Positions 1 through 64,000 of a stretch of 64,000 bases of DNA are shown in pieces. The notes beneath the pieces are model-generated. The model ran no database searches, had not been told where the DNA came from, and saw nothing but the letters and a program-made list of their open reading frames with translations. The first letter of the stretch is position 1. Each line of letters starts with the position of its first letter. This stretch comes from Winogradskyella sp. (GTDB lineage: Bacteria; Bacteroidota; Bacteroidia; Flavobacteriales; Flavobacteriaceae), in contig NZ_RHLG01000005.1 of the NCBI RefSeq assembly GCF_003712105.1, forward strand, positions 1 through 64,000, in the 5' to 3' direction. Position numbers and translations under genes: made by a program.

Positions 1-936
1 GGTGATACTGGAGCACAAGGACCACAAGGCGATGTTGGGCCTCAAGGACCACAAGGTGACGTTGGGCCACAAGGACCGCAAGGAGATTTTGGACCACAAG
101 GACCACAAGGTGATACAGGGCCACAAGGTGATACCGGAGCACAAGGACCTCAAGGTGATACTGGTCCGCAAGGACCGCAAGGTGATGCCGGAGCTCAAGG
201 TCCGCAAGGTGATGTTGGGCCACAAGGACCTCAAGGTGATGTTGGGCCACAAGGACCTCAAGGTGATACTGGTCCGCAAGGACCGCAAGGTGATACCGGA
301 GCTCAAGGACCGCAAGGTGACACTGGCCCGCAAGGGCCACAAGGAGATGTTGGTCCTCAAGGGCCGCAAGGTGACACTGGCCCGCAAGGGCCACAAGGTG
401 ATACTGGAGCACAAGGTCCTCAAGGCGATGTTGGGCCTCAAGGACCGCAAGGTGACGTTGGGCCGCAAGGGCCTCAAGGAGATGTTGGTCCTCAAGGGCC
501 GCAAGGTGATACTGGAGCACAAGGACCACAAGGCGATGTTGGGCCTCAAGGACCGCAAGGTGATATTGGTCCGCAAGGACCGCAAGGTGATACTGGTCCG
601 CAAGGACCGCAAGGTGATACCGGAGCTCAAGGGCCACAAGGTGATACTGGAGCACAAGGTCCTCAAGGTGATACAGGAGCACAAGGTCCTCAAGGCGATG
701 TTGGGCCTCAAGGACCGCAAGGTGATACTGGAGCACAAGGTCCTCAAGGCGATGTTGGGCCACAAGGGCCACAAGGTGATACTGGACCACAAGGGCCACA
801 AGGTGATGTTGGGCCTCAAGGACCGCAAGGTGATATTGGAGCACAAGGTCCTCAAGGCGATGTTGGGCCTCAAGGACCGCAAGGTGATATTGGTCCGCAA
901 GGACCGCAAGGTGATACTGGAGCACAAGGACCGCAA
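1..936 (+). repeat. 27-nt coding tandem repeat (collagen-like)
   Basis: Thirty-five adjacent units with no spacers: four 27-nt units (1-108), one short 18-nt unit (109-126, GDTGPQ), then thirty 27-nt units (127-936). Each codes for Gly-Asp-X-Gly-(Pro/Ala)-Gln-Gly-Pro-Gln with X mostly Thr or Val, sometimes Ile, Ala or Phe. Third-position synonymous changes (GGT/GGA/GGC/GGG, CCA/CCT/CCG) differ between copies. A 54-nt double unit (GDTGAQGPQ then GDVGPQGPQ) recurs at 1, 397, 505, 667 and 721, and with Ile for Thr at 829. Confidence 0.95.
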
Positions 937-1539
937 GGAGATCCAGCGACTAACATAACTACAACTTTGACTCAAAATACTACAACTGGAACTATCACAT
1001 ATACCAATGAAGAAAGCAATACGGCTACTGCTCAAGTTGTTGGTGCCGAAACAAATAATCAAATAGAGGTTGGAGCGAATGGCGGAGCTTATTTAGGACC
1101 AACTGTTTATGTCGGTTCATTTATAATAAATAACACAGGTAGTGAAGTTATAAATGGATTACCATTTAGACCATCACAAATAACCTTTGTTGCACATGCT
1201 AATGTTGAAAATTTTGGTTTGGATAATGACAATCAAGTTGGAAATAATAACAGTGGTATCGCCAATGCATATGGTACTATGAATGGTTTTGCAAGAGATG
1301 ATGGAGGCCCAAGACCAATACAAGGTGTAATTTATGTTGGAGGTAGTGGAAATTCAATTAATGATATCTCTAGATTCTCATCAAATTTATTATGTATTGG
1401 ATTAAGGTATAGTAACCAAAATGGTGATGCTATAGGTAGAACTTTAGCGGAGCTTACATCATTTGACAGTGATGGATTTACCCTAAATGTCACAAATTTA
1501 TCAGATAATGTCCTGGTGTTCTTTACTGCCTATAAATAA
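1..1539 (+). CDS. collagen-like repeat surface protein with C-terminal head domain (5' partial)
   Basis: The open frame runs from base 1 to the TAA at 1537-1539 without a stop and begins before the window, so only the C-terminal 512 residues are visible. Residues 1-312 are an unbroken Gly-X-Y collagen-like tract built from nonapeptides of the type GD(T/V/I)G(P/A)QGPQ. After [10 protein letters not shown] the repeats end and a ~200-residue, Asn/Gly-rich globular domain follows, ending in VLVFFTAYK. Collagen-like tracts followed by a C-terminal head are typical of trimeric stalk-and-head surface or fibre proteins; that role is inferred. I do not recognise the head domain. The stop is 7 bases before the ATG of the next gene, a T9SS cargo protein, suggesting co-transcription. 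A reading that starts at the TTG at 967 would cut the protein at the stalk-head boundary; there is no reason to prefer it because the repeat frame reads straight through. Confidence 0.9.
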
Positions 1540-1546
1540 AATCATT

Positions 1547-2683
1547 ATGAAAAAAAGGATTATTTTATTTTCTCTTTTATCATCTTTAGTAGGTTTAGGT
1601 CAACAGGCTTTTCAAAATTCTGGCAACATACAAATACATGCTGAAGGAGAAGTTGGTTTTCATATTGATTTGATTAATAATGGCATTTTTAATGAAAATC
1701 TAGGCACAACCGGATTTTATAACACCACTGCTCCATTATCGATTTCTGGTAGAGAAATTCCTCGTTTTTATGATATGGAAGTAGATGTCATTGACAATCT
1801 TTTTCTCGACATAAATACTGAAGTTAGTAATAGCTTGGCCTATTTAAATGGTGATATTGTTACACCTCGAAATACGCCTACTATTTCTTTAGATTTTTTA
1901 GAAAATGCTTTTTTCATATTACAAGAAGCTGCAAAGAAAACTGATGGTTATGTGAGTTTTAATGGCAATAGAATATTCAGTTTTCCAATTGGTGATGATA
2001 ATAAAATAAGACCCTTGATTACTACCAATACTACTCCTAACACAGTTGTTAAAGCAGCATATTTTAATGAAGATCCTAATTTTCCTTCGGTATTTACTTC
2101 AATATTTGACACGAGCAGAGTGGAATCCGTAGTAAATAGAGTAAGTACGCTTGAATTTTGGGATTTTGACGGACCAAATAATTCTGTTGTTACATTAACT
2201 TGGGATAACGAAAGTGAAATAGATCAACTCGTAACCAATCTTTTAAGTCTAAGAATTGTTGGATGGCATATTCAAGATCAAGAATGGAAAGATTTAGGAA
2301 ACTCAAACTTTACTGGTACCCTTAATACAGGAACTATAAGTTCGTTTGTTTTTAATCCTTCGGATTATGAGATCCTGACTTTAGGATCTTTAGTCACTAT
2401 TGACGAGTTAGAGGTCTTTAGCTTTTCCCCAAATAATGATGGCGCAAATGATACTTTTGTAATTAGAGGAATTGAGTCTTTTCAAAATGAACTAAAAATA
2501 TACAATCGCTGGGGTAATATTGTTTTTGAGACTACTAATTATCAAAATGATTGGGACGGCATATCTAACTCAAATAGAAGTATTAGACAAGGAGAAAAAT
2601 TACCAGTAGGAACTTATTTTTATACACTTCAAATTAAGAGTCCAAATAGAACCACAACTGGCTGGATTTATATTAATTACTAA
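1547..2683 (+). CDS. secreted protein with T9SS type B (CHU_C-type) C-terminal sorting domain
   Basis: A 378-residue protein. The start is set at the ATG at 1547 ([11 protein letters not shown], a signal peptide ending near GLGQQ); a longer reading from 1487 would overlap the collagen gene and bury the signal peptide. The last ~85 residues carry the gliding-motility/T9SS type B module: [12 protein letters not shown], then [24 protein letters not shown] and a terminal Tyr. Proteins with this module are exported by the Sec system and then through the type IX secretion system. The middle part (residues 20-290) is predicted beta-rich and I cannot assign it to a family. It sits 7 bases after the collagen-like gene, so the two probably form one surface-structure operon. 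Confidence 0.88.
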
Positions 2684-2730
2684 TTTCTTTATGTAACTTT
2701 TTGTATTTTGAAATACTAAATCGATAATCA

Positions 2731-3498
2731 ATGAGAAGAGGTAACTTTAAAGTAAGATTATTTATTGGCTTAGCTGTTGTGGCTTTTGCGTTTATTAGAA
2801 AATGCAGCCAAGAAGAGATAAATCCTTATACAGGAAAAAAACAAGCAATATCCTTATCGCCAGAACAAGAAATTGCTATAGGCTTACAAAGTGCACCAAG
2901 CATGGCTCGTCAGCACGGTGGATTGCATCCAGATAATAGATACCAAGCACTGGTAGACAACGTGGGTAATAAGTTAGTTAATAATAGTATCGCAAAAAAC
3001 ACACCATACAAATACGAGTTTCATTTGTTGGCAGATGAACGGACCATAAATGCATTTGCCCTGCCTGGCGGACAAATTTTTATTACTTATGCGTTATTCG
3101 CCAAATTGCAAAATGAAGATCAATTAGCCGGTGTACTTGGTCATGAAATTGGGCATGTCCTCGGAAAACACTCCAATGAACGTATTACTAGTGCTAATTT
3201 CTGGAAAGTTATTGCCATGGGTGGTTCAGCAATAGACTTAGGTGGAGTAGCTCAGCAATATGGCCAAGGACAGCTTTTAAAAAATGGCCGCGGCGATGAA
3301 TTAGAAAGTGACGAGTTAGGCGTTCATTTTATGATTGAAGCAGGTTACAATCCAGAGGAAATGATTGGCGTTATGGAGATTTTAAAATCAGCTGCTGGAC
3401 CTAACAGAGTCCCTGAGTTTCAAAGTACGCATCCTGACCCAGAAAACAGAATTGAAAAAATTAAAGAGGCCATTAATAAATACAGAAAAGCATCCTAA
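2731..3498 (+). CDS. M48 family metallopeptidase, membrane-associated
   Basis: A 255-residue protein with an N-terminal hydrophobic segment (residues 9-22) followed by Cys25; the cysteine suggests a lipoprotein but the lipobox is poor (FIRKC). The zinc motif HEIGH lies at residues 138-142, and the downstream motif DELESD (residues 189-194) supplies the third ligand expected in family M48. The length and layout match the small M48 proteases of the BepA/LoiP type, which act in the periplasm or at the outer membrane in quality control of envelope proteins; that role here is inferred. A strong terminator overlaps the stop codon. The gene stands alone, and the short gap behind the T9SS cargo gene could allow read-through. 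Confidence 0.88.
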   Translation: MRRGNFKVRLFIGLAVVAFAFIRKCSQEEINPYTGKKQAISLSPEQEIAIGLQSAPSMARQHGGLHPDNRYQALVDNVGNKLVNNSIAKNTPYKYEFHLLADERTINAFALPGGQIFITYALFAKLQNEDQLAGVLGHEIGHVLGKHSNERITSANFWKVIAMGGSAIDLGGVAQQYGQGQLLKNGRGDELESDELGVHFMIEAGYNPEEMIGVMEILKSAAGPNRVPEFQSTHPDPENRIEKIKEAINKYRKAS

Positions 3499-3514
3499 AA
3501 AAGGATGCTTTTCT
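3484..3514 (+). terminator. Rho-independent terminator of the M48 peptidase gene
   Basis: Twelve-base perfect stem AGAAAAGCATCC / GGATGCTTTTCT around a 7-base loop TAAAAAA. The TAA stop codon of the peptidase gene is the first three bases of the loop, so stop and terminator coincide. Confidence 0.8.
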
Positions 3515-3547
3515 CACTAACTAACTCAAATAACTGCCTATGTTTAC

Positions 3548-3943
3548 TTAGGCATTTCTTCTTTTAAAACGCTTTAAAAAATCTGCTGCATCTACTGCAT
3601 TAGTTTTTTCAGCGTGTCTTAATGCTGTAAAGCCCTTATCGCATGTTTCGTGAATTTCAGAACCTGCTGTGATTAAAACTTTTATAGCTTCTACTCTATT
3701 AAATTTTGCAGCATAATGAATTGGCAACATGCCATTTGATTTCTGATTGACATCTACTCCATTTTTAATTAACTGCTTTAGCATTACTAAATCGCCTTTT
3801 GCAGCAGCAACACATATTGGGCTTACTTTGGTTTCGTTACTTACAACTTCAATTGTATCTGGAGTAGTTTCTAAATTTGTAGCATTTACGTTTACAACTG
3901 ATAAGCCTAATGCCAAGGCTAAAACTGTTACTGTTTTTTTCAT
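3548..3943 (-). CDS. secreted ankyrin-repeat protein
   Basis: A 131-residue protein with a clear signal peptide (MKKTVTVLALALGLSVVNVNA). The mature part has about two and a half ankyrin repeats: ICVAAAKGDLVMLKQLIKNG, then PIHYAAKFNRVEAIKVLITAG, then a degenerate TALRHAEKTNAVDAADFLKR. Ankyrin repeats bind proteins; secreted small forms are frequent in flavobacteria and often sit beside catalase genes, which is not the case here. It is convergent with the M48 peptidase gene and divergent from gpmI; the 256-base gap on its 5' side holds the gpmI promoter and nothing else that I can see. No specific partner can be named. Confidence 0.85.
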   Translation of the reverse strand: MKKTVTVLALALGLSVVNVNATNLETTPDTIEVVSNETKVSPICVAAAKGDLVMLKQLIKNGVDVNQKSNGMLPIHYAAKFNRVEAIKVLITAGSEIHETCDKGFTALRHAEKTNAVDAADFLKRFKRRNA

Positions 3944-4149
3944 GATTAAAGTTTTTTGATTGAATGAATTATTTTACACCTAAAAGACGACTATCTTTTA
4001 AATCTGTTACATCATAAAAACATAAATAACAGTTCTTTAACGATTAGGAAACATATATGTTAAGGCATTCATAATTAATGAGATTAAGAAAATGATATGC
4101 GCTCAAAAAGGTAAAACATAAATAATATGATATTTTTTGTGTCTTCAAA

Positions 4150-4179
4150 TTTGATATACTACTCTATATGTTATCTTTG
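4150..4179 (+). promoter_or_regulatory. Bacteroidota-type promoter of gpmI
   Basis: TTTG at 4150-4153, an 18-base gap, then TATCTTTG at 4172-4179, matching the -33/-7 consensus (TTTG-N~19-TAnnTTTG) read by the primary sigma factor of this phylum. The ATG follows 20 bases after the -7 element. Confidence 0.75.
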
Positions 4180-4199
4180 AAATTCAACTTAAAATAACC

Positions 4200-5717
4200 A
4201 TGAACAAAAAAGTCATTTTAATGATTTTGGATGGCTGGGGAATGTCTCCAGACCCAAAAGTTTCTGCTATCGACAATGCCCAAACCCCATTTATAGATTC
4301 GTTGTACAATTTATATCCACATGCCACTTTACGCACTGATGGGCTGCATGTTGGACTTCCTGAAGGACAAATGGGAAATAGTGAAGTTGGCCATATGAAT
4401 CTTGGCGCCGGTCGTATTGTGTATCAGGATTTAGTTAAAATTAACCTCGCTGTTAAAAATGATACATTAAAAAACGAAGCGGCATTGGTCGAAGCATTTA
4501 AATATGCAAAGGCTAATAACAAGGCTATTCATTTATTGGGTTTAGTTAGTGATGGTGGTGTTCACTCGCATATTAATCATTTATTTGGGCTATTGGATGC
4601 CACTATGGTACACGCACTTGACAATGTTTATGTCCATGCATTTACAGATGGTAGAGATGTAGATCCAAAATCTGGATATGGTTTTATTTCAGAATTACAA
4701 GAGAAATTGAATGAATCAAATGCTAAACTTGCAACTGTTACTGGCCGCTACTATGCTATGGATAGAGACAAGCGTTGGGAACGTGTAAAAATAGCATACG
4801 ATGCCATTGTAAATGGTGTTGGAGAGCAATCTTCACATGTTTTAAACTCTATAGAATCTAGTTATGAAGATGATGTTACCGATGAGTTTATTAAACCCAT
4901 TGTTTGTGTTGATTCTGAAAATAATCCAATAGGATTGCTAAAAGATGATGATGTCGTAATCTTTTTTAATTTCAGAACAGATCGCGGACGTCAACTTACA
5001 GATGCGCTCTCACAAAACGATTTTCATGAATATGGAATGCATAAGCTCAATTTACATTATGTAACTATGACTAATTATGATGAAAGTTTTAAAAATATAT
5101 CTGTAGTTTTCAATAAAGAAAATTTAACAGAAACACTTGGCGAGGTTCTTGAAAAACATAACAAAACACAAATTCGGATTGCTGAAACTGAAAAATATCC
5201 ACATGTTACCTTTTTCTTTTCAGGAGGACGAGAAGAACCTTTTGAAGGCGAATCCAGAATATTAAGAAACTCGCCAAAAGTTGCTACCTATGATTTGAAA
5301 CCTGAAATGAGTGCTTATGAGCTTAGAGATGCATTGGTTCCTGAACTTAAAAAAGGGGATGTTGATTTTGTCTGCTTAAACTTTGCAAACGGTGATATGG
5401 TTGGGCATACTGGAGTTATGGAAGCTGCAATTAAAGCTTGTGAAGCTGTTGACAAATGTGTTGCTGATGTCATTTCTACAGCCTTAGAAAACAACTATAC
5501 AACCCTATTAATTGCTGATCATGGCAATTGTGAAACCATGGTTAACCCAGATGGTTCTCCACATACAGCACATACAACAAATCCAGTTCCGATAATTTTA
5601 ATAGATAAAGACTTAGAAAACATTAAAGATGGAATTTTAGGCGATATCGCACCAACAATTTTAAAATTAATTGGTGTAGAACAACCTAAATCCATGACAC
5701 AGTATGCATTAGTTTAA
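4200..5717 (+). CDS. gpmI: 2,3-bisphosphoglycerate-independent phosphoglycerate mutase
   Basis: A 505-residue enzyme of glycolysis and gluconeogenesis that interconverts 3- and 2-phosphoglycerate with two Mn2+ ions. The alkaline-phosphatase-like metal site is visible: LDGWG with Asp11, the catalytic Ser61 in GNSEVGH, the substrate-binding segment GRYYAMDRDKRWER, and the C-terminal DHGNCE and HTAHTTNPVP motifs. The length is that of the family (about 505-515). It has its own promoter and is followed three bases later by a HAD phosphatase gene, so the two are probably co-transcribed. Confidence 0.97.
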   Translation: MNKKVILMILDGWGMSPDPKVSAIDNAQTPFIDSLYNLYPHATLRTDGLHVGLPEGQMGNSEVGHMNLGAGRIVYQDLVKINLAVKNDTLKNEAALVEAFKYAKANNKAIHLLGLVSDGGVHSHINHLFGLLDATMVHALDNVYVHAFTDGRDVDPKSGYGFISELQEKLNESNAKLATVTGRYYAMDRDKRWERVKIAYDAIVNGVGEQSSHVLNSIESSYEDDVTDEFIKPIVCVDSENNPIGLLKDDDVVIFFNFRTDRGRQLTDALSQNDFHEYGMHKLNLHYVTMTNYDESFKNISVVFNKENLTETLGEVLEKHNKTQIRIAETEKYPHVTFFFSGGREEPFEGESRILRNSPKVATYDLKPEMSAYELRDALVPELKKGDVDFVCLNFANGDMVGHTGVMEAAIKACEAVDKCVADVISTALENNYTTLLIADHGNCETMVNPDGSPHTAHTTNPVPIILIDKDLENIKDGILGDIAPTILKLIGVEQPKSMTQYALV

Positions 5718-5720
5718 TTT

Positions 5721-6134
5721 ATGGCTTTTAAAGAGAAACTCATAATAGCAATTGATTTTGATGGTACCATTGTTGAAGATACTTACCCTAACATTGGCAA
5801 ACCTAAACTATTTGCTTTTGAGACTTTAAAACGCTTGCAAGAAGATGGACATAGACTAATTTTATGGACGTATCGCAATGGCAAAAAACTACAAGAAGCC
5901 ATTGAATTCTGTAAAAACAATGGCATAGAATTTTATGCCATCAACAAGAGTTTTCCTGAAGAACAATTCAACCAGGAAAGAAGCCCTAAAATACATGCGG
6001 ATTATTTTATAGACGATAGAAATATTGGTGGATTTATAGGTTGGGGAAAAGTGTACCAACTCTTAACAAATGAGACTCCAAACTTAGAATCTGAATCTAA
6101 AAAAAAGGGGTTTTTCTCTTTTTTCAAAAAATAG
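5721..6134 (+). CDS. HAD superfamily phosphatase, BT0820-like
   Basis: A 137-residue cytosolic protein. HAD motif I is IDFDGT (Asp12 and Asp14), Thr/Tyr of motif II follow in LWTYRNG, and the acidic motif IV is seen in FIDDRNIGG. The small size and layout match the BT0820-type HAD group common in Bacteroidota, whose substrate is not known to me. The C-terminus ends in a Lys/Phe-rich tail (KKKGFFSFFKK). It starts 3 bases after the gpmI stop. The next gene, map, has its own promoter. Confidence 0.85.
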   Translation: MAFKEKLIIAIDFDGTIVEDTYPNIGKPKLFAFETLKRLQEDGHRLILWTYRNGKKLQEAIEFCKNNGIEFYAINKSFPEEQFNQERSPKIHADYFIDDRNIGGFIGWGKVYQLLTNETPNLESESKKKGFFSFFKK

Positions 6135-6175
6135 TTAACCTTCTTATTATCAAAAAAAGAACACTGTTATTTTAG

Positions 6176-6183
6176 TATCTTTG
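6176..6183 (+). promoter_or_regulatory. -7 promoter element of map
   Basis: TATCTTTG, an exact match to TAnnTTTG, 19 bases before the map ATG. No clear -33 TTTG is seen at the expected distance. Confidence 0.6.
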
Positions 6184-6202
6184 CGCTCCAATACCTCATA
6201 AA

Positions 6203-7021
6203 ATGATTGTTGTAAAAACAAGAGAAGAAATAGAATTAATGCGAGAAGCTGCACTAGTGGTTTCTAAAACTTTAGGTGAAATCGCGAAAGCTGTTAAGCC
6301 AGGCGTTACGTCATTAGAGTTAGACAAAATAGCTGAAGAATGTATCCGTGACCATGGTGCTATTCCAGGCTTTTTAGGACTTTACGATTTTCCTAACACG
6401 CTGTGCATGAGTCCAAATAGTCAAGTCGTGCATGGTATCCCTAATGATACACCATTACAGGAAGGCGATATTATTTCTATTGATTGCGGTGCTATAAAGA
6501 ATGAGTTTTACGGTGATCACGCTTATACATTTGCCGTAGGTGAAATTGATGCTGAAATGGAAAAATTACTCCAAGTCACAAAAGAATCTCTGTATGTTGG
6601 TATTAGAGAATTTAAATTAGGAAATCGTGTTGGAGATGTAGGTTTTGCAATTCAAAAATATTGCGAAGCTCATGGATACGGTGTTGTACGAGAATTGGTT
6701 GGTCATGGTCTTGGACGAAAAATGCATGAAGATCCAGAAATGCCTAACTATGGTAGACGTGGTCGTGGAAAAAAATTTATTGAAGGTATGGTTGTGGCAA
6801 TAGAGCCAATGATAAACATGGGCACTCATCGTATTAAGCAGCATCGAGATGGATGGACAATTACTACTCAAGACAATAAACCTAGTGCGCATTTTGAGCA
6901 TGATGTGGCTATCGTAGATGGCAAACCAGAGTTACTGTCTACATTTGCATATATTTATGAAGCTTTAGGTATAGTAAGTACTGAAGAAGATGAGTTTAGA
7001 CAAAAAGCTTTAGTGCTTTAA
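6203..7021 (+). CDS. map: type I methionine aminopeptidase
   Basis: A 272-residue cytosolic enzyme that removes the initiator methionine from nascent proteins. All five dinuclear-metal ligands can be placed: Asp in SIDCGA, Asp in GDHAYTF, His in GHGLGRKMHE, Glu in AIEPMI and Glu in HFEHDVAI. The length fits type I enzymes without an N-terminal extension. Its TAA stop shares the A with the ATG of the following methyltransferase gene (TAATG), implying translational coupling. Confidence 0.97.
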   Translation: MIVVKTREEIELMREAALVVSKTLGEIAKAVKPGVTSLELDKIAEECIRDHGAIPGFLGLYDFPNTLCMSPNSQVVHGIPNDTPLQEGDIISIDCGAIKNEFYGDHAYTFAVGEIDAEMEKLLQVTKESLYVGIREFKLGNRVGDVGFAIQKYCEAHGYGVVRELVGHGLGRKMHEDPEMPNYGRRGRGKKFIEGMVVAIEPMINMGTHRIKQHRDGWTITTQDNKPSAHFEHDVAIVDGKPELLSTFAYIYEALGIVSTEEDEFRQKALVL

Positions 7022-7803
7022 TGAAACGTCTTTTTAAACTAATATTAAACACTATTCCAAGACCTTTATTAATTAGGTTAAGTTATATTGCTAGGCCAAT
7101 TTTAGCTGTTTTATTAAAAGGAAATACATTTTTAGACCCTATAGATGGTAAAAGCTTCAGAAGTTTTTTGTCTTATGGGTACGGAAATCAACGCAATAAT
7201 GTATTATCACCTTCAACATTATCTCTAGAGAGGCATCGATTACTTTGGCTTTACCTTAAAAAAGAAACACGCTTTTTTAATTCTGAAATAGATTCTGATT
7301 CAAAGCTAAAAGTACTTCATTTTGCACCAGAACAATGTTTCTTAAAGCGGTTTAGAAAATTAAAGCATATAGACTATACTACTACTGATTTATTATCTCC
7401 GATTGCTGATGTTAAAGCTGATATCTGCGACTTACCATTTGAAGATAATAGCTATGACATTATTCTCTGCAATCATGTCTTAGAACATATACCTGATGAT
7501 ACTAAAGCCATGCAGGAATTGTATCGTGTAATGAAACCCAATGGTTGGGGTGTTTTTCAAATTCCTCAAGACTTAGAAAGAGAGACTACTTTTGAAGATA
7601 ATTCTATTACCGATAAAAAAGAACGCGCAAAAATCTTTGGTCAATACGACCATGTGCGTGTATATGGCCGTGATTATTTTGACAAACTTCGTTCGATAGG
7701 TTTTAAGGTAAAAGAAGTTGATTACACATCCAATTTTTCATCAGAAGATATGGCTAAATATTGCCTCGCCAAAGGCGAAATTATTCCTGTAGTATTTAAG
7801 TAA
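7021..7803 (+). CDS. class I SAM-dependent methyltransferase of unknown substrate
   Basis: A 260-residue protein with a Rossmann methyltransferase core. Motif I is atypical: VLHFAPEQCF replaces the usual glycine-rich (D/E)xGxGxG, while the acidic loop ADICDLPFEDNSYD, the motif ILCNHVLEHI and the segment RVMKPNGWGVFQIP are standard for the Methyltransf_11 group. The N-terminus (residues 1-50) is basic and hydrophobic and could lie against the membrane. Coupling to map by TAATG may mean only shared expression. The substrate cannot be inferred. Confidence 0.8.
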   Translation: MKRLFKLILNTIPRPLLIRLSYIARPILAVLLKGNTFLDPIDGKSFRSFLSYGYGNQRNNVLSPSTLSLERHRLLWLYLKKETRFFNSEIDSDSKLKVLHFAPEQCFLKRFRKLKHIDYTTTDLLSPIADVKADICDLPFEDNSYDIILCNHVLEHIPDDTKAMQELYRVMKPNGWGVFQIPQDLERETTFEDNSITDKKERAKIFGQYDHVRVYGRDYFDKLRSIGFKVKEVDYTSNFSSEDMAKYCLAKGEIIPVVFK

Positions 7804-8787
7804 TTACTGAGGGAAATTATTTAACCCTTTTGATTTAAATCCTCCTGAGTCGTCCAAATAAATAAAATAAACTTTAAGCTCTGGGTGATGCTCTAAAAAC
7901 TTCTCTGTTTTTTCAACACCCATAGCCTGAAATGTAGTTGCATAACCATCGGCTAGCATAGCATTTGGCGCAATTACCGAAACGCTTAACACGTTTGTTT
8001 TTGTTGGATATCCGGTTTTAGTATCAATAATATGGGCGTATCTAACCCCGTTTTCATCTATTTTAAATTTTCTATAGGTACCAGACGTTGCCATACCTTT
8101 ATTTCCTATTGTAATGGCTTTAGAGTACGATTGTGATTCATCAAAATTTGGATCTTCAATTCCAACACGCCAACCGTTTTCTTTTTCCTTATTTATCCCA
8201 GAAGCTCTTAAGTCTCCACCAATATCAACTAAATAATTTCTAACACCTTTAGACTCTAAAAAATCTGCAATAACATCTATGCCATAACCTTTAGCAATTG
8301 CATTAAAATCTAAGTACGCATTATCTGGTCTAATAAATTTCTTCGTCGTTTTAAATACTCTATCAAAGCCAACATCTTTCATTAGTTCAGCTATTGTAGC
8401 ACTATCTGTTAAAAACTTATTTTCGTCCGGTCCAAAATTCCATGCATTTACAACATTGCCAATAGTTGGGTCAAAAACACCTTTAGACTCTTTAAATATT
8501 TTCTTTGACGCATTAAATACTTTAGTGAAATGTTCATCGACCTCAACAGGTTCGTTTCTATTCCATTTTGAGATATCTGAATCCGGAATATACGTAGATA
8601 ATGAATTATTAATTACTGTAAATAAGCTATCAATTTGTTTTTGGTAATTGGTATTTGTTTCAGAATAGTATTGAATATTAAATCCCGTTCCAAAAACTGG
8701 CCCACTGTATTTTATATTTTCTGGTTTGTCTTCTTTACAAGAGCCTATAGTAAAAACTAAGACTAGAAGTACTAAAAATTTTCTCAT
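7804..8787 (-). CDS. apbE: FAD:protein FMN transferase (lipoprotein)
   Basis: A 327-residue periplasm-facing enzyme that transfers FMN from FAD to a threonine of target proteins such as NqrB, NqrC and RnfG. A lipobox ends at Cys17 in TIGSCKED. Family motifs are present: GYGIDVIADF, the FAD-binding GGDLRASG, HIIDTKTGYP, and the metal-binding LADGYATTFQAMG. It lies six bases after the small gene 8794-9171 on the same strand, and 4 kb from the nqr operon, whose products are its likely targets. Adjacent ends with the methyltransferase gene are convergent with no gap. Confidence 0.95.
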   Translation of the reverse strand: MRKFLVLLVLVFTIGSCKEDKPENIKYSGPVFGTGFNIQYYSETNTNYQKQIDSLFTVINNSLSTYIPDSDISKWNRNEPVEVDEHFTKVFNASKKIFKESKGVFDPTIGNVVNAWNFGPDENKFLTDSATIAELMKDVGFDRVFKTTKKFIRPDNAYLDFNAIAKGYGIDVIADFLESKGVRNYLVDIGGDLRASGINKEKENGWRVGIEDPNFDESQSYSKAITIGNKGMATSGTYRKFKIDENGVRYAHIIDTKTGYPTKTNVLSVSVIAPNAMLADGYATTFQAMGVEKTEKFLEHHPELKVYFIYLDDSGGFKSKGLNNFPQ

Positions 8788-8793
8788 AGTTGT

Positions 8794-9171
8794 TTAATTA
8801 AGATTAGCATCAATGACTTGGATGCCGTTATATTCAATTAAATAGTCTTCATTCAGATAAATTGGTAAATCCTCACCATTTGGATTGCCCAAACCTACTC
8901 CAGCATACAACACCTTAGCATTTTTTTCAAAGGCATGCTGCTTAAAGGTTTCCATCCAAACTATATCGTAATTATTGGGATTGTCTGGCAATAAAACAGC
9001 CCTTACAATTACAAAAAACCAATCACCGTTTTTATCAATACAGACAAATTGAGGATGCTTCTTGAGTTTGCTATTGATAGCCACAAATTCGAAACCACGA
9101 GATTCCAAATCCTTGCCTACATGGTTCATCGCTAAATTATGTAACTCTTGTTTTGAGAGTGCTTTGCTCAT
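8794..9171 (-). CDS. conserved small protein upstream of apbE (Nqr-associated by context)
   Basis: A 125-residue soluble protein without signal peptide or membrane span. It has an N-terminal helix (SKQELHNLAMNHVGKDLESRG), then a mixed alpha/beta core resembling a small nuclease-like or Holliday-junction-resolvase-like sandwich (FVCIDKNGDWFFVIVRAV), but no catalytic set that I can confirm. As I remember, similar flavobacterial proteins have been labelled 'Nqr subunit F' from genome context, which the sequence does not justify since there is no iron-sulfur or flavin motif. It is co-directional with apbE at a 6-base gap, so it probably belongs to the same transcript. Confidence 0.7.
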   Translation of the reverse strand: MSKALSKQELHNLAMNHVGKDLESRGFEFVAINSKLKKHPQFVCIDKNGDWFFVIVRAVLLPDNPNNYDIVWMETFKQHAFEKNAKVLYAGVGLGNPNGEDLPIYLNEDYLIEYNGIQVIDANLN

Positions 9172-9194
9172 TTTTTTTCCAGAGAAGTGATTAT

Positions 9195-10055
9195 CTATTT
9201 AAACCTTACAAACTTTGATTTTGTAAAGGTAAAACCTGGGACAGATATTTCCGAATTTAATTGAAGTTTATACCATGGCGAAATAGTAGTATCGTCTAAG
9301 TTTCTTAAAAGATGAATACTTTGCGCAGGTGTATTGCCTTGTAATAATAAAAATAGACGCTCTCCTTGGTTATTTTGCACAATATCTGCTATCATAACTA
9401 TATGGCCTGGAAAACCACCAACAACAAGCATATCTCCAATCTTTAAATCATTAATTGAATTGACTTCATTCAACTCATTATTTAACGACATGGTACCAGA
9501 ATAGGTGTAAATTAAATTAAGGTATTTATAAAAATTGGTTTTTGAATTATCTACTCTGGCAGTTTTGTGAAACGTCACTTTGTTTCCATTAATTTTTGGG
9601 CGATAGCCTTCTGCATATTTCTTCCATGAGCAGTAGTGACCACTAGTAAATTGAAACCCAATTTCACCTTTCTCGTTGGTACTCCAAAGGTATTCACTTC
9701 TTAAACGGATAAGCGCATCTGCACATTGTTGTAGCCCATTATTTGGAACATCAATATCAAGCACACCTACATGACCAAGTTGATAGAAATAAGGTGTTCC
9801 GTCATAATTTATAACCTTAGCGCCGTATTTTTGTAACTTTTGGTTTCTAATATAATTTTGAAACGAAACAGAATCGTAAGCAACTCTTTTATATCCTTCA
9901 GGAGTTTTTACTCTATCAATTATGGTATTGCCATTTTTATTGATGTAACTTGGTGAAGTCACAATAGCCAATGTTGTTTGCCTTATTGGCTTAAACTGCA
10001 GTGCAACAATTACTATTGTTGAGACAGCTATTATAAAGATTATCATTTTTTTCAT
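9195..10055 (-). CDS. DUF4846-type secreted/anchored protein
   Basis: A 286-residue protein from the ATG at 10055 (MKKMIIFIIAVSTIVIVALQF, a signal or anchor segment); a longer reading to 10127 puts 24 polar residues before the hydrophobic segment and overlaps the divergent transporter gene, so it is not preferred. The sequence has the DUF4846 pattern: TPEGYKR near residue 47, GVLDIDVPNNGLQQCADALIRLRSEYL in the middle (split by one conserved-looking Cys), FTSGHYCSWKKYAEGYRP, and a later GDMLVVGGFPGHIVMIADI. The last motif resembles NlpC/P60 or CHAP-like GHV(A/V) segments, so a cell-wall-related activity is possible but not shown. Confidence 0.78.
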   Translation of the reverse strand: MKKMIIFIIAVSTIVIVALQFKPIRQTTLAIVTSPSYINKNGNTIIDRVKTPEGYKRVAYDSVSFQNYIRNQKLQKYGAKVINYDGTPYFYQLGHVGVLDIDVPNNGLQQCADALIRLRSEYLWSTNEKGEIGFQFTSGHYCSWKKYAEGYRPKINGNKVTFHKTARVDNSKTNFYKYLNLIYTYSGTMSLNNELNEVNSINDLKIGDMLVVGGFPGHIVMIADIVQNNQGERLFLLLQGNTPAQSIHLLRNLDDTTISPWYKLQLNSEISVPGFTFTKSKFVRFK

Positions 10056-10111
10056 TAGAATGAATAACGCAGAAAGTCTTAAGTTTCGTATTAAATTTCT
10101 ATTTTTAGAAC

Positions 10112-11551
10112 ATGAGTCGTTACCCATATTCTAAACGCTTAGGCCTTATTGTTGGCCCATTACTTTTTTTATTCATTCATTTTTCATCAATAGAGCTCAT
10201 TTCTCAAACAGCAGATACCGTAATTGCAACAGCTGTTTGGATGGTAATTTGGTGGATTACTGAAGCTGTTTCAATTTCTGTAACAGCATTATTGCCATTG
10301 CTGCTTTTCCCATTATTTAAAATTATGCCAATGGCAGATGTTGGAAGTAATTACGGAAGTCCAATAGTTTTTTTGTTTTTTGGTGGTTTTGTCTTAGCAC
10401 TTGCTTTAGAAAAGGTAAACCTCCACAAACGTATAGCTTTGACTATTATAAAGCTTACTGGAACATCACCTAATCAAGTTATATTGGGTTTTATGATTGC
10501 AACAGCCTTTATGAGTATGTGGATTAGTAATACAGCTAGTACAGTTGTTATGCTACCTATTGCCTTGTCAGTTATAAATCTATTGGTTAATGACGACGAT
10601 GGTTTTACCAAAGCAGATAAAAATTTTGCGCTAAGTGTAATGCTCGGAATAGCGTTTTCGGCAAACGCAGGTGGTATCGCTACAGTAATTGGAACGCCAC
10701 CAAACTCAGTACTAATTGGTCTTCTAGAAAATGAATATAATATTGAAATATCATTTGTAAAATGGATGTCTTTTGGGTTACCGTTATCCGCTCTATTAAT
10801 TACTATAATCTATCTGGTGTTAGTAAAACTTCTGTTTCCATGCAAAGGTCTGGTATTTGGGACATCTGCTTTAATTATATCCAAGGAATTAAAAAAATTA
10901 GGACCATTAAGTTCAAAAGAAAAGCACGTGCTCATCGTATTTTCTGTAATTGTTTTATTATGGATATTGCGAAGTGTCATTAATTCTATACTTCCTAATT
11001 TAGGTTTATCCGATACAATGATTAGCGTATTTGGTGCAATTGCACTATTTGCAGTTCCTCACAGTTTAAAAAAAGGAGATTTCGTAATAGAGTGGAAAGA
11101 TACTTCTAAGTTAGCTTGGGGTATTTTGATTCTCTTTGGAGGTGGACTTGCTTTAGCAAAGGGAATGTCGGCAAGTGGTATAGTAGATATTATCGCAACA
11201 TCCATATCTAATGCAAATATTAGTATACTCGTTACAGCATCCTTGCTTATAATTCTTATGCTATTTATGACAGAATTAATGAGCAATGTTGCTCTTACAG
11301 CAGTTTTAGCGCCTGTTATAGCTGGTATTGCTATTGGTTTAGAGATTCCTATACTACACTTATTAATTCCGGTTACAATAGCGAGTAGTTGTGCTTTTAT
11401 GCTGCCAATGGCTACACCACCAAATGCAATTGTATTTGCCAGCGGTTTTATTAAGGTAAATCAAATGGCCAAAGCTGGTGTTATTCTTAATCTTATTTCA
11501 GTAGTATTACTCATCCTTCTATTTCAGTTTGTAATGCCGCTTATTTTCTAA
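10112..11551 (+). CDS. SLC13/DASS family sodium-coupled anion transporter
   Basis: A 479-residue inner-membrane protein with about 11-13 hydrophobic segments. Signatures of the divalent anion:Na+ symporter family are present twice, as expected from its inverted repeat: MWISNTASTVVMLP and IGTPPNS in the first half, MSNVALTAVLAP and MATPPNAIVFASGF in the second. Such carriers take up dicarboxylates, citrate or sulfate with sodium; which one cannot be told. Sodium coupling fits the Na+-pumping Nqr complex encoded nearby. A lipoprotein cupin gene follows after 6 bases, and a 39-codon gene after that, forming a three-gene operon. Confidence 0.92.
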   Translation: MSRYPYSKRLGLIVGPLLFLFIHFSSIELISQTADTVIATAVWMVIWWITEAVSISVTALLPLLLFPLFKIMPMADVGSNYGSPIVFLFFGGFVLALALEKVNLHKRIALTIIKLTGTSPNQVILGFMIATAFMSMWISNTASTVVMLPIALSVINLLVNDDDGFTKADKNFALSVMLGIAFSANAGGIATVIGTPPNSVLIGLLENEYNIEISFVKWMSFGLPLSALLITIIYLVLVKLLFPCKGLVFGTSALIISKELKKLGPLSSKEKHVLIVFSVIVLLWILRSVINSILPNLGLSDTMISVFGAIALFAVPHSLKKGDFVIEWKDTSKLAWGILILFGGGLALAKGMSASGIVDIIATSISNANISILVTASLLIILMLFMTELMSNVALTAVLAPVIAGIAIGLEIPILHLLIPVTIASSCAFMLPMATPPNAIVFASGFIKVNQMAKAGVILNLISVVLLILLFQFVMPLIF

Positions 11552-11557
11552 AATAAA

Positions 11558-11941
11558 ATGAAACCAAAAAAGTACGTGCTAGTTCTGTGTATAGCTTTTG
11601 CAATTTTTAGTGTTAAAAGTTGTAACAATGAATCATCTCTTCCCGACCCATTAGAGGCAGGTTGGAATGGCAAAAAAGTTTGCGAAGTCCTAGAGGAAAA
11701 TGAAAACTTAAGAGTCCTTAAATGTACGTTCCCACCAAATGTGGGGCATGAATTGCATTATCATGAACCGCACTTTGGCTACACTCTAACTGGTAGTAAA
11801 TTTAGAATTACTGATAGTACAGGAACTCGTGAAGTTAACGTACCTTCTGGTTATAGTTTTAACAAACCTGAAAAAACTTGGCATGAAGCCTTAAACATTG
11901 GTGATAGTACTGCTACATTTTTAATTATAGAATATAAATAA
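11558..11941 (+). CDS. cupin-domain lipoprotein
   Basis: A 127-residue protein with a lipoprotein signal peptide: hydrophobic core LVLCIAFAIFSV then Cys22 in VKSCNN. The rest is a single small cupin barrel with metal ligands in GHELHYHEPHFGYTLTGS (three or four histidines and a glutamate) and a downstream His in KTWHEALN. Substrate unknown. It lies between the SLC13 transporter and a 39-codon gene with TAATG overlap, so it might bind or process a ligand for the transporter; that link is inference. Confidence 0.85.
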   Translation: MKPKKYVLVLCIAFAIFSVKSCNNESSLPDPLEAGWNGKKVCEVLEENENLRVLKCTFPPNVGHELHYHEPHFGYTLTGSKFRITDSTGTREVNVPSGYSFNKPEKTWHEALNIGDSTATFLIIEYK

Positions 11942-12060
11942 TGAACGGATTTGATGTTGTAATGATTATTGCAATTATCCTTTTCGCAAGATTAGGAGTA
12001 CGATTAGTTGCGCGATACATTAAAATGAAAAAGGAAAATGATACTAAAAGCAATCTTTAG
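11941..12060 (+). CDS. single-span membrane micropeptide (39 aa)
   Basis: A short frame beginning MNGFDVVMIIAIILFARLGV and ending KKENDTKSNL before TAG at 12058-12060. One hydrophobic segment (residues 5-20) is followed by a strongly basic stretch (RLVARYIKMKK), the expected pattern for a type I-like or inside-out small membrane protein. Its ATG overlaps the cupin gene stop (TAATG), which argues that it is translated. No family recognised; possible accessory peptide of the upstream transporter. Confidence 0.55.
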   Translation: MNGFDVVMIIAIILFARLGVRLVARYIKMKKENDTKSNL

Positions 12061-12102
12061 ATAGATATAGTTTTTGTATCTTTTCTCTTGAAAAAGAAAA
12101 TT

Positions 12103-12555
12103 ATGAATACTACTCATCGCTTTGAAGCAGCAATAAAAAAACTATATGAGGCATTTCATAACAACATGCTTAACCCAGAATGTTGTAAACAATGTGCCGT
12201 TGGAAATATCTTAGATAATACCGAAAGCTGGAAATATTTCTCTGACGATCATGGTTCTACAAACCTTAATTATATAGGAAGATTTCATCAAAATATCGGA
12301 AGGCGATTTAATGGCTATACACCTCTTGAGCTTTTAACTATTGAGTCTATTTTTTTAAAAGCTTGTGGTTATGCCATTCCACTCCATTATAAAAATGAAA
12401 AGCCAAAAAATACCACAGATAAAGAAATTCTTTTTAAAGGCTTAACTGCTGTGGTTTCACATCTATGCAGAATAGATGGTATTGCAAATATTATGGACTA
12501 CTCCAAATTATTTGAATACGAAAAAGATAAAGCTAAATACGAGCTTGCAATATAA
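12103..12555 (+). CDS. conserved flavobacterial protein with CCxxCAVGN motif (often called 'NqrF-like')
   Basis: A 150-residue soluble protein. The ATG at 12103 (MNTTHRFEAAIKKLY) is preferred to a TTG at 12088. The motif ECCKQCAVGNI at about residues 27-37 suggests a metal or redox site; other features are helical (FNGYTPLELLTIESIFLKACGY; LTAVVSHLCRIDGIANIMDYSKLF). From memory, close relatives in flavobacteria have been named Na+-translocating NADH-quinone reductase subunit F, but the ferredoxin and FAD/NAD domains of NqrF are absent; the real nqrF is the next gene, convergent with it. The upstream stretch TTTTTGTATCTTTTC resembles the phylum -7 element. Function unknown. Confidence 0.75.
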   Translation: MNTTHRFEAAIKKLYEAFHNNMLNPECCKQCAVGNILDNTESWKYFSDDHGSTNLNYIGRFHQNIGRRFNGYTPLELLTIESIFLKACGYAIPLHYKNEKPKNTTDKEILFKGLTAVVSHLCRIDGIANIMDYSKLFEYEKDKAKYELAI

Positions 12556-12563
12556 ATTTCAAT

Positions 12564-12600
12564 AAAAAAGCCTACTTGTTTCCAAGTAGGCTTTTTTTTT
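12564..12600. terminator. bidirectional terminator between 12103 gene and nqrF
   Basis: Stem GCCTACTTG (12570-12578) and CAAGTAGGC (12583-12591) with loop TTTC, flanked by six A's upstream and nine T's downstream, so it can end transcripts from both convergent genes, including the six-gene nqr operon. Confidence 0.85.
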
Positions 12601-12615
12601 ATGATATAATAGATT

Positions 12616-13926
12616 CTATCCTCCGAAATCATCAAATCTGATATGCTCATCTGGAATACCAAAGTCCTCACCCATTTTCTGTACCGCTTGATTCATTAAT
12701 GGTGGACCACAGAAGTATAATTCTATATCTTCAGGTGCATCATGATGATTTAAGTAATTATCAATTACACAGTTATGAATAAAGCCAACAAAACCATCTC
12801 CAGCTTCATCATTAATATCTGATTTCACTTTCCAATTATCTTCTTCTAAAGGCTCAGATAAAGCCATGTAGAATTTAAAGTTAGGGAAATCTTTTTCTAA
12901 TTTTCTAAAGTGCTCAATATAGAATAACTCACGTTTTGATCGTCCACCATACCAATATGTTACTTTACGACCAGTTTTTATAGTTCTAAATAAGTGGTAT
13001 AAGTGTGAACGCATCGGCGCCATACCTGCACCACCACCAACGTAAAGCATTTCACTTTCAGATTCATTGATAAAGAATTCACCATAAGGGCCAGAAATTG
13101 TAACCTTATCTCCAGGTTTTTGAGCAAATATATAAGAAGATGCTACACCAGGATTTACATCCATCCACGAATTTTTAGAACGATCCCATGGCGGTGTTGC
13201 AATACGCACATTAAGCATGATTTCTCTTCCTTCTGCTGGGTAAGACGCCATAGAGTAAGCTCTCTCTACAGTTTCAGAGTTTTTCATTACTAAAGGCCAT
13301 AGACCAAACTTATCCCATTCTGCCTGAAATTTATCAGCAGTGTCATGTTCTTCTGGGTGAGCAGTAATATCTATATCCGAATATTTTATTTCGCATGGAG
13401 GTATTTCAATTTGAATATACCCACCAGCTTTATAATTCATATCCTCAGGTATTTCAACAACGAATTCCTTAATAAAAGAAGCTACATTATAATTTCGGAC
13501 TACAACAGCTTCCCATTTTTTAATTCCAAAAACTTCTTCAGGAATAGTAATCTCCATGTCTTGCTTTACTTTAACCTGACATGCTAAACGTGCCCCGTGT
13601 TGTAATTCTTTTCTTGAAAAGTGAGGTGTTTCTGTTGGTAATGCTTCACCACCACCAGAAAGTACATGACATTCACATTGAATACAAGTTCCACCACCAC
13701 CACATGCAGATGGTAAGAAGACTTTGTTATTACCTAGTGTAGATAATAATGTACCTCCTGAAGCTACCTCAATTTCTTTTTCACCATTAATTTTAATCTT
13801 AACTGGTCCTGAAGGCGATAGTTTTTGTTTTACAACTAGCAATAAGCTAACTAAAACAAGTGTTATCAATAAAAAGGCTGCTACAGTAGCTAAAATTGTT
13901 CCTGCTGTTCCTGCTGCTAAAATCAT
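12616..13926 (-). CDS. nqrF: Na+-translocating NADH:quinone reductase subunit F
   Basis: A 436-residue inner-membrane subunit that takes electrons from NADH. There is one N-terminal span (residues 8-32), then a ferredoxin domain with Cys75, Cys81 and Cys84 (SACGGGGTCIQC) and Cys116 in ARLACQV binding a [2Fe-2S] cluster, then a ferredoxin-reductase domain with the FAD motif RAYSMAS and the NADH-binding segment YVGGGAGMAPMRSH and terminal aromatic-rich FDDFGG. Longer than the roughly 407 residues of Vibrio NqrF, mainly through an insertion after the RAYS region. It is the last gene of nqrABCDEF, one base after nqrE. Confidence 0.97.
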   Translation of the reverse strand: MILAAGTAGTILATVAAFLLITLVLVSLLLVVKQKLSPSGPVKIKINGEKEIEVASGGTLLSTLGNNKVFLPSACGGGGTCIQCECHVLSGGGEALPTETPHFSRKELQHGARLACQVKVKQDMEITIPEEVFGIKKWEAVVVRNYNVASFIKEFVVEIPEDMNYKAGGYIQIEIPPCEIKYSDIDITAHPEEHDTADKFQAEWDKFGLWPLVMKNSETVERAYSMASYPAEGREIMLNVRIATPPWDRSKNSWMDVNPGVASSYIFAQKPGDKVTISGPYGEFFINESESEMLYVGGGAGMAPMRSHLYHLFRTIKTGRKVTYWYGGRSKRELFYIEHFRKLEKDFPNFKFYMALSEPLEEDNWKVKSDINDEAGDGFVGFIHNCVIDNYLNHHDAPEDIELYFCGPPLMNQAVQKMGEDFGIPDEHIRFDDFGG

Positions 13927-13927
13927 A

Positions 13928-14650
13928 TTAATTAATAGTTTTAGTATTTTCTGCTAATTTCTTAGCATTCTCATTTTGTTCTTCTTCAATATTCAATACT
14001 TCTTCAGTCTTTGGAGCTGCTTCTTCATCACCGCCAGTTAACATTCCACCAAAACTTAAGAATCCAATTCCCATCAAACCAGTAATAATAAATGTAATTC
14101 CTAATCCACGTAAAGGAGCAGGAACTGCACTATATCTTATTTTTTCACGGATAGCGGCAATAGCTAAGATTGCTAAAAACCAACCTATACCAGAAGAAAT
14201 TCCATAATTTAATGCTAAACCAAAGGTTTCGATTTCTCGAGATTGCATAAATAATGAACCTCCTAAAATTGCACAGTTTACTGCAATTAATGGTAAAAAT
14301 ATACCTAGAGAATTGTATAATGAAGGTGAGAATTTCTCAACTACAATTTCCACTAGCTGCACCATTGTCGCAATCGTTGCAATAAACATGATGAATGAAA
14401 GGAAACCTAAATCGTAATCTGCATATTCTGGACCTAACCAAGACAAAGCTCCAGGTTGTAATAAATATTGGTCTAGAAGCCAGTTTAAAGGCACAGTAAT
14501 CGCTAATACGAATATAACAGCTGCACCAAGTCCCACAGCTGTTGAAACTTTTTTAGAAACCGCTAAGTAAGAACACATCCCTAAGAATACGGCAAAAACC
14601 ATATTATCTATAAAGATGGATTTGAAAAATAATTCTATATGCTCTATCAT
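13928..14650 (-). CDS. nqrE: Na+-translocating NADH:quinone reductase subunit E
   Basis: A 240-residue integral membrane subunit with six spans. Cys26 (GMCSYLAVS) and Cys126 (VNCAILGG), counterparts of the cysteines that help hold a [2Fe-2S] centre between NqrD and NqrE, are present. Compared with the ~200-residue core family it has an extra, acidic and charged C-terminal tail of roughly 40 residues (from GGDEEAAPKTEEV to the end). The tail has no membrane segment and should lie in the solvent. Located one base upstream of nqrF in the operon. Confidence 0.95.
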   Translation of the reverse strand: MIEHIELFFKSIFIDNMVFAVFLGMCSYLAVSKKVSTAVGLGAAVIFVLAITVPLNWLLDQYLLQPGALSWLGPEYADYDLGFLSFIMFIATIATMVQLVEIVVEKFSPSLYNSLGIFLPLIAVNCAILGGSLFMQSREIETFGLALNYGISSGIGWFLAILAIAAIREKIRYSAVPAPLRGLGITFIITGLMGIGFLSFGGMLTGGDEEAAPKTEEVLNIEEEQNENAKKLAENTKTIN

Positions 14651-14675
14651 TTTTATGCTTTTTATTTAGAAGTAT

Positions 14676-15320
14676 CTAATCTTCTATTAATGCTTTATTT
14701 CTACTACGTTGTACCCAAATAATTAATCCAACTATTATTAATGCCATTGGCGGCATTAACATGAATCCGTTGTTTTCGTAACCAATGGAATAAACTCCGG
14801 TTTTTTCAATTGGGTCTCCTAGTACAGGAACACCAAAAAGAGTTCCGGCACCTAATAATTCTCTAAAGAATCCAACAATGATTAATATTACTGCATATCC
14901 TAAAGCATTACCAACACCGTCTAAAAACGATTTCCATGGACCATTACCTAATGCAAAAGCTTCAAAACGCCCCATGATAATGCAGTTAGTAATTATCAAC
15001 CCTACGAAAACAGAAAGTGTTTTACTAAGTTCGTATGCAAACGCTTTAAGTACTTGGTCAACTATAATTACTAAAGACGCTACAACAATCAATTGAACAA
15101 TAATTCTAATTTTTGATGGTATAATGTTTCTAATTAAAGAAATTACTACGTTACCAACTCCTAATACAAATAATACAGCAATACCCATTACTAGAGAGGC
15201 TTTTAACTCAGCCGTAATTGCAAGTGCAGAACAAATTCCTAATACTTGAATTGTAATAGGGTTGTTATCCGCTAATGGATCAGTTATTAATTTTGCATCC
15301 TTTTTTGAAAGTAATCCCAT
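14676..15320 (-). CDS. nqrD: Na+-translocating NADH:quinone reductase subunit D
   Basis: A 214-residue membrane subunit homologous to NqrE and RnfE, with six spans in inverted-repeat arrangement. Cys30 (LGICSALAI) and Cys113 (ITNCIIMG) are the expected intramembrane iron-sulfur ligands shared with NqrE. The segment GRFEAFALGNGPWKSFLDG is typical of NqrD. It lies one base after nqrC and 25 bases before nqrE, the widest gap inside the operon. Confidence 0.96.
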   Translation of the reverse strand: MGLLSKKDAKLITDPLADNNPITIQVLGICSALAITAELKASLVMGIAVLFVLGVGNVVISLIRNIIPSKIRIIVQLIVVASLVIIVDQVLKAFAYELSKTLSVFVGLIITNCIIMGRFEAFALGNGPWKSFLDGVGNALGYAVILIIVGFFRELLGAGTLFGVPVLGDPIEKTGVYSIGYENNGFMLMPPMALIIVGLIIWVQRSRNKALIED

Positions 15321-15321
15321 A

Positions 15322-16068
15322 TTATTTTAATGTTTTAAAGAATGGTAAATACAATTTTAAATCGCTTTTAATCATTGCCGAAACACCATCTCCTGTGATT
15401 GTTGCTCCTGCTAATGCATCTACTTCATGATCGTCTTTGATTTCATTTTTTGGGTCATTATTGCCTTTTGCGACTTTAATACCTTTAAATGTACCATCGC
15501 TGCTCAACAGCTTTTCACCATCAAAATCATCCATAAAGTAACGTTGCTTTATGTTAGCACCAAGACCTGGAGTTTCTCCTTTATGGTCAAAAAATGCACC
15601 TTTAACAACCATATTATCATCCATAGCCACATAACCCCAAATAGCATCCCATAGTCCTTTACCTCGTATTGGTGCAATGTAAAATGTCTCGCCATCTTTT
15701 TCACCAACAAAAAGTGGTAGGCGTCGTACACCTCCATTTTTTGCTTTAGCTTGTTCTTTTTTTACATCTATTAAGTAGGCTTCATTATCCTCTTTGGTCG
15801 AACCATTCTCAATAACTAATTGCTTTTTGATGTATTTTGAAAATTCATCAGAAACTATATCAGTAGAAACAAAAGTAATATCACCAGAACCTTCATTGCC
15901 ATTAACTCCCATGGCATAAAGAATGTTCTGCTGTTTTTCCATTCTTTCATTTTCTGTAATTAATGGTTTTGATTGTGATGCTACAAATGCAAGTAGAGTT
16001 CCCACAATTAGAACCATTGCAACTGCAAAAAAGACAGTGTACGAATTTTTTTCTGTATCTATTGCCAT
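15322..16068 (-). CDS. nqrC: Na+-translocating NADH:quinone reductase subunit C
   Basis: A 248-residue subunit with one N-terminal span (residues 11-30) and a periplasmic FMN-binding domain. The FMN attachment site reads DALAGAT with the acceptor threonine at about residue 223; the position before GAT is Ala where Ser or Thr is usual in the flavinylation motif, while the acidic residue three before and the acceptor itself are kept. GKGLWDAIWGYVAM and HKGETPGLG are family landmarks. The FMN would be attached by the ApbE encoded at 7804-8787. Two bases separate it from nqrB and one from nqrD. Confidence 0.96.
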   Translation of the reverse strand: MAIDTEKNSYTVFFAVAMVLIVGTLLAFVASQSKPLITENERMEKQQNILYAMGVNGNEGSGDITFVSTDIVSDEFSKYIKKQLVIENGSTKEDNEAYLIDVKKEQAKAKNGGVRRLPLFVGEKDGETFYIAPIRGKGLWDAIWGYVAMDDNMVVKGAFFDHKGETPGLGANIKQRYFMDDFDGEKLLSSDGTFKGIKVAKGNNDPKNEIKDDHEVDALAGATITGDGVSAMIKSDLKLYLPFFKTLK

Positions 16069-16070
16069 AA

Positions 16071-17342
16071 CTACGCTACTTTAGCTTTTAAACGTTTCAT
16101 TCTTTTCTTAACATTACCTTGAACCACATAGTGGTCGATTGTAGGTGCAAAAACATTCATCAATAAGATTGCTAAGAATACACCTTCTGGATAAGCAGGG
16201 TTAAACACACGAATCATAATTGAAATAAATCCAATCAAGAATCCGTAAATCCATTTCCCTTTATTGGTTTGTGCAGCGGTAACTGGATCTGTTGCCATAT
16301 ACACTGCTCCAAATAATATACTTCCTATGATTAAATGTTGCCAGAAAGGTACACTCATTAGTCCGTAAAACTTACTAGACTCGCCTATCCAACCAGCATC
16401 AACAACACCATTGAAAATTAAGCCCATTGTTAAAGCACCTATTAACGTACTTAACATGATTCTCCAGCTTCCTATTTTTGTGAAGATTAAGAATAATGCA
16501 CCAATGATAATTAAGAATTTTGAAGTTTCTCCAACGGAGCCTGGAATTATTCCCCAGAACATATCCCAAATAGAGTAAAGTTCTGAAGCTCTTTCTCCAT
16601 AAGTCGTTACCATATCAGCAGCACCATTACCACCTTCAATAGTTAGTGTTTGACCAGATTTAGCATAGTAGCCAAGTATGGTCTCCCCAGAATATGCATC
16701 TGGACTACCAGCAGCTTCAGTAGCACCATGAACCCAAACTTTATCACCAGACATCCATGTTGGATATGCAAAGAATAGAAAAGCTCTAATGGTTAGTGCT
16801 GGATTTAAGATATTCATTCCTGTCCCACCAAACACTTCTTTACCAATTACTACTCCGAATATTACTGCTACAGAAAGCATCCATAACGGTATATCTACTG
16901 GTACAATTAAAGGCACTAGCATACCTGTTACCAAGTAACCTTCTTCAACTTCATGACCTTTGATTATTGCAAATACAAATTCTACTGCAAGTCCAACACC
17001 ATAAGACACTATTACCAATGGCAATACTTTCCATAGGCCTATAACTAAATTGTCCCAGGTCCAGAATGAAGCACCTAAAAAACCATTAGCTTCTTCTATT
17101 AAACCTTGCGCAAGGTAATGTTGGTAACCTGCATTGAACATACCAAATACTAAACATGGCACTAAAGCCATTATTACAGTATTCATGGTACGTTTTAAAT
17201 CGTCTGCTACCTTAATATGAGTACCATTATGAGTGGTCTCATTTGGCGTGTATAAGAATGTAAAAAGGGCATTAAAACCTGGAAGCCACTTCTTGTCTTT
17301 ATTCTTTACTTTAAAGTTATGTAAATTCTGTTTTAAACCCAT
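16071..17342 (-). CDS. nqrB: Na+-translocating NADH:quinone reductase subunit B
   Basis: A 423-residue membrane subunit with about ten spans that carries covalent FMN, binds riboflavin and forms part of the sodium path. The FMN-acceptor motif is DAYSGET with Thr221; the residue before the acceptor is Glu where Ala is usual (SGAT). Other family segments: GGTGMNILNPALTIRAFLFF, YMATDPVTAAQTNKGKWIYG and a C-terminal DHYVVQ. Its ATG shares one base with the nqrA stop (TAATG). Confidence 0.96.
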   Translation of the reverse strand: MGLKQNLHNFKVKNKDKKWLPGFNALFTFLYTPNETTHNGTHIKVADDLKRTMNTVIMALVPCLVFGMFNAGYQHYLAQGLIEEANGFLGASFWTWDNLVIGLWKVLPLVIVSYGVGLAVEFVFAIIKGHEVEEGYLVTGMLVPLIVPVDIPLWMLSVAVIFGVVIGKEVFGGTGMNILNPALTIRAFLFFAYPTWMSGDKVWVHGATEAAGSPDAYSGETILGYYAKSGQTLTIEGGNGAADMVTTYGERASELYSIWDMFWGIIPGSVGETSKFLIIIGALFLIFTKIGSWRIMLSTLIGALTMGLIFNGVVDAGWIGESSKFYGLMSVPFWQHLIIGSILFGAVYMATDPVTAAQTNKGKWIYGFLIGFISIMIRVFNPAYPEGVFLAILLMNVFAPTIDHYVVQGNVKKRMKRLKAKVA

Positions 17343-18694
17343 TATCCTATCTCTTTAAGCATTAAGTCTAATCCTTCTCTTATAATCTTTTGATGTGGTT
17401 GTTTTGATACGCAAACAAATTCTGTAAGTGCAAAATCTTCTGGTGCTACCTCATACATTCCAAGAGCTTCCATTTCATCTAAATCTCTATACATACAAGC
17501 TTTTAAAATTTGTAATGGATAAATGTCTAATGGAAAAACCTCTTCATAAGAACCAGTGACAACAAATGCACGATGCTCACCATTTGTATTGGTATTTAAA
17601 TCGTACTTTTTCTTAGGGCTTAACCAAGAAAATGTCAATGCTCTGGTTGTAGATATTTTATTAAAAATCGGTTTGTTCCAACCAAAAAATTCATAATCAT
17701 CACCTTCAGGAATAACCGAAATCACATTACTGTAATAGTCAAGATTTCCATCAGGAGCTACTTCCTTTCCGCTCAACACATTACCAGAAATTATTCTGTC
17801 ATTACCATCTTTATCTACGCCATTATCGTATACCATAGTTGCAACCTCAGCACCGATTTTAGTTCTAAAATATCTAGGTTTTTTAACAGAAGAACCTGCT
17901 AATGCTACAACACGTTCTGCATTAAACTTCCCTGTTAATAATAACTCACCAATAATTACTAAATCTTGTGCATTAACTGTCCACGCAACTTCACCTTTAT
18001 TAATTGGATCAACTTTATTAATTAATGTACCGACATTTCCTGCTGGGTGTGGTCCAGAAACTTTATGAATTGTTACATTATCTAATTTAGCTAATGGAGA
18101 CTCTGAATTCTTACCAACTGAGATATGAACGCCACCTGCCGTAAGCTTAGATAATGCTGTAACTGCTGCTTGAAGCTCTGCTTCTTTACCAGTTAAAGTA
18201 TAATCTAAATCAGCTGCTAAAGGAGCGCTTGCATAACCAGAGATGAAAATTGCCTTAGGCGTACTGTCAGCCTTTGCAATAACATCGTAAGGACGTTGCT
18301 TTATAAATGCCCAACATCCTGAAGCTAATAAGTGCGCTTTAATTTTCTCAGCATCAGAAGATAAATCAAACTTTCCGTGGTCTAAATGTGCTTGTTCTTT
18401 GTCTGCATTAATTTTTATTGCATCAATGCGACGTCTTGGTCCACGCTGTATTTCAACAACTTCACCAGAAACTGGAGAAACAAAATTCATTGCTTCGAAA
18501 TCTTTGTTATAAAACAGTGTTTCACCTGCTTTAACACGTGTACCTTCTTTTGCAACAAGTTTTGGGATAATACTGTGGAAATCTTCAGGTCTAATTGAAT
18601 AGGAGTTGCTTATAATGGCATTTTCAATTGCTTTTTCAGCCTCACCAACAAGTTTTATATCTAGACCTTTTTTAATTCTAATGTCTTTTGACAT
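17342..18694 (-). CDS. nqrA: Na+-translocating NADH:quinone reductase subunit A
   Basis: A 450-residue cytoplasmic-side subunit of the Nqr complex, first gene of the operon. It opens with KDIRIKKGLDIKLVGEAE, followed by the biotinyl-lipoyl-like segment VKAGETLFYNKDFEAMNFVSPVSGEVVEI and, further on, the conserved SGPHPAGNVGTLINKVDPI and the C-terminal LEALGMYEVAPEDFALTEFVC. Length matches NqrA (about 445-450). Coupled to nqrB by a one-base overlap. A TAAATTTG element lies on its upstream side. Confidence 0.97.
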   Translation of the reverse strand: MSKDIRIKKGLDIKLVGEAEKAIENAIISNSYSIRPEDFHSIIPKLVAKEGTRVKAGETLFYNKDFEAMNFVSPVSGEVVEIQRGPRRRIDAIKINADKEQAHLDHGKFDLSSDAEKIKAHLLASGCWAFIKQRPYDVIAKADSTPKAIFISGYASAPLAADLDYTLTGKEAELQAAVTALSKLTAGGVHISVGKNSESPLAKLDNVTIHKVSGPHPAGNVGTLINKVDPINKGEVAWTVNAQDLVIIGELLLTGKFNAERVVALAGSSVKKPRYFRTKIGAEVATMVYDNGVDKDGNDRIISGNVLSGKEVAPDGNLDYYSNVISVIPEGDDYEFFGWNKPIFNKISTTRALTFSWLSPKKKYDLNTNTNGEHRAFVVTGSYEEVFPLDIYPLQILKACMYRDLDEMEALGMYEVAPEDFALTEFVCVSKQPHQKIIREGLDLMLKEIG

Positions 18695-18727
18695 ATTTAT
18701 TAGAGATTAGTTATCTAAAAATCCGTG

Positions 18728-18735
18728 CAAATTTA
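18728..18735 (-). promoter_or_regulatory. -7 promoter element of the nqr operon
   Basis: On the minus strand the bases read TAAATTTG, matching TAnnTTTG, 33 bases before the nqrA ATG. It lies in the 155-base divergent gap shared with the Plug gene promoter. Confidence 0.5.
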
Positions 18736-18823
18736 CGAATTAATGGGCAAATAAATTTTCTAATTAACAGCAACATTTATTATTTATAATCATTTTAAAT
18801 AAGTGATAGGCATGGATTTTGAT

Positions 18824-18831
18824 TATCTTTG
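18824..18831 (+). promoter_or_regulatory. -7 promoter element of the T9SS Plug gene
   Basis: TATCTTTG, an exact TAnnTTTG match, 18 bases before the ATG at 18850. Confidence 0.6.
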
Positions 18832-18849
18832 TAACAACGATTTAACAGT

Positions 18850-20097
18850 ATGTTTAAAAAATTATTTTTCGCTCTATTCTTTATAGCAATTGCTAATGTA
18901 AGTTTTGCACAAGTTGAGGAGATTTTACCTCCAGATTTCATAAAAACAATAACATTTAAAGGTAGTACTAGCCAGGCTCAATTACCCATTTTACGACTTG
19001 GTGAACCTTTTAGTTTAGAATTTGATGCGCTAACAGGTAATGAAGAAGATTTTTATTATCGAATTGATTACTTCAATTACGATTGGACACCTTCCCAATT
19101 AGTAAAAGGCGAATATCTTAGAGGTGTTGATGATGTTCGCATCATAAACTATTTAAACTCTCTGAATACTTTTCAGATGTACTCGCATTATGATATACAA
19201 ATTCCTAATCAACAAACTCGTGGCCTATTAAAATCTGGGAATTATATGATTACGGTTTATGACGATTATGATGAAGTTATGTTTTCCAGAAAGTTTATGA
19301 TTGTAGAAGACGTTGTAAGTGTAGGTGTGGAAGCTAGGCGAACACGAAATTTTGAGACCATCAACGAAAAGCAAATTGTAAATATTAAAGTAAACTCTGG
19401 AAGTTTAAACCTAAATAATCCTTTAGAAACTATAAAAACATTAGTAATACAAAACAATAATTTAGCAACCGCTATAACTAACATTAAGCCTCAATTTACC
19501 GTTGGTAACGAACTTATTTATAGATACGACAATGAATTATCATTTTGGGGAGGCAATGAATATTTGAATTTTGAAACTAAGAATGTTAGATCCGCCAGTT
19601 TGGGAATTAGATACATTGGTTTAGAAGATTTATATCATAGTTATTTATTTACTCAAATAAGCAGAAGAGATAGGCCATATACTTGGAATCCTGATGTTAA
19701 TGGTAACTTCCTAGTTAATGCCATTGGTGTTGACAATTTAGACACCCAAGCAGACTATACTTTAGTACACTTTAGTCTTCAAGAGCAAGAGTTTACAGAT
19801 AGAGATGTTTATGTGTATGGCAACTTCAACAACTTTGCCTTAGAAGATATGACTCGGATGACCTATAACAGAGAAGCTGGACAATATGAATGCATCTTAA
19901 AGCTAAAGCAAGGGTTTTACAACTATAAATTTGTAACATTAGATTTAGATGGAAATCTAGATGAGGGTGCAATAAGCGGAAATTTTTGGCAAACCGAAAA
20001 CAACTATAAAGTATTGATTTACTATAGGGACTTGGGTGCACGTTTTGATAGGCTTATTGGCTTTGGTGAAACCAATTCTGAACGTATTAGAAATTAA
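18850..20097 (+). CDS. type IX secretion system plug protein (DUF5103)
   Basis: A 415-residue periplasmic protein with a signal peptide ending near NVSFAQ. It matches the layout of the former DUF5103 family, now known as the T9SS plug: an N-terminal beta domain (LRLGEPFSLEFDALTGNEEDFYYRIDYFNYDWTPS is the landmark region, with the FNYDW core), and a C-terminal beta-sandwich with FTDRDVYVYGNFNNF and YECILKLKQGFYNYKFV. Plug closes the periplasmic end of the giant SprA translocon when PorV is not bound. It supports a working T9SS for the cargo proteins at 1547 and 24903. Standing alone, divergent from nqrA. Confidence 0.9.
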   Translation: MFKKLFFALFFIAIANVSFAQVEEILPPDFIKTITFKGSTSQAQLPILRLGEPFSLEFDALTGNEEDFYYRIDYFNYDWTPSQLVKGEYLRGVDDVRIINYLNSLNTFQMYSHYDIQIPNQQTRGLLKSGNYMITVYDDYDEVMFSRKFMIVEDVVSVGVEARRTRNFETINEKQIVNIKVNSGSLNLNNPLETIKTLVIQNNNLATAITNIKPQFTVGNELIYRYDNELSFWGGNEYLNFETKNVRSASLGIRYIGLEDLYHSYLFTQISRRDRPYTWNPDVNGNFLVNAIGVDNLDTQADYTLVHFSLQEQEFTDRDVYVYGNFNNFALEDMTRMTYNREAGQYECILKLKQGFYNYKFVTLDLDGNLDEGAISGNFWQTENNYKVLIYYRDLGARFDRLIGFGETNSERIRN

Positions 20098-20177
20098 TTT
20101 TCTTTTCACTTAAAAAATATTGTAAGTATATTAGTTACTTTTGAGACAAAGTACCTGTAACTTAGTATATATTTGAC

Positions 20178-21554
20178 ATGCACCAAGACCTTCAATTATT
20201 TTCGGACCTATGTGATTTTCTGTTTGAAGAAGAAAAAAATAATCCGGTAGCCCAACCATTACCAACAAATGAGCTTTTTCATAAATTAGATTTATCCTTA
20301 AATAAAGATGGCGTTATTGATAGTGACTTAAAAGCTTCGCTTAAATCTATTATAGAGTTTACTCCAAAAACAGCTTCAAGATCTTTTTTTAATCAATTAT
20401 TTGGTGGTCGTTTAGGTAAAGCAGCATTAGGAGATTTATTATCCGTAATGCTTAACAACAGCATGTATACCTATAAAGTTGCAGGACCTCAAGTTGGTGT
20501 CGAAAAAGAAATTATAAAACAGATTTGCCAATTATCAGGCTATCCAGAAAATAGTGGTGGCACAATGGCACCAGGTGGTTCAATGACAAACTTTATGGCA
20601 TTGCTAATGGCTAGAGATTCTAAATTCCCTAGCATAAGAACCCAAGGTATCACTCAAAAAGTTACGCTTTACACTTCAGATGCGTCACACTATTCAACAG
20701 CTAAAAATGCGGCATTATCTGGAATAGGTAGGCAGAATGTTAGGCTTATAAATACCAATCATAAAGGTGAAATGGATGTAGAACATCTTGAGCAAACCAT
20801 CAAAGAAGACTTGAACAATGGTTATGAGCCTTTCTTTGTAAATGCAACTGCTGGTACAACTGTTCTTGGTGCATTTGATGATGTATTAGCTATCAGCCAA
20901 GTTTGTAAGACTTATAATTTATGGCTTCATGTAGATGGCGCTTATTGCGGAAGTGTAATTTTTAGCGATAATTACAAGCATTTAGTAAATGGCATAGAAC
21001 ACACGGACTCATTTAGTGTAAATGCACATAAAATGCTTGGCACACCTTTAAGCTGCTCTATTATAATTACAAAAAACAAAGCACATCTTCATAATTCTTT
21101 TTCTAATGATGCCGAGTATCTTTACCAAACAGAAGGTGATGATTTTAATCTAGGAAAAACGTCACTTCAGTGTGGAAGACGAAATGATGCCTTAAAGCTT
21201 TGGACACTCTGGAAATCTGTCGGAACAAATGGTTTGAGAGAAATTGTTGAGCACCAATTCGAACTTGCGCAATTTGCAAGAGATTACATTAAAAGTAATC
21301 CAGATTACAGTTTACACAGTTTTGAAGATTCAATATCTGTATGCTTTAATTACAAAGACATTCCTGCAAGTGCACTTTGTACATTACTTTATGAAGATGC
21401 AAAACTAATGGTAGGTTTTGGCAAATTTAACGACAAAGAGTTTGTACGTATGGTAACCATAAATACTGTACTAAGAAAAGAAGATATTATCAATTTCTTT
21501 AAAACCATAGAAACCTACGTTGCAAAGAATATGTTAAAAAACATAGCCTCATAG
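20178..21554 (+). CDS. group II pyridoxal-5'-phosphate-dependent amino acid decarboxylase
   Basis: A 458-residue cytosolic enzyme. The PLP lysine lies in SVNAHKMLGTPLSCS, the cofactor-binding Asp in LHVDGAYCGSVIF, and the substrate-side segment is ASRSFFNQLFGG near the N-terminus. The pattern NAHKMLGTPLxCS and the length resemble the cysteine-sulfinate/aspartate decarboxylase (CSAD/GADL1) branch more than bacterial glutamate decarboxylase, so aspartate or a sulfinate analogue is a plausible substrate, giving beta-alanine or hypotaurine. This is inference; diaminobutyrate or glutamate remain possible. It is followed by apaG after 57 bases. Confidence 0.85.
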   Translation: MHQDLQLFSDLCDFLFEEEKNNPVAQPLPTNELFHKLDLSLNKDGVIDSDLKASLKSIIEFTPKTASRSFFNQLFGGRLGKAALGDLLSVMLNNSMYTYKVAGPQVGVEKEIIKQICQLSGYPENSGGTMAPGGSMTNFMALLMARDSKFPSIRTQGITQKVTLYTSDASHYSTAKNAALSGIGRQNVRLINTNHKGEMDVEHLEQTIKEDLNNGYEPFFVNATAGTTVLGAFDDVLAISQVCKTYNLWLHVDGAYCGSVIFSDNYKHLVNGIEHTDSFSVNAHKMLGTPLSCSIIITKNKAHLHNSFSNDAEYLYQTEGDDFNLGKTSLQCGRRNDALKLWTLWKSVGTNGLREIVEHQFELAQFARDYIKSNPDYSLHSFEDSISVCFNYKDIPASALCTLLYEDAKLMVGFGKFNDKEFVRMVTINTVLRKEDIINFFKTIETYVAKNMLKNIAS

Positions 21555-21611
21555 CATTAGGTATTTTATGTAACTGAAAAATAGCTTATCTTCGTGATGA
21601 ACAAAAAAGCA

Positions 21612-21998
21612 ATGGTACAACAAGTTACAAGCGGAATTAAGATTTCTGTTGAGACTGATTTTGAAGGTACATTTTATAAAAATTATAAGATGAATTTTGC
21701 ATTCACTTATAAAATTACCATCGAAAATCAAGGGAAAGATGTTGTTCAACTCAACTCTCGATACTGGAAGATTAAAGACGCACTAAATAATATAGAAATT
21801 GTTCGAGGCGACGGTGTTATAGGTCAGAAGCCTATTCTTCAACCAGGTGAATCGCACACGTACAACTCTGGTTGCTTATTAACTTCCCCTTTTGGTAGTA
21901 TGCAAGGGCATTACAATATGATTAACTTTTCTAACTCTAAAAAGTTTAAAGTATACATACCTTCTTTTAAATTAAGTGCTCCTTTTTCGCTTAACTAA
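21612..21998 (+). CDS. apaG: ApaG domain protein
   Basis: A 128-residue protein consisting of one fibronectin-III-like ApaG domain: ISVETDFEGTF, NQGKDVVQLNSRYWKI, GVIGQKPILQPGESHTYNSGC and MQGHYNMIN are the family blocks. The ATG at 21612 (MVQQVTSGIKI) is preferred; ATG at 21597 and GTG at 21594 lie on top of a promoter-like TATCTTCG. ApaG is linked to Co2+ resistance and Mg2+ efflux in enterobacteria, with the mechanism unclear. Its end almost touches the convergent gene at 21995. Confidence 0.93.
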   Translation: MVQQVTSGIKISVETDFEGTFYKNYKMNFAFTYKITIENQGKDVVQLNSRYWKIKDALNNIEIVRGDGVIGQKPILQPGESHTYNSGCLLTSPFGSMQGHYNMINFSNSKKFKVYIPSFKLSAPFSLN

Positions 21999-23002
21999 TT
22001 TTCAAAATTTTCTAGATAATTAAATCGGAAGGTTTTTTTGTGTTGTTCAATATGAAAGAACTTACAGTTTGAATAATGTACAAATTGGTATTTTAGGTTA
22101 ATATCGAAGTTTATATCATTTACCTCATAAACACCATCACAATCAATATTACCATATGGTGATATCCGACGAAATCTGTATTTATTTTCTATCTCCAAAC
22201 TATATATTTCGAACCAAGCACCAGCAGCAATACCGCCAAGCCATTGTGCATGATTGGCTTTTATATTATTCTCTTTTGGGACTAATGTACCAACCAAGCT
22301 TGGTTTGTACCCTTTTAGAACGTCTAAAAACAGGCGTCTATTTTCACTACTTACCGAAGATGTAAATTCGCTTATTTCGCCTTTATCTGAAACTTTGTAA
22401 ACAAAATTTTCTGTATCGGCGTTGACAACATTTCCAATAGTACTTGGTGTAAACCACTTAGATTTTATCAGCGCTTGTTTTAAATCGTCATCGGTAGTAG
22501 AAGCTATTAAGGTATCGGTTACAAAACGTGCGCAATTGCAAGCTTCCTTTAAAAAAGCAGCATATCGTATAAAATCTTTGTTTTGCTCATTTGTAATATG
22601 ATTACGAGCCAATTTATAGTTTATTTTATTACATACTGAAGCATATAGTGCACCATCACCATGAGTTAATTTTGGGTTAGTAGCCAAAAATTTAAGTATC
22701 TCCGCAAGGTTAGTAATTGTATCATCTTTAATTTCGGCCTTAATAGGAAAATTTAATTCAAAATCTGTCTCTCTTCCTCTTACTCTTCCATCAGGAGAAG
22801 AAGTAATATATCTACCAAAATCATGATACTCGAGCACACCAGTTTTTTTATCAATTAAGACCAACGCTGCATGGCCAGCTCTTACATGCTTTTTATTACC
22901 AATAAAAGCAAATCTTAAAAATTTAGAATACCATTCTTCGGCATGCGAAACAATTGTTTCAGGGTAAGCCATGGCAATGATAAAGGCATTATTTTCTTGC
23001 AT
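21995..23002 (-). CDS. putative permuted NlpC/P60-like cysteine peptidase (DUF6695-like)
   Basis: A 335-residue cytosolic protein. The first half looks like a YiiX/YebB-type permuted papain fold: a His in VRAGHAALVLIDKKTG near residue 45, and a Cys in ACNCARFVTDTL near residue 158, the order His-then-Cys being the mark of the permuted group. DGRVRGRETDFELNFP and THGDGALYASVC lie between them. The C-terminal ~120 residues are beta-rich (AAGAWFEIYSLEIENKYRFRRIS). I recall uncharacterised flavobacterial homologues under DUF6695; the peptidase assignment is an inference from these motifs. It overlaps the apaG end by 4 bases and is divergent from pruA. Confidence 0.6.
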   Translation of the reverse strand: MQENNAFIIAMAYPETIVSHAEEWYSKFLRFAFIGNKKHVRAGHAALVLIDKKTGVLEYHDFGRYITSSPDGRVRGRETDFELNFPIKAEIKDDTITNLAEILKFLATNPKLTHGDGALYASVCNKINYKLARNHITNEQNKDFIRYAAFLKEACNCARFVTDTLIASTTDDDLKQALIKSKWFTPSTIGNVVNADTENFVYKVSDKGEISEFTSSVSSENRRLFLDVLKGYKPSLVGTLVPKENNIKANHAQWLGGIAAGAWFEIYSLEIENKYRFRRISPYGNIDCDGVYEVNDINFDINLKYQFVHYSNCKFFHIEQHKKTFRFNYLENFEN

Positions 23003-23123
23003 ATACGAGCACTAAAATTCTAAATTAATGATGTCTGTATTAAAGCGCACAACTTACAAAAAATTATATCAAAAATATATTAGAGCCTTGCGAATTGATA
23101 TAGAGAATCTCTGCTAAAAATTG

Positions 23124-23131
23124 TACCTTTG
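23124..23131 (+). promoter_or_regulatory. -7 promoter element of pruA
   Basis: TACCTTTG, matching TAnnTTTG, 40 bases before the ATG at 23172. Confidence 0.55.
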
Positions 23132-23171
23132 GGCTTTCAAAAAATTAAAACTATTTAAAACTTAATTTATC

Positions 23172-24797
23172 ATGGCAAACGGATTCTTTAATGTCCCAAT
23201 AGCAGTGAACGAACCTGTAAAATCTTACGCTCCGGGTTCTCCAGAACGCGAGGCAGTTGCTGCTGCTTACAAATCTATGTTTAACAGTAAGGTTGAAGTT
23301 CCATTATATATAAACGGAAAAGACATTAAAACAGGAAATACCCGAACAATGTCTCCACCTCATGACCATCAGCACATTGTTGGCGAATATCATCTTGCCG
23401 AAAAAAGTCATGTTGAAGAAGCAATAGCTACAGCACTTGAAGCACGTAAAAGTTGGTCTCAAATGCCTTGGGAACAACGTGCTGGAATTTTCCTTAAAGC
23501 TGCAGAATTAATCGCGGGACCATACCGCGCTAAGATTAATGCTGCCACAATGATTGCACAGTCTAAAACTATCCACCAAGCTGAAATTGATGCTGCATGT
23601 GAGTTTATAGATTTCTTACGCTTTAATGTTCAGTTCATGACAGACATTTACATGGACCAACCCGAAAGTAATAGCGATGCATGGAACAGAGTTGAGTATA
23701 GACCATTAGAAGGATTTACTTATGCAGTTACACCATTTAATTTTACTGCAATTTCTGGAAACCTACCTGCATGTATGGCCTTAATGGGTAATGTTGTAGT
23801 TTGGAAACCAAGTGATAGTCAGATTTATTCTGCTAAAGTTATTATGGATGTATTTAAAGAAGCTGGTGTACCAGATGGTGTTATAAACGTTGTTTTTGGA
23901 GACCCAATTTTGATTACTGAAACTGTATTATCTAGTCCTGATTTTTCAGGATTACACTTTACCGGCTCTACCTTTGTTTTTAAAGAATTATGGAAACAAA
24001 TTGGTAACAACATCCACAACTATAAAACCTACCCAAGAATTGTTGGTGAAACAGGCGGTAAGGATTTTATAATTGCTCACAAGTCTGCAGATGCAAAACA
24101 AGTAGCAACAGCAATTTCAAGAGGCGCTTTTGAATTTCAAGGTCAAAAATGTAGTGCCGCTTCTAGAGCCTACATCCCAAAAGGAATTTGGAGTGATGTA
24201 AAAAAGTATTTAGTAGATGATATCTCATCTTTTAAAATGGGTTCACCTGAAGATATGAGCAATTTTATTACTGCTGTGATTCATGAAGGTTCATTTGATA
24301 AACTTGCAAAATATATTGATGCTGCAAAATCTGATGCAAATGCTGAAATTATTGCTGGCGGTGGTTATGATAAATCTAAAGGTTACTTTATTGAGCCTAC
24401 AGTAATTGTAACATCTGACCCTAAATACACAACAATGTGTACAGAGCTTTTTGGTCCAGTAATTACAATTTATGTTTATGAAGATGATGCCTATTCTGAA
24501 ACATTAAAACTAGTTGACGAAACAAGTGAATATGCATTAACTGGTGCTGTTTTATCTACAGATAGATATGCTGTTGAAGAAGCTACTAAAGCATTACAAA
24601 ATTCGGCAGGTAACTTCTATATTAATGATAAACCAACAGGTGCAGTTGTAGGACAACAACCTTTTGGTGGTGCAAGAGCATCAGGAACAAATGATAAGGC
24701 TGGTAGTGCTCAAAACTTACTACGTTGGGTATCTCCTAGATTAATTAAAGAAACCTTTGTGACTCCAGTAGACTATAGGTATCCATTTTTAGGATAA
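23172..24797 (+). CDS. pruA: L-glutamate gamma-semialdehyde (1-pyrroline-5-carboxylate) dehydrogenase
   Basis: A 541-residue aldehyde dehydrogenase that completes proline degradation to glutamate with NAD+. Landmarks: the NAD-binding segment PFNFTAISGNLPACMALMGN and VVWKPS, the catalytic glutamate in VGETGGKDF, the catalytic cysteine in GQKCSAASRAY and the anchor PFGGARASGTNDKAGS. The N-terminal ~60 residues with SPEREAVAAAYKSM and VPLYINGKDIKTG are typical of stand-alone PruA (not PutA). Length fits the ~542-residue Bacteroidota/mitochondrial form. It has its own promoter and terminator. The proline dehydrogenase gene is not in the window. Confidence 0.96.
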   Translation: MANGFFNVPIAVNEPVKSYAPGSPEREAVAAAYKSMFNSKVEVPLYINGKDIKTGNTRTMSPPHDHQHIVGEYHLAEKSHVEEAIATALEARKSWSQMPWEQRAGIFLKAAELIAGPYRAKINAATMIAQSKTIHQAEIDAACEFIDFLRFNVQFMTDIYMDQPESNSDAWNRVEYRPLEGFTYAVTPFNFTAISGNLPACMALMGNVVVWKPSDSQIYSAKVIMDVFKEAGVPDGVINVVFGDPILITETVLSSPDFSGLHFTGSTFVFKELWKQIGNNIHNYKTYPRIVGETGGKDFIIAHKSADAKQVATAISRGAFEFQGQKCSAASRAYIPKGIWSDVKKYLVDDISSFKMGSPEDMSNFITAVIHEGSFDKLAKYIDAAKSDANAEIIAGGGYDKSKGYFIEPTVIVTSDPKYTTMCTELFGPVITIYVYEDDAYSETLKLVDETSEYALTGAVLSTDRYAVEEATKALQNSAGNFYINDKPTGAVVGQQPFGGARASGTNDKAGSAQNLLRWVSPRLIKETFVTPVDYRYPFLG

Positions 24798-24819
24798 GAT
24801 TTTTAGCCAAATAAATTTT

Positions 24820-24860
24820 AAAAACCCTTGATGCATATTGTTTTAAGGGTTTTTGTTTTT
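24820..24860 (+). terminator. Rho-independent terminator of pruA
   Basis: Arms AAAAACCCTT (24820-24829) and AAGGGTTTTT (24845-24854) with a 15-base loop, followed by GTTTTT. Confidence 0.7.
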
Positions 24861-24902
24861 AATTATCTTTAGGTCATTATTAATGTTGATTAATTCCAAA
24901 AT

Positions 24903-26654
24903 ATGAAAAAAAACTACTTCCTCTTACTTATACTATCCTCATTTTTTGCCTTTTCTCAAGTAACTCCAATCACTTCAAGCTTAACGGCTGATTTAACTGG
25001 ATATGCAGGTGCAACTGAATTCGCTGGGCAAGGAGAATATGAAGTCTTTTTAGGCAATGACAACATATTAGACAAACCTATTATTCTTATCGATGGTTTT
25101 GATCCAGGCGATAGTAGACCAATTAATGGGTTTACAGATATGGGTGGTTCTTATGTACCTGGAATATATGATTTATTAAATTTTAATGATGGTTCAGGCA
25201 CATCAAATTTAGCTGATGACATTAGAGCTATGGGCTACGATGTTGTTATATTGAATTTTCCTGTATATACTAATCCAACTGATTCAAACTTAATGGTAGA
25301 TGGTGGTGCAGATTTTATAGAGCGTAACGCATTAATTTTAGTTGAATTAATTCAGCAAATAAATACAGATAAAGCAGCTAATAATCCAGAACAAAATGTA
25401 ATTATAGGTCCAAGCATGGGCGGCTTAATATCTAGGTATGCTCTTAATTACATGGAAAATAATATGTTCGATGCAGACACAAGACTTTGGATTTCTTTTG
25501 ATTCTCCTCATCTTGGTGCAAATGTTCCAATTGGCTTGCAACATCAGTTTAATTATTTAGCATTTAACTCTACAGCTCCAACTGCTGAAGTACAACCTAT
25601 TATAGACGATGTACTTAACTCACCAGCTGCAAGACAATTATTAATTGATCACTTCGAACCACATTTGGATACGGTTATTAATGACGGTGTGACTTTCGAC
25701 AATACACTCACATTACCTATTCCACATCCATATAGAACACAGTTTGAAACCAACATCAACAGCCTTGATGGTGATGCGAGTTCTATAGATTTTCCGGCGA
25801 ACGTTAGAAAAGTAGCTATTACTAATGGTAGTGGAGAAGGCACAGCATATAAAGCAAAAGATGGTATAACAGATGTAACTCCTGGGTTTACTATTGTAGA
25901 TACCACTTTGCCTGTACAAGTTGGGATTTTTACTGTTAATGTAGATATTGATATAAACATGACACCTGTTAAAGGTTCAGCTCAACAAGTGAGTCGATTC
26001 TTTACCACAGTAGTTTTGACTACCATTGAATCTATTGCTAATTCTGGTACAACAAATTTTGACGGTGTAGACGCCGCTCCTGGTGGTTTGTTTGATTTAT
26101 CAGGACTTTCTGGAGATGTACCTATGGATGGTATTGCTGGAGATTTTCTTGATGCTTTAACTATTGATAAGTTTAGTTTTATTCCTACCGTGAGTGCATT
26201 AGCCTTAGAGATTACTGATGAAGGCAATAATGCTGATAATGTAGATTGGTTTCATGATATAGATATAGCATCAACCAGAGCTACTACAAACAATACTCCT
26301 TTTGATAATACATATCTCGCTATACTAAATGAGGACCATGTTGAATTAAATTCTGGGAATGTTACTTTTGTTTTAGATGAAATACTAAATGCTACATTTA
26401 GCAGCAACGATTTTGATGAAACTACTTTTAAGGTTGAACGAAATCCAATCAGAGATGAAATAATTTTATCATCAAACACACCTCAAGATGCATCAATAAA
26501 AGTGATTGACTTTTCTGGTAAAACCGTTTTTAACACCAAGACGGTATTAAATAACAGAACATCAATACCTGTACAATTAAATTCAGGGTTTTATATTCTG
26601 AGAATTGACGGTGAAGACAACACGCAATTCATCACTAAGTTTATTGTTGAATAG
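24903..26654 (+). CDS. secreted lipase/esterase-like alpha/beta hydrolase with T9SS type A sorting domain
   Basis: A 583-residue exported protein. A signal peptide (MKKNYFLLLILSSFFAFSQ) is followed by an alpha/beta-hydrolase core: strand IILIDGFDPGD, then VIIGPSMGGLISRYALNYM with the nucleophile elbow G-P-S-M-G and FDSPHLGANVPIG, the pattern of lipases and PGAP1-like esterases. A candidate late-sequence His is in NEDHVEL. The C-terminal ~75 residues form a T9SS type A sorting domain (ending GFYILRIDGEDNTQFITKFIVE read as GFYILRI...KFIV), so the enzyme should be secreted or cell-surface attached. Substrate unknown. A shared terminator separates it from convergent rsmG. Confidence 0.88.
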   Translation: MKKNYFLLLILSSFFAFSQVTPITSSLTADLTGYAGATEFAGQGEYEVFLGNDNILDKPIILIDGFDPGDSRPINGFTDMGGSYVPGIYDLLNFNDGSGTSNLADDIRAMGYDVVILNFPVYTNPTDSNLMVDGGADFIERNALILVELIQQINTDKAANNPEQNVIIGPSMGGLISRYALNYMENNMFDADTRLWISFDSPHLGANVPIGLQHQFNYLAFNSTAPTAEVQPIIDDVLNSPAARQLLIDHFEPHLDTVINDGVTFDNTLTLPIPHPYRTQFETNINSLDGDASSIDFPANVRKVAITNGSGEGTAYKAKDGITDVTPGFTIVDTTLPVQVGIFTVNVDIDINMTPVKGSAQQVSRFFTTVVLTTIESIANSGTTNFDGVDAAPGGLFDLSGLSGDVPMDGIAGDFLDALTIDKFSFIPTVSALALEITDEGNNADNVDWFHDIDIASTRATTNNTPFDNTYLAILNEDHVELNSGNVTFVLDEILNATFSSNDFDETTFKVERNPIRDEIILSSNTPQDASIKVIDFSGKTVFNTKTVLNNRTSIPVQLNSGFYILRIDGEDNTQFITKFIVE

Positions 26655-26657
26655 AAT

Positions 26658-26685
26658 AAAAAAGCGCCTCTCAAGGCGCTTTTTT
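26658..26685. terminator. bidirectional terminator between lipase-like gene and rsmG
   Basis: Perfect 12-bp stem AAAAAAGCGCCT / AGGCGCTTTTTT with a CTCA loop; the A and T runs allow function on both strands. The rsmG stop codon starts within the last two bases. Confidence 0.85.
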
Positions 26686-27310
26686 AACTGTATTTCATTG
26701 GTAGGTATACCACTTTTTTTGTTTCGAAAAACTCTTCTTCAAAATAATCACTAATAGGGAAAAGCTTAACTTTACTATACTGTACTAATTCTTGAGACAA
26801 GTCTCCACCTTTTAAGTACAATATGCCATTTTTAAGCGTATTATTTTGTTGTCTTAAAATTTTACCTTTCACCCATTTAGTAAACTCAGGCATTCTAGTA
26901 ACAGCTCTACTTACTATAAAATCAAACTTTTCGTCAATAGCTTCAACACGACTATGGGTTGTTTTTATATTTTTAAGCTCTAATGCCTCTGCAACTCCAT
27001 TAATGACCTTTAGTTTTTTATTGATACTATCTACTAAATGAAATTTACACTCTGGAAAAAGGATAGCTAATGGTACGCCTGGAAATCCTCCACCTGTTCC
27101 AACATCTAATATGGATGAGCCTTTAGCAAATGGCATTACCTTAGCAATAGCCAGAGAATGTAATACATGTCGTAAGTATAGCTCGTCAATATCTTTGCGA
27201 GATACAACATTAATCTTTGCATTCCACGCTTTGTAAAGTGGTAAAAGCGCCTCAAATCGTTGAATTTGAGTTGATGTTAATTCAGGAAAATATTTTAGAA
27301 TTAGCTCCAT
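26684..27310 (-). CDS. rsmG: 16S rRNA (guanine-527 N7)-methyltransferase
   Basis: A 208-residue cytosolic methyltransferase (GidB) modifying G527 in the 530 loop of 16S rRNA. Landmarks are WNAKINVVSRKDIDELYLRHVLHSL, the SAM motif SILDVGTGGGFPGVPLAI and the segment HSRVEAIDEKFDFIVSRAVT. The length is normal. The start at 27310 (MELILKYFPEL) lies in the AT-rich gap shared with the divergent desaturase gene. In many bacteria it is near parA/parB, not here. Confidence 0.96.
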   Translation of the reverse strand: MELILKYFPELTSTQIQRFEALLPLYKAWNAKINVVSRKDIDELYLRHVLHSLAIAKVMPFAKGSSILDVGTGGGFPGVPLAILFPECKFHLVDSINKKLKVINGVAEALELKNIKTTHSRVEAIDEKFDFIVSRAVTRMPEFTKWVKGKILRQQNNTLKNGILYLKGGDLSQELVQYSKVKLFPISDYFEEEFFETKKVVYLPMKYS

Positions 27311-27387
27311 AAAAGTATTTTGGCAAAAATAGTTATTTTAATATTCAATTATTTTTGAATACAATATCAACGCTTAGATTAAATGGT

Positions 27388-27395
27388 TATCTTTG
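27388..27395 (+). promoter_or_regulatory. -7 promoter element of the desaturase gene
   Basis: TATCTTTG, an exact TAnnTTTG match. The ATG is 57 bases downstream, so the mRNA has a leader of about 50 bases. Confidence 0.55.
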
Positions 27396-27451
27396 GGCTT
27401 TCAATATAATTAATGAAATTTGGCTTCGTTAGGTATTAAATCATAACGCTT

Positions 27452-28555
27452 ATGAACACCCAAAAGACGCTTACATTTTCTAGAAGAGATTCTGCAAAAT
27501 TCTTCAGAACTCTAAACAAACGTGTTAATAATTATTTTAAAGAGAATAATATTAAACGCACAGGAAACTACAAACTATGGATTAAAACTATAGTTATGTT
27601 TGCCATGTTCTTAACTCCTTATTTTTTATTGTTAACGTTAGACATGCCTACTTGGATGCAAATTTTACTTACTGTTGTTATGGGAGTTGGAATGGCTGGA
27701 GTTGGTATGAATGTCATGCACGATGGTAACCATGGTTCATTTTCTAATAAAGAATGGATTAACCGTTTAATGGGAAGTAGCATATATATACTTGCTGGAA
27801 ACGTATACAATTGGAAAGTGCAGCACAATGTACTGCATCATACCTATACTAATATTCATGGCCACGATGAAGATTTAGAAGCCGGACGCATCTTACGCTT
27901 TACTAAGCACTCTAAATGGCGTAAACACCATAGATTTCAGCATTACTATTCTATATTGCTTTACGGTTTACTAACCATTAATTGGGCAATTACTACAGAT
28001 TTTATGCAAATGTATCGCTACATGAAACGTAAACTGTCTTATGGAAAACTCCCAAACCCAGTTATGAACTGGAGTAAGCTTGTGATTACCAAACTTATTT
28101 ATGTAAGTATGTGGATTATTATTCCTATTGCACTGACAGATTTGGCTTGGTACGAAGTCTTAATTGGGTTTTTAATTATGCATTATATTGCCGGATTAAT
28201 TTTGAGTATCGTATTTCAGTTAGCACATATTATGGATGAAGCTGAAATGCCAATACCTGAAAAAGATGGCACCATGAAAAACACCTGGGCTATACATCAG
28301 TTAAAGACTACAGTGAATTTTGGTGCTAAAAATTGGTTGGTAAATTGGTACACTGGTGGATTAAATCATCAGGTTGAACATCATATTTTTCCAAATATTA
28401 GTCATATCCATTATGGTAAGATTGCTAAAATTGTAAAAGAAACAGCAAAAGAATTCAATTTACCGTATAAAGAATATAAAACTACTAGAAAAGCAATTAT
28501 AGCACATTTCCGTTTTTTAAGGGAAATGGGAATGAAGCCGGCGTTGCAATCTTAA
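27452..28555 (+). CDS. membrane fatty acid (acyl-lipid or acyl-CoA) desaturase
   Basis: A 367-residue inner-membrane di-iron enzyme. The three histidine boxes are HDGNH (residues 90-94), HNVLHH (125-130) and HQVEHH near residue 310, with pairs of membrane spans before each. The HQVEHH form of the third box and the length resemble the delta-6/delta-5 front-end and linoleoyl-CoA desaturase-like branch, but without the cytochrome b5 domain. Likely role is introducing double bonds into membrane lipids, relevant for cold or marine life; the position specificity is unknown. It is followed after 21 bases by an aminotransferase gene on the same strand. Confidence 0.9.
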   Translation: MNTQKTLTFSRRDSAKFFRTLNKRVNNYFKENNIKRTGNYKLWIKTIVMFAMFLTPYFLLLTLDMPTWMQILLTVVMGVGMAGVGMNVMHDGNHGSFSNKEWINRLMGSSIYILAGNVYNWKVQHNVLHHTYTNIHGHDEDLEAGRILRFTKHSKWRKHHRFQHYYSILLYGLLTINWAITTDFMQMYRYMKRKLSYGKLPNPVMNWSKLVITKLIYVSMWIIIPIALTDLAWYEVLIGFLIMHYIAGLILSIVFQLAHIMDEAEMPIPEKDGTMKNTWAIHQLKTTVNFGAKNWLVNWYTGGLNHQVEHHIFPNISHIHYGKIAKIVKETAKEFNLPYKEYKTTRKAIIAHFRFLREMGMKPALQS

Positions 28556-28576
28556 AATTTTTCAATTACCAATTCA

Positions 28577-29761
28577 ATGAACCAACTTTCTGATAGAATT
28601 AATAGTCTATCTACTTCTGCAACATTAGCAATGGCTGCTAAAGCCAGAGAATTAAGAGAACAAGGAAAAAATATAATAGGTCTAAGCTTAGGAGAACCAG
28701 ATTTTAATACACCAGATTTTGTAAAAGCTGCTGCGAAAGATGCAATAGATCAAAACTATAATAGCTATACGCCAGTTGATGGTTATGGAGAATTGAAAGA
28801 TGCAATTATCACAAAATTTAAACGTGATAATGCTTTAGAGTTTGAAAAATCTCAAATTGTAGTTTCCACTGGCGCTAAGCAATCACTATACAACATTGCT
28901 TCTGTAATGTTGAATGAAGGTGATGAGGTTATTTTACCGTGCCCATATTGGGTGAGTTATAGTGATATCGTAAAGTTAAATGGTGGCGTACCTGTTGAAG
29001 TAAAAACATCAATTGACAATGACTTTAAGATGACTGCTGAACAATTAGAAGCAGCCATAACACCAAAGACCAAAATGATTTGGTACAGTTCACCTTGTAA
29101 TCCTAGTGGTTCAGTATATAGTAAAGCTGAGTTAAGAGCTATTGCAGATGTGCTTCAAAAGTACCCAAATATATTTGTGGTGTCAGATGAAATCTATGAG
29201 CATATTAATTTTGTTGGCGGTCATTGTAGTATGGCTCAATTTGATGACATGTACAACAGAACCATTACTGTAAATGGTGTGTCTAAAGCTTTTGCTATGA
29301 CTGGCTGGCGTATTGGATATATTGGCGCCCCAGATTGGATTGCTAGAGCTTGTAATAAAATACAAGGGCAAATTACTAGTGGCGCTAACTGTATTGCTCA
29401 GCGTGCTGTTATTGCAGCATTAGAAGCCTCACCTGATAAGGTTAAATATATGATTGATGAGTTTAAAGAAAGACGTCAACTTATCTTAGGTTTACTATCA
29501 AAAATCGATGGTATATCTTGTAATGAACCTGAAGGTGCTTTTTATGTATTCCCAGATATTTCGTCTTACTTCGGAAAAACATTAAATGGACAAACCATCA
29601 ACAATGCTTCAGAATTTGCAATGTATTTACTAGAACACGCAAATGTTGCTACAGTTACTGGAGATGCATTTGGTAATCCCAACTGCATTCGTATTTCATA
29701 TGCAGCATCTCAAGAACAGATTATTGAAGCAGTTGATAGAATTAAAACAGCTTTAGCATAA
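28577..29761 (+). CDS. class I PLP-dependent aminotransferase (aspartate aminotransferase family)
   Basis: A 394-residue cytosolic enzyme of the Igamma aspartate/prephenate aminotransferase type. Landmarks: IIGLSLGEPDFNTPDFVK, SCGxKQ-type segment VVSTGAKQSLYN, CPYWVSY, the Asn in SSPCNPSGSVYSKAEL, Asp/Tyr in VVSDEIYEHI, the PLP lysine in NGVSKAFAMTGWRIGY and the carboxylate-binding Arg in NCIRISYA. Main reaction is probably aspartate + 2-oxoglutarate to oxaloacetate + glutamate; prephenate activity cannot be excluded. Its last 20 bases overlap the convergent small gene at 29742. Confidence 0.93.
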   Translation: MNQLSDRINSLSTSATLAMAAKARELREQGKNIIGLSLGEPDFNTPDFVKAAAKDAIDQNYNSYTPVDGYGELKDAIITKFKRDNALEFEKSQIVVSTGAKQSLYNIASVMLNEGDEVILPCPYWVSYSDIVKLNGGVPVEVKTSIDNDFKMTAEQLEAAITPKTKMIWYSSPCNPSGSVYSKAELRAIADVLQKYPNIFVVSDEIYEHINFVGGHCSMAQFDDMYNRTITVNGVSKAFAMTGWRIGYIGAPDWIARACNKIQGQITSGANCIAQRAVIAALEASPDKVKYMIDEFKERRQLILGLLSKIDGISCNEPEGAFYVFPDISSYFGKTLNGQTINNASEFAMYLLEHANVATVTGDAFGNPNCIRISYAASQEQIIEAVDRIKTALA

Positions 29762-30005
29762 TATAGAGCATACCTAAACTCAACACAACCAGAATACAAA
29801 TCATTGTTATTCTGGTTTTTTTGTGCTGTCTTTTAAGTTGTGTTCTAATAGCTTCCAGTTGTTCTGGTGAAGCAGTAGGCAGTTCTAATTTCGTCTTAGG
29901 TTTTTTCACATATCCACCTAACGATTTTCTAAAGTGCTTTTTTTTGTCGAGCATTATTCGCTTATTACTTTTAAGCGTGCTCTGCATTGATTCTCCTAGT
30001 GGCAT
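29742..30005 (-). CDS. small C-terminally anchored membrane protein A (paralogue of 30008-30274)
   Basis: An 87-residue protein: basic N-terminal half (KSNKRIMLDKKKHFRKSL), a central LPTASPEQLEAIRTQLKRQ helix, then one hydrophobic C-terminal span (MICILVVLSLGMLYIMLKLF) that reaches the end of the chain. It aligns along its whole length with the gene just upstream (NLPKASEKQLRDIRKRLKK in the same place), so the two arose by duplication. Only two bases separate them. A second Met (MQSTLK) could be the real start. No family recognised; a tail-anchored topology with the basic part in the cytoplasm is inferred. Confidence 0.65.
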   Translation of the reverse strand: MPLGESMQSTLKSNKRIMLDKKKHFRKSLGGYVKKPKTKLELPTASPEQLEAIRTQLKRQHKKTRITMICILVVLSLGMLYIMLKLF

Positions 30006-30007
30006 GA

Positions 30008-30274
30008 TTAGAATGTTATATTAATTACACTAAAGACTAAAAATCCTATAAAAGTGATTGAAAATAGTGTTAGCAAAATTGCATTAAACCACCACAACGA
30101 TCTTTCCTTTTTTAAGCGCTTTCTTATATCACGCAATTGCTTTTCAGAAGCTTTTGGTAAGTTATACTCGGTTTTTTGATTACTATTACTAATTAAGCTA
30201 AACTTAAATTTATCGCGTTTTTTAAGTTGTTTAAGATTATTCTTAATACTTGTATTCATTGAGTTTCCGTGCAT
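30008..30274 (-). CDS. small C-terminally anchored membrane protein B (paralogue of 29742-30005)
   Basis: An 88-residue protein with a basic N-terminal part (KNNLKQLKKRDKFKF), the motif NLPKASEKQLRDIRKRLKKE and a C-terminal span (WFNAILLTLFSITFIGFLVFSVI). Starts of both paralogues share an odd GxSM pattern (MHGNSMNTS here, MPLGESMQS in the neighbour). Function unknown. It probably shares a transcript with its paralogue and perhaps with the third small gene 30367-30618, although a hairpin lies between. Confidence 0.65.
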   Translation of the reverse strand: MHGNSMNTSIKNNLKQLKKRDKFKFSLISNSNQKTEYNLPKASEKQLRDIRKRLKKERSLWWFNAILLTLFSITFIGFLVFSVINITF

Positions 30275-30304
30275 GGTAAATCGTTTTAAATAGTTAAATT
30301 AAAT

Positions 30305-30343
30305 TCACAAAAAATGCCTCTCATTAAAAATGAGAAGCATTTA
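30305..30343 (-). terminator. terminator-like hairpin after the 30367-30618 gene
   Basis: Arms AAATGCCTCTCATT and AATGAGAAGCATTT, one mismatch, loop AAA; on the minus strand it is followed by CATTTTTTG, a short U run. It may attenuate read-through into the paralogous pair. Confidence 0.55.
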
Positions 30344-30366
30344 GAATACATTTAGAGTATGCTAAC

Positions 30367-30618
30367 TTAAAACATCATTGTTAATGCAATTACAAATACT
30401 GATAATTTTAGTAAAACTCCGATAGCGTTTACGCTGTTATATCGTTTGAATTTAATTCGTTGTCTCATTCCAAAAACAGATGGCTTTGAAGAATTGATGA
30501 AGTTCTCTTGAGCAGCTGCCTTATAATTAGAGTTTAACATTGGTTCGTTTGAATACACAAACCTCGTTCTGGGTTCGGGTAATGGTTCAGTTTCAAATGT
30601 GTTTACTACAAGTTCCAT
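30367..30618 (-). CDS. small membrane protein C with C-terminal span
   Basis: An 83-residue protein beginning MELVVNTFETEPLPEPRTRF, acidic and Pro-rich at the start, basic in the middle (MRQRIKFKRYNS) and ending in one hydrophobic segment (AIGVLLKLSVFVIALTMMF). It has the same general design as the two neighbouring small proteins (soluble N-terminus, basic collar, terminal span) but no clear sequence identity to them. Function unknown. The 166-base gap on its 5' side, up to trkH, shows nothing I can assign. Confidence 0.6.
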   Translation of the reverse strand: MELVVNTFETEPLPEPRTRFVYSNEPMLNSNYKAAAQENFINSSKPSVFGMRQRIKFKRYNSVNAIGVLLKLSVFVIALTMMF

Positions 30619-30784
30619 GATTGATGAATTTTTAATTGGTTACGCTAATATGACGACACTATTTTAAAAATGTTACACGATATCTCTCACATAAGTGCTT
30701 AAAAACCAACCATAAAACTCTGGAAATATCAGTATTTATAGAGGCTAGATTATTTTGAGGAAATTTTTCAAAAAGATGAAAAAA

Positions 30785-32287
30785 TTATCTATTTCTCCAG
30801 AAAAAAGGTGTCAATAATATAAGGACAGTAAATAATTCTAAACGTCCTAAAAGCATTAAAAAAGAAGCCCACCATTTTCCTAAAGGTGGCAATGCAGCAT
30901 AATTATTTACTGGACCAAAATCGCCTAAAGCGGGTCCAACATTACCTAGACTTGAGGCCGATAAACCAATAGCGGATTCAAAATCTATTTGAAACATTGA
31001 AAATACTAAGGCGCCTATTATAAAGAAAATCATATAAGTGATGAAAAACCCTAGTATGTTAAATACAATATTTCCAGAAACTGATTTTTGGTTATATCGT
31101 ACAGGTAAAATTGCATTTGGATGTAGCGCTCGCTTAAACTCTAAGAACCCATTTTTTATTAATACTAGATGTCTTACGACCTTAATACCACCAGCAGTAC
31201 TTCCTGCGGAACCTCCTAAAAACATTAACCCAAAAAAGAAAACTGTTAAAAATGGGGTCCACATGGTATAATCGGCAGTAACAAAGCCTGTCGTAGTGAC
31301 AATAGCTAAAACCTGAAAAAGCCCATGCCTAATAGCGCTCTCTAACTCTCCAAATACCATTGGATGATTCACTGAGGATTCCGACACATCAGCTCTAAAA
31401 TAAATGAGTAAAGCAGCAATGATGGTAAATACTATTATGAATTTGAAATAAAGTTTAAACTCTTCATCTTTGATAATTTTTTGCACCTTTCCTTTGAATG
31501 CGAAATAGCTTAAGACAAAATTTGTTCCTGCCAAAAACATAAAAATCATAATAATATATTGAATAGCTGGAGTGTCATTCCAATGTGCAATACTTGCATT
31601 TTTTGTTGAAAAACCACCTGTAGATAGAGTACTTAAAGCATGATTAATGGCATCGAAAAACGACATTCCTGCAACTTGCAATAAAATAGTTTCAGCGGCT
31701 GTATACCCAAAGTAAATAAGCCATAAGCGCTTTGCTGTATCTGTAATTCTTGGGTGCAGTTTATCACCACCAGGACCTGGCGCTTCAGCAGCAAATAACT
31801 GCATGCCACCTATACCTAGTAAAGGCAGAATAGCTATAGCCAAAACTATAATTCCCATACCACCAATCCAATGGGTCATGCTGCGCCAAAATAATACACC
31901 TTTTGGAACACTTTCAATATCATTAAGTATACTTGCTCCAGTTGTTGTATAGCCAGACATGGTCTCGAAAAACGCATCGCAGAATGTTGGAATGGCATTG
32001 GTAATTAAGTAAGGTAAGGTTCCTGATAAAGACATCACAATCCATCCCAAGGCAACCACAATATAACCTTCTCGTTTGTTCATCTCCTTACGGTGATTCC
32101 TCGTATGAAACATTACAAAACCACCTATGAGAAGCGTCGTTATGCCTGATAGCAATAATTCTTTAGTAACACCATCTTGATAAATAACACTAATTAATGT
32201 GGCTATCAAAATAAAACCACCATTAAATAAGAGTAGTAATCCTAAAAAATGGAAAATGATTTTATAATTAAGTTTCATTTTAGCCAT
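30785..32287 (-). CDS. trkH: Trk-type K+ uptake channel subunit
   Basis: A 500-residue inner-membrane protein with about ten to twelve spans arranged as four M1-P-M2 repeats. The four pore-loop filters are recognisable: SGYTTTGASI, LSTGGFSTKN, VTTTGFVTADY and SSLGNVGPAL. The tail ends LILLTPFFWRNR. It imports K+ when partnered with TrkA, whose gene is 3 bases upstream on the same strand. An alternative start three residues later (MKLNYKII) is possible. Confidence 0.96.
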   Translation of the reverse strand: MAKMKLNYKIIFHFLGLLLLFNGGFILIATLISVIYQDGVTKELLLSGITTLLIGGFVMFHTRNHRKEMNKREGYIVVALGWIVMSLSGTLPYLITNAIPTFCDAFFETMSGYTTTGASILNDIESVPKGVLFWRSMTHWIGGMGIIVLAIAILPLLGIGGMQLFAAEAPGPGGDKLHPRITDTAKRLWLIYFGYTAAETILLQVAGMSFFDAINHALSTLSTGGFSTKNASIAHWNDTPAIQYIIMIFMFLAGTNFVLSYFAFKGKVQKIIKDEEFKLYFKFIIVFTIIAALLIYFRADVSESSVNHPMVFGELESAIRHGLFQVLAIVTTTGFVTADYTMWTPFLTVFFFGLMFLGGSAGSTAGGIKVVRHLVLIKNGFLEFKRALHPNAILPVRYNQKSVSGNIVFNILGFFITYMIFFIIGALVFSMFQIDFESAIGLSASSLGNVGPALGDFGPVNNYAALPPLGKWWASFLMLLGRLELFTVLILLTPFFWRNR

Positions 32288-32290
32288 AGA

Positions 32291-33640
32291 CTATGCAAAA
32301 AACTTTTCAACCTCAGCAATAGAACGCGGTAAACAGCAGACTACTACTCTATCACCAGCTTCAATTTTAAAATCTCCAAGTGGAATAAGGCCTTCTCCAT
32401 TACGGATAACACCACCAAAAATTGCAGACCTTGGAAAATCGGCATCCTTTATTTGTTTGTTGGTAATCTTAGAGTTTGGCTTTACAACAAACTCTAATAA
32501 TTCAGCATTCATATTGGTTAATTTGGTCATTGCAACTACTTCACCTTTTCTGATATATCTAAATATATTATTTGCCGCTAAGAGCTTTTTATTGATTAGT
32601 GTATCAATACCAATAGACTGAGATAATTGGTAATAATCCATATTTTCAACCAAAGCGATGGTCTTTTTTACCCCTTTAGATTTTGCCAATAAGCAAGACA
32701 TAATATTGGTTTCAGAATTTCCAGTAACTGAAATAAAGGCATCCATATCCGATATATTTTCTTCTTCAAGAATATCTACATTTCTACCATCACCACAAAT
32801 CACCAACGCATTAGGTAATTCATCGGCTAGTTCTTCTGCTCTTTGCTTATGGTTCTCTATAAGTTTTACATTAAACTTGCTTTTACAAAGGTCTTTTGCA
32901 GTTTTAGAACCAATAGAACTACCGCCGAGAATCATGACATCCTTAATACCCATTTTTACTTTACCCGAAAGCTCAAAAAGTTCTTCATCACCACCTTTTG
33001 ATGTAACAAACACTACTTTATCACCTTCCTTAAAGGTTGTATCACCTCTAGGAATTATGGTGTATTGTGTACCGTAACGCTGAATCGCAATAGGAATAAA
33101 ATGTAATTCTGAATACAGCTCGGCCGCTTCTTTAACTGTTTTACCTACAAAAGTTGCCGTACGCGATAAACGTAGACCTAGCATGGTTAATTTACCATCT
33201 TCGAACTCATAAGTATCATTAAACCCATATTGGTTAAGTAAGAGTTCAATCTCACCAGCAGCTAAAGATTCTGGTGAAATAAGTTCGTCAATTCCAAATT
33301 TTGAAAACCCAAGGTCTTCCTTATTATCTATAAACTCTGTATTAGATATCCTAGCTATAGTACGTTTTGCACCTAATTGCTTAGCCAAAACGCAAGCCGT
33401 TATATTCGTTGTTTCTGAGGACGTAACGGCAATAAAAAGCTCAGCGTTTTCAATACGCCCATCTTTTAATGTAGCAATTGATGTAGCATCACCCTTAATA
33501 GTTCTTATATCTAAGTTTTCACCTGCGTAACTTAAACTATCTTTTTGGTTATCTATTAAGGTGATTTCTTGAGACTCGTAGGACAGTAATTTTGCCAAAT
33601 GAAATCCGACTTCTCCAGCTCCGGCAATAATAATCTTCAT
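32291..33640 (-). CDS. trkA: Trk K+ transport regulatory subunit, NAD-binding
   Basis: A 449-residue cytosolic protein made of two RCK units. Each has an RCK-N Rossmann domain, the first with IIAGAGEVGFHLAKLL and the second with MILGGSSIGSKTAKDL near residue 233, each followed by an RCK-C ligand-binding domain (the last ends GDRVVVCCLPRSIAEVEKFF). It gates TrkH in response to nucleotides. The gene is first in the trkA-trkH operon and divergent from ubiE/menG; the 133-base gap carries the ubiE promoter. Confidence 0.96.
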   Translation of the reverse strand: MKIIIAGAGEVGFHLAKLLSYESQEITLIDNQKDSLSYAGENLDIRTIKGDATSIATLKDGRIENAELFIAVTSSETTNITACVLAKQLGAKRTIARISNTEFIDNKEDLGFSKFGIDELISPESLAAGEIELLLNQYGFNDTYEFEDGKLTMLGLRLSRTATFVGKTVKEAAELYSELHFIPIAIQRYGTQYTIIPRGDTTFKEGDKVVFVTSKGGDEELFELSGKVKMGIKDVMILGGSSIGSKTAKDLCKSKFNVKLIENHKQRAEELADELPNALVICGDGRNVDILEEENISDMDAFISVTGNSETNIMSCLLAKSKGVKKTIALVENMDYYQLSQSIGIDTLINKKLLAANNIFRYIRKGEVVAMTKLTNMNAELLEFVVKPNSKITNKQIKDADFPRSAIFGGVIRNGEGLIPLGDFKIEAGDRVVVCCLPRSIAEVEKFFA

Positions 33641-33751
33641 TTACATGTATTTGTAAAAAGTATACAAATATACATTTATTTTAAGCTCTACACGTGTTTT
33701 AAAATCAATATAATTAAAGAGTTATTAAACATTCAACTTTGAAGAATACAT

Positions 33752-33759
33752 TATATTTG
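33752..33759 (+). promoter_or_regulatory. -7 promoter element of ubiE/menG
   Basis: TATATTTG, an exact TAnnTTTG match, 14 bases before the ATG, implying a very short leader. Confidence 0.6.
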
Positions 33760-33773
33760 CAAAAATTTTTTTA

Positions 33774-34505
33774 ATGCCAAAGACCGTAAAACCATACAAA
33801 GACAGTGACTTGAATAAGAAAGAACAGGTTACCAAAATGTTTGATACCATTTCTAAAGAGTATGATGACCTCAACAGGGTAATCTCGTTTGGAATTGATG
33901 TAAAATGGCGAAAAAAAGTTGTGAAAATTGTGGCCGATAGCACTCCGGAAACTATTTTAGATATCGCCACCGGAACCGGTGACTTGGCTATACACTTATC
34001 TAAAACTTCGGCTAAGGAAATCGTAGGCTTAGATATAAGTGATGGTATGCTTGAGGTTGGGCGACAAAAAATAAAAGAAAAACAACTAGATGGTATTATT
34101 AAAATGGTAATCGGCGACTCTGAAGATTTACCTTTTAAAGACAATACTTTTGATGCCATCACTGTTGCCTTTGGTGTTAGAAATTTTATGAATCTAAAAA
34201 AAGGCCTTGCCGAAATATTACGCGTGTTAAAACCTAATGGAGTATTTGTTATTTTAGAAACATCTGTTCCTACAAAGACACCATATAAACAGGGATATAA
34301 ATTGTATTCTAAATATATTTTACCTACTATTGGCAAGATGTTTTCAAAAGACCGAAGTGCTTATAAATATTTGAGCGAATCTGCTTCAGTTTTTCCTTTT
34401 GGAGAAGAGCTAAACAATATTTTAAGGCAAATTGGGTTTATTAATGTCAAAGACCAACCACAAACGTTTGGTGTTGCAACAATCTATACCGCATCGAAGG
34501 GTTAA
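33774..34505 (+). CDS. ubiE: demethylmenaquinone/ubiquinone C-methyltransferase
   Basis: A 243-residue SAM-dependent enzyme that methylates demethylmenaquinone; in Bacteroidota menaquinone is the product (menG would be the functional name). Landmarks: [31 protein letters not shown] motif [30 protein letters not shown] and the C-terminal [33 protein letters not shown]. Menaquinone is the electron acceptor of the Nqr complex in this window. porT follows 4 bases after the stop. Confidence 0.95.
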
Positions 34506-34509
34506 GTAT

Positions 34510-35223
34510 ATGAAGAAATTAATTATAGCTTTTACTATTATAATGAGCTTTAATTGTAGTTATGCACAATTATTTTCGAGAGAAAAAGTAGCTAACTTAC
34601 AGACAATGGATAAAAAAGTATTGTCTTGGGGTTACTTCTTAGGTTTTAATAGTTATGATTTTAAATTTGAATATGAAGAAGACCGTGCTGATATCCTTGT
34701 GGATGCAACTACTGGTTTTCAGGTTGGTTTAACTGGCGATTTAAGACTTAACGATTACTTTAACTTAAGGTTTGAACCAGGTGTATACTTTACAACCAGA
34801 ACACTACTATATGATCAAAGTTATTTTGCTGGGCAAACTTTTAATCCATCAGATTTATTAAGAGAAGTAAAATCGACGTACATACATCTACCTTTATTAG
34901 TAAAATTCTCAACAAAACGAATTAATAATTTTAGACCATTTATTGTTGGCGGTGTGTCTACAGCCATAAATTTGGCGAGTAATGAAAATAATCCAAGTGA
35001 TAATAGCGGTGGCGAGTTTAGGATGACTTCCAATAATTACTTCTACGAAATAGGCTTTGGGATAGACTTGTATCTCCTATACTTTAAATTTACACCTTCA
35101 ATCAGAGGTGTTTTTGCTATTAATGATGAAATTGTTAGAGATATTGACCCAAATAGTCCCTGGACTGGTAACGTAACCTCTATGAAAACAAGGGGTATTT
35201 TTATAAACTTTACGTTTAGATAA
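34510..35223 (+). CDS. porT: type IX secretion/gliding outer-membrane protein PorT
   Basis: A 237-residue outer-membrane beta-barrel protein. The start is the ATG at 34510, giving a signal peptide (MKKLIIAFTIIMSFNCSYAQ); an upstream in-frame start at 34432 would lie inside ubiE. The barrel has the 8-strand outer-membrane pattern: GYFLGFNSYDFKFEYE, GLTGDLRLNDYFNLRFEPGVYF, STYIHLPLLVKFS, RPFIVGGVST, and a final strand ending in Phe-Arg (GIFINFTFR). The ubiE-porT pairing is typical for Bacteroidota and supports the assignment. PorT is needed for T9SS assembly. It overlaps the convergent TrmH-family gene by 8 bases. Confidence 0.9.
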   Translation: MKKLIIAFTIIMSFNCSYAQLFSREKVANLQTMDKKVLSWGYFLGFNSYDFKFEYEEDRADILVDATTGFQVGLTGDLRLNDYFNLRFEPGVYFTTRTLLYDQSYFAGQTFNPSDLLREVKSTYIHLPLLVKFSTKRINNFRPFIVGGVSTAINLASNENNPSDNSGGEFRMTSNNYFYEIGFGIDLYLLYFKFTPSIRGVFAINDEIVRDIDPNSPWTGNVTSMKTRGIFINFTFR

Positions 35224-35944
35224 GCTCTCGTTTAAATTCACTTAGACAAATTGCAGTTGCTGTTGCAACATTTAAACTTTCGGTAGCTTTAATAGTCCCA
35301 AATCTTGGTATTGCTATCCGTTTTGTTACTAAACGTTCAATAGACTCAGATATACCGTTGGCTTCATTGCCCATAATTATAATACCTTCTTGAGGTAATG
35401 GACTTCCGTAAATAGTATCCCCATCCATAAAGGTTCCAAAAATAGTAGTATCCAATTCTGAAATGAAATCTTCTAAATCTACATAACTTACATTAACACG
35501 AGTTAAAGACCCCATGGTTGCCTGAACAACTTTTGAGTTATAGCAATCTACTGTACTTAAACTGCATACTAAATCTTTTATTCCAAACCAATCACAAAGC
35601 CTAATAATAGTACCTAAATTCCCAGGATCGCGTACATCATCTAAAGCTAAAATCAACTGATTTGATGTCACATCTTTTGATTTAGGAATCTCGAAAATTG
35701 CCAAAGCGGTATTCGGGTTTTTCAGTTGACTGATACGCTTTAATTCGGTATCAGATATCAAGTTTACTTTATCATCAGACACCTCAAAAATTGATTGGAC
35801 GGTGTACAATTCTTTTAATTGAAATGAAGAATTTAGAAACTCTGTAATCCCTTTAATACCTTCGACCGTAAATAAACCATGTTGAGCTCTGAATTTTTTT
35901 TGAGCTAAACTTTTAATTAATTTTATCTGACTCTTTGATAACAT
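35216..35944 (-). CDS. TrmH/SpoU family RNA 2'-O-methyltransferase
   Basis: A 242-residue enzyme with the trefoil-knot SPOUT fold. The three motifs are LALDDVRDPGNLGTIIR, IIMGNEANGIS and IAIPRFGTIKATESLNVATATAI. An N-terminal substrate-binding region (SKSQIKLIKSLAQKKFRAQHGLFTVEG) resembles RlmB and TsnR-type enzymes that modify 23S rRNA; the target cannot be named. Divergent from the tamL gene, convergent with porT. Confidence 0.92.
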   Translation of the reverse strand: MLSKSQIKLIKSLAQKKFRAQHGLFTVEGIKGITEFLNSSFQLKELYTVQSIFEVSDDKVNLISDTELKRISQLKNPNTALAIFEIPKSKDVTSNQLILALDDVRDPGNLGTIIRLCDWFGIKDLVCSLSTVDCYNSKVVQATMGSLTRVNVSYVDLEDFISELDTTIFGTFMDGDTIYGSPLPQEGIIIMGNEANGISESIERLVTKRIAIPRFGTIKATESLNVATATAICLSEFKRELI

Positions 35945-36044
35945 TAAAATGTACTTACTTTTGTTTTTAATATATCATTAGGCAAATTAATACATTTTGG
36001 ACTAATTATTGCGTCGTTTTTGATATCAAAAAAATACTTTCAAT

Positions 36045-38636
36045 TTGAACCCTAAATACCAAAAACTGGTTTTTAAAAACAAAAATCTTTGTATTACTAA
36101 AATAATACTAACTTTTAGTCTTTTGGTGTTTTTATATTCTTGCAATACAGTTAAACGTATCGCTGATAATGAGTATTTGCTTGTTGAAAATAAAATTAAA
36201 GTTGACGGAAGTGTTACCAAGAAAGAGCGTGTAACAAATATTCCTATACAAAAACCAAACTCTGGAATTGGTCTTTTTCCTTTAAGGCTTCATATTTATA
36301 ATCTTGCCAGGCCTAATATCGATTCTATCTTACAAGAAAAAATACTGAACGATTCGTCTAAAGTTAAACGGAAGACCAATGTGCTTTCAAAAAAACAGTT
36401 TGATCGAGAATTACAAGCTCGTAAAAACTTCAATAGTTGGCTAAAACGCACTGGTGAAGCACCAACTATTTTAGATGAAGATAAAGTTAAAAAGACAAAA
36501 AATAGATTAAGAGCCTATTACTATAAGCGCGGATGGCTGTATAATGAAGTTGATTATACAATAGAAAAAGACTCTAATAAACGTGCTAAAGTGACATATT
36601 CAGTAACTAAAAATAATCCAAGCACCTTAGACTCACTTACGACCACTATACAAACACCAGTAGTTGATTCGATATATCAAGCCACAAAAAATGAATCTTT
36701 ATTAAAATTTGGTGAACAATACGATGCGGATAATTTTACAAATGAACGGTCAAGAATAAACACCGTAATGCGTAATTCTGGACTTTACTTTTTTGGTCAA
36801 GATTATGTACGATTTGAGGTGGACACCTTTAAATCTAGAAGCAAGTTTAATGCTGAATTATTTATAGATAATCGCGTAATACGTGCTGAAGATTCTACCA
36901 GAATTGAACCCTTTAAAGTCTATAAAATAAAAGAAGTAAACATTTTTACCGATGCTTCAAATGCGAATATGATTCAAGGTAAAACTATTACTGATAGCAC
37001 AAACTATAACGGATATAATTTATACAGTTTCGATAAGCTTAAATTTAAGCCTAAAGCCTTGACCGATGCTGTTTTTATTAAAAAAGGTGATATCTATAGA
37101 GATATTGATAGAACTAGAACATCTCGATACTTAAACCAACTTCAAATGTTTCTATATCCAGGTGTTAATTATGTCGCTAATGAAGCAGATTCTACCCTAA
37201 CGGCTAACATCTTTCTTTCACCAAGAAAAAAATACGAATTAGGCATTTCATTTGACGTCTCTCAAAGTAATATTCAAAAAGTTGGGTTTTCATTTAGTAC
37301 TGGACTCAAAATAAGAAACATTTTTAGAGGTGCTGAAACACTAGATATATCAGCTATTGGATCTATTGGTGCCTCAGAAGATATTAGTGATACTGATAAT
37401 ACATTTTTTAATATCAATGAGTTTGGTGGATCTGTAAGCTTAACGATTCCTAGGTTATTCTTTCCAATAAATACAGAAAAGATCATACCAAAAACCATGT
37501 CACCAAACACCATAATAAATCTTACTGCTACTAGTCAACAAAACATAGGTCTTGACCGCCAAACGCTGTCTAGTATCTTTGAATATAATTGGTTTCCATC
37601 ACAAAAAGTAACCAATAGCTTAGAACTTTTTAATGTGCAATATGTAAGAAACCTTAACCCTGAAAATTACTTTGGTGTATATACCAATTCTTTTAACAGG
37701 TTAAATGAAATTGCAACAACTATTGGTTATATAAATGCTGGGGAAACTCTTCAGGTACCTAATACTAATGACTTCTCGCCTGCCGATATGTTCATAGACG
37801 ATGTTCTTAATGGTAATACCTCTTTGACTCAAGTTGATGATGCATTTATTGATGTCAATAACATTAACCAAAGACAAGATAGATTAACTGAAAATAACTT
37901 AATAATCTCATCTAGTTTTGATTATACCAGAGATACTCGATCTGATTTAACAGACAATGATTTTTCTAGATTTAAATATCATGTGGAACTTGCTGGTAAC
38001 TTAGCTTCAGGTATTGCTAGCCTTGCCGGTCTTGATAAAAATACCGATGGACGATATGAGCTTTTCAATGTTCCGTTTTCTCAATATTTTAAAACTGAAA
38101 TCGACTATGTAAAATATTTTGGCTTTAGAGGAAAGAAAAACATTCTTGCGTTTAGAAGTTATTTTGGAGTTGCAATCCCCTTTGGAAACTCAAATAATAT
38201 TCCGTTTGTAGAAAGTTTCTTCGCTGGTGGACCAAATGATAATAGAGCTTGGACAGCATATGATTTGGGGCCAGGAAGATCTCAAAACACTAATGAGTTT
38301 AATGAAGCTAACTTAAAATTACATTTTAGTTTAGAACAACGTTTTAACCTTTTTGGAAGTTTTGATGGTGCTTTATTTATCGATGCCGGAAACATTTGGA
38401 ATGCATTTGATAATGTTGTTGATGACCCAGAATCTACGTTTACAAATTTAAAATCTCTAAGAGATATAGCTGTTGGTAGTGGATTTGGATTACGCTATGA
38501 TTTTAGATTTTTTGTGCTTCGCGGTGATGTAGGTTTTAAAACTTACGACCCATCATTACCTATGGGCGACCGTTGGTTTACCAATTACAATTTTAGTAAT
38601 GCCACTTACAACATAGGTATTAACTATCCTTTTTAA
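36045..38636 (+). CDS. tamL: TamL-like BamA/TamA family outer membrane protein, lipid-anchored
   Basis: An 863-residue Omp85 protein. A lipoprotein signal peptide ends in LLVFLYSC (Cys33); lipid anchoring is the hallmark of Bacteroidota TamL, as opposed to TamA. POTRA-like beta-alpha repeats occupy about residues 40-390 and a 16-strand barrel the rest, with typical Omp85 segments such as FRGAETLDISAIGS, ESFFAGGPNDNRAWTAYDLGPG, GSFDGALFIDAGNIW and VGSGFGLRYDFRFFVLRGDVG, ending in a terminal Phe. The start must be the TTG at 36045: a TGA lies eight codons upstream in frame and no ATG precedes the signal peptide. Role: helper of outer-membrane protein or lipid transport, inferred from family. 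Confidence 0.88.
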   Translation: MNPKYQKLVFKNKNLCITKIILTFSLLVFLYSCNTVKRIADNEYLLVENKIKVDGSVTKKERVTNIPIQKPNSGIGLFPLRLHIYNLARPNIDSILQEKILNDSSKVKRKTNVLSKKQFDRELQARKNFNSWLKRTGEAPTILDEDKVKKTKNRLRAYYYKRGWLYNEVDYTIEKDSNKRAKVTYSVTKNNPSTLDSLTTTIQTPVVDSIYQATKNESLLKFGEQYDADNFTNERSRINTVMRNSGLYFFGQDYVRFEVDTFKSRSKFNAELFIDNRVIRAEDSTRIEPFKVYKIKEVNIFTDASNANMIQGKTITDSTNYNGYNLYSFDKLKFKPKALTDAVFIKKGDIYRDIDRTRTSRYLNQLQMFLYPGVNYVANEADSTLTANIFLSPRKKYELGISFDVSQSNIQKVGFSFSTGLKIRNIFRGAETLDISAIGSIGASEDISDTDNTFFNINEFGGSVSLTIPRLFFPINTEKIIPKTMSPNTIINLTATSQQNIGLDRQTLSSIFEYNWFPSQKVTNSLELFNVQYVRNLNPENYFGVYTNSFNRLNEIATTIGYINAGETLQVPNTNDFSPADMFIDDVLNGNTSLTQVDDAFIDVNNINQRQDRLTENNLIISSSFDYTRDTRSDLTDNDFSRFKYHVELAGNLASGIASLAGLDKNTDGRYELFNVPFSQYFKTEIDYVKYFGFRGKKNILAFRSYFGVAIPFGNSNNIPFVESFFAGGPNDNRAWTAYDLGPGRSQNTNEFNEANLKLHFSLEQRFNLFGSFDGALFIDAGNIWNAFDNVVDDPESTFTNLKSLRDIAVGSGFGLRYDFRFFVLRGDVGFKTYDPSLPMGDRWFTNYNFSNATYNIGINYPF

Positions 38637-38707
38637 ATAGAACTAGATTTACGCTATCGTTTTCGTGAATAATGCTTAATATATGGGCAACAATTAAGTA
38701 ATTTATG

Positions 38708-38715
38708 TATTTTTG
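38708..38715 (+). promoter_or_regulatory. -7 promoter element of fbaA
   Basis: TATTTTTG, matching TAnnTTTG, 28 bases before the ATG at 38744. Confidence 0.5.
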
Positions 38716-38743
38716 AATCCTATAATTTTTCAACCAAAAAAAG

Positions 38744-39811
38744 ATGAGTCATAACATTAAACCTGGTGTTGCTACAGGATATGAAGTACAAGAAATTTTT
38801 AAACTAGCAAAAGAAAAAGGATTCGCATTACCAGCAGTAAACGTCATTGGTTCTAATACTATAAATGGGGTATTAGAAACAGCGAAGGCTTTAAACTCAC
38901 CTGTAATTATTCAATTTTCTAATGGTGGTGCTCAGTTTAATGCCGGAAAAGGATTAAGTAATGAAAATCAAGCCGCAGCTATTGCAGGTAGTGTGGCTGG
39001 TGCAAAACATGTTCATCTAATGGCCGAAGCTTATGGTGTTCCTGTTATTTTGCATACAGATCATTGTGCTAAAAAATTATTACCATGGATTGATGGATTA
39101 TTAGATGCTAGTGAGCAACATTTTAAAGAGACAGGAAAATCTTTATTTAGTTCACACATGATTGATCTTTCTGAAGAACCTCTAGAAGAAAATATTGAAA
39201 TCTGTAAAGCATATCTCGCTCGTATGAGCAAAATGAATATGACTCTCGAAATAGAGTTAGGAATTACAGGCGGAGAAGAAGATGGTGTAGATAATAGTGA
39301 TGTAGATGAGTCAAAACTATATACGCAACCAGAAGAAGTGGCTTACGCATATGAAGAATTGAGTAAAGTTAGTGACCAATTTACAGTTGCAGCTGCATTT
39401 GGAAATGTACATGGTGTTTATAAACCAGGTAATGTTAAATTAACTCCAAAAATTCTTAAAAATTCTCAAGAATATATCTCTGAAAAATACAATTTACCTC
39501 ACAACCATATCGATTTTGTTTTCCATGGTGGATCTGGTTCAACACTTGAAGAAATAAGAGAATCTATAGGATACGGTGTTATCAAGATGAATATTGACAC
39601 CGATATGCAATGGGCATTTTTAAGTGGTGTAAGAGATTACGTAGATGATAAAAAAGACTACTTACAAACTCAAATTGGAAATCCTGAAGGTCCTGATTCG
39701 CCAAACAAAAAGTACTACGACCCAAGAGTTTGGCTAAGAAAAGGTGAACAAGCTTTTGTTGAAAGACTTAAAAAAGCATTCGAAGATTTGAACAATGTAA
39801 ATACATTATAA
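38744..39811 (+). CDS. fbaA: class II fructose-bisphosphate aldolase
   Basis: A 355-residue zinc-dependent glycolytic enzyme cleaving fructose-1,6-bisphosphate. The zinc ligands and catalytic residues are visible: LHTDHCAKKLLPW (Asp and His), LEIELGITGGEEDGVDN, AAFGNVHGVYKPG (His), HGGSGST (His), and the DHAP-binding NIDTDMQWA. The length and the insertion after SSHMIDLSEEPLEENI match the class IIA enzyme of E. coli FbaA type. Own promoter; 200 bases separate it from accD. Confidence 0.97.
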   Translation: MSHNIKPGVATGYEVQEIFKLAKEKGFALPAVNVIGSNTINGVLETAKALNSPVIIQFSNGGAQFNAGKGLSNENQAAAIAGSVAGAKHVHLMAEAYGVPVILHTDHCAKKLLPWIDGLLDASEQHFKETGKSLFSSHMIDLSEEPLEENIEICKAYLARMSKMNMTLEIELGITGGEEDGVDNSDVDESKLYTQPEEVAYAYEELSKVSDQFTVAAAFGNVHGVYKPGNVKLTPKILKNSQEYISEKYNLPHNHIDFVFHGGSGSTLEEIRESIGYGVIKMNIDTDMQWAFLSGVRDYVDDKKDYLQTQIGNPEGPDSPNKKYYDPRVWLRKGEQAFVERLKKAFEDLNNVNTL

Positions 39812-39833
39812 AAACCAAATCCATTAAGGTCAA

Positions 39834-39871
39834 AAACCCATCATTTATGTGCTAGCATTTTTGATGGGTTT
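39834..39871 (+). terminator. probable terminator of fbaA
   Basis: Arms AAACCCATCA (39834-39843) and TGATGGGTTT (39862-39871), ten base pairs with an 18-base loop and only a short T run; weaker than the others in the window. Confidence 0.45.
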
Positions 39872-39924
39872 AATATTTATAATAATACTTAAGTCGTCTA
39901 TTTTAGTGTTTGATTAATTAGTAT

Positions 39925-39932
39925 TAATTTTG
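39925..39932 (+). promoter_or_regulatory. -7 promoter element of accD
   Basis: TAATTTTG, matching TAnnTTTG, 79 bases before the ATG at 40012; the leader contains the small inverted repeat AAGATGCATTAGCATCTT at 39965-39982. Confidence 0.45.
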
Positions 39933-40011
39933 CCTTTAACTAACTAATTAAAACTTTCGATTTCAAGATGCATTAGCATCTTAAATTGCAAATCTAAAAT
40001 CTAAGATCAAC

Positions 40012-40869
40012 ATGGCTTGGTTCAAAAGAAAAGATAAAGGTATACAAACCTCGACCGAAGAAAAAAAGGACACACCCAAAGGACTTTGGTATAAGTCACC
40101 AACTGGGAAAATAATTGACACCAAAGAACTTGAAAAAAATTATTATGTAAGTCCAGAAGATGGCTATCATGTTAGAATTGGTAGTAGAGAATACTTCGAC
40201 ATACTATTTGATGATAATACATTCACAGAGCTTGATGAAAATTTAACTTCAAAAGATCCTTTAAAGTTTGAAGATTCTAAAAAATATACTGAACGTCTTA
40301 AAGCTGCTCAGGCCAAAACAAACTTAAAAGATGCTGTGCGCACAGCTGTGGGCAAATCTAAGGGTAATGAGTTGGTAGTCGCCTGTATGGATTTTTCATT
40401 TATTGGTGGCTCAATGGGAAGTGTTGTTGGTGAAAAAATTGCCCGTGCCGCTGATCATGCACTTAAAAATGAAATTCCATTTTTAATGATTAGTAAATCT
40501 GGAGGTGCACGTATGATGGAAGCTGCATTATCATTAATGCAGTTAGCAAAAACTTCTGCGAAGCTAGCACAATTGGCGGAAGCAAAAATACCATACATAT
40601 CATTATGTACTGACCCAACTACAGGTGGAACAACAGCGTCATTTGCAATGCTGGGTGATATCAATATAGCTGAGCCTGGAGCATTAATTGGATTTGCTGG
40701 ACCAAGAGTTGTAAGAGATACAACTGGTAAAGAATTACCTGAAGGATTTCAAACTTCAGAATTTTTATTAGAGCACGGTTTTTTAGATTTTATATCGCAT
40801 CGAAAAGATTTGAAAAACAAAATTAATCTCTACATAGATTTAATAAAAAATCAACCGTTAAGAGCATAA
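40012..40869 (+). CDS. accD: acetyl-CoA carboxylase carboxyltransferase beta subunit, lacking zinc-ribbon cysteines
   Basis: A 285-residue cytosolic subunit that, with AccA, transfers CO2 from biotin to acetyl-CoA, the first step of fatty acid synthesis. The crotonase-like core is typical: [74 protein letters not shown] and [11 protein letters not shown]. The N-terminal ribbon that in E. coli has two Cys-x2-Cys pairs here reads [10 protein letters not shown] and [10 protein letters not shown]: all four cysteines are replaced, so no zinc can be bound there although the fold positions are kept. The same loss is, to my memory, common in flavobacterial AccD. Confidence 0.96.
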
Positions 40870-40898
40870 AAAAAGCGAGCTATTAAGCTCGCTTTTTT
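40869..40898. terminator. bidirectional terminator between accD and the 40929 gene
   Basis: Stem AAAAAAGCGAGC (40869-40880) and GCTCGCTTTTTT (40887-40898) with loop TATTAA; A and T runs on both sides serve both convergent genes. Confidence 0.85.
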
Positions 40899-40928
40899 AA
40901 TTAAACTCAAACCAAACAAACCACTTAC

Positions 40929-41774
40929 TTAATTAAGTGTAATTGTTATTTCTGTTCCATTATTAAAGGTAAATAAGGCTTGATTATCACAATCACCTTC
41001 ACCATAGTCAAAGATACCTCCAAAGTTTGTGCGTTGAATATCTACAGTACCACTAACGAAGTAAGTGCAAATCACTTCTCTTCTTAATGGTGTTAGAACC
41101 TCGTATGTATGTGTATTACCATTTACAAATGTTGTCGTCCAGTTGCCAGTAACTTCAAATACATTGTCACTAAAAATGCCACTACCAAATCCTTCAACCC
41201 ATTCTCTAATCTTTGTACCAGATCTGGAAGCTTGCACTCCATTTGGCCAAATTACAGTTAAATCTAAGGTATGGGTAAATTGAGGATTACCATTCTCATT
41301 TTCTTTTTCTTTCAAAATTGTTCTACTGCCTATAATATTTTTATTATCGAAAAAGAAATCAATTAAGTCATAGGTAATCAATATCTCTTGCGCTTCAATA
41401 TCTCTTGTATAAGAGAATACTATTTGTCCTTGAAGTATATGTCCTCTTACCAAACAGCCTTCGCTACCAAAATCTATGGTAACTTCTCTAAAGCCTTGTT
41501 GTGCAACTACAGTTATGGTAACACAATCTGGTAATCCAGGAGGTTGTACTCGACCATTAGGATTTGCTTCATCAAATTCAAATACTTCTATAACCACGTC
41601 TTCTAAAGAGGCGCTAGCAGCATCTACTTCTGCAGCTCGAGCAAATTCTAAAGTATCTTGTGATGTGTCGTCTACAATTTGTATCTCTTCGTTGCTGTCC
41701 GAACAAGAGTTAAAGATCAATCCCACTAAAAATAGGGCAATAAAGGGTTTTAAAATGTTACTAAAATGTCTCAT
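40929..41774 (-). CDS. lipoprotein of unknown function
   Basis: A 281-residue exported protein with a lipobox ending at Cys24 (LIFNSCSDS). After a low-complexity, acidic linker (about residues 26-75) comes a beta-rich domain with TIDFGSEGCLVRGHILQGQIVF, SRTILKEKENENGNPQFTHTLDLTVIWPNG and EVTGNWTTTFVNGNTH, ending DYGEGDCDNQALFTFNNGTEITITLN. The Cys pair at GEGDCD and CTYF may form a disulfide. The pattern is shared by many flavobacterial surface lipoproteins but I cannot name a family. A perfect 22-bp palindrome lies 45 bases upstream of its start. Confidence 0.75.
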   Translation of the reverse strand: MRHFSNILKPFIALFLVGLIFNSCSDSNEEIQIVDDTSQDTLEFARAAEVDAASASLEDVVIEVFEFDEANPNGRVQPPGLPDCVTITVVAQQGFREVTIDFGSEGCLVRGHILQGQIVFSYTRDIEAQEILITYDLIDFFFDNKNIIGSRTILKEKENENGNPQFTHTLDLTVIWPNGVQASRSGTKIREWVEGFGSGIFSDNVFEVTGNWTTTFVNGNTHTYEVLTPLRREVICTYFVSGTVDIQRTNFGGIFDYGEGDCDNQALFTFNNGTEITITLN

Positions 41775-41818
41775 TGTCTAATAATTTAAGTTGTTAATGA
41801 GGGAGATTTTTTGCAACT

Positions 41819-41840
41819 AATCTTTGTGCGCACAAAGATT
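41819..41840. promoter_or_regulatory. 22-bp perfect palindrome, candidate operator
   Basis: AATCTTTGTGC directly followed by GCACAAAGATT: an uninterrupted 22-bp dyad with no loop, unlikely to be a terminator because no U run follows. Each half contains ATCTTTG, close to the -7 element, so a dimeric regulator bound here would cover a promoter. It lies in the gap between the divergent lipoprotein gene (start 41774) and rpsO (start 42037). Confidence 0.5.
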
Positions 41841-41973
41841 GATGGATGCAATTTTTATTTCAATTTTTCTGTTAACATATCTTTAAGACCAAGCCAATTG
41901 AAAAAGGTTTAAAATTAAGTCCAAAAAAAATCTAAATATTTATACTTTAGAGTTGTAGATACTTTATTTTTCC

Positions 41974-41981
41974 TATATTTG
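41974..41981 (+). promoter_or_regulatory. -7 promoter element of rpsO
   Basis: TATATTTG, an exact TAnnTTTG match, with a TTG 18 bases upstream (41953-41955) as -33 element. The ATG is 55 bases downstream, leaving a leader long enough for S15 feedback control. Confidence 0.65.
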
Positions 41982-42036
41982 CCGCCTGAAAGAAAGACTT
42001 TCAAAATACATAACAATCATTTACAATAATATTAGC

Positions 42037-42306
42037 ATGTATATTACAAAAGAGAAAAAAGAAGAGATCTTCGCAAAATACGGTAAAGGAAAAACCGATA
42101 CTGGTTCTGCAGAAGGACAAATTGCATTGTTTACTGAACGTATTAACCACTTAACAGAGCACTTAAAAAACAATCGTAAAGATTATAACACAGAGCGTTC
42201 GTTAGTAAAATTAGTAGGTAAGCGTCGTGCATTACTTGATTATTTAACTAAGAAAGATATCTTAAGATATCGTGCTATAGTTAAAGAACTAGGTTTAAGA
42301 AAATAA
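42037..42306 (+). CDS. rpsO: 30S ribosomal protein S15
   Basis: An 89-residue ribosomal protein with the S15 signature: GKGKTDTGSAEGQIALFTERINHLTEHLK, then NNRKDYNTERSLVKLVGKRRALLDYL and terminal RYRAIVKELGLRK. It binds the central domain of 16S rRNA. It is followed by its own terminator and, after 179 bases, by pnp, the usual bacterial gene order. Confidence 0.98.
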   Translation: MYITKEKKEEIFAKYGKGKTDTGSAEGQIALFTERINHLTEHLKNNRKDYNTERSLVKLVGKRRALLDYLTKKDILRYRAIVKELGLRK

Positions 42307-42334
42307 AAAAAGGAGGCTTTTTAGCCTCTTTTTT
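42306..42334 (+). terminator. terminator of rpsO
   Basis: Stem GAGGCT / AGCCTC with a TTTT loop, an upstream A run and six T's after it. It overlaps the last base of the rpsO stop codon. Confidence 0.75.
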
Positions 42335-42485
42335 ATTTAATACATACGCATTCGAAAGCGTCAAAAAATCGAATTGAAGAAGCTACTTATAGTTTTTCAT
42401 TGGTCAATACACAACTACACAACAACACAACGACCATTGTTTAACAAGGCTAGGCATTTTACGCCTTAGCAAGAATAAAAAATTT

Positions 42486-44729
42486 ATGATTCCAAAGACA
42501 TTTAAAGAGGTCATAGACCTTGGTGATGGTAGAGAAATATCTATCGAAACCGGAAAATTAGCCAAACAAGCTCATGGAAGCGTTGTGGTGCAGTCAGGAA
42601 AGTGCATGCTCTTATGTACAGTTGTTTCCAACTACCATCAAGCAGACGTAGACTTTTTACCTTTAACAGTAGACTACAGAGAAAAATTTGCTGCAGCTGG
42701 TCGCTATCCAGGTGGTTTTTTCAAACGTGAAGCGAGACCAAGTGATGGAGAAGTATTAACAATGCGTTTAGTAGATCGTTGTTTAAGACCATTATTCCCA
42801 AAAGATTATCATGCTGAAACACAAGTTATGATTCAGTTAATGTCTCATGACCCAGAGGTAATGCCAGATGCTATGGCAGGTTTAGCTGCCTCAGCTGCGA
42901 TTCAATTATCAGATATTCCTTTTGAAACTGCTATCTCAGAAGTTAGAGTAGCACGAGTAAACGGTGAGTTTGTTATTAACCCATCTTTTGCTCAACTTGA
43001 AGAATCTGATCTTGATATGATGATTGGTGCTTCTGCAGATTCTGTAATGATGGTCGAAGGTGAAATGGATGAAATTTCTGAAGAAGAAATGGTTGAAGCT
43101 ATTAAAGCCGCGCATGAAGCCATTAAGGTTCAGTGTGCTGCACAATTACGATTAGCTGAAGCATTTGGTAAAAAAGAAACGCGTGAGTATGAGCCTGAAG
43201 TCGAAGATGAAGCCTTATCTGAGAAAGTTCACGATATGGTATATGATAAAGTATACGAAGTTGCTAAAACAGGGTCTTCTAAACATGAGCGTGGACAAGC
43301 ATTTAGTGATATTAAAGAAGCCGTATTCGCTTCTTTTTCCGAAGATGAACAAGACGAGCTTGGTAAATTAATTCACAAATATTTTTCTAAAGCGCATAAA
43401 AAAGCAGTTAGAGATTTAACACTTAATGAAGGTTTACGTTTAGATGGTCGTAAGACTACAGACATTAGGCCTATTTGGTGTGAGGTAGATTATTTACCAT
43501 CTACTCACGGCTCAGCTATATTTACTCGTGGAGAAACTCAAGCTTTAGCTACAGTAACTTTAGGAACAAGTAGAGAAGCTAATGTGATTGATATGCCATC
43601 TTACGAAGGTGAAGAGCGTTTCTATTTACATTACAATTTTCCACCGTTTTCAACTGGTGAAGCTAGACCAATTCGTGGTACATCTCGTAGAGAAGTTGGT
43701 CATGGTAACTTAGCACAACGTGCATTAAAAGGTATGGTACCAGAAGATTGTCCTTATACTGTAAGAGTAGTATCTGAGGTATTAGAATCTAACGGTTCGT
43801 CTTCTATGGCAACGGTTTGTTCTGGTACAATGGCGTTAATGGATGCAGGTGTGCAATTAAAGAAACCTGTTTCTGGTATTGCGATGGGATTAATTTCTGA
43901 TGGAGACAAATATGCAGTACTTTCTGATATACTAGGTGATGAAGACCATTTAGGTGATATGGACTTTAAAGTAACAGGTACTGCCGATGGTATCACAGCT
44001 ACCCAAATGGACATTAAAATAAAAGGATTGTCGTATGAGATTTTAGTAAAAGCGCTTATGCAAGCTCGTGATGGTCGTTTACACATTTTAAGTAAGCTTA
44101 CCGATACAATTGCTGAGCCAAATGCAGAAGTTAAAGAGCACGCTCCTACTATGGTGACTACACGTATTCCTAATGAATTTATTGGTGCATTAATTGGACC
44201 AGGTGGAAAAGTAATCCAAGAGTTACAAAAAGAAACTGAGACTACTATAGTTATTAATGAGGACCCAGTTACTGAAGAAGGAATTGTAGAAATTCTTGGT
44301 GTAGGTTCTAAAGGTATTGATGCTGTAATGGCAAAAATTGATGCCTTATTATTTAAGCCAGAAGTTGGTAGCGTATACGAAGTAAAAGTAATTAAGATGC
44401 TAGACTTTGGTGCTGTAGTAGAATATACAGATGCTCCAGGTAATGAGGTTTTACTTCATGTTAGTGAATTGGCTTGGGAACGTACAGAAAATGTTTCCGA
44501 TGTGGTTAAAATGGGAGATATTCTCGATGTGAAGTATTTTGGTATAGATCCAAAAACACGTAAAGAAAAAGTTTCTCGTAAGGCTATTTTACCAAAACCT
44601 GAAGGTTGGCAACCACGTCCAAAACGTGACAACAACAATCGTGGTGGTAATAATCGTGGTCGCGATAATCGTAATAGAGACAATCGCAGAGACGATAGAA
44701 AACCTCGAGAAGATAAAAAAGAAGATTAA
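42486..44729 (+). CDS. pnp: polyribonucleotide nucleotidyltransferase
   Basis: A 747-residue trimeric 3'-5' exoribonuclease that degrades RNA with phosphate. Order of domains: first RNase PH domain ([31 protein letters not shown]), alpha-helical linker (about residues 205-310), second, catalytic RNase PH domain ([20 protein letters not shown] and the [19 protein letters not shown] metal site), KH domain ([21 protein letters not shown]), S1 domain ([20 protein letters not shown]) and a 35-residue Arg/Asn/Asp-rich tail with repeated NRG and RDN units, likely to bind RNA or other degradosome members. The 150-base leader ahead of it has a weak hairpin. Confidence 0.98.
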
Positions 44730-44757
44730 TAAAAACTTCTTTTTAAATATTATTTGT

Positions 44758-44791
44758 AAGGTCTTTCTTATTTTTACAGAAAGACCTTTTT
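44758..44791 (+). terminator. terminator of pnp
   Basis: Stem AAGGTCTTTCT (44758-44768) and AGAAAGACCTT (44778-44788) with a 9-base loop and T's after it. The next gene starts 13 bases later, which marks the boundary of the inserted accessory segment. Confidence 0.8.
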
Positions 44792-44803
44792 AATTTAATC
44801 TCA

Positions 44804-45763
44804 ATGAAAAAAAATCACCTAATAAGCTTACTTTCACTCATCATAATATCTTGCAGCACTAGTAATGATATAGTTGAAGCACCTAGATTAACAAGTTATA
44901 TATCTCAATTTCATTTTGAACAACTTGACCCAATTTTGGGCTTGAGATCAAATTTAGATTCAATAAATTATCTAATAGAAGATAATAAATTTAGATCTGG
45001 AAGTGGAAAAAATATTAATCTTCTTACAGGTGAGGAAATTGAATTAGGTTTTGACTATTTATATGACAACAATAGATTATCAAAAGTAGAACAGACACGA
45101 AATGGGGTCTTGCACAGGTCATATTTTTACAATTATAATTCTAATGGTGATTTGTCCGAATATATAAGATTTACGCCTTCATCGTCAAACTACAGAAGAA
45201 TTGCCTTTAATTATACTAACGATACAATTTATGCAACAAGAGATTATAGTACTGACGGTATAACATACAATAATATAGATAGAGAAATAAAATATGTTAT
45301 TGATAATAATGATAATTGTGTTTTCTATGAGTACAAGCTAGTCAACTTTAATTTTACTTCTACTGATTTTTATGAATATGAAAATGATAATTTGACTGTC
45401 GAAGCATTTTTCAACTCTAACCCTAATAATTCTGGCATTATCAACCAATTTAATTATAACTTAAATACAGTCACTAATACTTTAAACGTAATCAGTGAAG
45501 CAAGCTTCTCAAAAAAGACATTGATGCTACTTCACCCTTTAGATAATAAATCTGTAAATCAAATTCAAGCAAGAAAAATAGCAAAAAATCCTATTACAAA
45601 TTTCACAACAACATTTGTTAATAGTAACTTCAGCGTAGATCACACAACAAATGAAGAAAATTTTGCTACTTTGAGTGAATACGTATTTGGTCAATTTGGT
45701 GCTACTGGATCCCTCGTAACTAGAACAACTATAACTGACGAATTCATTTTTTCACAAGATTAG
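44804..45763 (+). CDS. lipoprotein with YD-repeat-like motifs (paralogue of 47581-48537)
   Basis: A 319-residue exported protein; the lipobox ends at Cys17 (LIIISCSTS). The middle part has short tyrosine-rich beta units that recall RHS/YD-type repeats: YLYDNNRLSKVEQTRNG, then FYNYNSNGDLSEY, and NYTNDTIYATRDYSTDGITY. The C-terminal part contains KKTLMLLHPLDNKSVNQIQARKI and FATLSEYVFG. The same blocks occur in order in the lipoprotein 1.8 kb downstream, so the two are paralogues. Function unknown. It lies immediately behind the pnp terminator, in a stretch where flavobacteria usually go on to rpoD. Confidence 0.75.
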   Translation: MKKNHLISLLSLIIISCSTSNDIVEAPRLTSYISQFHFEQLDPILGLRSNLDSINYLIEDNKFRSGSGKNINLLTGEEIELGFDYLYDNNRLSKVEQTRNGVLHRSYFYNYNSNGDLSEYIRFTPSSSNYRRIAFNYTNDTIYATRDYSTDGITYNNIDREIKYVIDNNDNCVFYEYKLVNFNFTSTDFYEYENDNLTVEAFFNSNPNNSGIINQFNYNLNTVTNTLNVISEASFSKKTLMLLHPLDNKSVNQIQARKIAKNPITNFTTTFVNSNFSVDHTTNEENFATLSEYVFGQFGATGSLVTRTTITDEFIFSQD

Positions 45764-45805
45764 ATAAACAAAATTGTATTTTAATCCTTATTAATTAATA
45801 AGCAT

Positions 45806-45838
45806 AAAGCCCATCACAATTGTGATGGGCTTTGTTTT
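45806..45838. terminator. bidirectional terminator, 28-bp perfect palindrome
   Basis: AAAGCCCATCACAA and TTGTGATGGGCTTT are exact complements with no loop bases, followed by GTTTTTA; it serves the convergent lipoprotein gene and the barrel protein gene. Confidence 0.8.
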
Positions 45839-45852
45839 TATTATTAAAATAT

Positions 45853-46389
45853 CTAAAATCGCACTCCTAAACTTGCACCAAACCATTGATTTGTATCAAA
45901 ACCGTCAAATTCAGTAACCGACATAATAACCCCATCTTCAGACGATATGGTAAAATAATCTTCTGTAACATTAGTAACATAAGGTGTAACGTGTACCCTA
46001 CAAAAAAAGTTGTTCCAAAAATTTCTCCTGTACCCTATACTTGTAAATATGTAAACAATATTGCTATTGGCAAGATTACTAGGAAATTTAGATTCTACTA
46101 TTGTAGCTCCAATTCCAAAATCTAAACCATCATCCTTTTTTAAGTTCAATAAATAATGAAATGAAATTGGGACAGTATATCCAGTATCACTTGAGCCTAA
46201 AATCCCTAAATCAGTCCAAAACCCTATTCCAAGTCGCGCATAAAGCTTTGGTGTTTTTGTTAGTTGCCTTTCGTAATTTATTGACCCAAAGAGTCCATTT
46301 CCGCCTAATTCCATAAACACAGCATTTCGCTGTGCGTATAAACCAAGTGTTAAAAAAGCTAGAGTACTTATAAAAAACAGGTTTTTCAT
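45853..46389 (-). CDS. outer-membrane beta-barrel protein, unknown
   Basis: A 178-residue protein with a signal peptide ending LGLYAQ. The rest alternates polar and hydrophobic residues in short strands (AVFMELGGNGLFGSINYERQL, LYARLGIGFWTDLG, YTVPISFHYLLNL, LDFGIGATIVE, IVYIFTSIGYRRNF) and ends in the classic outer-membrane strand WFGASLGVRF with terminal Phe. Eight strands are likely. No specific family. It is inside the accessory insert between the two paralogous lipoproteins, on the opposite strand. Confidence 0.78.
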   Translation of the reverse strand: MKNLFFISTLAFLTLGLYAQRNAVFMELGGNGLFGSINYERQLTKTPKLYARLGIGFWTDLGILGSSDTGYTVPISFHYLLNLKKDDGLDFGIGATIVESKFPSNLANSNIVYIFTSIGYRRNFWNNFFCRVHVTPYVTNVTEDYFTISSEDGVIMSVTEFDGFDTNQWFGASLGVRF

Positions 46390-46525
46390 TTTTAACTATT
46401 TTAAATATTACAACAAACATAATTTGCAATAATTGATATTTTAGATTAAGTTCTACAGATTAAATCTTTAAATTTTTGTGTTTTTTACAATTAATTATAT
46501 AATTTAATAATCTTAAACTGAAAAT

Positions 46526-47521
46526 ATGCAAGAAGAATTCATTAAACAGCTTAGGGCTAAAATCTCAGATAATATGTCTCTAACCGAGATCGTTAGAGAT
46601 ATTTTAGATATTAATTATGATGCTGCTTATAGGCGAGTAACCGGAAAAACAAGTATAAGTCTTGAAGAAGCAGTAAAGCTTTCCAAACATTTTAAACTGT
46701 CTTTAAATAGTTTGTTCGAGGTTGGCTCCCAAAGCACAATAGTTACTGATTTATCGCCAAGACCAATAAATGAAAAAGGATTAGAACTTTGGTTTATACA
46801 ATCGCTACAAAATGTTAAGCCATTAGTCAAGGTGAAAAAAGCAGAAATCATTTGGTCAGGCAAGGATATTTCATTGTTCAGAACACTTACAGACTCTTTC
46901 CTCACGCGCTACAAAATGTATGTTTGGCTCAAAGATTTAGATGTAGACATGGCTAAAAGCAAAATAACTTTTGATGAATGGGTAACAAAAATTCCTAAAT
47001 CACTTCTTGAAAGTGCCTTTGAACTAAGCGAAGTCTACAACCATATTAATATTACTGAATTATGGAGCGACACCACCATTAATGGTACATTACAACAAGT
47101 ACTGTATTACTTCGAAGCTGGTATGGTTTCTAGAGATATGGCACTAAAGATATGTAAAGATATACATCAAGTAATAAACCAAATAGAGGAACATACTATT
47201 AATCAAAGTATGAATAACAACACCGAAAAACATTTTAAGCTTTATAAATGCGACTTGCACACACTTACGAATACAGTTATGGTGGTAACACCATCACAAA
47301 AAGCGTTCTTTACGCCGTTTACGGTGTTAAGTTATTTTAAAATAGAAAATGAAGCAACTTGCAATATGATGTATGAGTTTTTAAATAAGCAAATGTCAAA
47401 CTCTAAGCTTTTGGCTACTGCTGGTGAAAAAGATAGAGCCTTATTTTTTAAAACAATTCATAATAAAATTACACTTGCTACAGAGCGAATAAATCTTGAT
47501 TACAAAATGAACTTTTTATAA
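46526..47521 (+). CDS. helix-turn-helix (BetR-like) regulator
   Basis: A 331-residue cytosolic protein. The N-terminal ~65 residues look like a lambda-repressor-type helix-turn-helix: MSLTEIVRDILDINYDAAYRRVTGKTSISLEEAVKLSKHF, split as helix, turn YRRVTG and recognition helix SLEEAVKLSK. The remaining ~265 residues are helical with a later beta part (HTLTNTVMVVTPSQKAFFTPF) and resemble the long C-terminal region found in Bacteroidota proteins of this kind; ligand unknown. It lies 60 bases before the second lipoprotein gene on the same strand and is the likely regulator of the insert. Confidence 0.7.
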   Translation: MQEEFIKQLRAKISDNMSLTEIVRDILDINYDAAYRRVTGKTSISLEEAVKLSKHFKLSLNSLFEVGSQSTIVTDLSPRPINEKGLELWFIQSLQNVKPLVKVKKAEIIWSGKDISLFRTLTDSFLTRYKMYVWLKDLDVDMAKSKITFDEWVTKIPKSLLESAFELSEVYNHINITELWSDTTINGTLQQVLYYFEAGMVSRDMALKICKDIHQVINQIEEHTINQSMNNNTEKHFKLYKCDLHTLTNTVMVVTPSQKAFFTPFTVLSYFKIENEATCNMMYEFLNKQMSNSKLLATAGEKDRALFFKTIHNKITLATERINLDYKMNFL

Positions 47522-47580
47522 TTAATTAAAAAAAGTACGCAACCTTTTTAAGTTTTTCAGTCTATAAGGTAAACAGCCTT

Positions 47581-48537
47581 ATGAAAAACATTTTCACAAA
47601 ATACTTAATGTTACCAATTTTAATATTTTCATGTTCAAACGAAAGCATTGATATTGAAATAGAACCTAACAACCCTCAGTTAAAGAACTACATTTTTAGA
47701 ACTTATAATGTTACAACAAGTCCCAATACAATAATCTTGGAACGAAGCTTTAACCTTGATGACGATAGAATCATAAATTCAACCAATACAAGTAGTCTTA
47801 CTACCGATGAAACAACGGCAGAATATGAGTATTCTAATAATCGTATTTCTAGAATTTCTCAATATATTAATGGAACTATTGTATCAATTAAAAACTTCAG
47901 CTACAATGTCAATGGTAACCTCATTGAATACCAAAAAGAAAATATAGACAATAGCCAAAGCAGTTTTTACACTAAAATTGTTTTTACACATACTGCAGAT
48001 ACCATATTTGGTGTATCTAAAGGAAGCCAGGATGGTATTAATTTTGATACTGATTTAGCGACAACCAAAATTGTTTTAGATGCAAATAAAAATAAAACCT
48101 ATCAAGAGATTTACACGTTTAATAACAATCAGACATCGTATACCAATTACACTTACGACAGCAATAATAACATGATTATTTCGAATGAATTTAAAGATTT
48201 AAACGGCACTTTTTTTCCTACACTTTCATTTACCTATGCATATGAAAGTACCATAAACACTCTCGGAAAAATATATGAAGAAACTTTTGGTAGAGCAACC
48301 TTAATGTTATTAAATCAGCATAGAGAGTTAAATACTTCTGCTATTAATTATTATAACGCAAAATATATTGCAACGAATTGTTTTGAATCCGTTACTACTA
48401 ATTTCTTCGGAAATAGTCTTTCTGCTGAATTTGAGAGTGATTCAAACTCAGAAAATTACAGTACCTACAGCAATTATAGCACACTTGATAGCGGATCTTT
48501 AATTGCTAGATTTAGTTATGACTATATATTTGAATAA
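47581..48537 (+). CDS. lipoprotein with YD-repeat-like motifs (paralogue of 44804-45763)
   Basis: A 318-residue exported protein with lipobox LIFSCSNE (Cys18). Blocks shared in order with the gene at 44804: YEYSNNRISRISQYING, FSYNVNGNLIEY, TADTIFGVSKGSQDGINF, YTNYTYDSNNNMI, RATLMLLNQHRELNTSAINYYNAKYI and YSTYSNYSTLDSGSLIARF. Identity is modest, so the duplication is old. Function unknown. It follows the helix-turn-helix gene after 59 bases and is the last intact gene before the sigma-factor relic and rpoD. Confidence 0.75.
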   Translation: MKNIFTKYLMLPILIFSCSNESIDIEIEPNNPQLKNYIFRTYNVTTSPNTIILERSFNLDDDRIINSTNTSSLTTDETTAEYEYSNNRISRISQYINGTIVSIKNFSYNVNGNLIEYQKENIDNSQSSFYTKIVFTHTADTIFGVSKGSQDGINFDTDLATTKIVLDANKNKTYQEIYTFNNNQTSYTNYTYDSNNNMIISNEFKDLNGTFFPTLSFTYAYESTINTLGKIYEETFGRATLMLLNQHRELNTSAINYYNAKYIATNCFESVTTNFFGNSLSAEFESDSNSENYSTYSNYSTLDSGSLIARFSYDYIFE

Positions 48538-48557
48538 TTAAAACTATCTGAAATAGA

Positions 48558-48731
48558 TTGAATTTAGATAAACTGATAAAAGATTGCAAAAGGCAAAAAT
48601 TAAGTGCCCAAAATCAGTTATACCATTTATTCTGTGAAACCATATTTACACTATGCTTAAAGTATTGTAAGAATAAGGACGAAGCCCAGGACAATCTGCA
48701 TGATACTTTTATTGTAGCGTATAATTTATGA
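48558..48731 (+). pseudogene. truncated ECF sigma-70 factor (N-terminal region 2 only)
   Basis: A 57-codon frame from a TTG (48558) to TGA (48729-48731). The translation starts LNLDKLIKDCKRQKLSAQNQL and continues with YHLFCETIFTLCLKYCKNKDEAQDNLHDTFIVAYNL. This is the start of an ECF sigma factor: region 2.1 (QxxLYxLF, the LCLKYCKNKDEAQDNLHDTF signature) as in proteins that begin MNLDKLI. Regions 2.3-2.4 and all of region 4, needed to recognise promoters, are missing, and the following 110 bases show no continuation in any frame. I read it as a relic. A tgA stop sits three codons before the TTG, and no ATG is available. Confidence 0.72.
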
Positions 48732-48843
48732 TCGAAACGAATTATAAAAAATATTTTAATCTTTTTGTAACATTTTTGTAATCTCTCGCGTATAATAATA
48801 GTAACCTATTGTTACGTTTAATTGTACAAATCGTAAAAATTAC

Positions 48844-49707
48844 ATGAGACAACTTAAAATTACAAAGCAGGTAACTAACCGTGAAACCGCGTCATTAGAT
48901 AAATATTTACAAGAAATTGGTAAAGTAGATTTAATTACTGCGGATGAAGAGGTAGAGTTAGCACAGCGTATTAAGGCTGGAGACCAAATCGCTTTAGAAA
49001 AATTAACTAAAGCTAATTTACGTTTCGTAGTCTCTGTTGCTAAGCAATACCAAAACCAAGGGTTAACTTTACCAGATTTGATTAACGAAGGTAATTTAGG
49101 GTTGATTAAAGCTGCGCAACGTTTTGATGAAACACGCGGTTTTAAATTTATCTCTTATGCTGTTTGGTGGATTCGTCAATCTATCTTACAAGCGTTAGCT
49201 GAGCAATCTCGTATTGTGCGTCTACCTTTGAATAAGATTGGATCAATCAATAAAATTAATAAAACCTTTGCCTTTTTAGAGCAAAGTCATGAGCGCCCAC
49301 CTTCTGCTGAAGAAATTGCAAAAGAACTGGACATGACCATTAATGATGTAAAAGAATCTATGAAAAATTCTGGTCGTCATGTATCAATGGATGCACCATT
49401 AGTTGAAGGTGAAGATTCTAACCTTTACGATGTATTACGTAGTGGCGAGTCTCCAAACCCCGATAGAGACTTATTACACGAATCTTTAAGAACAGAAATT
49501 GAGCGTGCATTAGAAACACTTACACCTCGTGAAGCAGATGTAATTCGTTTGTATTTTGGTTTAGGAAACCAACACCCAATGACACTTGAAGAAATTGGTG
49601 AAACATTCGACCTTACGCGTGAACGTGTAAGACAAATTAAAGAGAAAGCAATCCGTAGGTTAAAACACACCTCACGAAGCAAAATATTAAAGACTTATTT
49701 AGGATAG
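48844..49707 (+). CDS. rpoD: primary sigma factor (RpoD/SigA), short Bacteroidota form
   Basis: A 287-residue housekeeping sigma factor without the region 1.1 found in Proteobacteria, as usual for the phylum. Regions: 1.2 ([27 protein letters not shown]), 2 ([56 protein letters not shown]), 3 ([14 protein letters not shown]) and 4 ([16 protein letters not shown], then [27 protein letters not shown]). It recognises the TAnnTTTG promoters listed here. The gap upstream holds the inverted repeat GTAAC-CTATT-GTTAC (48801-48815). Confidence 0.98.
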
Positions 49708-49821
49708 TAAGACTTGTGTTTTAATATTCAATTAATTTTTGTTAGATTAGAACACGATTTACGACTAAATTACAGTAACAACAGTTACAAAACATAACTG
49801 TTCGTTTTTTGATTGATGAAA

Positions 49822-49858
49822 GAACCCACGGCTGATTACCGTGGGTTCACTTTTTTTT
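49822..49858 (+). terminator. terminator of rpoD
   Basis: Stem GAACCCACGG (49822-49831) and CCGTGGGTTC (49839-49848), 7-base loop, then eight T's. The T run also precedes the BLUF gene promoter-like TAACTTTA (49860-49867). Confidence 0.85.
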
Positions 49859-49888
49859 GTAACTTTAGTTATAATCCTCCAACAATCA

Positions 49889-50299
49889 ATGAAAACAATC
49901 TGTTACGTAAGTAATTTTTCAAAAAACTTAACCAAAGAAAGTATCGATAACCTCATAAATCTCGTTGATACTAGAAACAATGTGAATGATATTACTGGTC
50001 TATTAATTGTACGTAATAAGCAATTTTTTCAAATACTTGAAGGCCGAAAAGCAAAAGTAGACACCCTTTTTAATAAGATAGAAAAAGACTCAAGACATAA
50101 AGGTGTAATAAAGCTCTTAGATGTAGAAATAGATGGTCAAATTTTTAAAGACTATAATAGTGGGAAATTTGAAACTTTTCAGAAATATGCCAACATGAAA
50201 AAGTTATATTTGTACTTCAATTGGATTAAGAATGCAGAATATTTACCTGCAAATGAAATAATTCAGTTAACGACTAACTTTCTAAAACAAAACCCATGA
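49889..50299 (+). CDS. BLUF-domain blue-light photoreceptor (short form)
   Basis: A 136-residue single-domain protein that should bind FAD. Start at ATG 49889 (MKTICYVSNFSKN); a TTG-type start at 49841 would put the start inside the rpoD terminator. The light-switch residues are present with the spacing seen in AppA and Slr1694: Tyr6, Asn30 and Gln48 (YVS, RNN, FFQILEG), along with DITGLL and EKDSRHKGV. The positions matching the conserved Trp and Met of the last strand are Tyr89 and Ser91. After the BLUF core is a C-terminal helix of about 40 residues and no output domain, so it should act through a partner. Its TGA overlaps the rpe start (ATGA). Confidence 0.9.
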   Translation: MKTICYVSNFSKNLTKESIDNLINLVDTRNNVNDITGLLIVRNKQFFQILEGRKAKVDTLFNKIEKDSRHKGVIKLLDVEIDGQIFKDYNSGKFETFQKYANMKKLYLYFNWIKNAEYLPANEIIQLTTNFLKQNP

Positions 50300-50958
50300 G
50301 CAAATGCTTAATTGCACCATCAATGCTAGCCTCAGATTTTGGCAACTTACAACGTGATACAGAAATGGTAAATAACAGTGATGCCGATTGGTTTCATATT
50401 GATGTTATGGATGGCCATTTTGTTCCAAATATTTCTTACGGAATGCCTGTGATTAAAGCCATAAAAAAGCATGCAACTAAGCCCTTAGATGTGCATTTAA
50501 TGATTGAAAAGCCTGAACGATATATTGAAGCGTTTGCAGATGTTGGCGCGGACATTATTACAGTGCACTACGAAAGTACCGTGCATCTTCATCGTACATT
50601 GAGACAAATAAAAGCTGCAGGATGTAAGGCGGGAATTGTATTAAACCTCACTACTCCAGTCTCTGTTTTGGAGGATATTTTGCCCGAGTGTTATATGATT
50701 TTGCTAATGTCGATTAATCCAGGATTTGGAGGTCAAAAATTTGAAGATATCACATACAATAGAGTGAAAAAGCTTCGTAAAATGATTGATGAAAGGAATT
50801 TAGACACCCTTATTGAAATTGATGGTGGTGTTACAGACAAAAATATTAAAGCATTAGTGGATGCTGGAGCAAATGTGTTTGTTGCAGGTAGTCATGTTTT
50901 TAGAAGTGAAGATCAACCAAAAACTATTGCAAATCTAAAAGCTCTAGCTAATTCTTAA
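50296..50958 (+). CDS. rpe: ribulose-phosphate 3-epimerase
   Basis: A 220-residue TIM-barrel enzyme of the pentose phosphate pathway interconverting ribulose-5-phosphate and xylulose-5-phosphate. Landmarks: IAPSMLASDFGNL, DWFHIDVMDGHFVPNISYG, LDVHLMIEKPERYIEAF, LMSINPGFGGQKF, IDGGVTDKNIKALVDAGAN. Its ATG lies within the stop of the BLUF gene (ATGA, 4-base overlap), so translation is coupled. Its end overlaps the convergent wecB gene by 11 bases. Confidence 0.97.
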   Translation: MSKCLIAPSMLASDFGNLQRDTEMVNNSDADWFHIDVMDGHFVPNISYGMPVIKAIKKHATKPLDVHLMIEKPERYIEAFADVGADIITVHYESTVHLHRTLRQIKAAGCKAGIVLNLTTPVSVLEDILPECYMILLMSINPGFGGQKFEDITYNRVKKLRKMIDERNLDTLIEIDGGVTDKNIKALVDAGANVFVAGSHVFRSEDQPKTIANLKALANS

Positions 50959-52048
50959 TTAGCTTATTTGTAATAACATCTACAATACGTTTTGCAGCTT
51001 TACCATCCCAAAACGGAATATCATTTCCTGATTTCCATTGATTATTAAAAAGTAAATCCATATACTTTTTTAAATCCTTTGGACTTGTACCAACAAGCTC
51101 ATTAGTACCATGAGTTATGGTCTCCGGACGTTCAGTATTATCCCTTAATGTAAGGCAAGGCACATTCATTATCGAAGCTTCTTCAGTTATACCGCCAGAA
51201 TCCGTAATAACCGCTTTCGCATTTTTCACCAAATAATTAAATTCTAAATAACTCAATGGTTCAACAATATGTAATCTATTGTTTTTAATATTAAGGCTAG
51301 ACAATATTTTTTGAGTTCTAGGATGTGCCGGAAAAACAATCGGTAATTCTCTACTTTGAACTAGAATCTCATTAAGCATAGCTTCTAATTTTTGCTCTTG
51401 ATCAACATTAGCTGGTCTATGCATAGTTAAAACTAAAAAAGAGTTATTTTCTAATTTTAACTTATCCCAAACTATGGGTTTAAAAAAATGAGATTGATTA
51501 GCTATCAGGGTATCTATCATTGTATTACCTACTAAAAAAAGCTGGTCTTTAGACTTACCTTCTTCACGTAAATTTCTATTTGCTAATTCTGACGTAGTAA
51601 AGAAATAATCGGCTATACTATCGGTTACGATCCTGTTTATCTCTTCTGGCATAGTCAAGTCTCTAGACCTTATACCACCTTCGACATGGGCAACAACGAT
51701 ATCATACTTTTTAGCAACTAATGTACAAGCCATTGTTGAAGTTACATCACCAACTACAATTACCAAATCTGTCCGATGTTTTTGCAATTCATTTTCAAAA
51801 GCAAGCATAATACTAGCTGTCTGCTCAGCCTGTGTACCACCTGCACAACCAAGATTAGTATTGGGCTCAGGAATTGACAACTGCTCAAAGAAGCTTTGAG
51901 ACATATTTTTATCATAATGCTGACCAGTGTGAACAAGTCTATAACTTAGAGCCGCACCGTTATCGCGTGCAATTTTAAGCTCTTTTAGTATTGGAGCAAT
52001 TTTCATAAAATTTGGGCGAGCCCCAGCAACTAATGTAATAGTATACAT
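50948..52048 (-). CDS. wecB: non-hydrolysing UDP-N-acetylglucosamine 2-epimerase
   Basis: A 366-residue cytosolic GT-B-fold enzyme that makes UDP-ManNAc for surface polysaccharide. Motifs: GARPNFMKIAPILKEL, LVHTGQHYDKNMSQSFFEQL, HVEGGIRSRDLTMPEEINRIVTD, RPANVDQ, and the UDP-binding DSGGITEEASIMNVPCLTLRDNTERPETI. No other glycan gene is next to it, so the final product is unknown. The start ATG at 52048 is preceded by a terminator-like hairpin on its 5' side belonging to the upstream unit. Confidence 0.93.
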   Translation of the reverse strand: MYTITLVAGARPNFMKIAPILKELKIARDNGAALSYRLVHTGQHYDKNMSQSFFEQLSIPEPNTNLGCAGGTQAEQTASIMLAFENELQKHRTDLVIVVGDVTSTMACTLVAKKYDIVVAHVEGGIRSRDLTMPEEINRIVTDSIADYFFTTSELANRNLREEGKSKDQLFLVGNTMIDTLIANQSHFFKPIVWDKLKLENNSFLVLTMHRPANVDQEQKLEAMLNEILVQSRELPIVFPAHPRTQKILSSLNIKNNRLHIVEPLSYLEFNYLVKNAKAVITDSGGITEEASIMNVPCLTLRDNTERPETITHGTNELVGTSPKDLKKYMDLLFNNQWKSGNDIPFWDGKAAKRIVDVITNKLIKN

Positions 52049-52112
52049 ATATACTTAAATAATTACGATAGGTATAATACCAAAATTAAACTTTTAGAAT
52101 CATTTATAGATA

Positions 52113-52147
52113 AAAAATAAAAAAACCAGAAGATTTCTCTTCTGGTT
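52113..52147 (-). terminator. terminator of the 52237-52542 gene
   Basis: Arms AACCAGAAGA (52124-52133) and TCTTCTGGTT (52138-52147) with loop TTTC; on the minus strand a run of T's (from 52123 downwards) follows. Confidence 0.75.
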
Positions 52148-52236
52148 GGATTGGTGAAGTTGAAGTTTTTAATTAAATCCCCCAATAGTAATTACTATAA
52201 CTTCGGTCACCTACTTATAAAGCAATTGGCTATTTT

Positions 52237-52542
52237 TTAAAACGAGCATACTACGCCCGATTCCTTAATATTGAGTATACTACCTTCACTGCATGAGCAG
52301 AACCTGGTTAGAATTTTACCATCTGGGTAAACAACCGTTACTATAATTGCAAAGCATTTAGAATTACAGTTACCAGCTGAACCATTAATAATACTACTAT
52401 CTATTTTTAATATCCCATTATTGTCTGGATCCCTTAAAATGGATTGTACTTTTTCAGTTACATCATAACCTGAAGCAACATTAGATTGAAGAGTCTTACA
52501 TGAATAAATTGCTGAGTGTACTTTGTATCTATAATCAGACAT
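52237..52542 (-). CDS. small cysteine-rich protein of unknown function
   Basis: A 101-residue protein from ATG 52542 (MSDYRYKVHSAIYSCKTLQS); a longer reading to 52590 adds a poor N-terminus. It has no signal peptide. Seven cysteines in about 90 residues (SAIYSC, GNCNSKC, RFCSCSEG, GVVCSF) plus the motif IVTVVYPDGKILTRFC suggest a metal-binding or disulfide-rich small domain. The central segment VTEKVQSILRDPDNNGILKIDSSII resembles the N-terminal helical part of small stress-type proteins only superficially. It lies downstream of the sensor kinase/regulator pair and is followed by its own terminator. Confidence 0.55.
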   Translation of the reverse strand: MSDYRYKVHSAIYSCKTLQSNVASGYDVTEKVQSILRDPDNNGILKIDSSIINGSAGNCNSKCFAIIVTVVYPDGKILTRFCSCSEGSILNIKESGVVCSF

Positions 52543-52678
52543 AATAATGGGGGTTTTACTATTATTTGTTTCAAATGTAATTTGAAACACTTTTTAATTA
52601 TAGATAAATGGCATGAGCACACTATTTATGCTCATGAAATTAGAAATTTATGGAATAAGATGTAACGTAGTTTTTTAA

Positions 52679-53425
52679 CTACTTTAAAGTGATTACCTTT
52701 TTGATAATATCTTTGTAATTATCACTCAAAGTGACTTTATGATTACCAGAAGTAATAATGAGATTGTCTACTGGTACTATTTCTTCAATCTTTTTAACAT
52801 TTACAATAAAATTACGATGCGTTCGGTAAAAAACTGTGTCATCGAGCAATTTTAAAATTTTAGTTAATGAGATGAGAATAACGAACTTTTCTTTTGAAGT
52901 AATAATATTGCAGTACTTATCCTCTACTTCGATATATATTATTTCATCTACTAAAACTTTCTTTAGAGATTTCCCTTTTTTAATAAACAAATAATCATCA
53001 CTAATTATGGTATTTTCTTCATCACCTTGAAACACATCTGTTTGTTTGTAAAACTTCTCTAAAGCCATCTCAATGGCGTAAAGTAACTCGAGTTCATTAA
53101 ACGGTTTTAATAAGTAACTATATGGATTTGTAAGTTTAGCACGTTCAAAAATTTGTCTATCGGTGGCACTAGTCAAAAAAACAAAAGGTTTTGCACCATC
53201 TGGGCTAAGGGCAATTGCTTCAGCAATATTAATTCCTTCAGGTGCGCCGTTTAAAAAAATATCTATAATTAAAAGGTCTGGCCTAGCAGTTTGATACATT
53301 GTGATTGCTTCCTTAAAGGTATCAACTACAGCAAGCACATTATAATTATTATCTTTTAGGGTTTTAACGAGTTTCTCTGCTTCAGCAGGTGTATCTTCTA
53401 CAATAAGTACATTTACATTATCCAT
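52679..53425 (-). CDS. LytTR-family response regulator
   Basis: A 248-residue cytosolic regulator. The ATG at 53425 is preferred over a TTG two codons upstream. The REC domain (residues 1-120) has Asp10/Asp11 region LIVEDTP, phosphoacceptor Asp55 in PDLLIIDIFLNG, and the Lys of the switch in YLLKPFNE. The C-terminal LytTR domain starts about residue 150 (FIKKGKSLKKVLVDEIIYIEVEDKY) and includes YRTHRNFIVNVKKIEEI, the DNA-contacting part. The gene overlaps the kinase gene by 8 bases. The target promoters would contain direct LytTR repeats, which I did not identify here. Confidence 0.93.
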   Translation of the reverse strand: MDNVNVLIVEDTPAEAEKLVKTLKDNNYNVLAVVDTFKEAITMYQTARPDLLIIDIFLNGAPEGINIAEAIALSPDGAKPFVFLTSATDRQIFERAKLTNPYSYLLKPFNELELLYAIEMALEKFYKQTDVFQGDEENTIISDDYLFIKKGKSLKKVLVDEIIYIEVEDKYCNIITSKEKFVILISLTKILKLLDDTVFYRTHRNFIVNVKKIEEIVPVDNLIITSGNHKVTLSDNYKDIIKKVITLK

Positions 53426-55163
53426 CTGCAATTACTTTGGGAAAAGATACGATGATTTTTGTTCCTTTTCCTAATTCACTTTCAATATTAAAAATGCCTT
53501 TATTTTTCTTTATCATTGATTTGCAAAGTTGCATTCCTAAACCTGTTCCTATAATATCTTCATTCTCTTTTTTAGATAATAGAGTTGTTTCTTTAAGTAA
53601 TTCCAAACGTGTTTGTTCGGACATTCCCAAACCATTGTCTTCAATAATTAAATTGATATACTCATCATTTTCTGATTGACTGTATATACTAATTTTCCCA
53701 TTTTCTTTAGTAAACTTTATAGCATTATCCATCAGGTTTCTTAAAACAATTTTAAAAGACTCTTGGTCCACTTGTATTTTTTCTTTTTTAGAAACGTCGT
53801 TCTTAAAATCTAAATTCTTTTCAAAAATTAAAGCTTGATAATTATAAGCAACGTGTTCAACTAGATGGAACAATCTATGGGGCTCAATATTAAAATAGGA
53901 TTGCTTTGTTTGTAATAAGGCCCAATTTAGTAGGTTATCTAGCAGGTTATATGCGCCATTTACTATTGCACTATTAGAGTTTAGTTGCACATCTAGTTCT
54001 TCTATATTTTTTGTTTTAAGACTATTAATAAGACCTTTATTGCTTGTCTTTAGCGCATTAACAGACGACCTTAAGTCGTGACTTACAATTGAAAATAGTT
54101 TATCCTTGGTAGCATTTAATTGGTCGAGTTCCTCATTTTGGTCAGAAATAATCTTATTGGTTTTTACTTTTTCTCTATAATAATATACACTAACACCTAA
54201 TAATGCCAAAAGTATTAAAGCAGATATGATTACGCCGTTACGCTGTGCTGATTTGACTTTATTCTCCGCTTCTAAAATACTTACACGTTTTTCTCGTTTT
54301 TCAACTTCAATCTTCTTTTCAAGCTCGGCAATTTCCCAAACACGATCGCTATTCCAAATAGAGTCTCTTAACACATTTGCTTGGTTTAGGTACTTTAACG
54401 ATTTTTCATAATCCTTTAGCGCTTCATAAACTGCAGATAAGTTATAATTAACACGTTGTCTGGCATTGATATTTGTACTGTCCTTTTTTTGAAAGGTATT
54501 AAGAGCTTTCAAGAAATATTCTCTTGCCTTTCTGTCTTCATATTTCTCAAAATAAAGATTACCAAGGTTACTATAATTTGTAGCAGCTTCATTAAAATTA
54601 CTAGTGTTTACGTAGATTTTTAATCCTTTTTTATAATACGCTTCTGCTTCTTTATAATTCTCATTAAGCAAATAACTATTCCCTAAAGCGCTGTATAATA
54701 GTGCCTTCTTTTCTTCACAAGAAGACCCATCTAATAATTCTTCTGCGTTTTTATAATTGAGGTTTACTTTACCAAAATCTCTTAGACCAGACATGTAGAT
54801 ATTTCCCATGGCCAAGTAGGTATAAAAGGTTAGGTTTCTTGGAGGTTCTTTTGATAAAAGCAATTGAAATGTTTCGATACTTTTTCTAAAAGCTTTATTC
54901 TTTCTATGAAGTTCTCCTTCGATAAAAAGTGTAAACACTTCTAAATCTTTATCTAAGGTTTTTTGAGACTCTTGCTTTAATTCTTTTATGAGCTTATAGG
55001 ATTCATCTAAAGAATTTTTTGATAAGTAGTTATAGGCTTGTTTAAACTTATCTGATTTTACGAAAGCATTGATAACTTCTTCTTTTGTACAAGGGCTATT
55101 TTGTGAAGTGCTAACAAAAGAAAAGCATACTAAAAGTAGAGGGAAAATAAATTTAGCAGACAT
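53418..55163 (-). CDS. sensor histidine kinase with periplasmic TPR domain
   Basis: A 581-residue inner-membrane kinase. After a signal peptide (MSAKFIFPLLLVCFSFVSTSQ) there are TPR-type helical repeats (about residues 35-280; landmark units AYYKKGLKIYVNTSNFNEAATNYSNLGNLY, EYFLKALNTFQ), a coiled coil to ~312, one span at about 315-333 (GVIISALILLALLGVSVYYY), then the DHp domain with the phosphoacceptor His in IVSHDLRSSVNALKTS and a HATPase domain (N box LRNLMDNAIKFT, G1 DNGLGMSE, G2 GTGLGMQLCKSM). Together with the LytTR regulator it forms a two-component system; TPR sensing in the periplasm implies a protein or peptide signal. The ligand is unknown. Confidence 0.92.
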   Translation of the reverse strand: MSAKFIFPLLLVCFSFVSTSQNSPCTKEEVINAFVKSDKFKQAYNYLSKNSLDESYKLIKELKQESQKTLDKDLEVFTLFIEGELHRKNKAFRKSIETFQLLLSKEPPRNLTFYTYLAMGNIYMSGLRDFGKVNLNYKNAEELLDGSSCEEKKALLYSALGNSYLLNENYKEAEAYYKKGLKIYVNTSNFNEAATNYSNLGNLYFEKYEDRKAREYFLKALNTFQKKDSTNINARQRVNYNLSAVYEALKDYEKSLKYLNQANVLRDSIWNSDRVWEIAELEKKIEVEKREKRVSILEAENKVKSAQRNGVIISALILLALLGVSVYYYREKVKTNKIISDQNEELDQLNATKDKLFSIVSHDLRSSVNALKTSNKGLINSLKTKNIEELDVQLNSNSAIVNGAYNLLDNLLNWALLQTKQSYFNIEPHRLFHLVEHVAYNYQALIFEKNLDFKNDVSKKEKIQVDQESFKIVLRNLMDNAIKFTKENGKISIYSQSENDEYINLIIEDNGLGMSEQTRLELLKETTLLSKKENEDIIGTGLGMQLCKSMIKKNKGIFNIESELGKGTKIIVSFPKVIADG

Positions 55164-55216
55164 AACACTAAAATAGGTTATATCTGCTAAACTGTTAGTG
55201 TTTATTTGAATGTATT

Positions 55217-55639
55217 TTAACCTCCGTTAGCAATAACTTTAGTTTTGCGACGAGGATCACCAAATCTAACAGCGTTATCATCCGGTTGCCCTTCTTCATC
55301 AACGGTAACATTAATGACGGCCTGATTGTTTACTATATTCAGACCGGTGCTTAAAGAAAAAGAAATCTTAACGACCTGTGTATAAGTACTACTTAAAGGT
55401 ATACTTTTATTATAGGAAGGAATAATTAATACGTCATTTCCATCTGTACCAACAGAAGCTGTTATGGTAGGCGCTCCATCTGGATATACATTGTTATGAA
55501 ATGGGGCTATTACCGTAACATTAACGGAATTGTTTGAGATTCCATCGCAATAAACTAAAGGCGTTTCTAAACTCTGAAAGTCTTTTCCACTCTCTATTAG
55601 AGAACTGAATGCGTTTTGAACTGTAATTGTTTGTGACAT
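55217..55639 (-). CDS. conserved small beta-rich protein, unknown
   Basis: A 140-residue protein with no signal peptide (MSQTITVQNAFSSLIESGKDF). It is beta-strand rich with Asn, Asp and Pro in turns (VNVTVIAPFHNNVYPDGAPTITASVGTDGNDVLIIPSYN), one Cys (LVYCDG), and a basic last part (DPRRKTKVIANGG). No motif I recognise. It stands 53 bases upstream of the histidine kinase gene in the same direction and may be its co-transcribed partner. Confidence 0.55.
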   Translation of the reverse strand: MSQTITVQNAFSSLIESGKDFQSLETPLVYCDGISNNSVNVTVIAPFHNNVYPDGAPTITASVGTDGNDVLIIPSYNKSIPLSSTYTQVVKISFSLSTGLNIVNNQAVINVTVDEEGQPDDNAVRFGDPRRKTKVIANGG

Positions 55640-55784
55640 TTTAGCATAGATTTTAGGGTTAATAAGTGTCTAATATATAGAAAAATCTGACATATCATCG
55701 ATAAAATGTAACATATATCCGATTTTGTGTAATAAGTGGGTATATAACTGGAACAAAACCCAAAATGTAGAGAACTAATACATT

Positions 55785-56609
55785 TTAATAATTGGCGAAA
55801 TTAAAATTGAGCATACGTCTTACATAATTATATATTTCCGGAAATTTAGTCTTAAATTCCATAGGTGTTTCTATAAAGCACTCTATTAATACTGCTACAA
55901 ATTCAAACTCATTTGTGTATGCGTACTCCCTAAAATACCGCGTTGAAATAAGGTCTCTGCGTATATCTTCATTTGCTCTTAAGTATCGTTTTAATGCCAT
56001 AAAACAATCTCTAAATATCATAGCACTAACATCACTAAATTTATAACTATTAAGGTGAATAGCATGACCAAATTCGTGTATGCCAAGATTTAAATTATCA
56101 TTGGCATCATCATAGCCTTCTACAAAATCCTTCCATGATAATGCTATAATGCCTAATTGTGGATTAACTTCACCCTTGTGAAGTTGTTCATTCATTCTTG
56201 AATAAAAAGCTTCTGGATACACCAATATGGTTCTTATTATAGGCAACAAATAGCTTCTAAATCCAAAAGTAAGTTTTACTGCTGTGGCGGCAACTAAAAC
56301 TTTAATTTCATCGGTTAGTTCTAAATCCTGACGTGTATGAAATTGCTTTTCATTAATAAAAGTTGCAACGCGATGCTCAAAAATTCTCCTGTCCTTCGAA
56401 GATAATTTATTATAGAACGAAAATTGGTTTCTTAAAATGTACAACTGCGATTTAGTGAGCCTTCGACGAATTAAAATAAAATTAATATAGAAAGGTCTAT
56501 TTTTAGTTTCGGCATAAGTCTGTTCTGCAAAGCGATATATATACCGAAGAACAATAAACCCAATTAAGGTTAAAAAAAGTATATTGAAAATTAGCCCTGA
56601 ATTGGCCAT
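55785..56609 (-). CDS. MtfA-like zinc peptidase (M90 family)
   Basis: A 274-residue protein with one N-terminal span (LIFNILFLTLIGFIVLRYIY) and a cytoplasmic M90 domain. The zinc motif HEFGHAIH appears in LNLGIHEFGHAIHLNSY near residue 178, and the third ligand is likely the Glu in TNEFEFVAVLIECFIETP. RRLTKSQLYILRNQFSFYNKLSSKDRRIFEHRV matches the N-terminal layout of the family. MtfA of E. coli modulates glucose transport through the Mlc repressor; a role here is unknown. Confidence 0.85.
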   Translation of the reverse strand: MANSGLIFNILFLTLIGFIVLRYIYRFAEQTYAETKNRPFYINFILIRRRLTKSQLYILRNQFSFYNKLSSKDRRIFEHRVATFINEKQFHTRQDLELTDEIKVLVAATAVKLTFGFRSYLLPIIRTILVYPEAFYSRMNEQLHKGEVNPQLGIIALSWKDFVEGYDDANDNLNLGIHEFGHAIHLNSYKFSDVSAMIFRDCFMALKRYLRANEDIRRDLISTRYFREYAYTNEFEFVAVLIECFIETPMEFKTKFPEIYNYVRRMLNFNFANY

Positions 56610-56668
56610 ATATTTTGGGACATGTTGTAAGTAAATATATGATTTTTTATTTCAAATAAAGGAGACCA

Positions 56669-56700
56669 AAAAAGCAAGCGTAAAAATTAGCTTGCTTTTT
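56669..56700 (-). terminator. terminator after tRNA-Arg
   Basis: Arms AAAAAGCAAGC (56669-56679) and GCTTGCTTTTT (56690-56700) with a 10-base loop; on the minus strand the 3' arm is followed by TTTTTT. It lies 9 bases beyond the tRNA 3' end. Confidence 0.75.
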
Positions 56701-56709
56701 ATTACTTCG

Positions 56710-56783
56710 TGACCACGGTAGGATTCAAACCTACGACCGCTGGAGCCGAAATCCAGTGCTCTATTCAGCTGAGCTACGTGGCC
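56710..56783 (-). tRNA. tRNA-Arg, anticodon TCG
   Basis: On the minus strand the cloverleaf can be folded: acceptor stem GGCCACG with CGTGGTC (one G-T pair), D arm with AGCTCAGCTGAATAGAGC, anticodon arm CTGGA-TTTCGGC-TCCAG (anticodon TCG, reading CGA and wobble CGN), and T arm GTAGG-TTTGAATC-CTAC. The TTCGAATC box of a standard tRNA is TTTGAATC here. The CCA end is not encoded. Discriminator is A. Confidence 0.9.
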
Positions 56784-56797
56784 TATATTTATTAATA

Positions 56798-57247
56798 TTA
56801 AGACATTAATTTACCCTTAACTATGGTAGAAATTGTTTTACCATCTGCTTGTCCCGCAAGCTGTTTATTTACAATACCCATAACTTTTCCCATATCTTTC
56901 ATTCCTTGCGCTCCAACCTTAGCTATCACATTTTCAACCACTTTTGTTATAGCATCTTCATTAAGCTGTTCTGGTAAAAATTGACTTATAACTTCTGCTT
57001 GAGCTAATTCTGGGTCAGCCAAGTCTAATCTGTTTTGCGCTGTAAAAATTGCAGCACTGTCCTTGCGCTGTTTTACAAGCTTTGACAAAATTTTAATTTC
57101 GTCATCCTTAGTTAATTCCGAATTTCCTCCGGAGGTTTGCGCAAGTAGAATCTCGGATTTTACAGCTCTTAACGCTGCCAAAGCTGTTTGATTTTTATCT
57201 TTCATTGCTGCTTTCATTGCAGTCATCACTTCTGCTTGTAAACTCAT
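56798..57247 (-). CDS. yqeY: GatB/YqeY-domain protein
   Basis: A 149-residue soluble protein with the helical YqeY domain: MKAAMKDKNQTALAALRAVKSEILLAQ, then a KQRKDSAAIFTAQNRLDLADPELAQAEVISQFLPEQL block, and the GMKDMGKVMGIVNKQLAGQADG tail. The domain is also found at the C-terminus of GatB, where it helps bind tRNA; the stand-alone form has an uncertain role. Its 5' side faces ftsZ across a terminator. Confidence 0.93.
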   Translation of the reverse strand: MSLQAEVMTAMKAAMKDKNQTALAALRAVKSEILLAQTSGGNSELTKDDEIKILSKLVKQRKDSAAIFTAQNRLDLADPELAQAEVISQFLPEQLNEDAITKVVENVIAKVGAQGMKDMGKVMGIVNKQLAGQADGKTISTIVKGKLMS

Positions 57248-57287
57248 ATTATAAAATTTTATGAACTGCGAAGATACTAAACTATTA

Positions 57288-57326
57288 AAAAAACAAACCC
57301 GAAAAATTGAGGGACTTTTCGGGTTT
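57288..57326 (-). terminator. terminator of ftsZ (dcw operon)
   Basis: Arms AAACCCGAAAA (57295-57305) and TTTTCGGGTTT (57316-57326), loop of ten bases; on the minus strand GTTTTTTT follows. It would end the ftsW-to-ftsZ transcript. Confidence 0.75.
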
Positions 57327-57364
57327 AAAGACAGTACATAGTTTGTACTTCAATAGATTAACCA

Positions 57365-59284
57365 TTAATCGACATTATCATGTAAAAAAGAATTATTACT
57401 TCTTAATTGTATGTCGTCATTATCATCTGTTCCTACAGATAACCGTGAGGTATCTGTATCTGAATTATTGTGAGAATCATCAAGATTAACACCTTGCCTT
57501 TTGTAAGCAGGCTCTTTTTCTATTTCATCAATCTTCGCATTATTGAACTTATAATTAAAGTCCTTCATTTTTTTGCGACGTTCATTTGCTCTTGCCTTTA
57601 AGATTTCTGATATAGGACTATTCATTGGGTCTATCTCTTCTGAAGCCTCCTCGTCTAACTCTTCAACTGGCAAGGTCTTTTTCTCAAAAACAATTTCTTC
57701 TTTAACTTCTTTTTGAGTTTTAGCATGTATTGAAGTTTCCGTTTCGGTAGTTGCAAAATCCTCAAGTGCATAACGTTTCTCTCCATCTTCATTTACCTCA
57801 GTAACAGAGATTAACTCAATTGGGTCTGTAACTTGCATATCTTTTACGTCGTCCTCTAATTGAAATAGCATTTTTTCTTCACCAGTCTCAGGTTCTTCAA
57901 TCTTTTCTCCATCAAAATTAGAAAGTGGTAAATCGAAAGTTAATGTGATTTGTTCTTCTTTCTCTTCAATTATGTCTTCTACATTATTTTGAACAGAAGT
58001 AATAACAAAATCATCTTCGACGGTAGTATTCGTATCTAAAACCTCGTCATAAATAACATTTATGTCTTTTATGTCTTGAGTCGTTTTAATTAATTCATTT
58101 TCAATAGTCGGTGCTTCTTCCTCAAAATCTTCTTCAGTTAACGTATGAATAATTGGAGTTTCAACTTCTTTTTCTAATACAATATCTGGCGTAATTATTG
58201 CCGGATCATTTTCTTGGACATGTACTTCTTCTTTATAATCATCATCTTCGAGAGCATGAATTACTTTTTTGACTTCTGTATTAGAAATTTCGTTTTGTTG
58301 ATCAAGATCAAAACCTGTAGCAATTATGGTTACAGAGATAGACTCTTGTAAAGACTCGTCTTCACCAACACCCATAATTATATTAGCACCATAACCTGCT
58401 TCTGTTTGAATATGGTCATTAATTTCTCCTATTTCATCAATAGTAATCTCTTGAGAGCCAGAAACAATTAGTAATAATACATTTTTAGCGCCAGTAATTT
58501 TATTATCGTTTAATAGTGGTGAATCTAGAGCTTTCATTATAGCGTCCTGCGCTCTAGCTTGACCTGAAGCTGTTGCAGAACCCATTATTGCTGTACCACT
58601 ATTGCTTAGTACAGTCTTTGCATCACGCAAGTCAATATTTTGAGTGTAATGGTGTGTTATTACCTCAGCTATTCCTCGCGAAGCCGTAGATAATACCTCA
58701 TCTGCTTTTGAGAAACCTGCTTTAAATCCTAAATTACCGTATACCTCTCTAAGCTTATTATTATTAATTACAATTAACGAATCTACATGCTCTCGCAATC
58801 TTTCAATACCTCGTTGTGCTTGATCATTTCGCATCTTACCTTCAAATTGAAACGGCATAGTAACGATACCTACAGTTAAGATATCTAACTCTCTCGCCAT
58901 TTTTGCAATTATCGGTGCTGCTCCAGTACCCGTACCGCCACCCATTCCTGCGGTAATAAATACCATCTTGGTATTTGTTTCGAGCATGCGCTTTATATCT
59001 TCAAGACTTTCTAGTGCTGCTTGCTCACCAACATCCGGATTTGCTCCTGCTCCTAAACCTTCTGTAAGATTTACACCTAGTTGTATTTTGTTTAGTACAC
59101 CACTATTTTGTAAGGCTTGCGCATCTGTATTACAAATCACGAAGTCAACACCTTTGATACCTTGTTGAAACATGTGATTTATAGCATTACTTCCACCACC
59201 GCCTACGCCAATAACTTTAATGACATTAGATTGGTTTTTTGGTAGATCGAAAGCAATATTACCAAATTCGTTGTTATTGTTCAT
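57365..59284 (-). CDS. ftsZ: cell division GTPase FtsZ with long acidic linker
   Basis: A 639-residue tubulin homologue forming the Z ring. The GTPase core (about residues 18-330) has GVGGGGSNAINHM, ITAGMGGGTGTGAAPIIA, the T7 loop NIDLRDAKTVLSNSGTAIMG with its catalytic Asp nearby. From about 340 to 600 is an acidic, low-complexity linker rich in Glu, Thr and Asp, then a basic region (KARANERRKKMKDFNYKFNN) and a conserved tail LRSNNSFLHDNVD for binding FtsA or other partners. E. coli FtsZ has 383 residues, so the extra length is the linker, as usual for flavobacteria. Last gene of the dcw run. Confidence 0.98.
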   Translation of the reverse strand: MNNNNEFGNIAFDLPKNQSNVIKVIGVGGGGSNAINHMFQQGIKGVDFVICNTDAQALQNSGVLNKIQLGVNLTEGLGAGANPDVGEQAALESLEDIKRMLETNTKMVFITAGMGGGTGTGAAPIIAKMARELDILTVGIVTMPFQFEGKMRNDQAQRGIERLREHVDSLIVINNNKLREVYGNLGFKAGFSKADEVLSTASRGIAEVITHHYTQNIDLRDAKTVLSNSGTAIMGSATASGQARAQDAIMKALDSPLLNDNKITGAKNVLLLIVSGSQEITIDEIGEINDHIQTEAGYGANIIMGVGEDESLQESISVTIIATGFDLDQQNEISNTEVKKVIHALEDDDYKEEVHVQENDPAIITPDIVLEKEVETPIIHTLTEEDFEEEAPTIENELIKTTQDIKDINVIYDEVLDTNTTVEDDFVITSVQNNVEDIIEEKEEQITLTFDLPLSNFDGEKIEEPETGEEKMLFQLEDDVKDMQVTDPIELISVTEVNEDGEKRYALEDFATTETETSIHAKTQKEVKEEIVFEKKTLPVEELDEEASEEIDPMNSPISEILKARANERRKKMKDFNYKFNNAKIDEIEKEPAYKRQGVNLDDSHNNSDTDTSRLSVGTDDNDDIQLRSNNSFLHDNVD

Positions 59285-59331
59285 ATTAACTGTATTATGG
59301 GGTTTTTTATACTGTTTTGATTAATTAATTA

Positions 59332-60648
59332 TTATTCGGCATTATCAAGAAAATCTTTGACGCGTTCCGTTAGTTTATCTAAAAATGAGCGCCGTTCTTT
59401 TGGTTGTTCTTCAATAATTTCGTCTATATTTTCTTGAGAAACTTCTGCATCACTATTTTCTGCTTCAGCTTCAATTATTTTTCGTTCTTGACGTTTTAAT
59501 CCATCCATTACTAAACCAACTGCAGTTGCAAAAAGTGGACTTGCAATTTCCTCATCGCTACCACCTGCAAGGTGCTCGTTAGGATAGCCAATTCTGGTAT
59601 CCATACCTGTAATGTACTCAACCAATTGCTTTAAATGCTTTAGTTGACTTCCACCTCCTGTTAGTACAATACCTGCAATTAGTTTTTTCTTCTGCTCTTC
59701 ATGTCCATAGTTCTTAATCTCCACATAAACTTGTTCGATAATTTCAACTACACGAGCATGAATAATTTTTGACAGGTTTTTTAGGGTAATTTCTTTGGGG
59801 TCGCGACCTCTTAATCCAGGAATAGATACTATCTCGTTATCCTTATTTTCTCCTGGCCAAGCAGAGCCAAATTTAATTTTAAGTAACTCGGCTTGTTTTT
59901 CAATGATTGAACATCCTTCTTTGATATCTTCTGTAATGACATTTCCACCAAAAGGTATTACCGCCGTATGCCTAATTATGCCATCTTTAAAAACTGCTAA
60001 GTCTGTTGTTCCACCACCTATATCAATTAAAGCAACACCTGCTTCTTTTTCCTCTTGACTTAAAACTGCGTTAGCAGAGGCTAATGGCTCTAGTGTAATA
60101 CCTTCAAGTTCCAAATCAGAGCTTTTTACGCAGCGACCAATATTTCTTATTGATGATACTTGACCAACGACCACATGAAAATTAGCTTCCAATCTTCCGC
60201 CATACATCCCAATTGGTTCTTTAATTTCGGCCTGTCCGTCTACTTTAAATTCTTGTGGTAATACATGAATTATTTCTTCACCTGGAAGCATTACCAGTTT
60301 GTGAACTTGGTTAATAAGTCTATCAATATCAGCTTCGTCAATAACCAATTCAGAATTTGCTCTCGTGATATAATCACTATGTTGCAGGCTTCTAATATGT
60401 TGTCCTGCAATTCCAACGGTGACTTCAGATATTTTTTCTGAAGCAGCCGCTTCTGCCTCTTGAACCGCTTGTTGAATAGACTGGATAGTTTGTGTAATGT
60501 TATTTACAACACCGCGATGAACACCCAAACTTTTTGATTTACCAACACCTAAAATTTCAACCTTTCCGTATTCATTTTTACGACCAATCATTGCGACAAT
60601 TTTGGTCGTTCCTATATCTAATCCTACAGAAATATTATGCTGTTCCAT
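59332..60648 (-). CDS. ftsA: cell division protein FtsA
   Basis: A 438-residue actin-like ATPase that anchors FtsZ to the membrane. Motifs: SVGLDIGTTKIVAMIG (phosphate 1), VALIDIGGGTTDLAVF (phosphate 2), VLTGGGSQLKHLKQLV (adenosine), and the inserted 1C domain (AEAAASEKISEVTVGIAGQHIRS). The C-terminal end is an amphipathic membrane helix (RRSFLDKLTERVKDFLDNAE). A Glu-rich stretch precedes it (about 400-420). It lies 47 bases upstream of ftsZ and three bases after ftsQ. Confidence 0.97.
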   Translation of the reverse strand: MEQHNISVGLDIGTTKIVAMIGRKNEYGKVEILGVGKSKSLGVHRGVVNNITQTIQSIQQAVQEAEAAASEKISEVTVGIAGQHIRSLQHSDYITRANSELVIDEADIDRLINQVHKLVMLPGEEIIHVLPQEFKVDGQAEIKEPIGMYGGRLEANFHVVVGQVSSIRNIGRCVKSSDLELEGITLEPLASANAVLSQEEKEAGVALIDIGGGTTDLAVFKDGIIRHTAVIPFGGNVITEDIKEGCSIIEKQAELLKIKFGSAWPGENKDNEIVSIPGLRGRDPKEITLKNLSKIIHARVVEIIEQVYVEIKNYGHEEQKKKLIAGIVLTGGGSQLKHLKQLVEYITGMDTRIGYPNEHLAGGSDEEIASPLFATAVGLVMDGLKRQERKIIEAEAENSDAEVSQENIDEIIEEQPKERRSFLDKLTERVKDFLDNAE

Positions 60649-60651
60649 AAT

Positions 60652-61371
60652 CTATTTTTTCGTGCATATCACTTGGCTTTCAAACTTCAAGTTTACACGG
60701 CTATATGCATTAATCGTTTTATCTTTATTTGCCTTTTTATAAAAAGCTTTAAAATTATTTACCTTCTTTTCTAAGTTGTCTAATTGTCCTAGCTCAACAA
60801 TAAATTGGTATTTGCGTAGCCGAAGGCTTATATTTTTATTCTCATCTTGACGAATTTCTATAACATGTTGTTTCAAAAAATCATCTTCGTCAATATACTT
60901 TGCAATTTTATATACTTGGTCTAGCTTCGATTTATAAACTGTACCTGTTACAAAAGGTACTCTAGCCGAATAATTCGATGACAATGGCATGTAGGAGCCT
61001 TCATCATCAACATAATATGACGCATTTGTATATACCCTTGCAATTGGTCTTTTCTGCTCTATTTCTACTGATAGTCTGCCAATTACAGACATATAAACTT
61101 CAGCATTTTTGACCATTGGGTTAGAATTTAGGGCAGTTTCTAACTCATTCAAATCTATAATTTCTTTGTCCTTGTTATTAAGACCATTAGGATTTTGTAT
61201 TAACAATTTACTAACATTCTCATGAGTTAGGAATAAGTTCTCTGAACCTGAAAACTCCACCATTGGTTCATCTATGATCCTTGTCTTGTTTCTAGCATTT
61301 GTAAAGGCATACAAAAAACCTACTAACACCAATAAAACCAACACTTTTATGTAACCGTATTTAACTCGCAA
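60652..61371 (-). CDS. ftsQ: cell division protein FtsQ (TTG start)
   Basis: A 239-residue bitopic membrane protein. A basic start (RVKYGYIKV) leads to a single span (LVLLVLVGFLYAFTNA) and a periplasmic POTRA-type beta region (VEFSGSENLFLTHENVSKLLIQNP) followed by the FtsQ/DivIB beta domain (AEVYMSVIGRLSVEIEQKRPIARVYT, SYYVDDEGSYMPLS). The start is a TTG (61371): it overlaps the end of murC by 11 bases, no ATG lies before the span and the next Met is residue 37. FtsQ recruits FtsL/FtsB to the divisome. Confidence 0.92.
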   Translation of the reverse strand: MRVKYGYIKVLVLLVLVGFLYAFTNARNKTRIIDEPMVEFSGSENLFLTHENVSKLLIQNPNGLNNKDKEIIDLNELETALNSNPMVKNAEVYMSVIGRLSVEIEQKRPIARVYTNASYYVDDEGSYMPLSSNYSARVPFVTGTVYKSKLDQVYKIAKYIDEDDFLKQHVIEIRQDENKNISLRLRKYQFIVELGQLDNLEKKVNNFKAFYKKANKDKTINAYSRVNLKFESQVICTKK

Positions 61372-62710
61372 TGCTTAATTTCTCTTTAATTTTTTTGACT
61401 TCTTCTCCAATATCACCGGCACCAATTGTTAAAACAATCTTTGCAGAACTCTGTTCTATCTTACTGATTAACTGAATCTTATTAGTTAATTCCTTATTTG
61501 GATTTTCAATTTTATCTAATAGCCATTTAGAATTCACACCTGGTATTGGTAATTCTCGTGCAGGATATATATCTAATAATAATATCTCATCAAACTTTGA
61601 TAAGGCCATTGCAAACTCATCCACAAAATCTTGTGTTCTTGAAAATAGATGCGGCTGAAAAACGGCCAATACAGCATCACCAGGATACATTTCTCTTACC
61701 GCATGATGGACTGCATTAATTTCTTCAGGATGGTGTGCGTAATCATCTATAAAAACTAAGTTTTCTGTTTTAATATGATAGGTGAATCGCCGCTTTACAC
61801 CTTTGTAAGACGCCAAAGCTTTCGTAAGTTTTAGTTGACTCAGTCCGTATTCTAAAGACATTGCTAGTGCTATTAATGCATTTGACAAATTATGTCTACC
61901 TGGTAAATGAAATTTAAAATCTTTGAGAGTTGTTTTTGGAGTTTGCAGATCAAAAACATACGCACCATTTTCTATCCTGATATTCTTTGCGCAATAATCT
62001 GAGTTATCTTCAATTCCATAGGTGATTCCATTAATTGGTAGCCCATTCTTTATAAAAAGCTTCCCTTTGGGCTTTATTTTACTCGTAAAATCCTTGAATG
62101 ACTTCGTTAATTCTGAAGCATCGCCATAGATATCTAAATGGTCCGCATCCATAGATGTTATGCATGCAAAATCTGGCGATAATGTAAGGAACGACCTATC
62201 AAATTCATCAGCTTCAACGACGGTAATTTTTGTACCGTTTTGGATTAGGTTTGAATTATAATTTTCACTTATTCCTCCTAAAAAAGCAGTCATTTCAACC
62301 TCACACTCATTAAGCAAATGACCCAGAATACTAGTTGTTGTTGTTTTACCATGAGTCCCAGCTACCGCAAAACAAAAAGTGTTTTCAGTAATATCACCTA
62401 GCACTTGTGATCGTTTTTTTACTTTAAAATTATGTTCTAAAAAGTAGTTGAGTTCTGAATGCGATTTTGGAATTGCAGGCGTATATACAATCAGTGTCGA
62501 ATCTTTGTCCTTAAATATATTAGAAATCAAATTGACATCATCTTCAAAATGGATATCAACATTTAAATCTTGTAAAGCCTTGGTATTATCGGATGGTGTT
62601 CTATCATAGCCAGCAACTTTATTTCCATTTGCAACAAAATATCTAGCAAGGGCACTCATGCCTATTCCGCCAATGCCAATGAAATATATATTTCTTTTAT
62701 CGCTACTCAT
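61361..62710 (-). CDS. murC: UDP-N-acetylmuramate-L-alanine ligase
   Basis: A 449-residue ATP-dependent ligase adding L-Ala to UDP-MurNAc, a cytosolic step of peptidoglycan synthesis. Motifs: [21 protein letters not shown] loop [70 protein letters not shown] and [13 protein letters not shown]. It starts with ATG at 62710, 8 bases inside the 3' end of murG, and overlaps ftsQ by 11 bases at its other end. Confidence 0.98.
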
Positions 62711-63815
62711 TATTTTCTAAAAGTTTTTCAACTTCATCTACTATATCTTTAGTTGCATTTACCAATGCCAGTTTTTTTATATTCACTCCTAAAGCTGCTC
62801 TTTTCTCATCTGATTTAATAAGTTCAGAACATTGGTTTTCGAAATTAGAATCCAGCTGTGATTCTTCAATTAAAACCGCTGCATCTTTATCTGAAATTGC
62901 TTTTGCATTTTTTGTTTGATGGTTTTCTGCAACATTTGGAGATGGAATAAAAATCACAGGCTTTCCTATAACACATAACTCTGAGACCGAACTTGCTCCT
63001 GCTCGAGATATAATGATATCCGCAGCTGCATAGGCCAAATCCATTTCATTTAAAAATGAATGTACTTGAATATGACTCTCTGCATCATGAACTTTGTATT
63101 GCTCATAATACAACTTACCACATTGCCAAATGACTTGTAAATTATGTTCTTTTAAATAATCAAGTTTGCTTTCTATAAGTTGATTAATTCGTCTTGCCCC
63201 TAAACTACCTCCTAAAACTAACAACGTAAGCTTATTACTATCAAGGTTAAACTTCGTTAATGCTGCATTTCGCTTATTTGAAATATCTATCACATCTTTT
63301 CTGATAGGGTTACCCGTGAGCTTTAGCTTTTCTTTCGGAAAGAAACGTTCAAGACCTTCGTAAGCGACACAAATACTATCAGCTTTTTTGCTCAACAATT
63401 TATTGGTGATTCCTGGATAAGAATTTTGCTCTTGAATTAAAGTAGGTATATTTTTAGAATTTGCAACCTGTAATAGTGGGCCACTTGCAAATCCGCCAGT
63501 ACCAATAGCTACATTTGGTTGAAATTTTTTTATAATTCGTCTTGATTTGAACAAACTTGAAATTAGTTTAAATGGAAACATTAAATTTTTAAAAGTCAGC
63601 TTGCGTTGAATACCTGAAATCCAAAGTCCTTCAATCTTATAACCGGCTTGAGGCACTTTTTCCATTTCCATGCGGTCTTTTGCTCCTACGAATAAAACAT
63701 TAGACTTTGGAAATCTTAATTTTAATTCATTAGCTATTGCAATAGCAGGATAAATATGCCCACCTGTGCCACCACCTGAAAGAATAAAATTATATGTCGC
63801 TGATTCTTTTTTCAA
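62703..63815 (-). CDS. murG: UDP-GlcNAc:lipid I N-acetylglucosaminyltransferase (TTG start)
   Basis: A 370-residue peripheral membrane GT-B enzyme converting lipid I to lipid II. Motifs: [62 protein letters not shown] and the UDP-GlcNAc site [31 protein letters not shown]. The start is a TTG (63815): the in-frame codon two before it is TAG and no ATG precedes the glycine-rich loop. Eight bases separate it from the ftsW stop. Overlap with murC is 8 bases. Confidence 0.96.
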
Positions 63816-63823
63816 TGCCTACA

Positions 63824-64000
63824 TCAAATTGTTTCAGATAAAATATCTAAGGGGTTTTCATCTAAACCATCTTGTTCTTTTGCTTTTATCTCTTCGCGTT
63901 TAGCACTTACGCTCAATATTATACCAATTGCCATACAGGTCATCCAAATAGATGTTCCACCACTACTTATAAGCGGTAAAGTCTGGCCTGTTACGGGGAA
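63824..64000 (-). CDS. ftsW: lipid II polymerase/flippase FtsW (3' partial end only)
   Basis: Only the last 58 codons are in the window. The minus strand reads FPVTGQTLPLISSGGTSIWM, the conserved SEDS-family signature that holds the catalytic loop region, followed by one span (TCMAIGIILSVSA) and a charged tail (KREEIKAKEQDGLDENP) ending at TGA 63824-63826. Position before murG in the dcw cluster identifies it as FtsW, not RodA. Upstream part lies beyond base 64000. Confidence 0.93.
   Translation of the reverse strand, partial: FPVTGQTLPLISSGGTSIWMTCMAIGIILSVSAKREEIKAKEQDGLDENPLDILSETI

Follow-up and report, generated by a model that had tools for sequence, protein, structure and literature searches.

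The contig start and the two ends of a probable single collagen gene

The window considered here, that is, the whole stretch of DNA that was analysed, comprises bases 1-64000 of contig C3 from a genome of 3.15 Mb in 10 contigs, and since window base 1 is also contig base 1, nothing lies upstream of it on that contig. The genome is that of a marine bacterium of the Winogradskyella genus group, in the same genus as G049 and G044. The features that matter for the discussion are the following:

1..942, plus strand: 3' part of a collagen tract that runs off the contig start (residues 1-314; 104 triplets plus two residues)
2..958, plus strand: frame-2 shadow open reading frame, judged to be no gene (318 aa, GTG start at base 2)
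943..1104, plus strand: linker or stem preceding the head (from the translation; about 54 residues)
1105..1536, plus strand: C-terminal head domain, all-beta by prediction (stop codon at 1537-1539)
1547..2683, plus strand: type B T9SS substrate (TIGR04131 over residues 293-375, CHU_C over 293-376)
2731..3498, plus strand: M48 peptidase, right border of the variable cassette (113.7 bits in Pfam against a cut-off of 20.3)
44633-44672, inside the open reading frame 42486-44729: short 15-nt tandem repeat

Frame 1 is open from base 1 through the stop (open-reading-frame listing and translation), and its 512 residues comprise 104 perfect Gly-X-Y triplets, a linker of about 54 residues and a C-terminal domain of about 144. 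The first-pass annotation had read this frame as perfect Gly-X-Y collagen, and glycine does stay in register over the whole of 1-942; it had also described a 200-residue head ending at 1539, of which the open run to 1539 stands and the single head does not, as the 198 residues divide into the linker (943-1104) and the domain (1105-1536). The triplets are 57 GPQ, 17 GDT, 13 GDV, 12 GAQ, 3 GDI, 1 GDF and 1 GDA, and the tract is strongly acidic: 36 of its 314 residues are Asp, and Lys, Arg, His and Glu are absent. My guess is that a stalk so rich in Asp may depend on cations for its stability. The 512-residue window part scores 168.5 bits against Pfam Collagen PF01391 (cut-off 27.2), and the long uninterrupted Gly-X-Y repetition typical of bacterial collagen-like proteins is found both here, with the Gly register unbroken over 104/104 triplets, and on contig C2 (119/119).

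Searched against the whole genome, the Pfam Collagen model gives 18 matches, 16 of them above the cut-off and all of these in two tracts, at the start of C3 and the end of C2, with the remaining two, on C9, below it. C2 ends at position 357,412 inside an open frame of matching orientation with the collagen in frame, and in this gene the first in-phase ATG opens an N terminus, MKRYLLAIILVSTCVISYSQ, that by eye resembles a Sec signal peptide; there follow a domain of about 70 residues, beginning VKIGNNPGTIDPSSILELES, a linker and the 119 triplets. A start with a signal-peptide-like N terminus, such as the first-pass annotation proposed to seek upstream, was located on C2 and not on C3, and its claim that the gene is larger and begins before the window agrees with that fitting start, the signal-peptide-like N terminus and the in-frame collagen; I infer that the C2 start and the window part are one gene, and hold this to be very probable. 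The assembly break falls inside the repeat, so to speak in mid-stalk, with the 5' half most likely at the right end of C2. There is no exact overlap of at least 12 nt between the ends of C2 and C3, and only 2 repeat unit types are common to both tracts (of 22 and 27 distinct), so the gap cannot be closed from the assembly.

The cassette site, the type B neighbour and the head family

On C2 the collagen gene is preceded by genes for an M1 peptidase, a DUF6702 protein, two CarbopepD_reg_2 proteins, an S51 peptidase and a GNAT protein, and on C3 it is followed by those for the type B protein, the M48 peptidase, an ankyrin protein and the phosphoglycerate mutase GpmI; gene order in relatives shows that the right end of C2 and the start of C3 flank one locus. 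In three genomes (G007, G024 and G020) a single contig carries GNAT, fibre cassette, type B, M48, ankyrin and GpmI in this order, and in G051 GNAT through M48 follow in the same order on one contig. The more distant G078 and G068 have an M1 peptidase, CarbopepD_reg-like proteins, one large fibre gene, type B, one more gene and M48, with no GNAT match in the locus stretch, and G070 holds type B and fibre genes, but GNAT and M48 are unmatched in the stretch examined. When the M48 protein was used as an anchor in 70 genomes (locus accepted at E<=1e-60), the locus was recovered in 28 of the 43 same-genus genomes, its own included; the type B gene is present in 5 of the 28, and the other 23 are without the cassette, S51 adjoining in 23 and GNAT in 21, with no type B match within the 1.5 kb flank. 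By this M48-anchored synteny the cassette has one site in the genus, which is filled in some species and empty in others.

The type B gene begins 7 nt after the collagen stop, and the two may well be co-transcribed. Its product, beta-rich in the N-terminal part by prediction, reaches 51.4 bits with TIGR04131 (cut-off 35), as a type B substrate of the T9SS should, and 97.9 bits with CHU_C (27), and it scores 21.3 bits with the type A model, just below the cut-off of 23. No PorP/SprF-like gene lies beside it, and only one of six is on contig C3, at C3:287263.

Whatever fills the site seems to keep its beginning more constant than its end. In ten relatives selected by their orthologue of the type B gene, a contig end truncates three of the cassettes; the other 7 all carry the N-terminal domain, which is not visible in the three truncated ones, and the head occurs in 3 of the ten. 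The wider set picked by the head includes 20 loci in which the type B gene is nearly complete and the 4 kb upstream are uncut. Of these, 6 have the N-terminal domain at 77 bits or better, 8 give weak part matches and 6 none, though 4 kb may miss the cassette start; the constancy of this domain is seen just in the neighbourhood of the window's genus and in a small number of other genera. G012 carries collagen of another composition with another tip, and the proteins of G078 and G068 are long and end in a stretch that by eye is charged and probably helical; such swapping of stalks and tips at one site would fit adhesin fibres.

Pfam, NCBIfam and PHROGs return nothing for the head itself at E<=1, and TIGR04131 matches neither the head nor the 512-residue window part at E<=1, leaving the collagen protein without the type B signature. 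The structure predicted for 1075-1536 (pLDDT 92.4) is a beta fold with a weak resemblance to phage-fibre tips. The earlier view that the head matches nothing known holds for these family collections, and the profile and structure searches that it called for returned, respectively, no family match and that weak likeness; the head is no orphan, though, since a genome scan confirmed 133 relatives in genome contigs, and it belongs to a common family as yet unnamed in Pfam, NCBIfam and PHROGs. Among the 80 listed of these relatives nearly all are flavobacterial, 7 sit on collagen, the stalks differ in kind across the family, the head is C-terminal in 80/80, and a stretch resembling window 943-1110 is found in 29/80 loci, partly in other genes. 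A contig end comes no more than 4 kb before the head in 27/80 listed loci and no more than 4 kb after it in 3/80, and for the 44 in which the type B gene is nearly complete the corresponding counts are 24 and 1; the comparison was made after the data had been inspected, and the bias fits repeat-rich stalks upstream of the head.

So constant a position invites a different reading, that the C-terminal domain is a docking or sorting module tying diverse stalks to the type B neighbour or the outer membrane, and not a contact tip. It draws on the unlike stalks that share this C-terminal domain and on the type B match near 47/80 listed heads; however, 33/80 listed heads are without a type B match in the stretch examined, in 7 of the 10 relatives selected by the type B orthologue the stretch shows no domain of this kind (two of the seven stretches being cut upstream), and it is the N-terminal domain, not the head, that all 7 uncut cassettes have in common. 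I consider docking unlikely and continue to regard the head as the probable tip.

Some further observations can be recorded on their own. Two metagenome-assembled genomes labelled Saccharospirillaceae and Sulfurovum (L096 and L098) carry the otherwise flavobacterial head, through either a binning error or transfer. At the cassette-free site the M48 gene holds stop codons in two of the 23 cases (L178 and L180, from genomes G029 and G040). In G012 the contig (L066:1-5299) also ends inside a collagen gene beside an orthologous type B gene. Outside the window, five type B T9SS domains crowd into 12 kb of the same genome, at C2:83756-95647, where putative surface proteins are densely clustered.

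One gene or two, fibre or phage, and the choice of frame

The assembly might instead have been broken between two adjoining collagen genes, the one on C2 having another tip and the last gene of the cassette having its own signal peptide, collagen and head. The contigs are not joined by any end overlap, the cassettes of G007, G024, G020, G051 and G070 each hold several fibre-like genes, and G007 has its N-terminal domain and its head in two different genes. Against this, the N-terminal domain, collagen and head stand in one frame in both L129 (Pelagihabitans pacificus; 861 aa, longest run 197 triplets, with a Lys-rich collagen unlike the window tract) and L075 (Lacinutrix venerupis; 1166 aa, longest run 208 triplets, containing an N run); G078 and G068 have single large genes with the N-terminal domain, though with another tip; and the two tracts use mainly the same triplets in a genome with no further tract over the Pfam Collagen cut-off. 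Two genes are, to my mind, quite improbable, and the single gene is retained below.

Collagen-like proteins of E. coli prophages are joined to phage-fibre parts. The window gene could be imagined as a tail-fibre gene left by a phage or belonging to a prophage, as the head fold is weakly like phage-fibre tips and the N-terminal domain gives 7 weak matches among phage records (best 4e-6) and reaches E 0.003-0.009 with PHROG tail-fibre models. However, no viral contig gave a confirmed relative of the head and no phage record matched it, conserved genes that relatives without the insert also have make up the flanks, and a signal-peptide-like N terminus opposes a phage tail fibre, so that this origin is very hard to credit.

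As for the frame, the 27-nt repeat has a mean diversity of 0.108, 0.056 and 0.380 at frame-1 codon positions 1, 2 and 3 over its 34 window units, and of 0.107, 0.052 and 0.421 over the 35 units of the C2 tract, and the varying first and second positions are confined to two of the nine residues per unit. Frame 2 is without stops but uses 14 residue types against 9 in frame 1, frame 3 has 26 stops over the tract, and the minus strand has open frames of 354 and 308 aa, which I judge to be shadows as well. Since the units vary mainly at frame-1 third positions, frame 2 is a by-product of the repeat and frame 1 is coding, just as the first-pass annotation had said in calling frame 2 a repeat-made shadow, although the ATG that it gave as the start is actually the GTG at base 2. 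That frame 2, open for 318 codons, could be the coding frame is a notion that can safely be set aside, given the codon-position diversity, the perfect Gly register and the fact that frame 1 runs on into a conserved domain.

A putative modular fibre and its known counterparts

Starting from the observed frame, tract, pair of contig ends, locus synteny and differing tips, I take 1-1539 to be the 3' portion of a single long gene that encodes a secreted surface fibre with a collagen stalk and lies in an exchangeable cassette between the S51/GNAT and M48 genes, a reading that I find probable, if some way from secure. The chain would begin with a Sec signal peptide and the small N-terminal domain, go on with a stalk of 223 or more Gly-X-Y triplets and the linker, end in the beta-sandwich head, and be exported via Sec; three such chains could then form a trimer nucleated by the head, with the triple helix zipping toward the N terminus, the N-terminal end held at the cell and the head carried outward on the surface as a candidate contact tip for a surface or glycan, from which adhesion would result. 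Where uncut, cassettes with an orthologous type B gene also hold the N-terminal domain, and their stalks and heads vary from one species to another. One may go further and, with the type B protein as a partner, picture a two-part appendage of the Flavobacteriaceae in which this T9SS protein is the constant base or co-export partner for trimeric fibres that swap stalk (collagen or beta-rich) and tip in the manner of phage tail fibres, giving species-specific attachment at one fixed chromosomal site; I offer this as a tentative idea, and a rather doubtful one.

These bacteria live on algae, particles and animals, and if the parts do work together, they would make a modular attachment fibre for colonising them. 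A collagen fibre without a T9SS domain raises the question of its route across the outer membrane, and it is also a reminder that gene calling by the longest start-codon frame and genome assembly both fail on such genes. In the searches made of openly licensed papers, no title or abstract beginning describes the head, the locus or a two-part appendage of this kind.

Among known systems, the orphan type B T9SS substrates of Flavobacterium johnsoniae resemble the neighbour 1547-2683 in having a TIGR04131 domain and no adjoining PorP/SprF-like gene; the likeness to substrates such as Fjoh_1123, Fjoh_1720 or Fjoh_4934 is one of description, and the relevant passages of the two papers mention no collagen or fibre partner (PMC12618676; PMC9143113). 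That Gram-negative genomes encode collagen-like proteins is clear from the E. coli prophages, as stated in the summary lines of PMC3368898, but those proteins lie in prophages, whereas no phage relative of the window head was found. Streptococcal Scl1/SclA and Scl2/SclB share the long Gly-X-Y repetition, and their NCBIfam models match the collagen part at 254.6 and 217.3 bits, below both cut-offs (400 for Scl1/SclA, NF038330, and 325 for Scl2/SclB); unlike them, the window protein ends in ...VLVFFTAYK and is without an LPXTG anchor. A close parallel in build is Lcl, the Legionella collagen-like adhesin, whose trimeric C-terminal domain binds glycosaminoglycans according to passages of PMC11162425, which also place homologues combining DUF1566 and collagen in Winogradskyella pacifica, W. 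wichelsiae, Formosa, Nonlabens and others. Both have a collagen stalk and a C-terminal globular domain, but the window head family has no DUF1566 (PF07603) match at E<=1 in 61/61 members, and the Lcl model NF046116 gives the window part 175.9 bits, on the collagen part, against a cut-off of 500. Besides DUF1566, the head described here is another collagen-borne head type in Bacteroidota, widespread, unnamed, often beside a T9SS protein and at a recurring locus.
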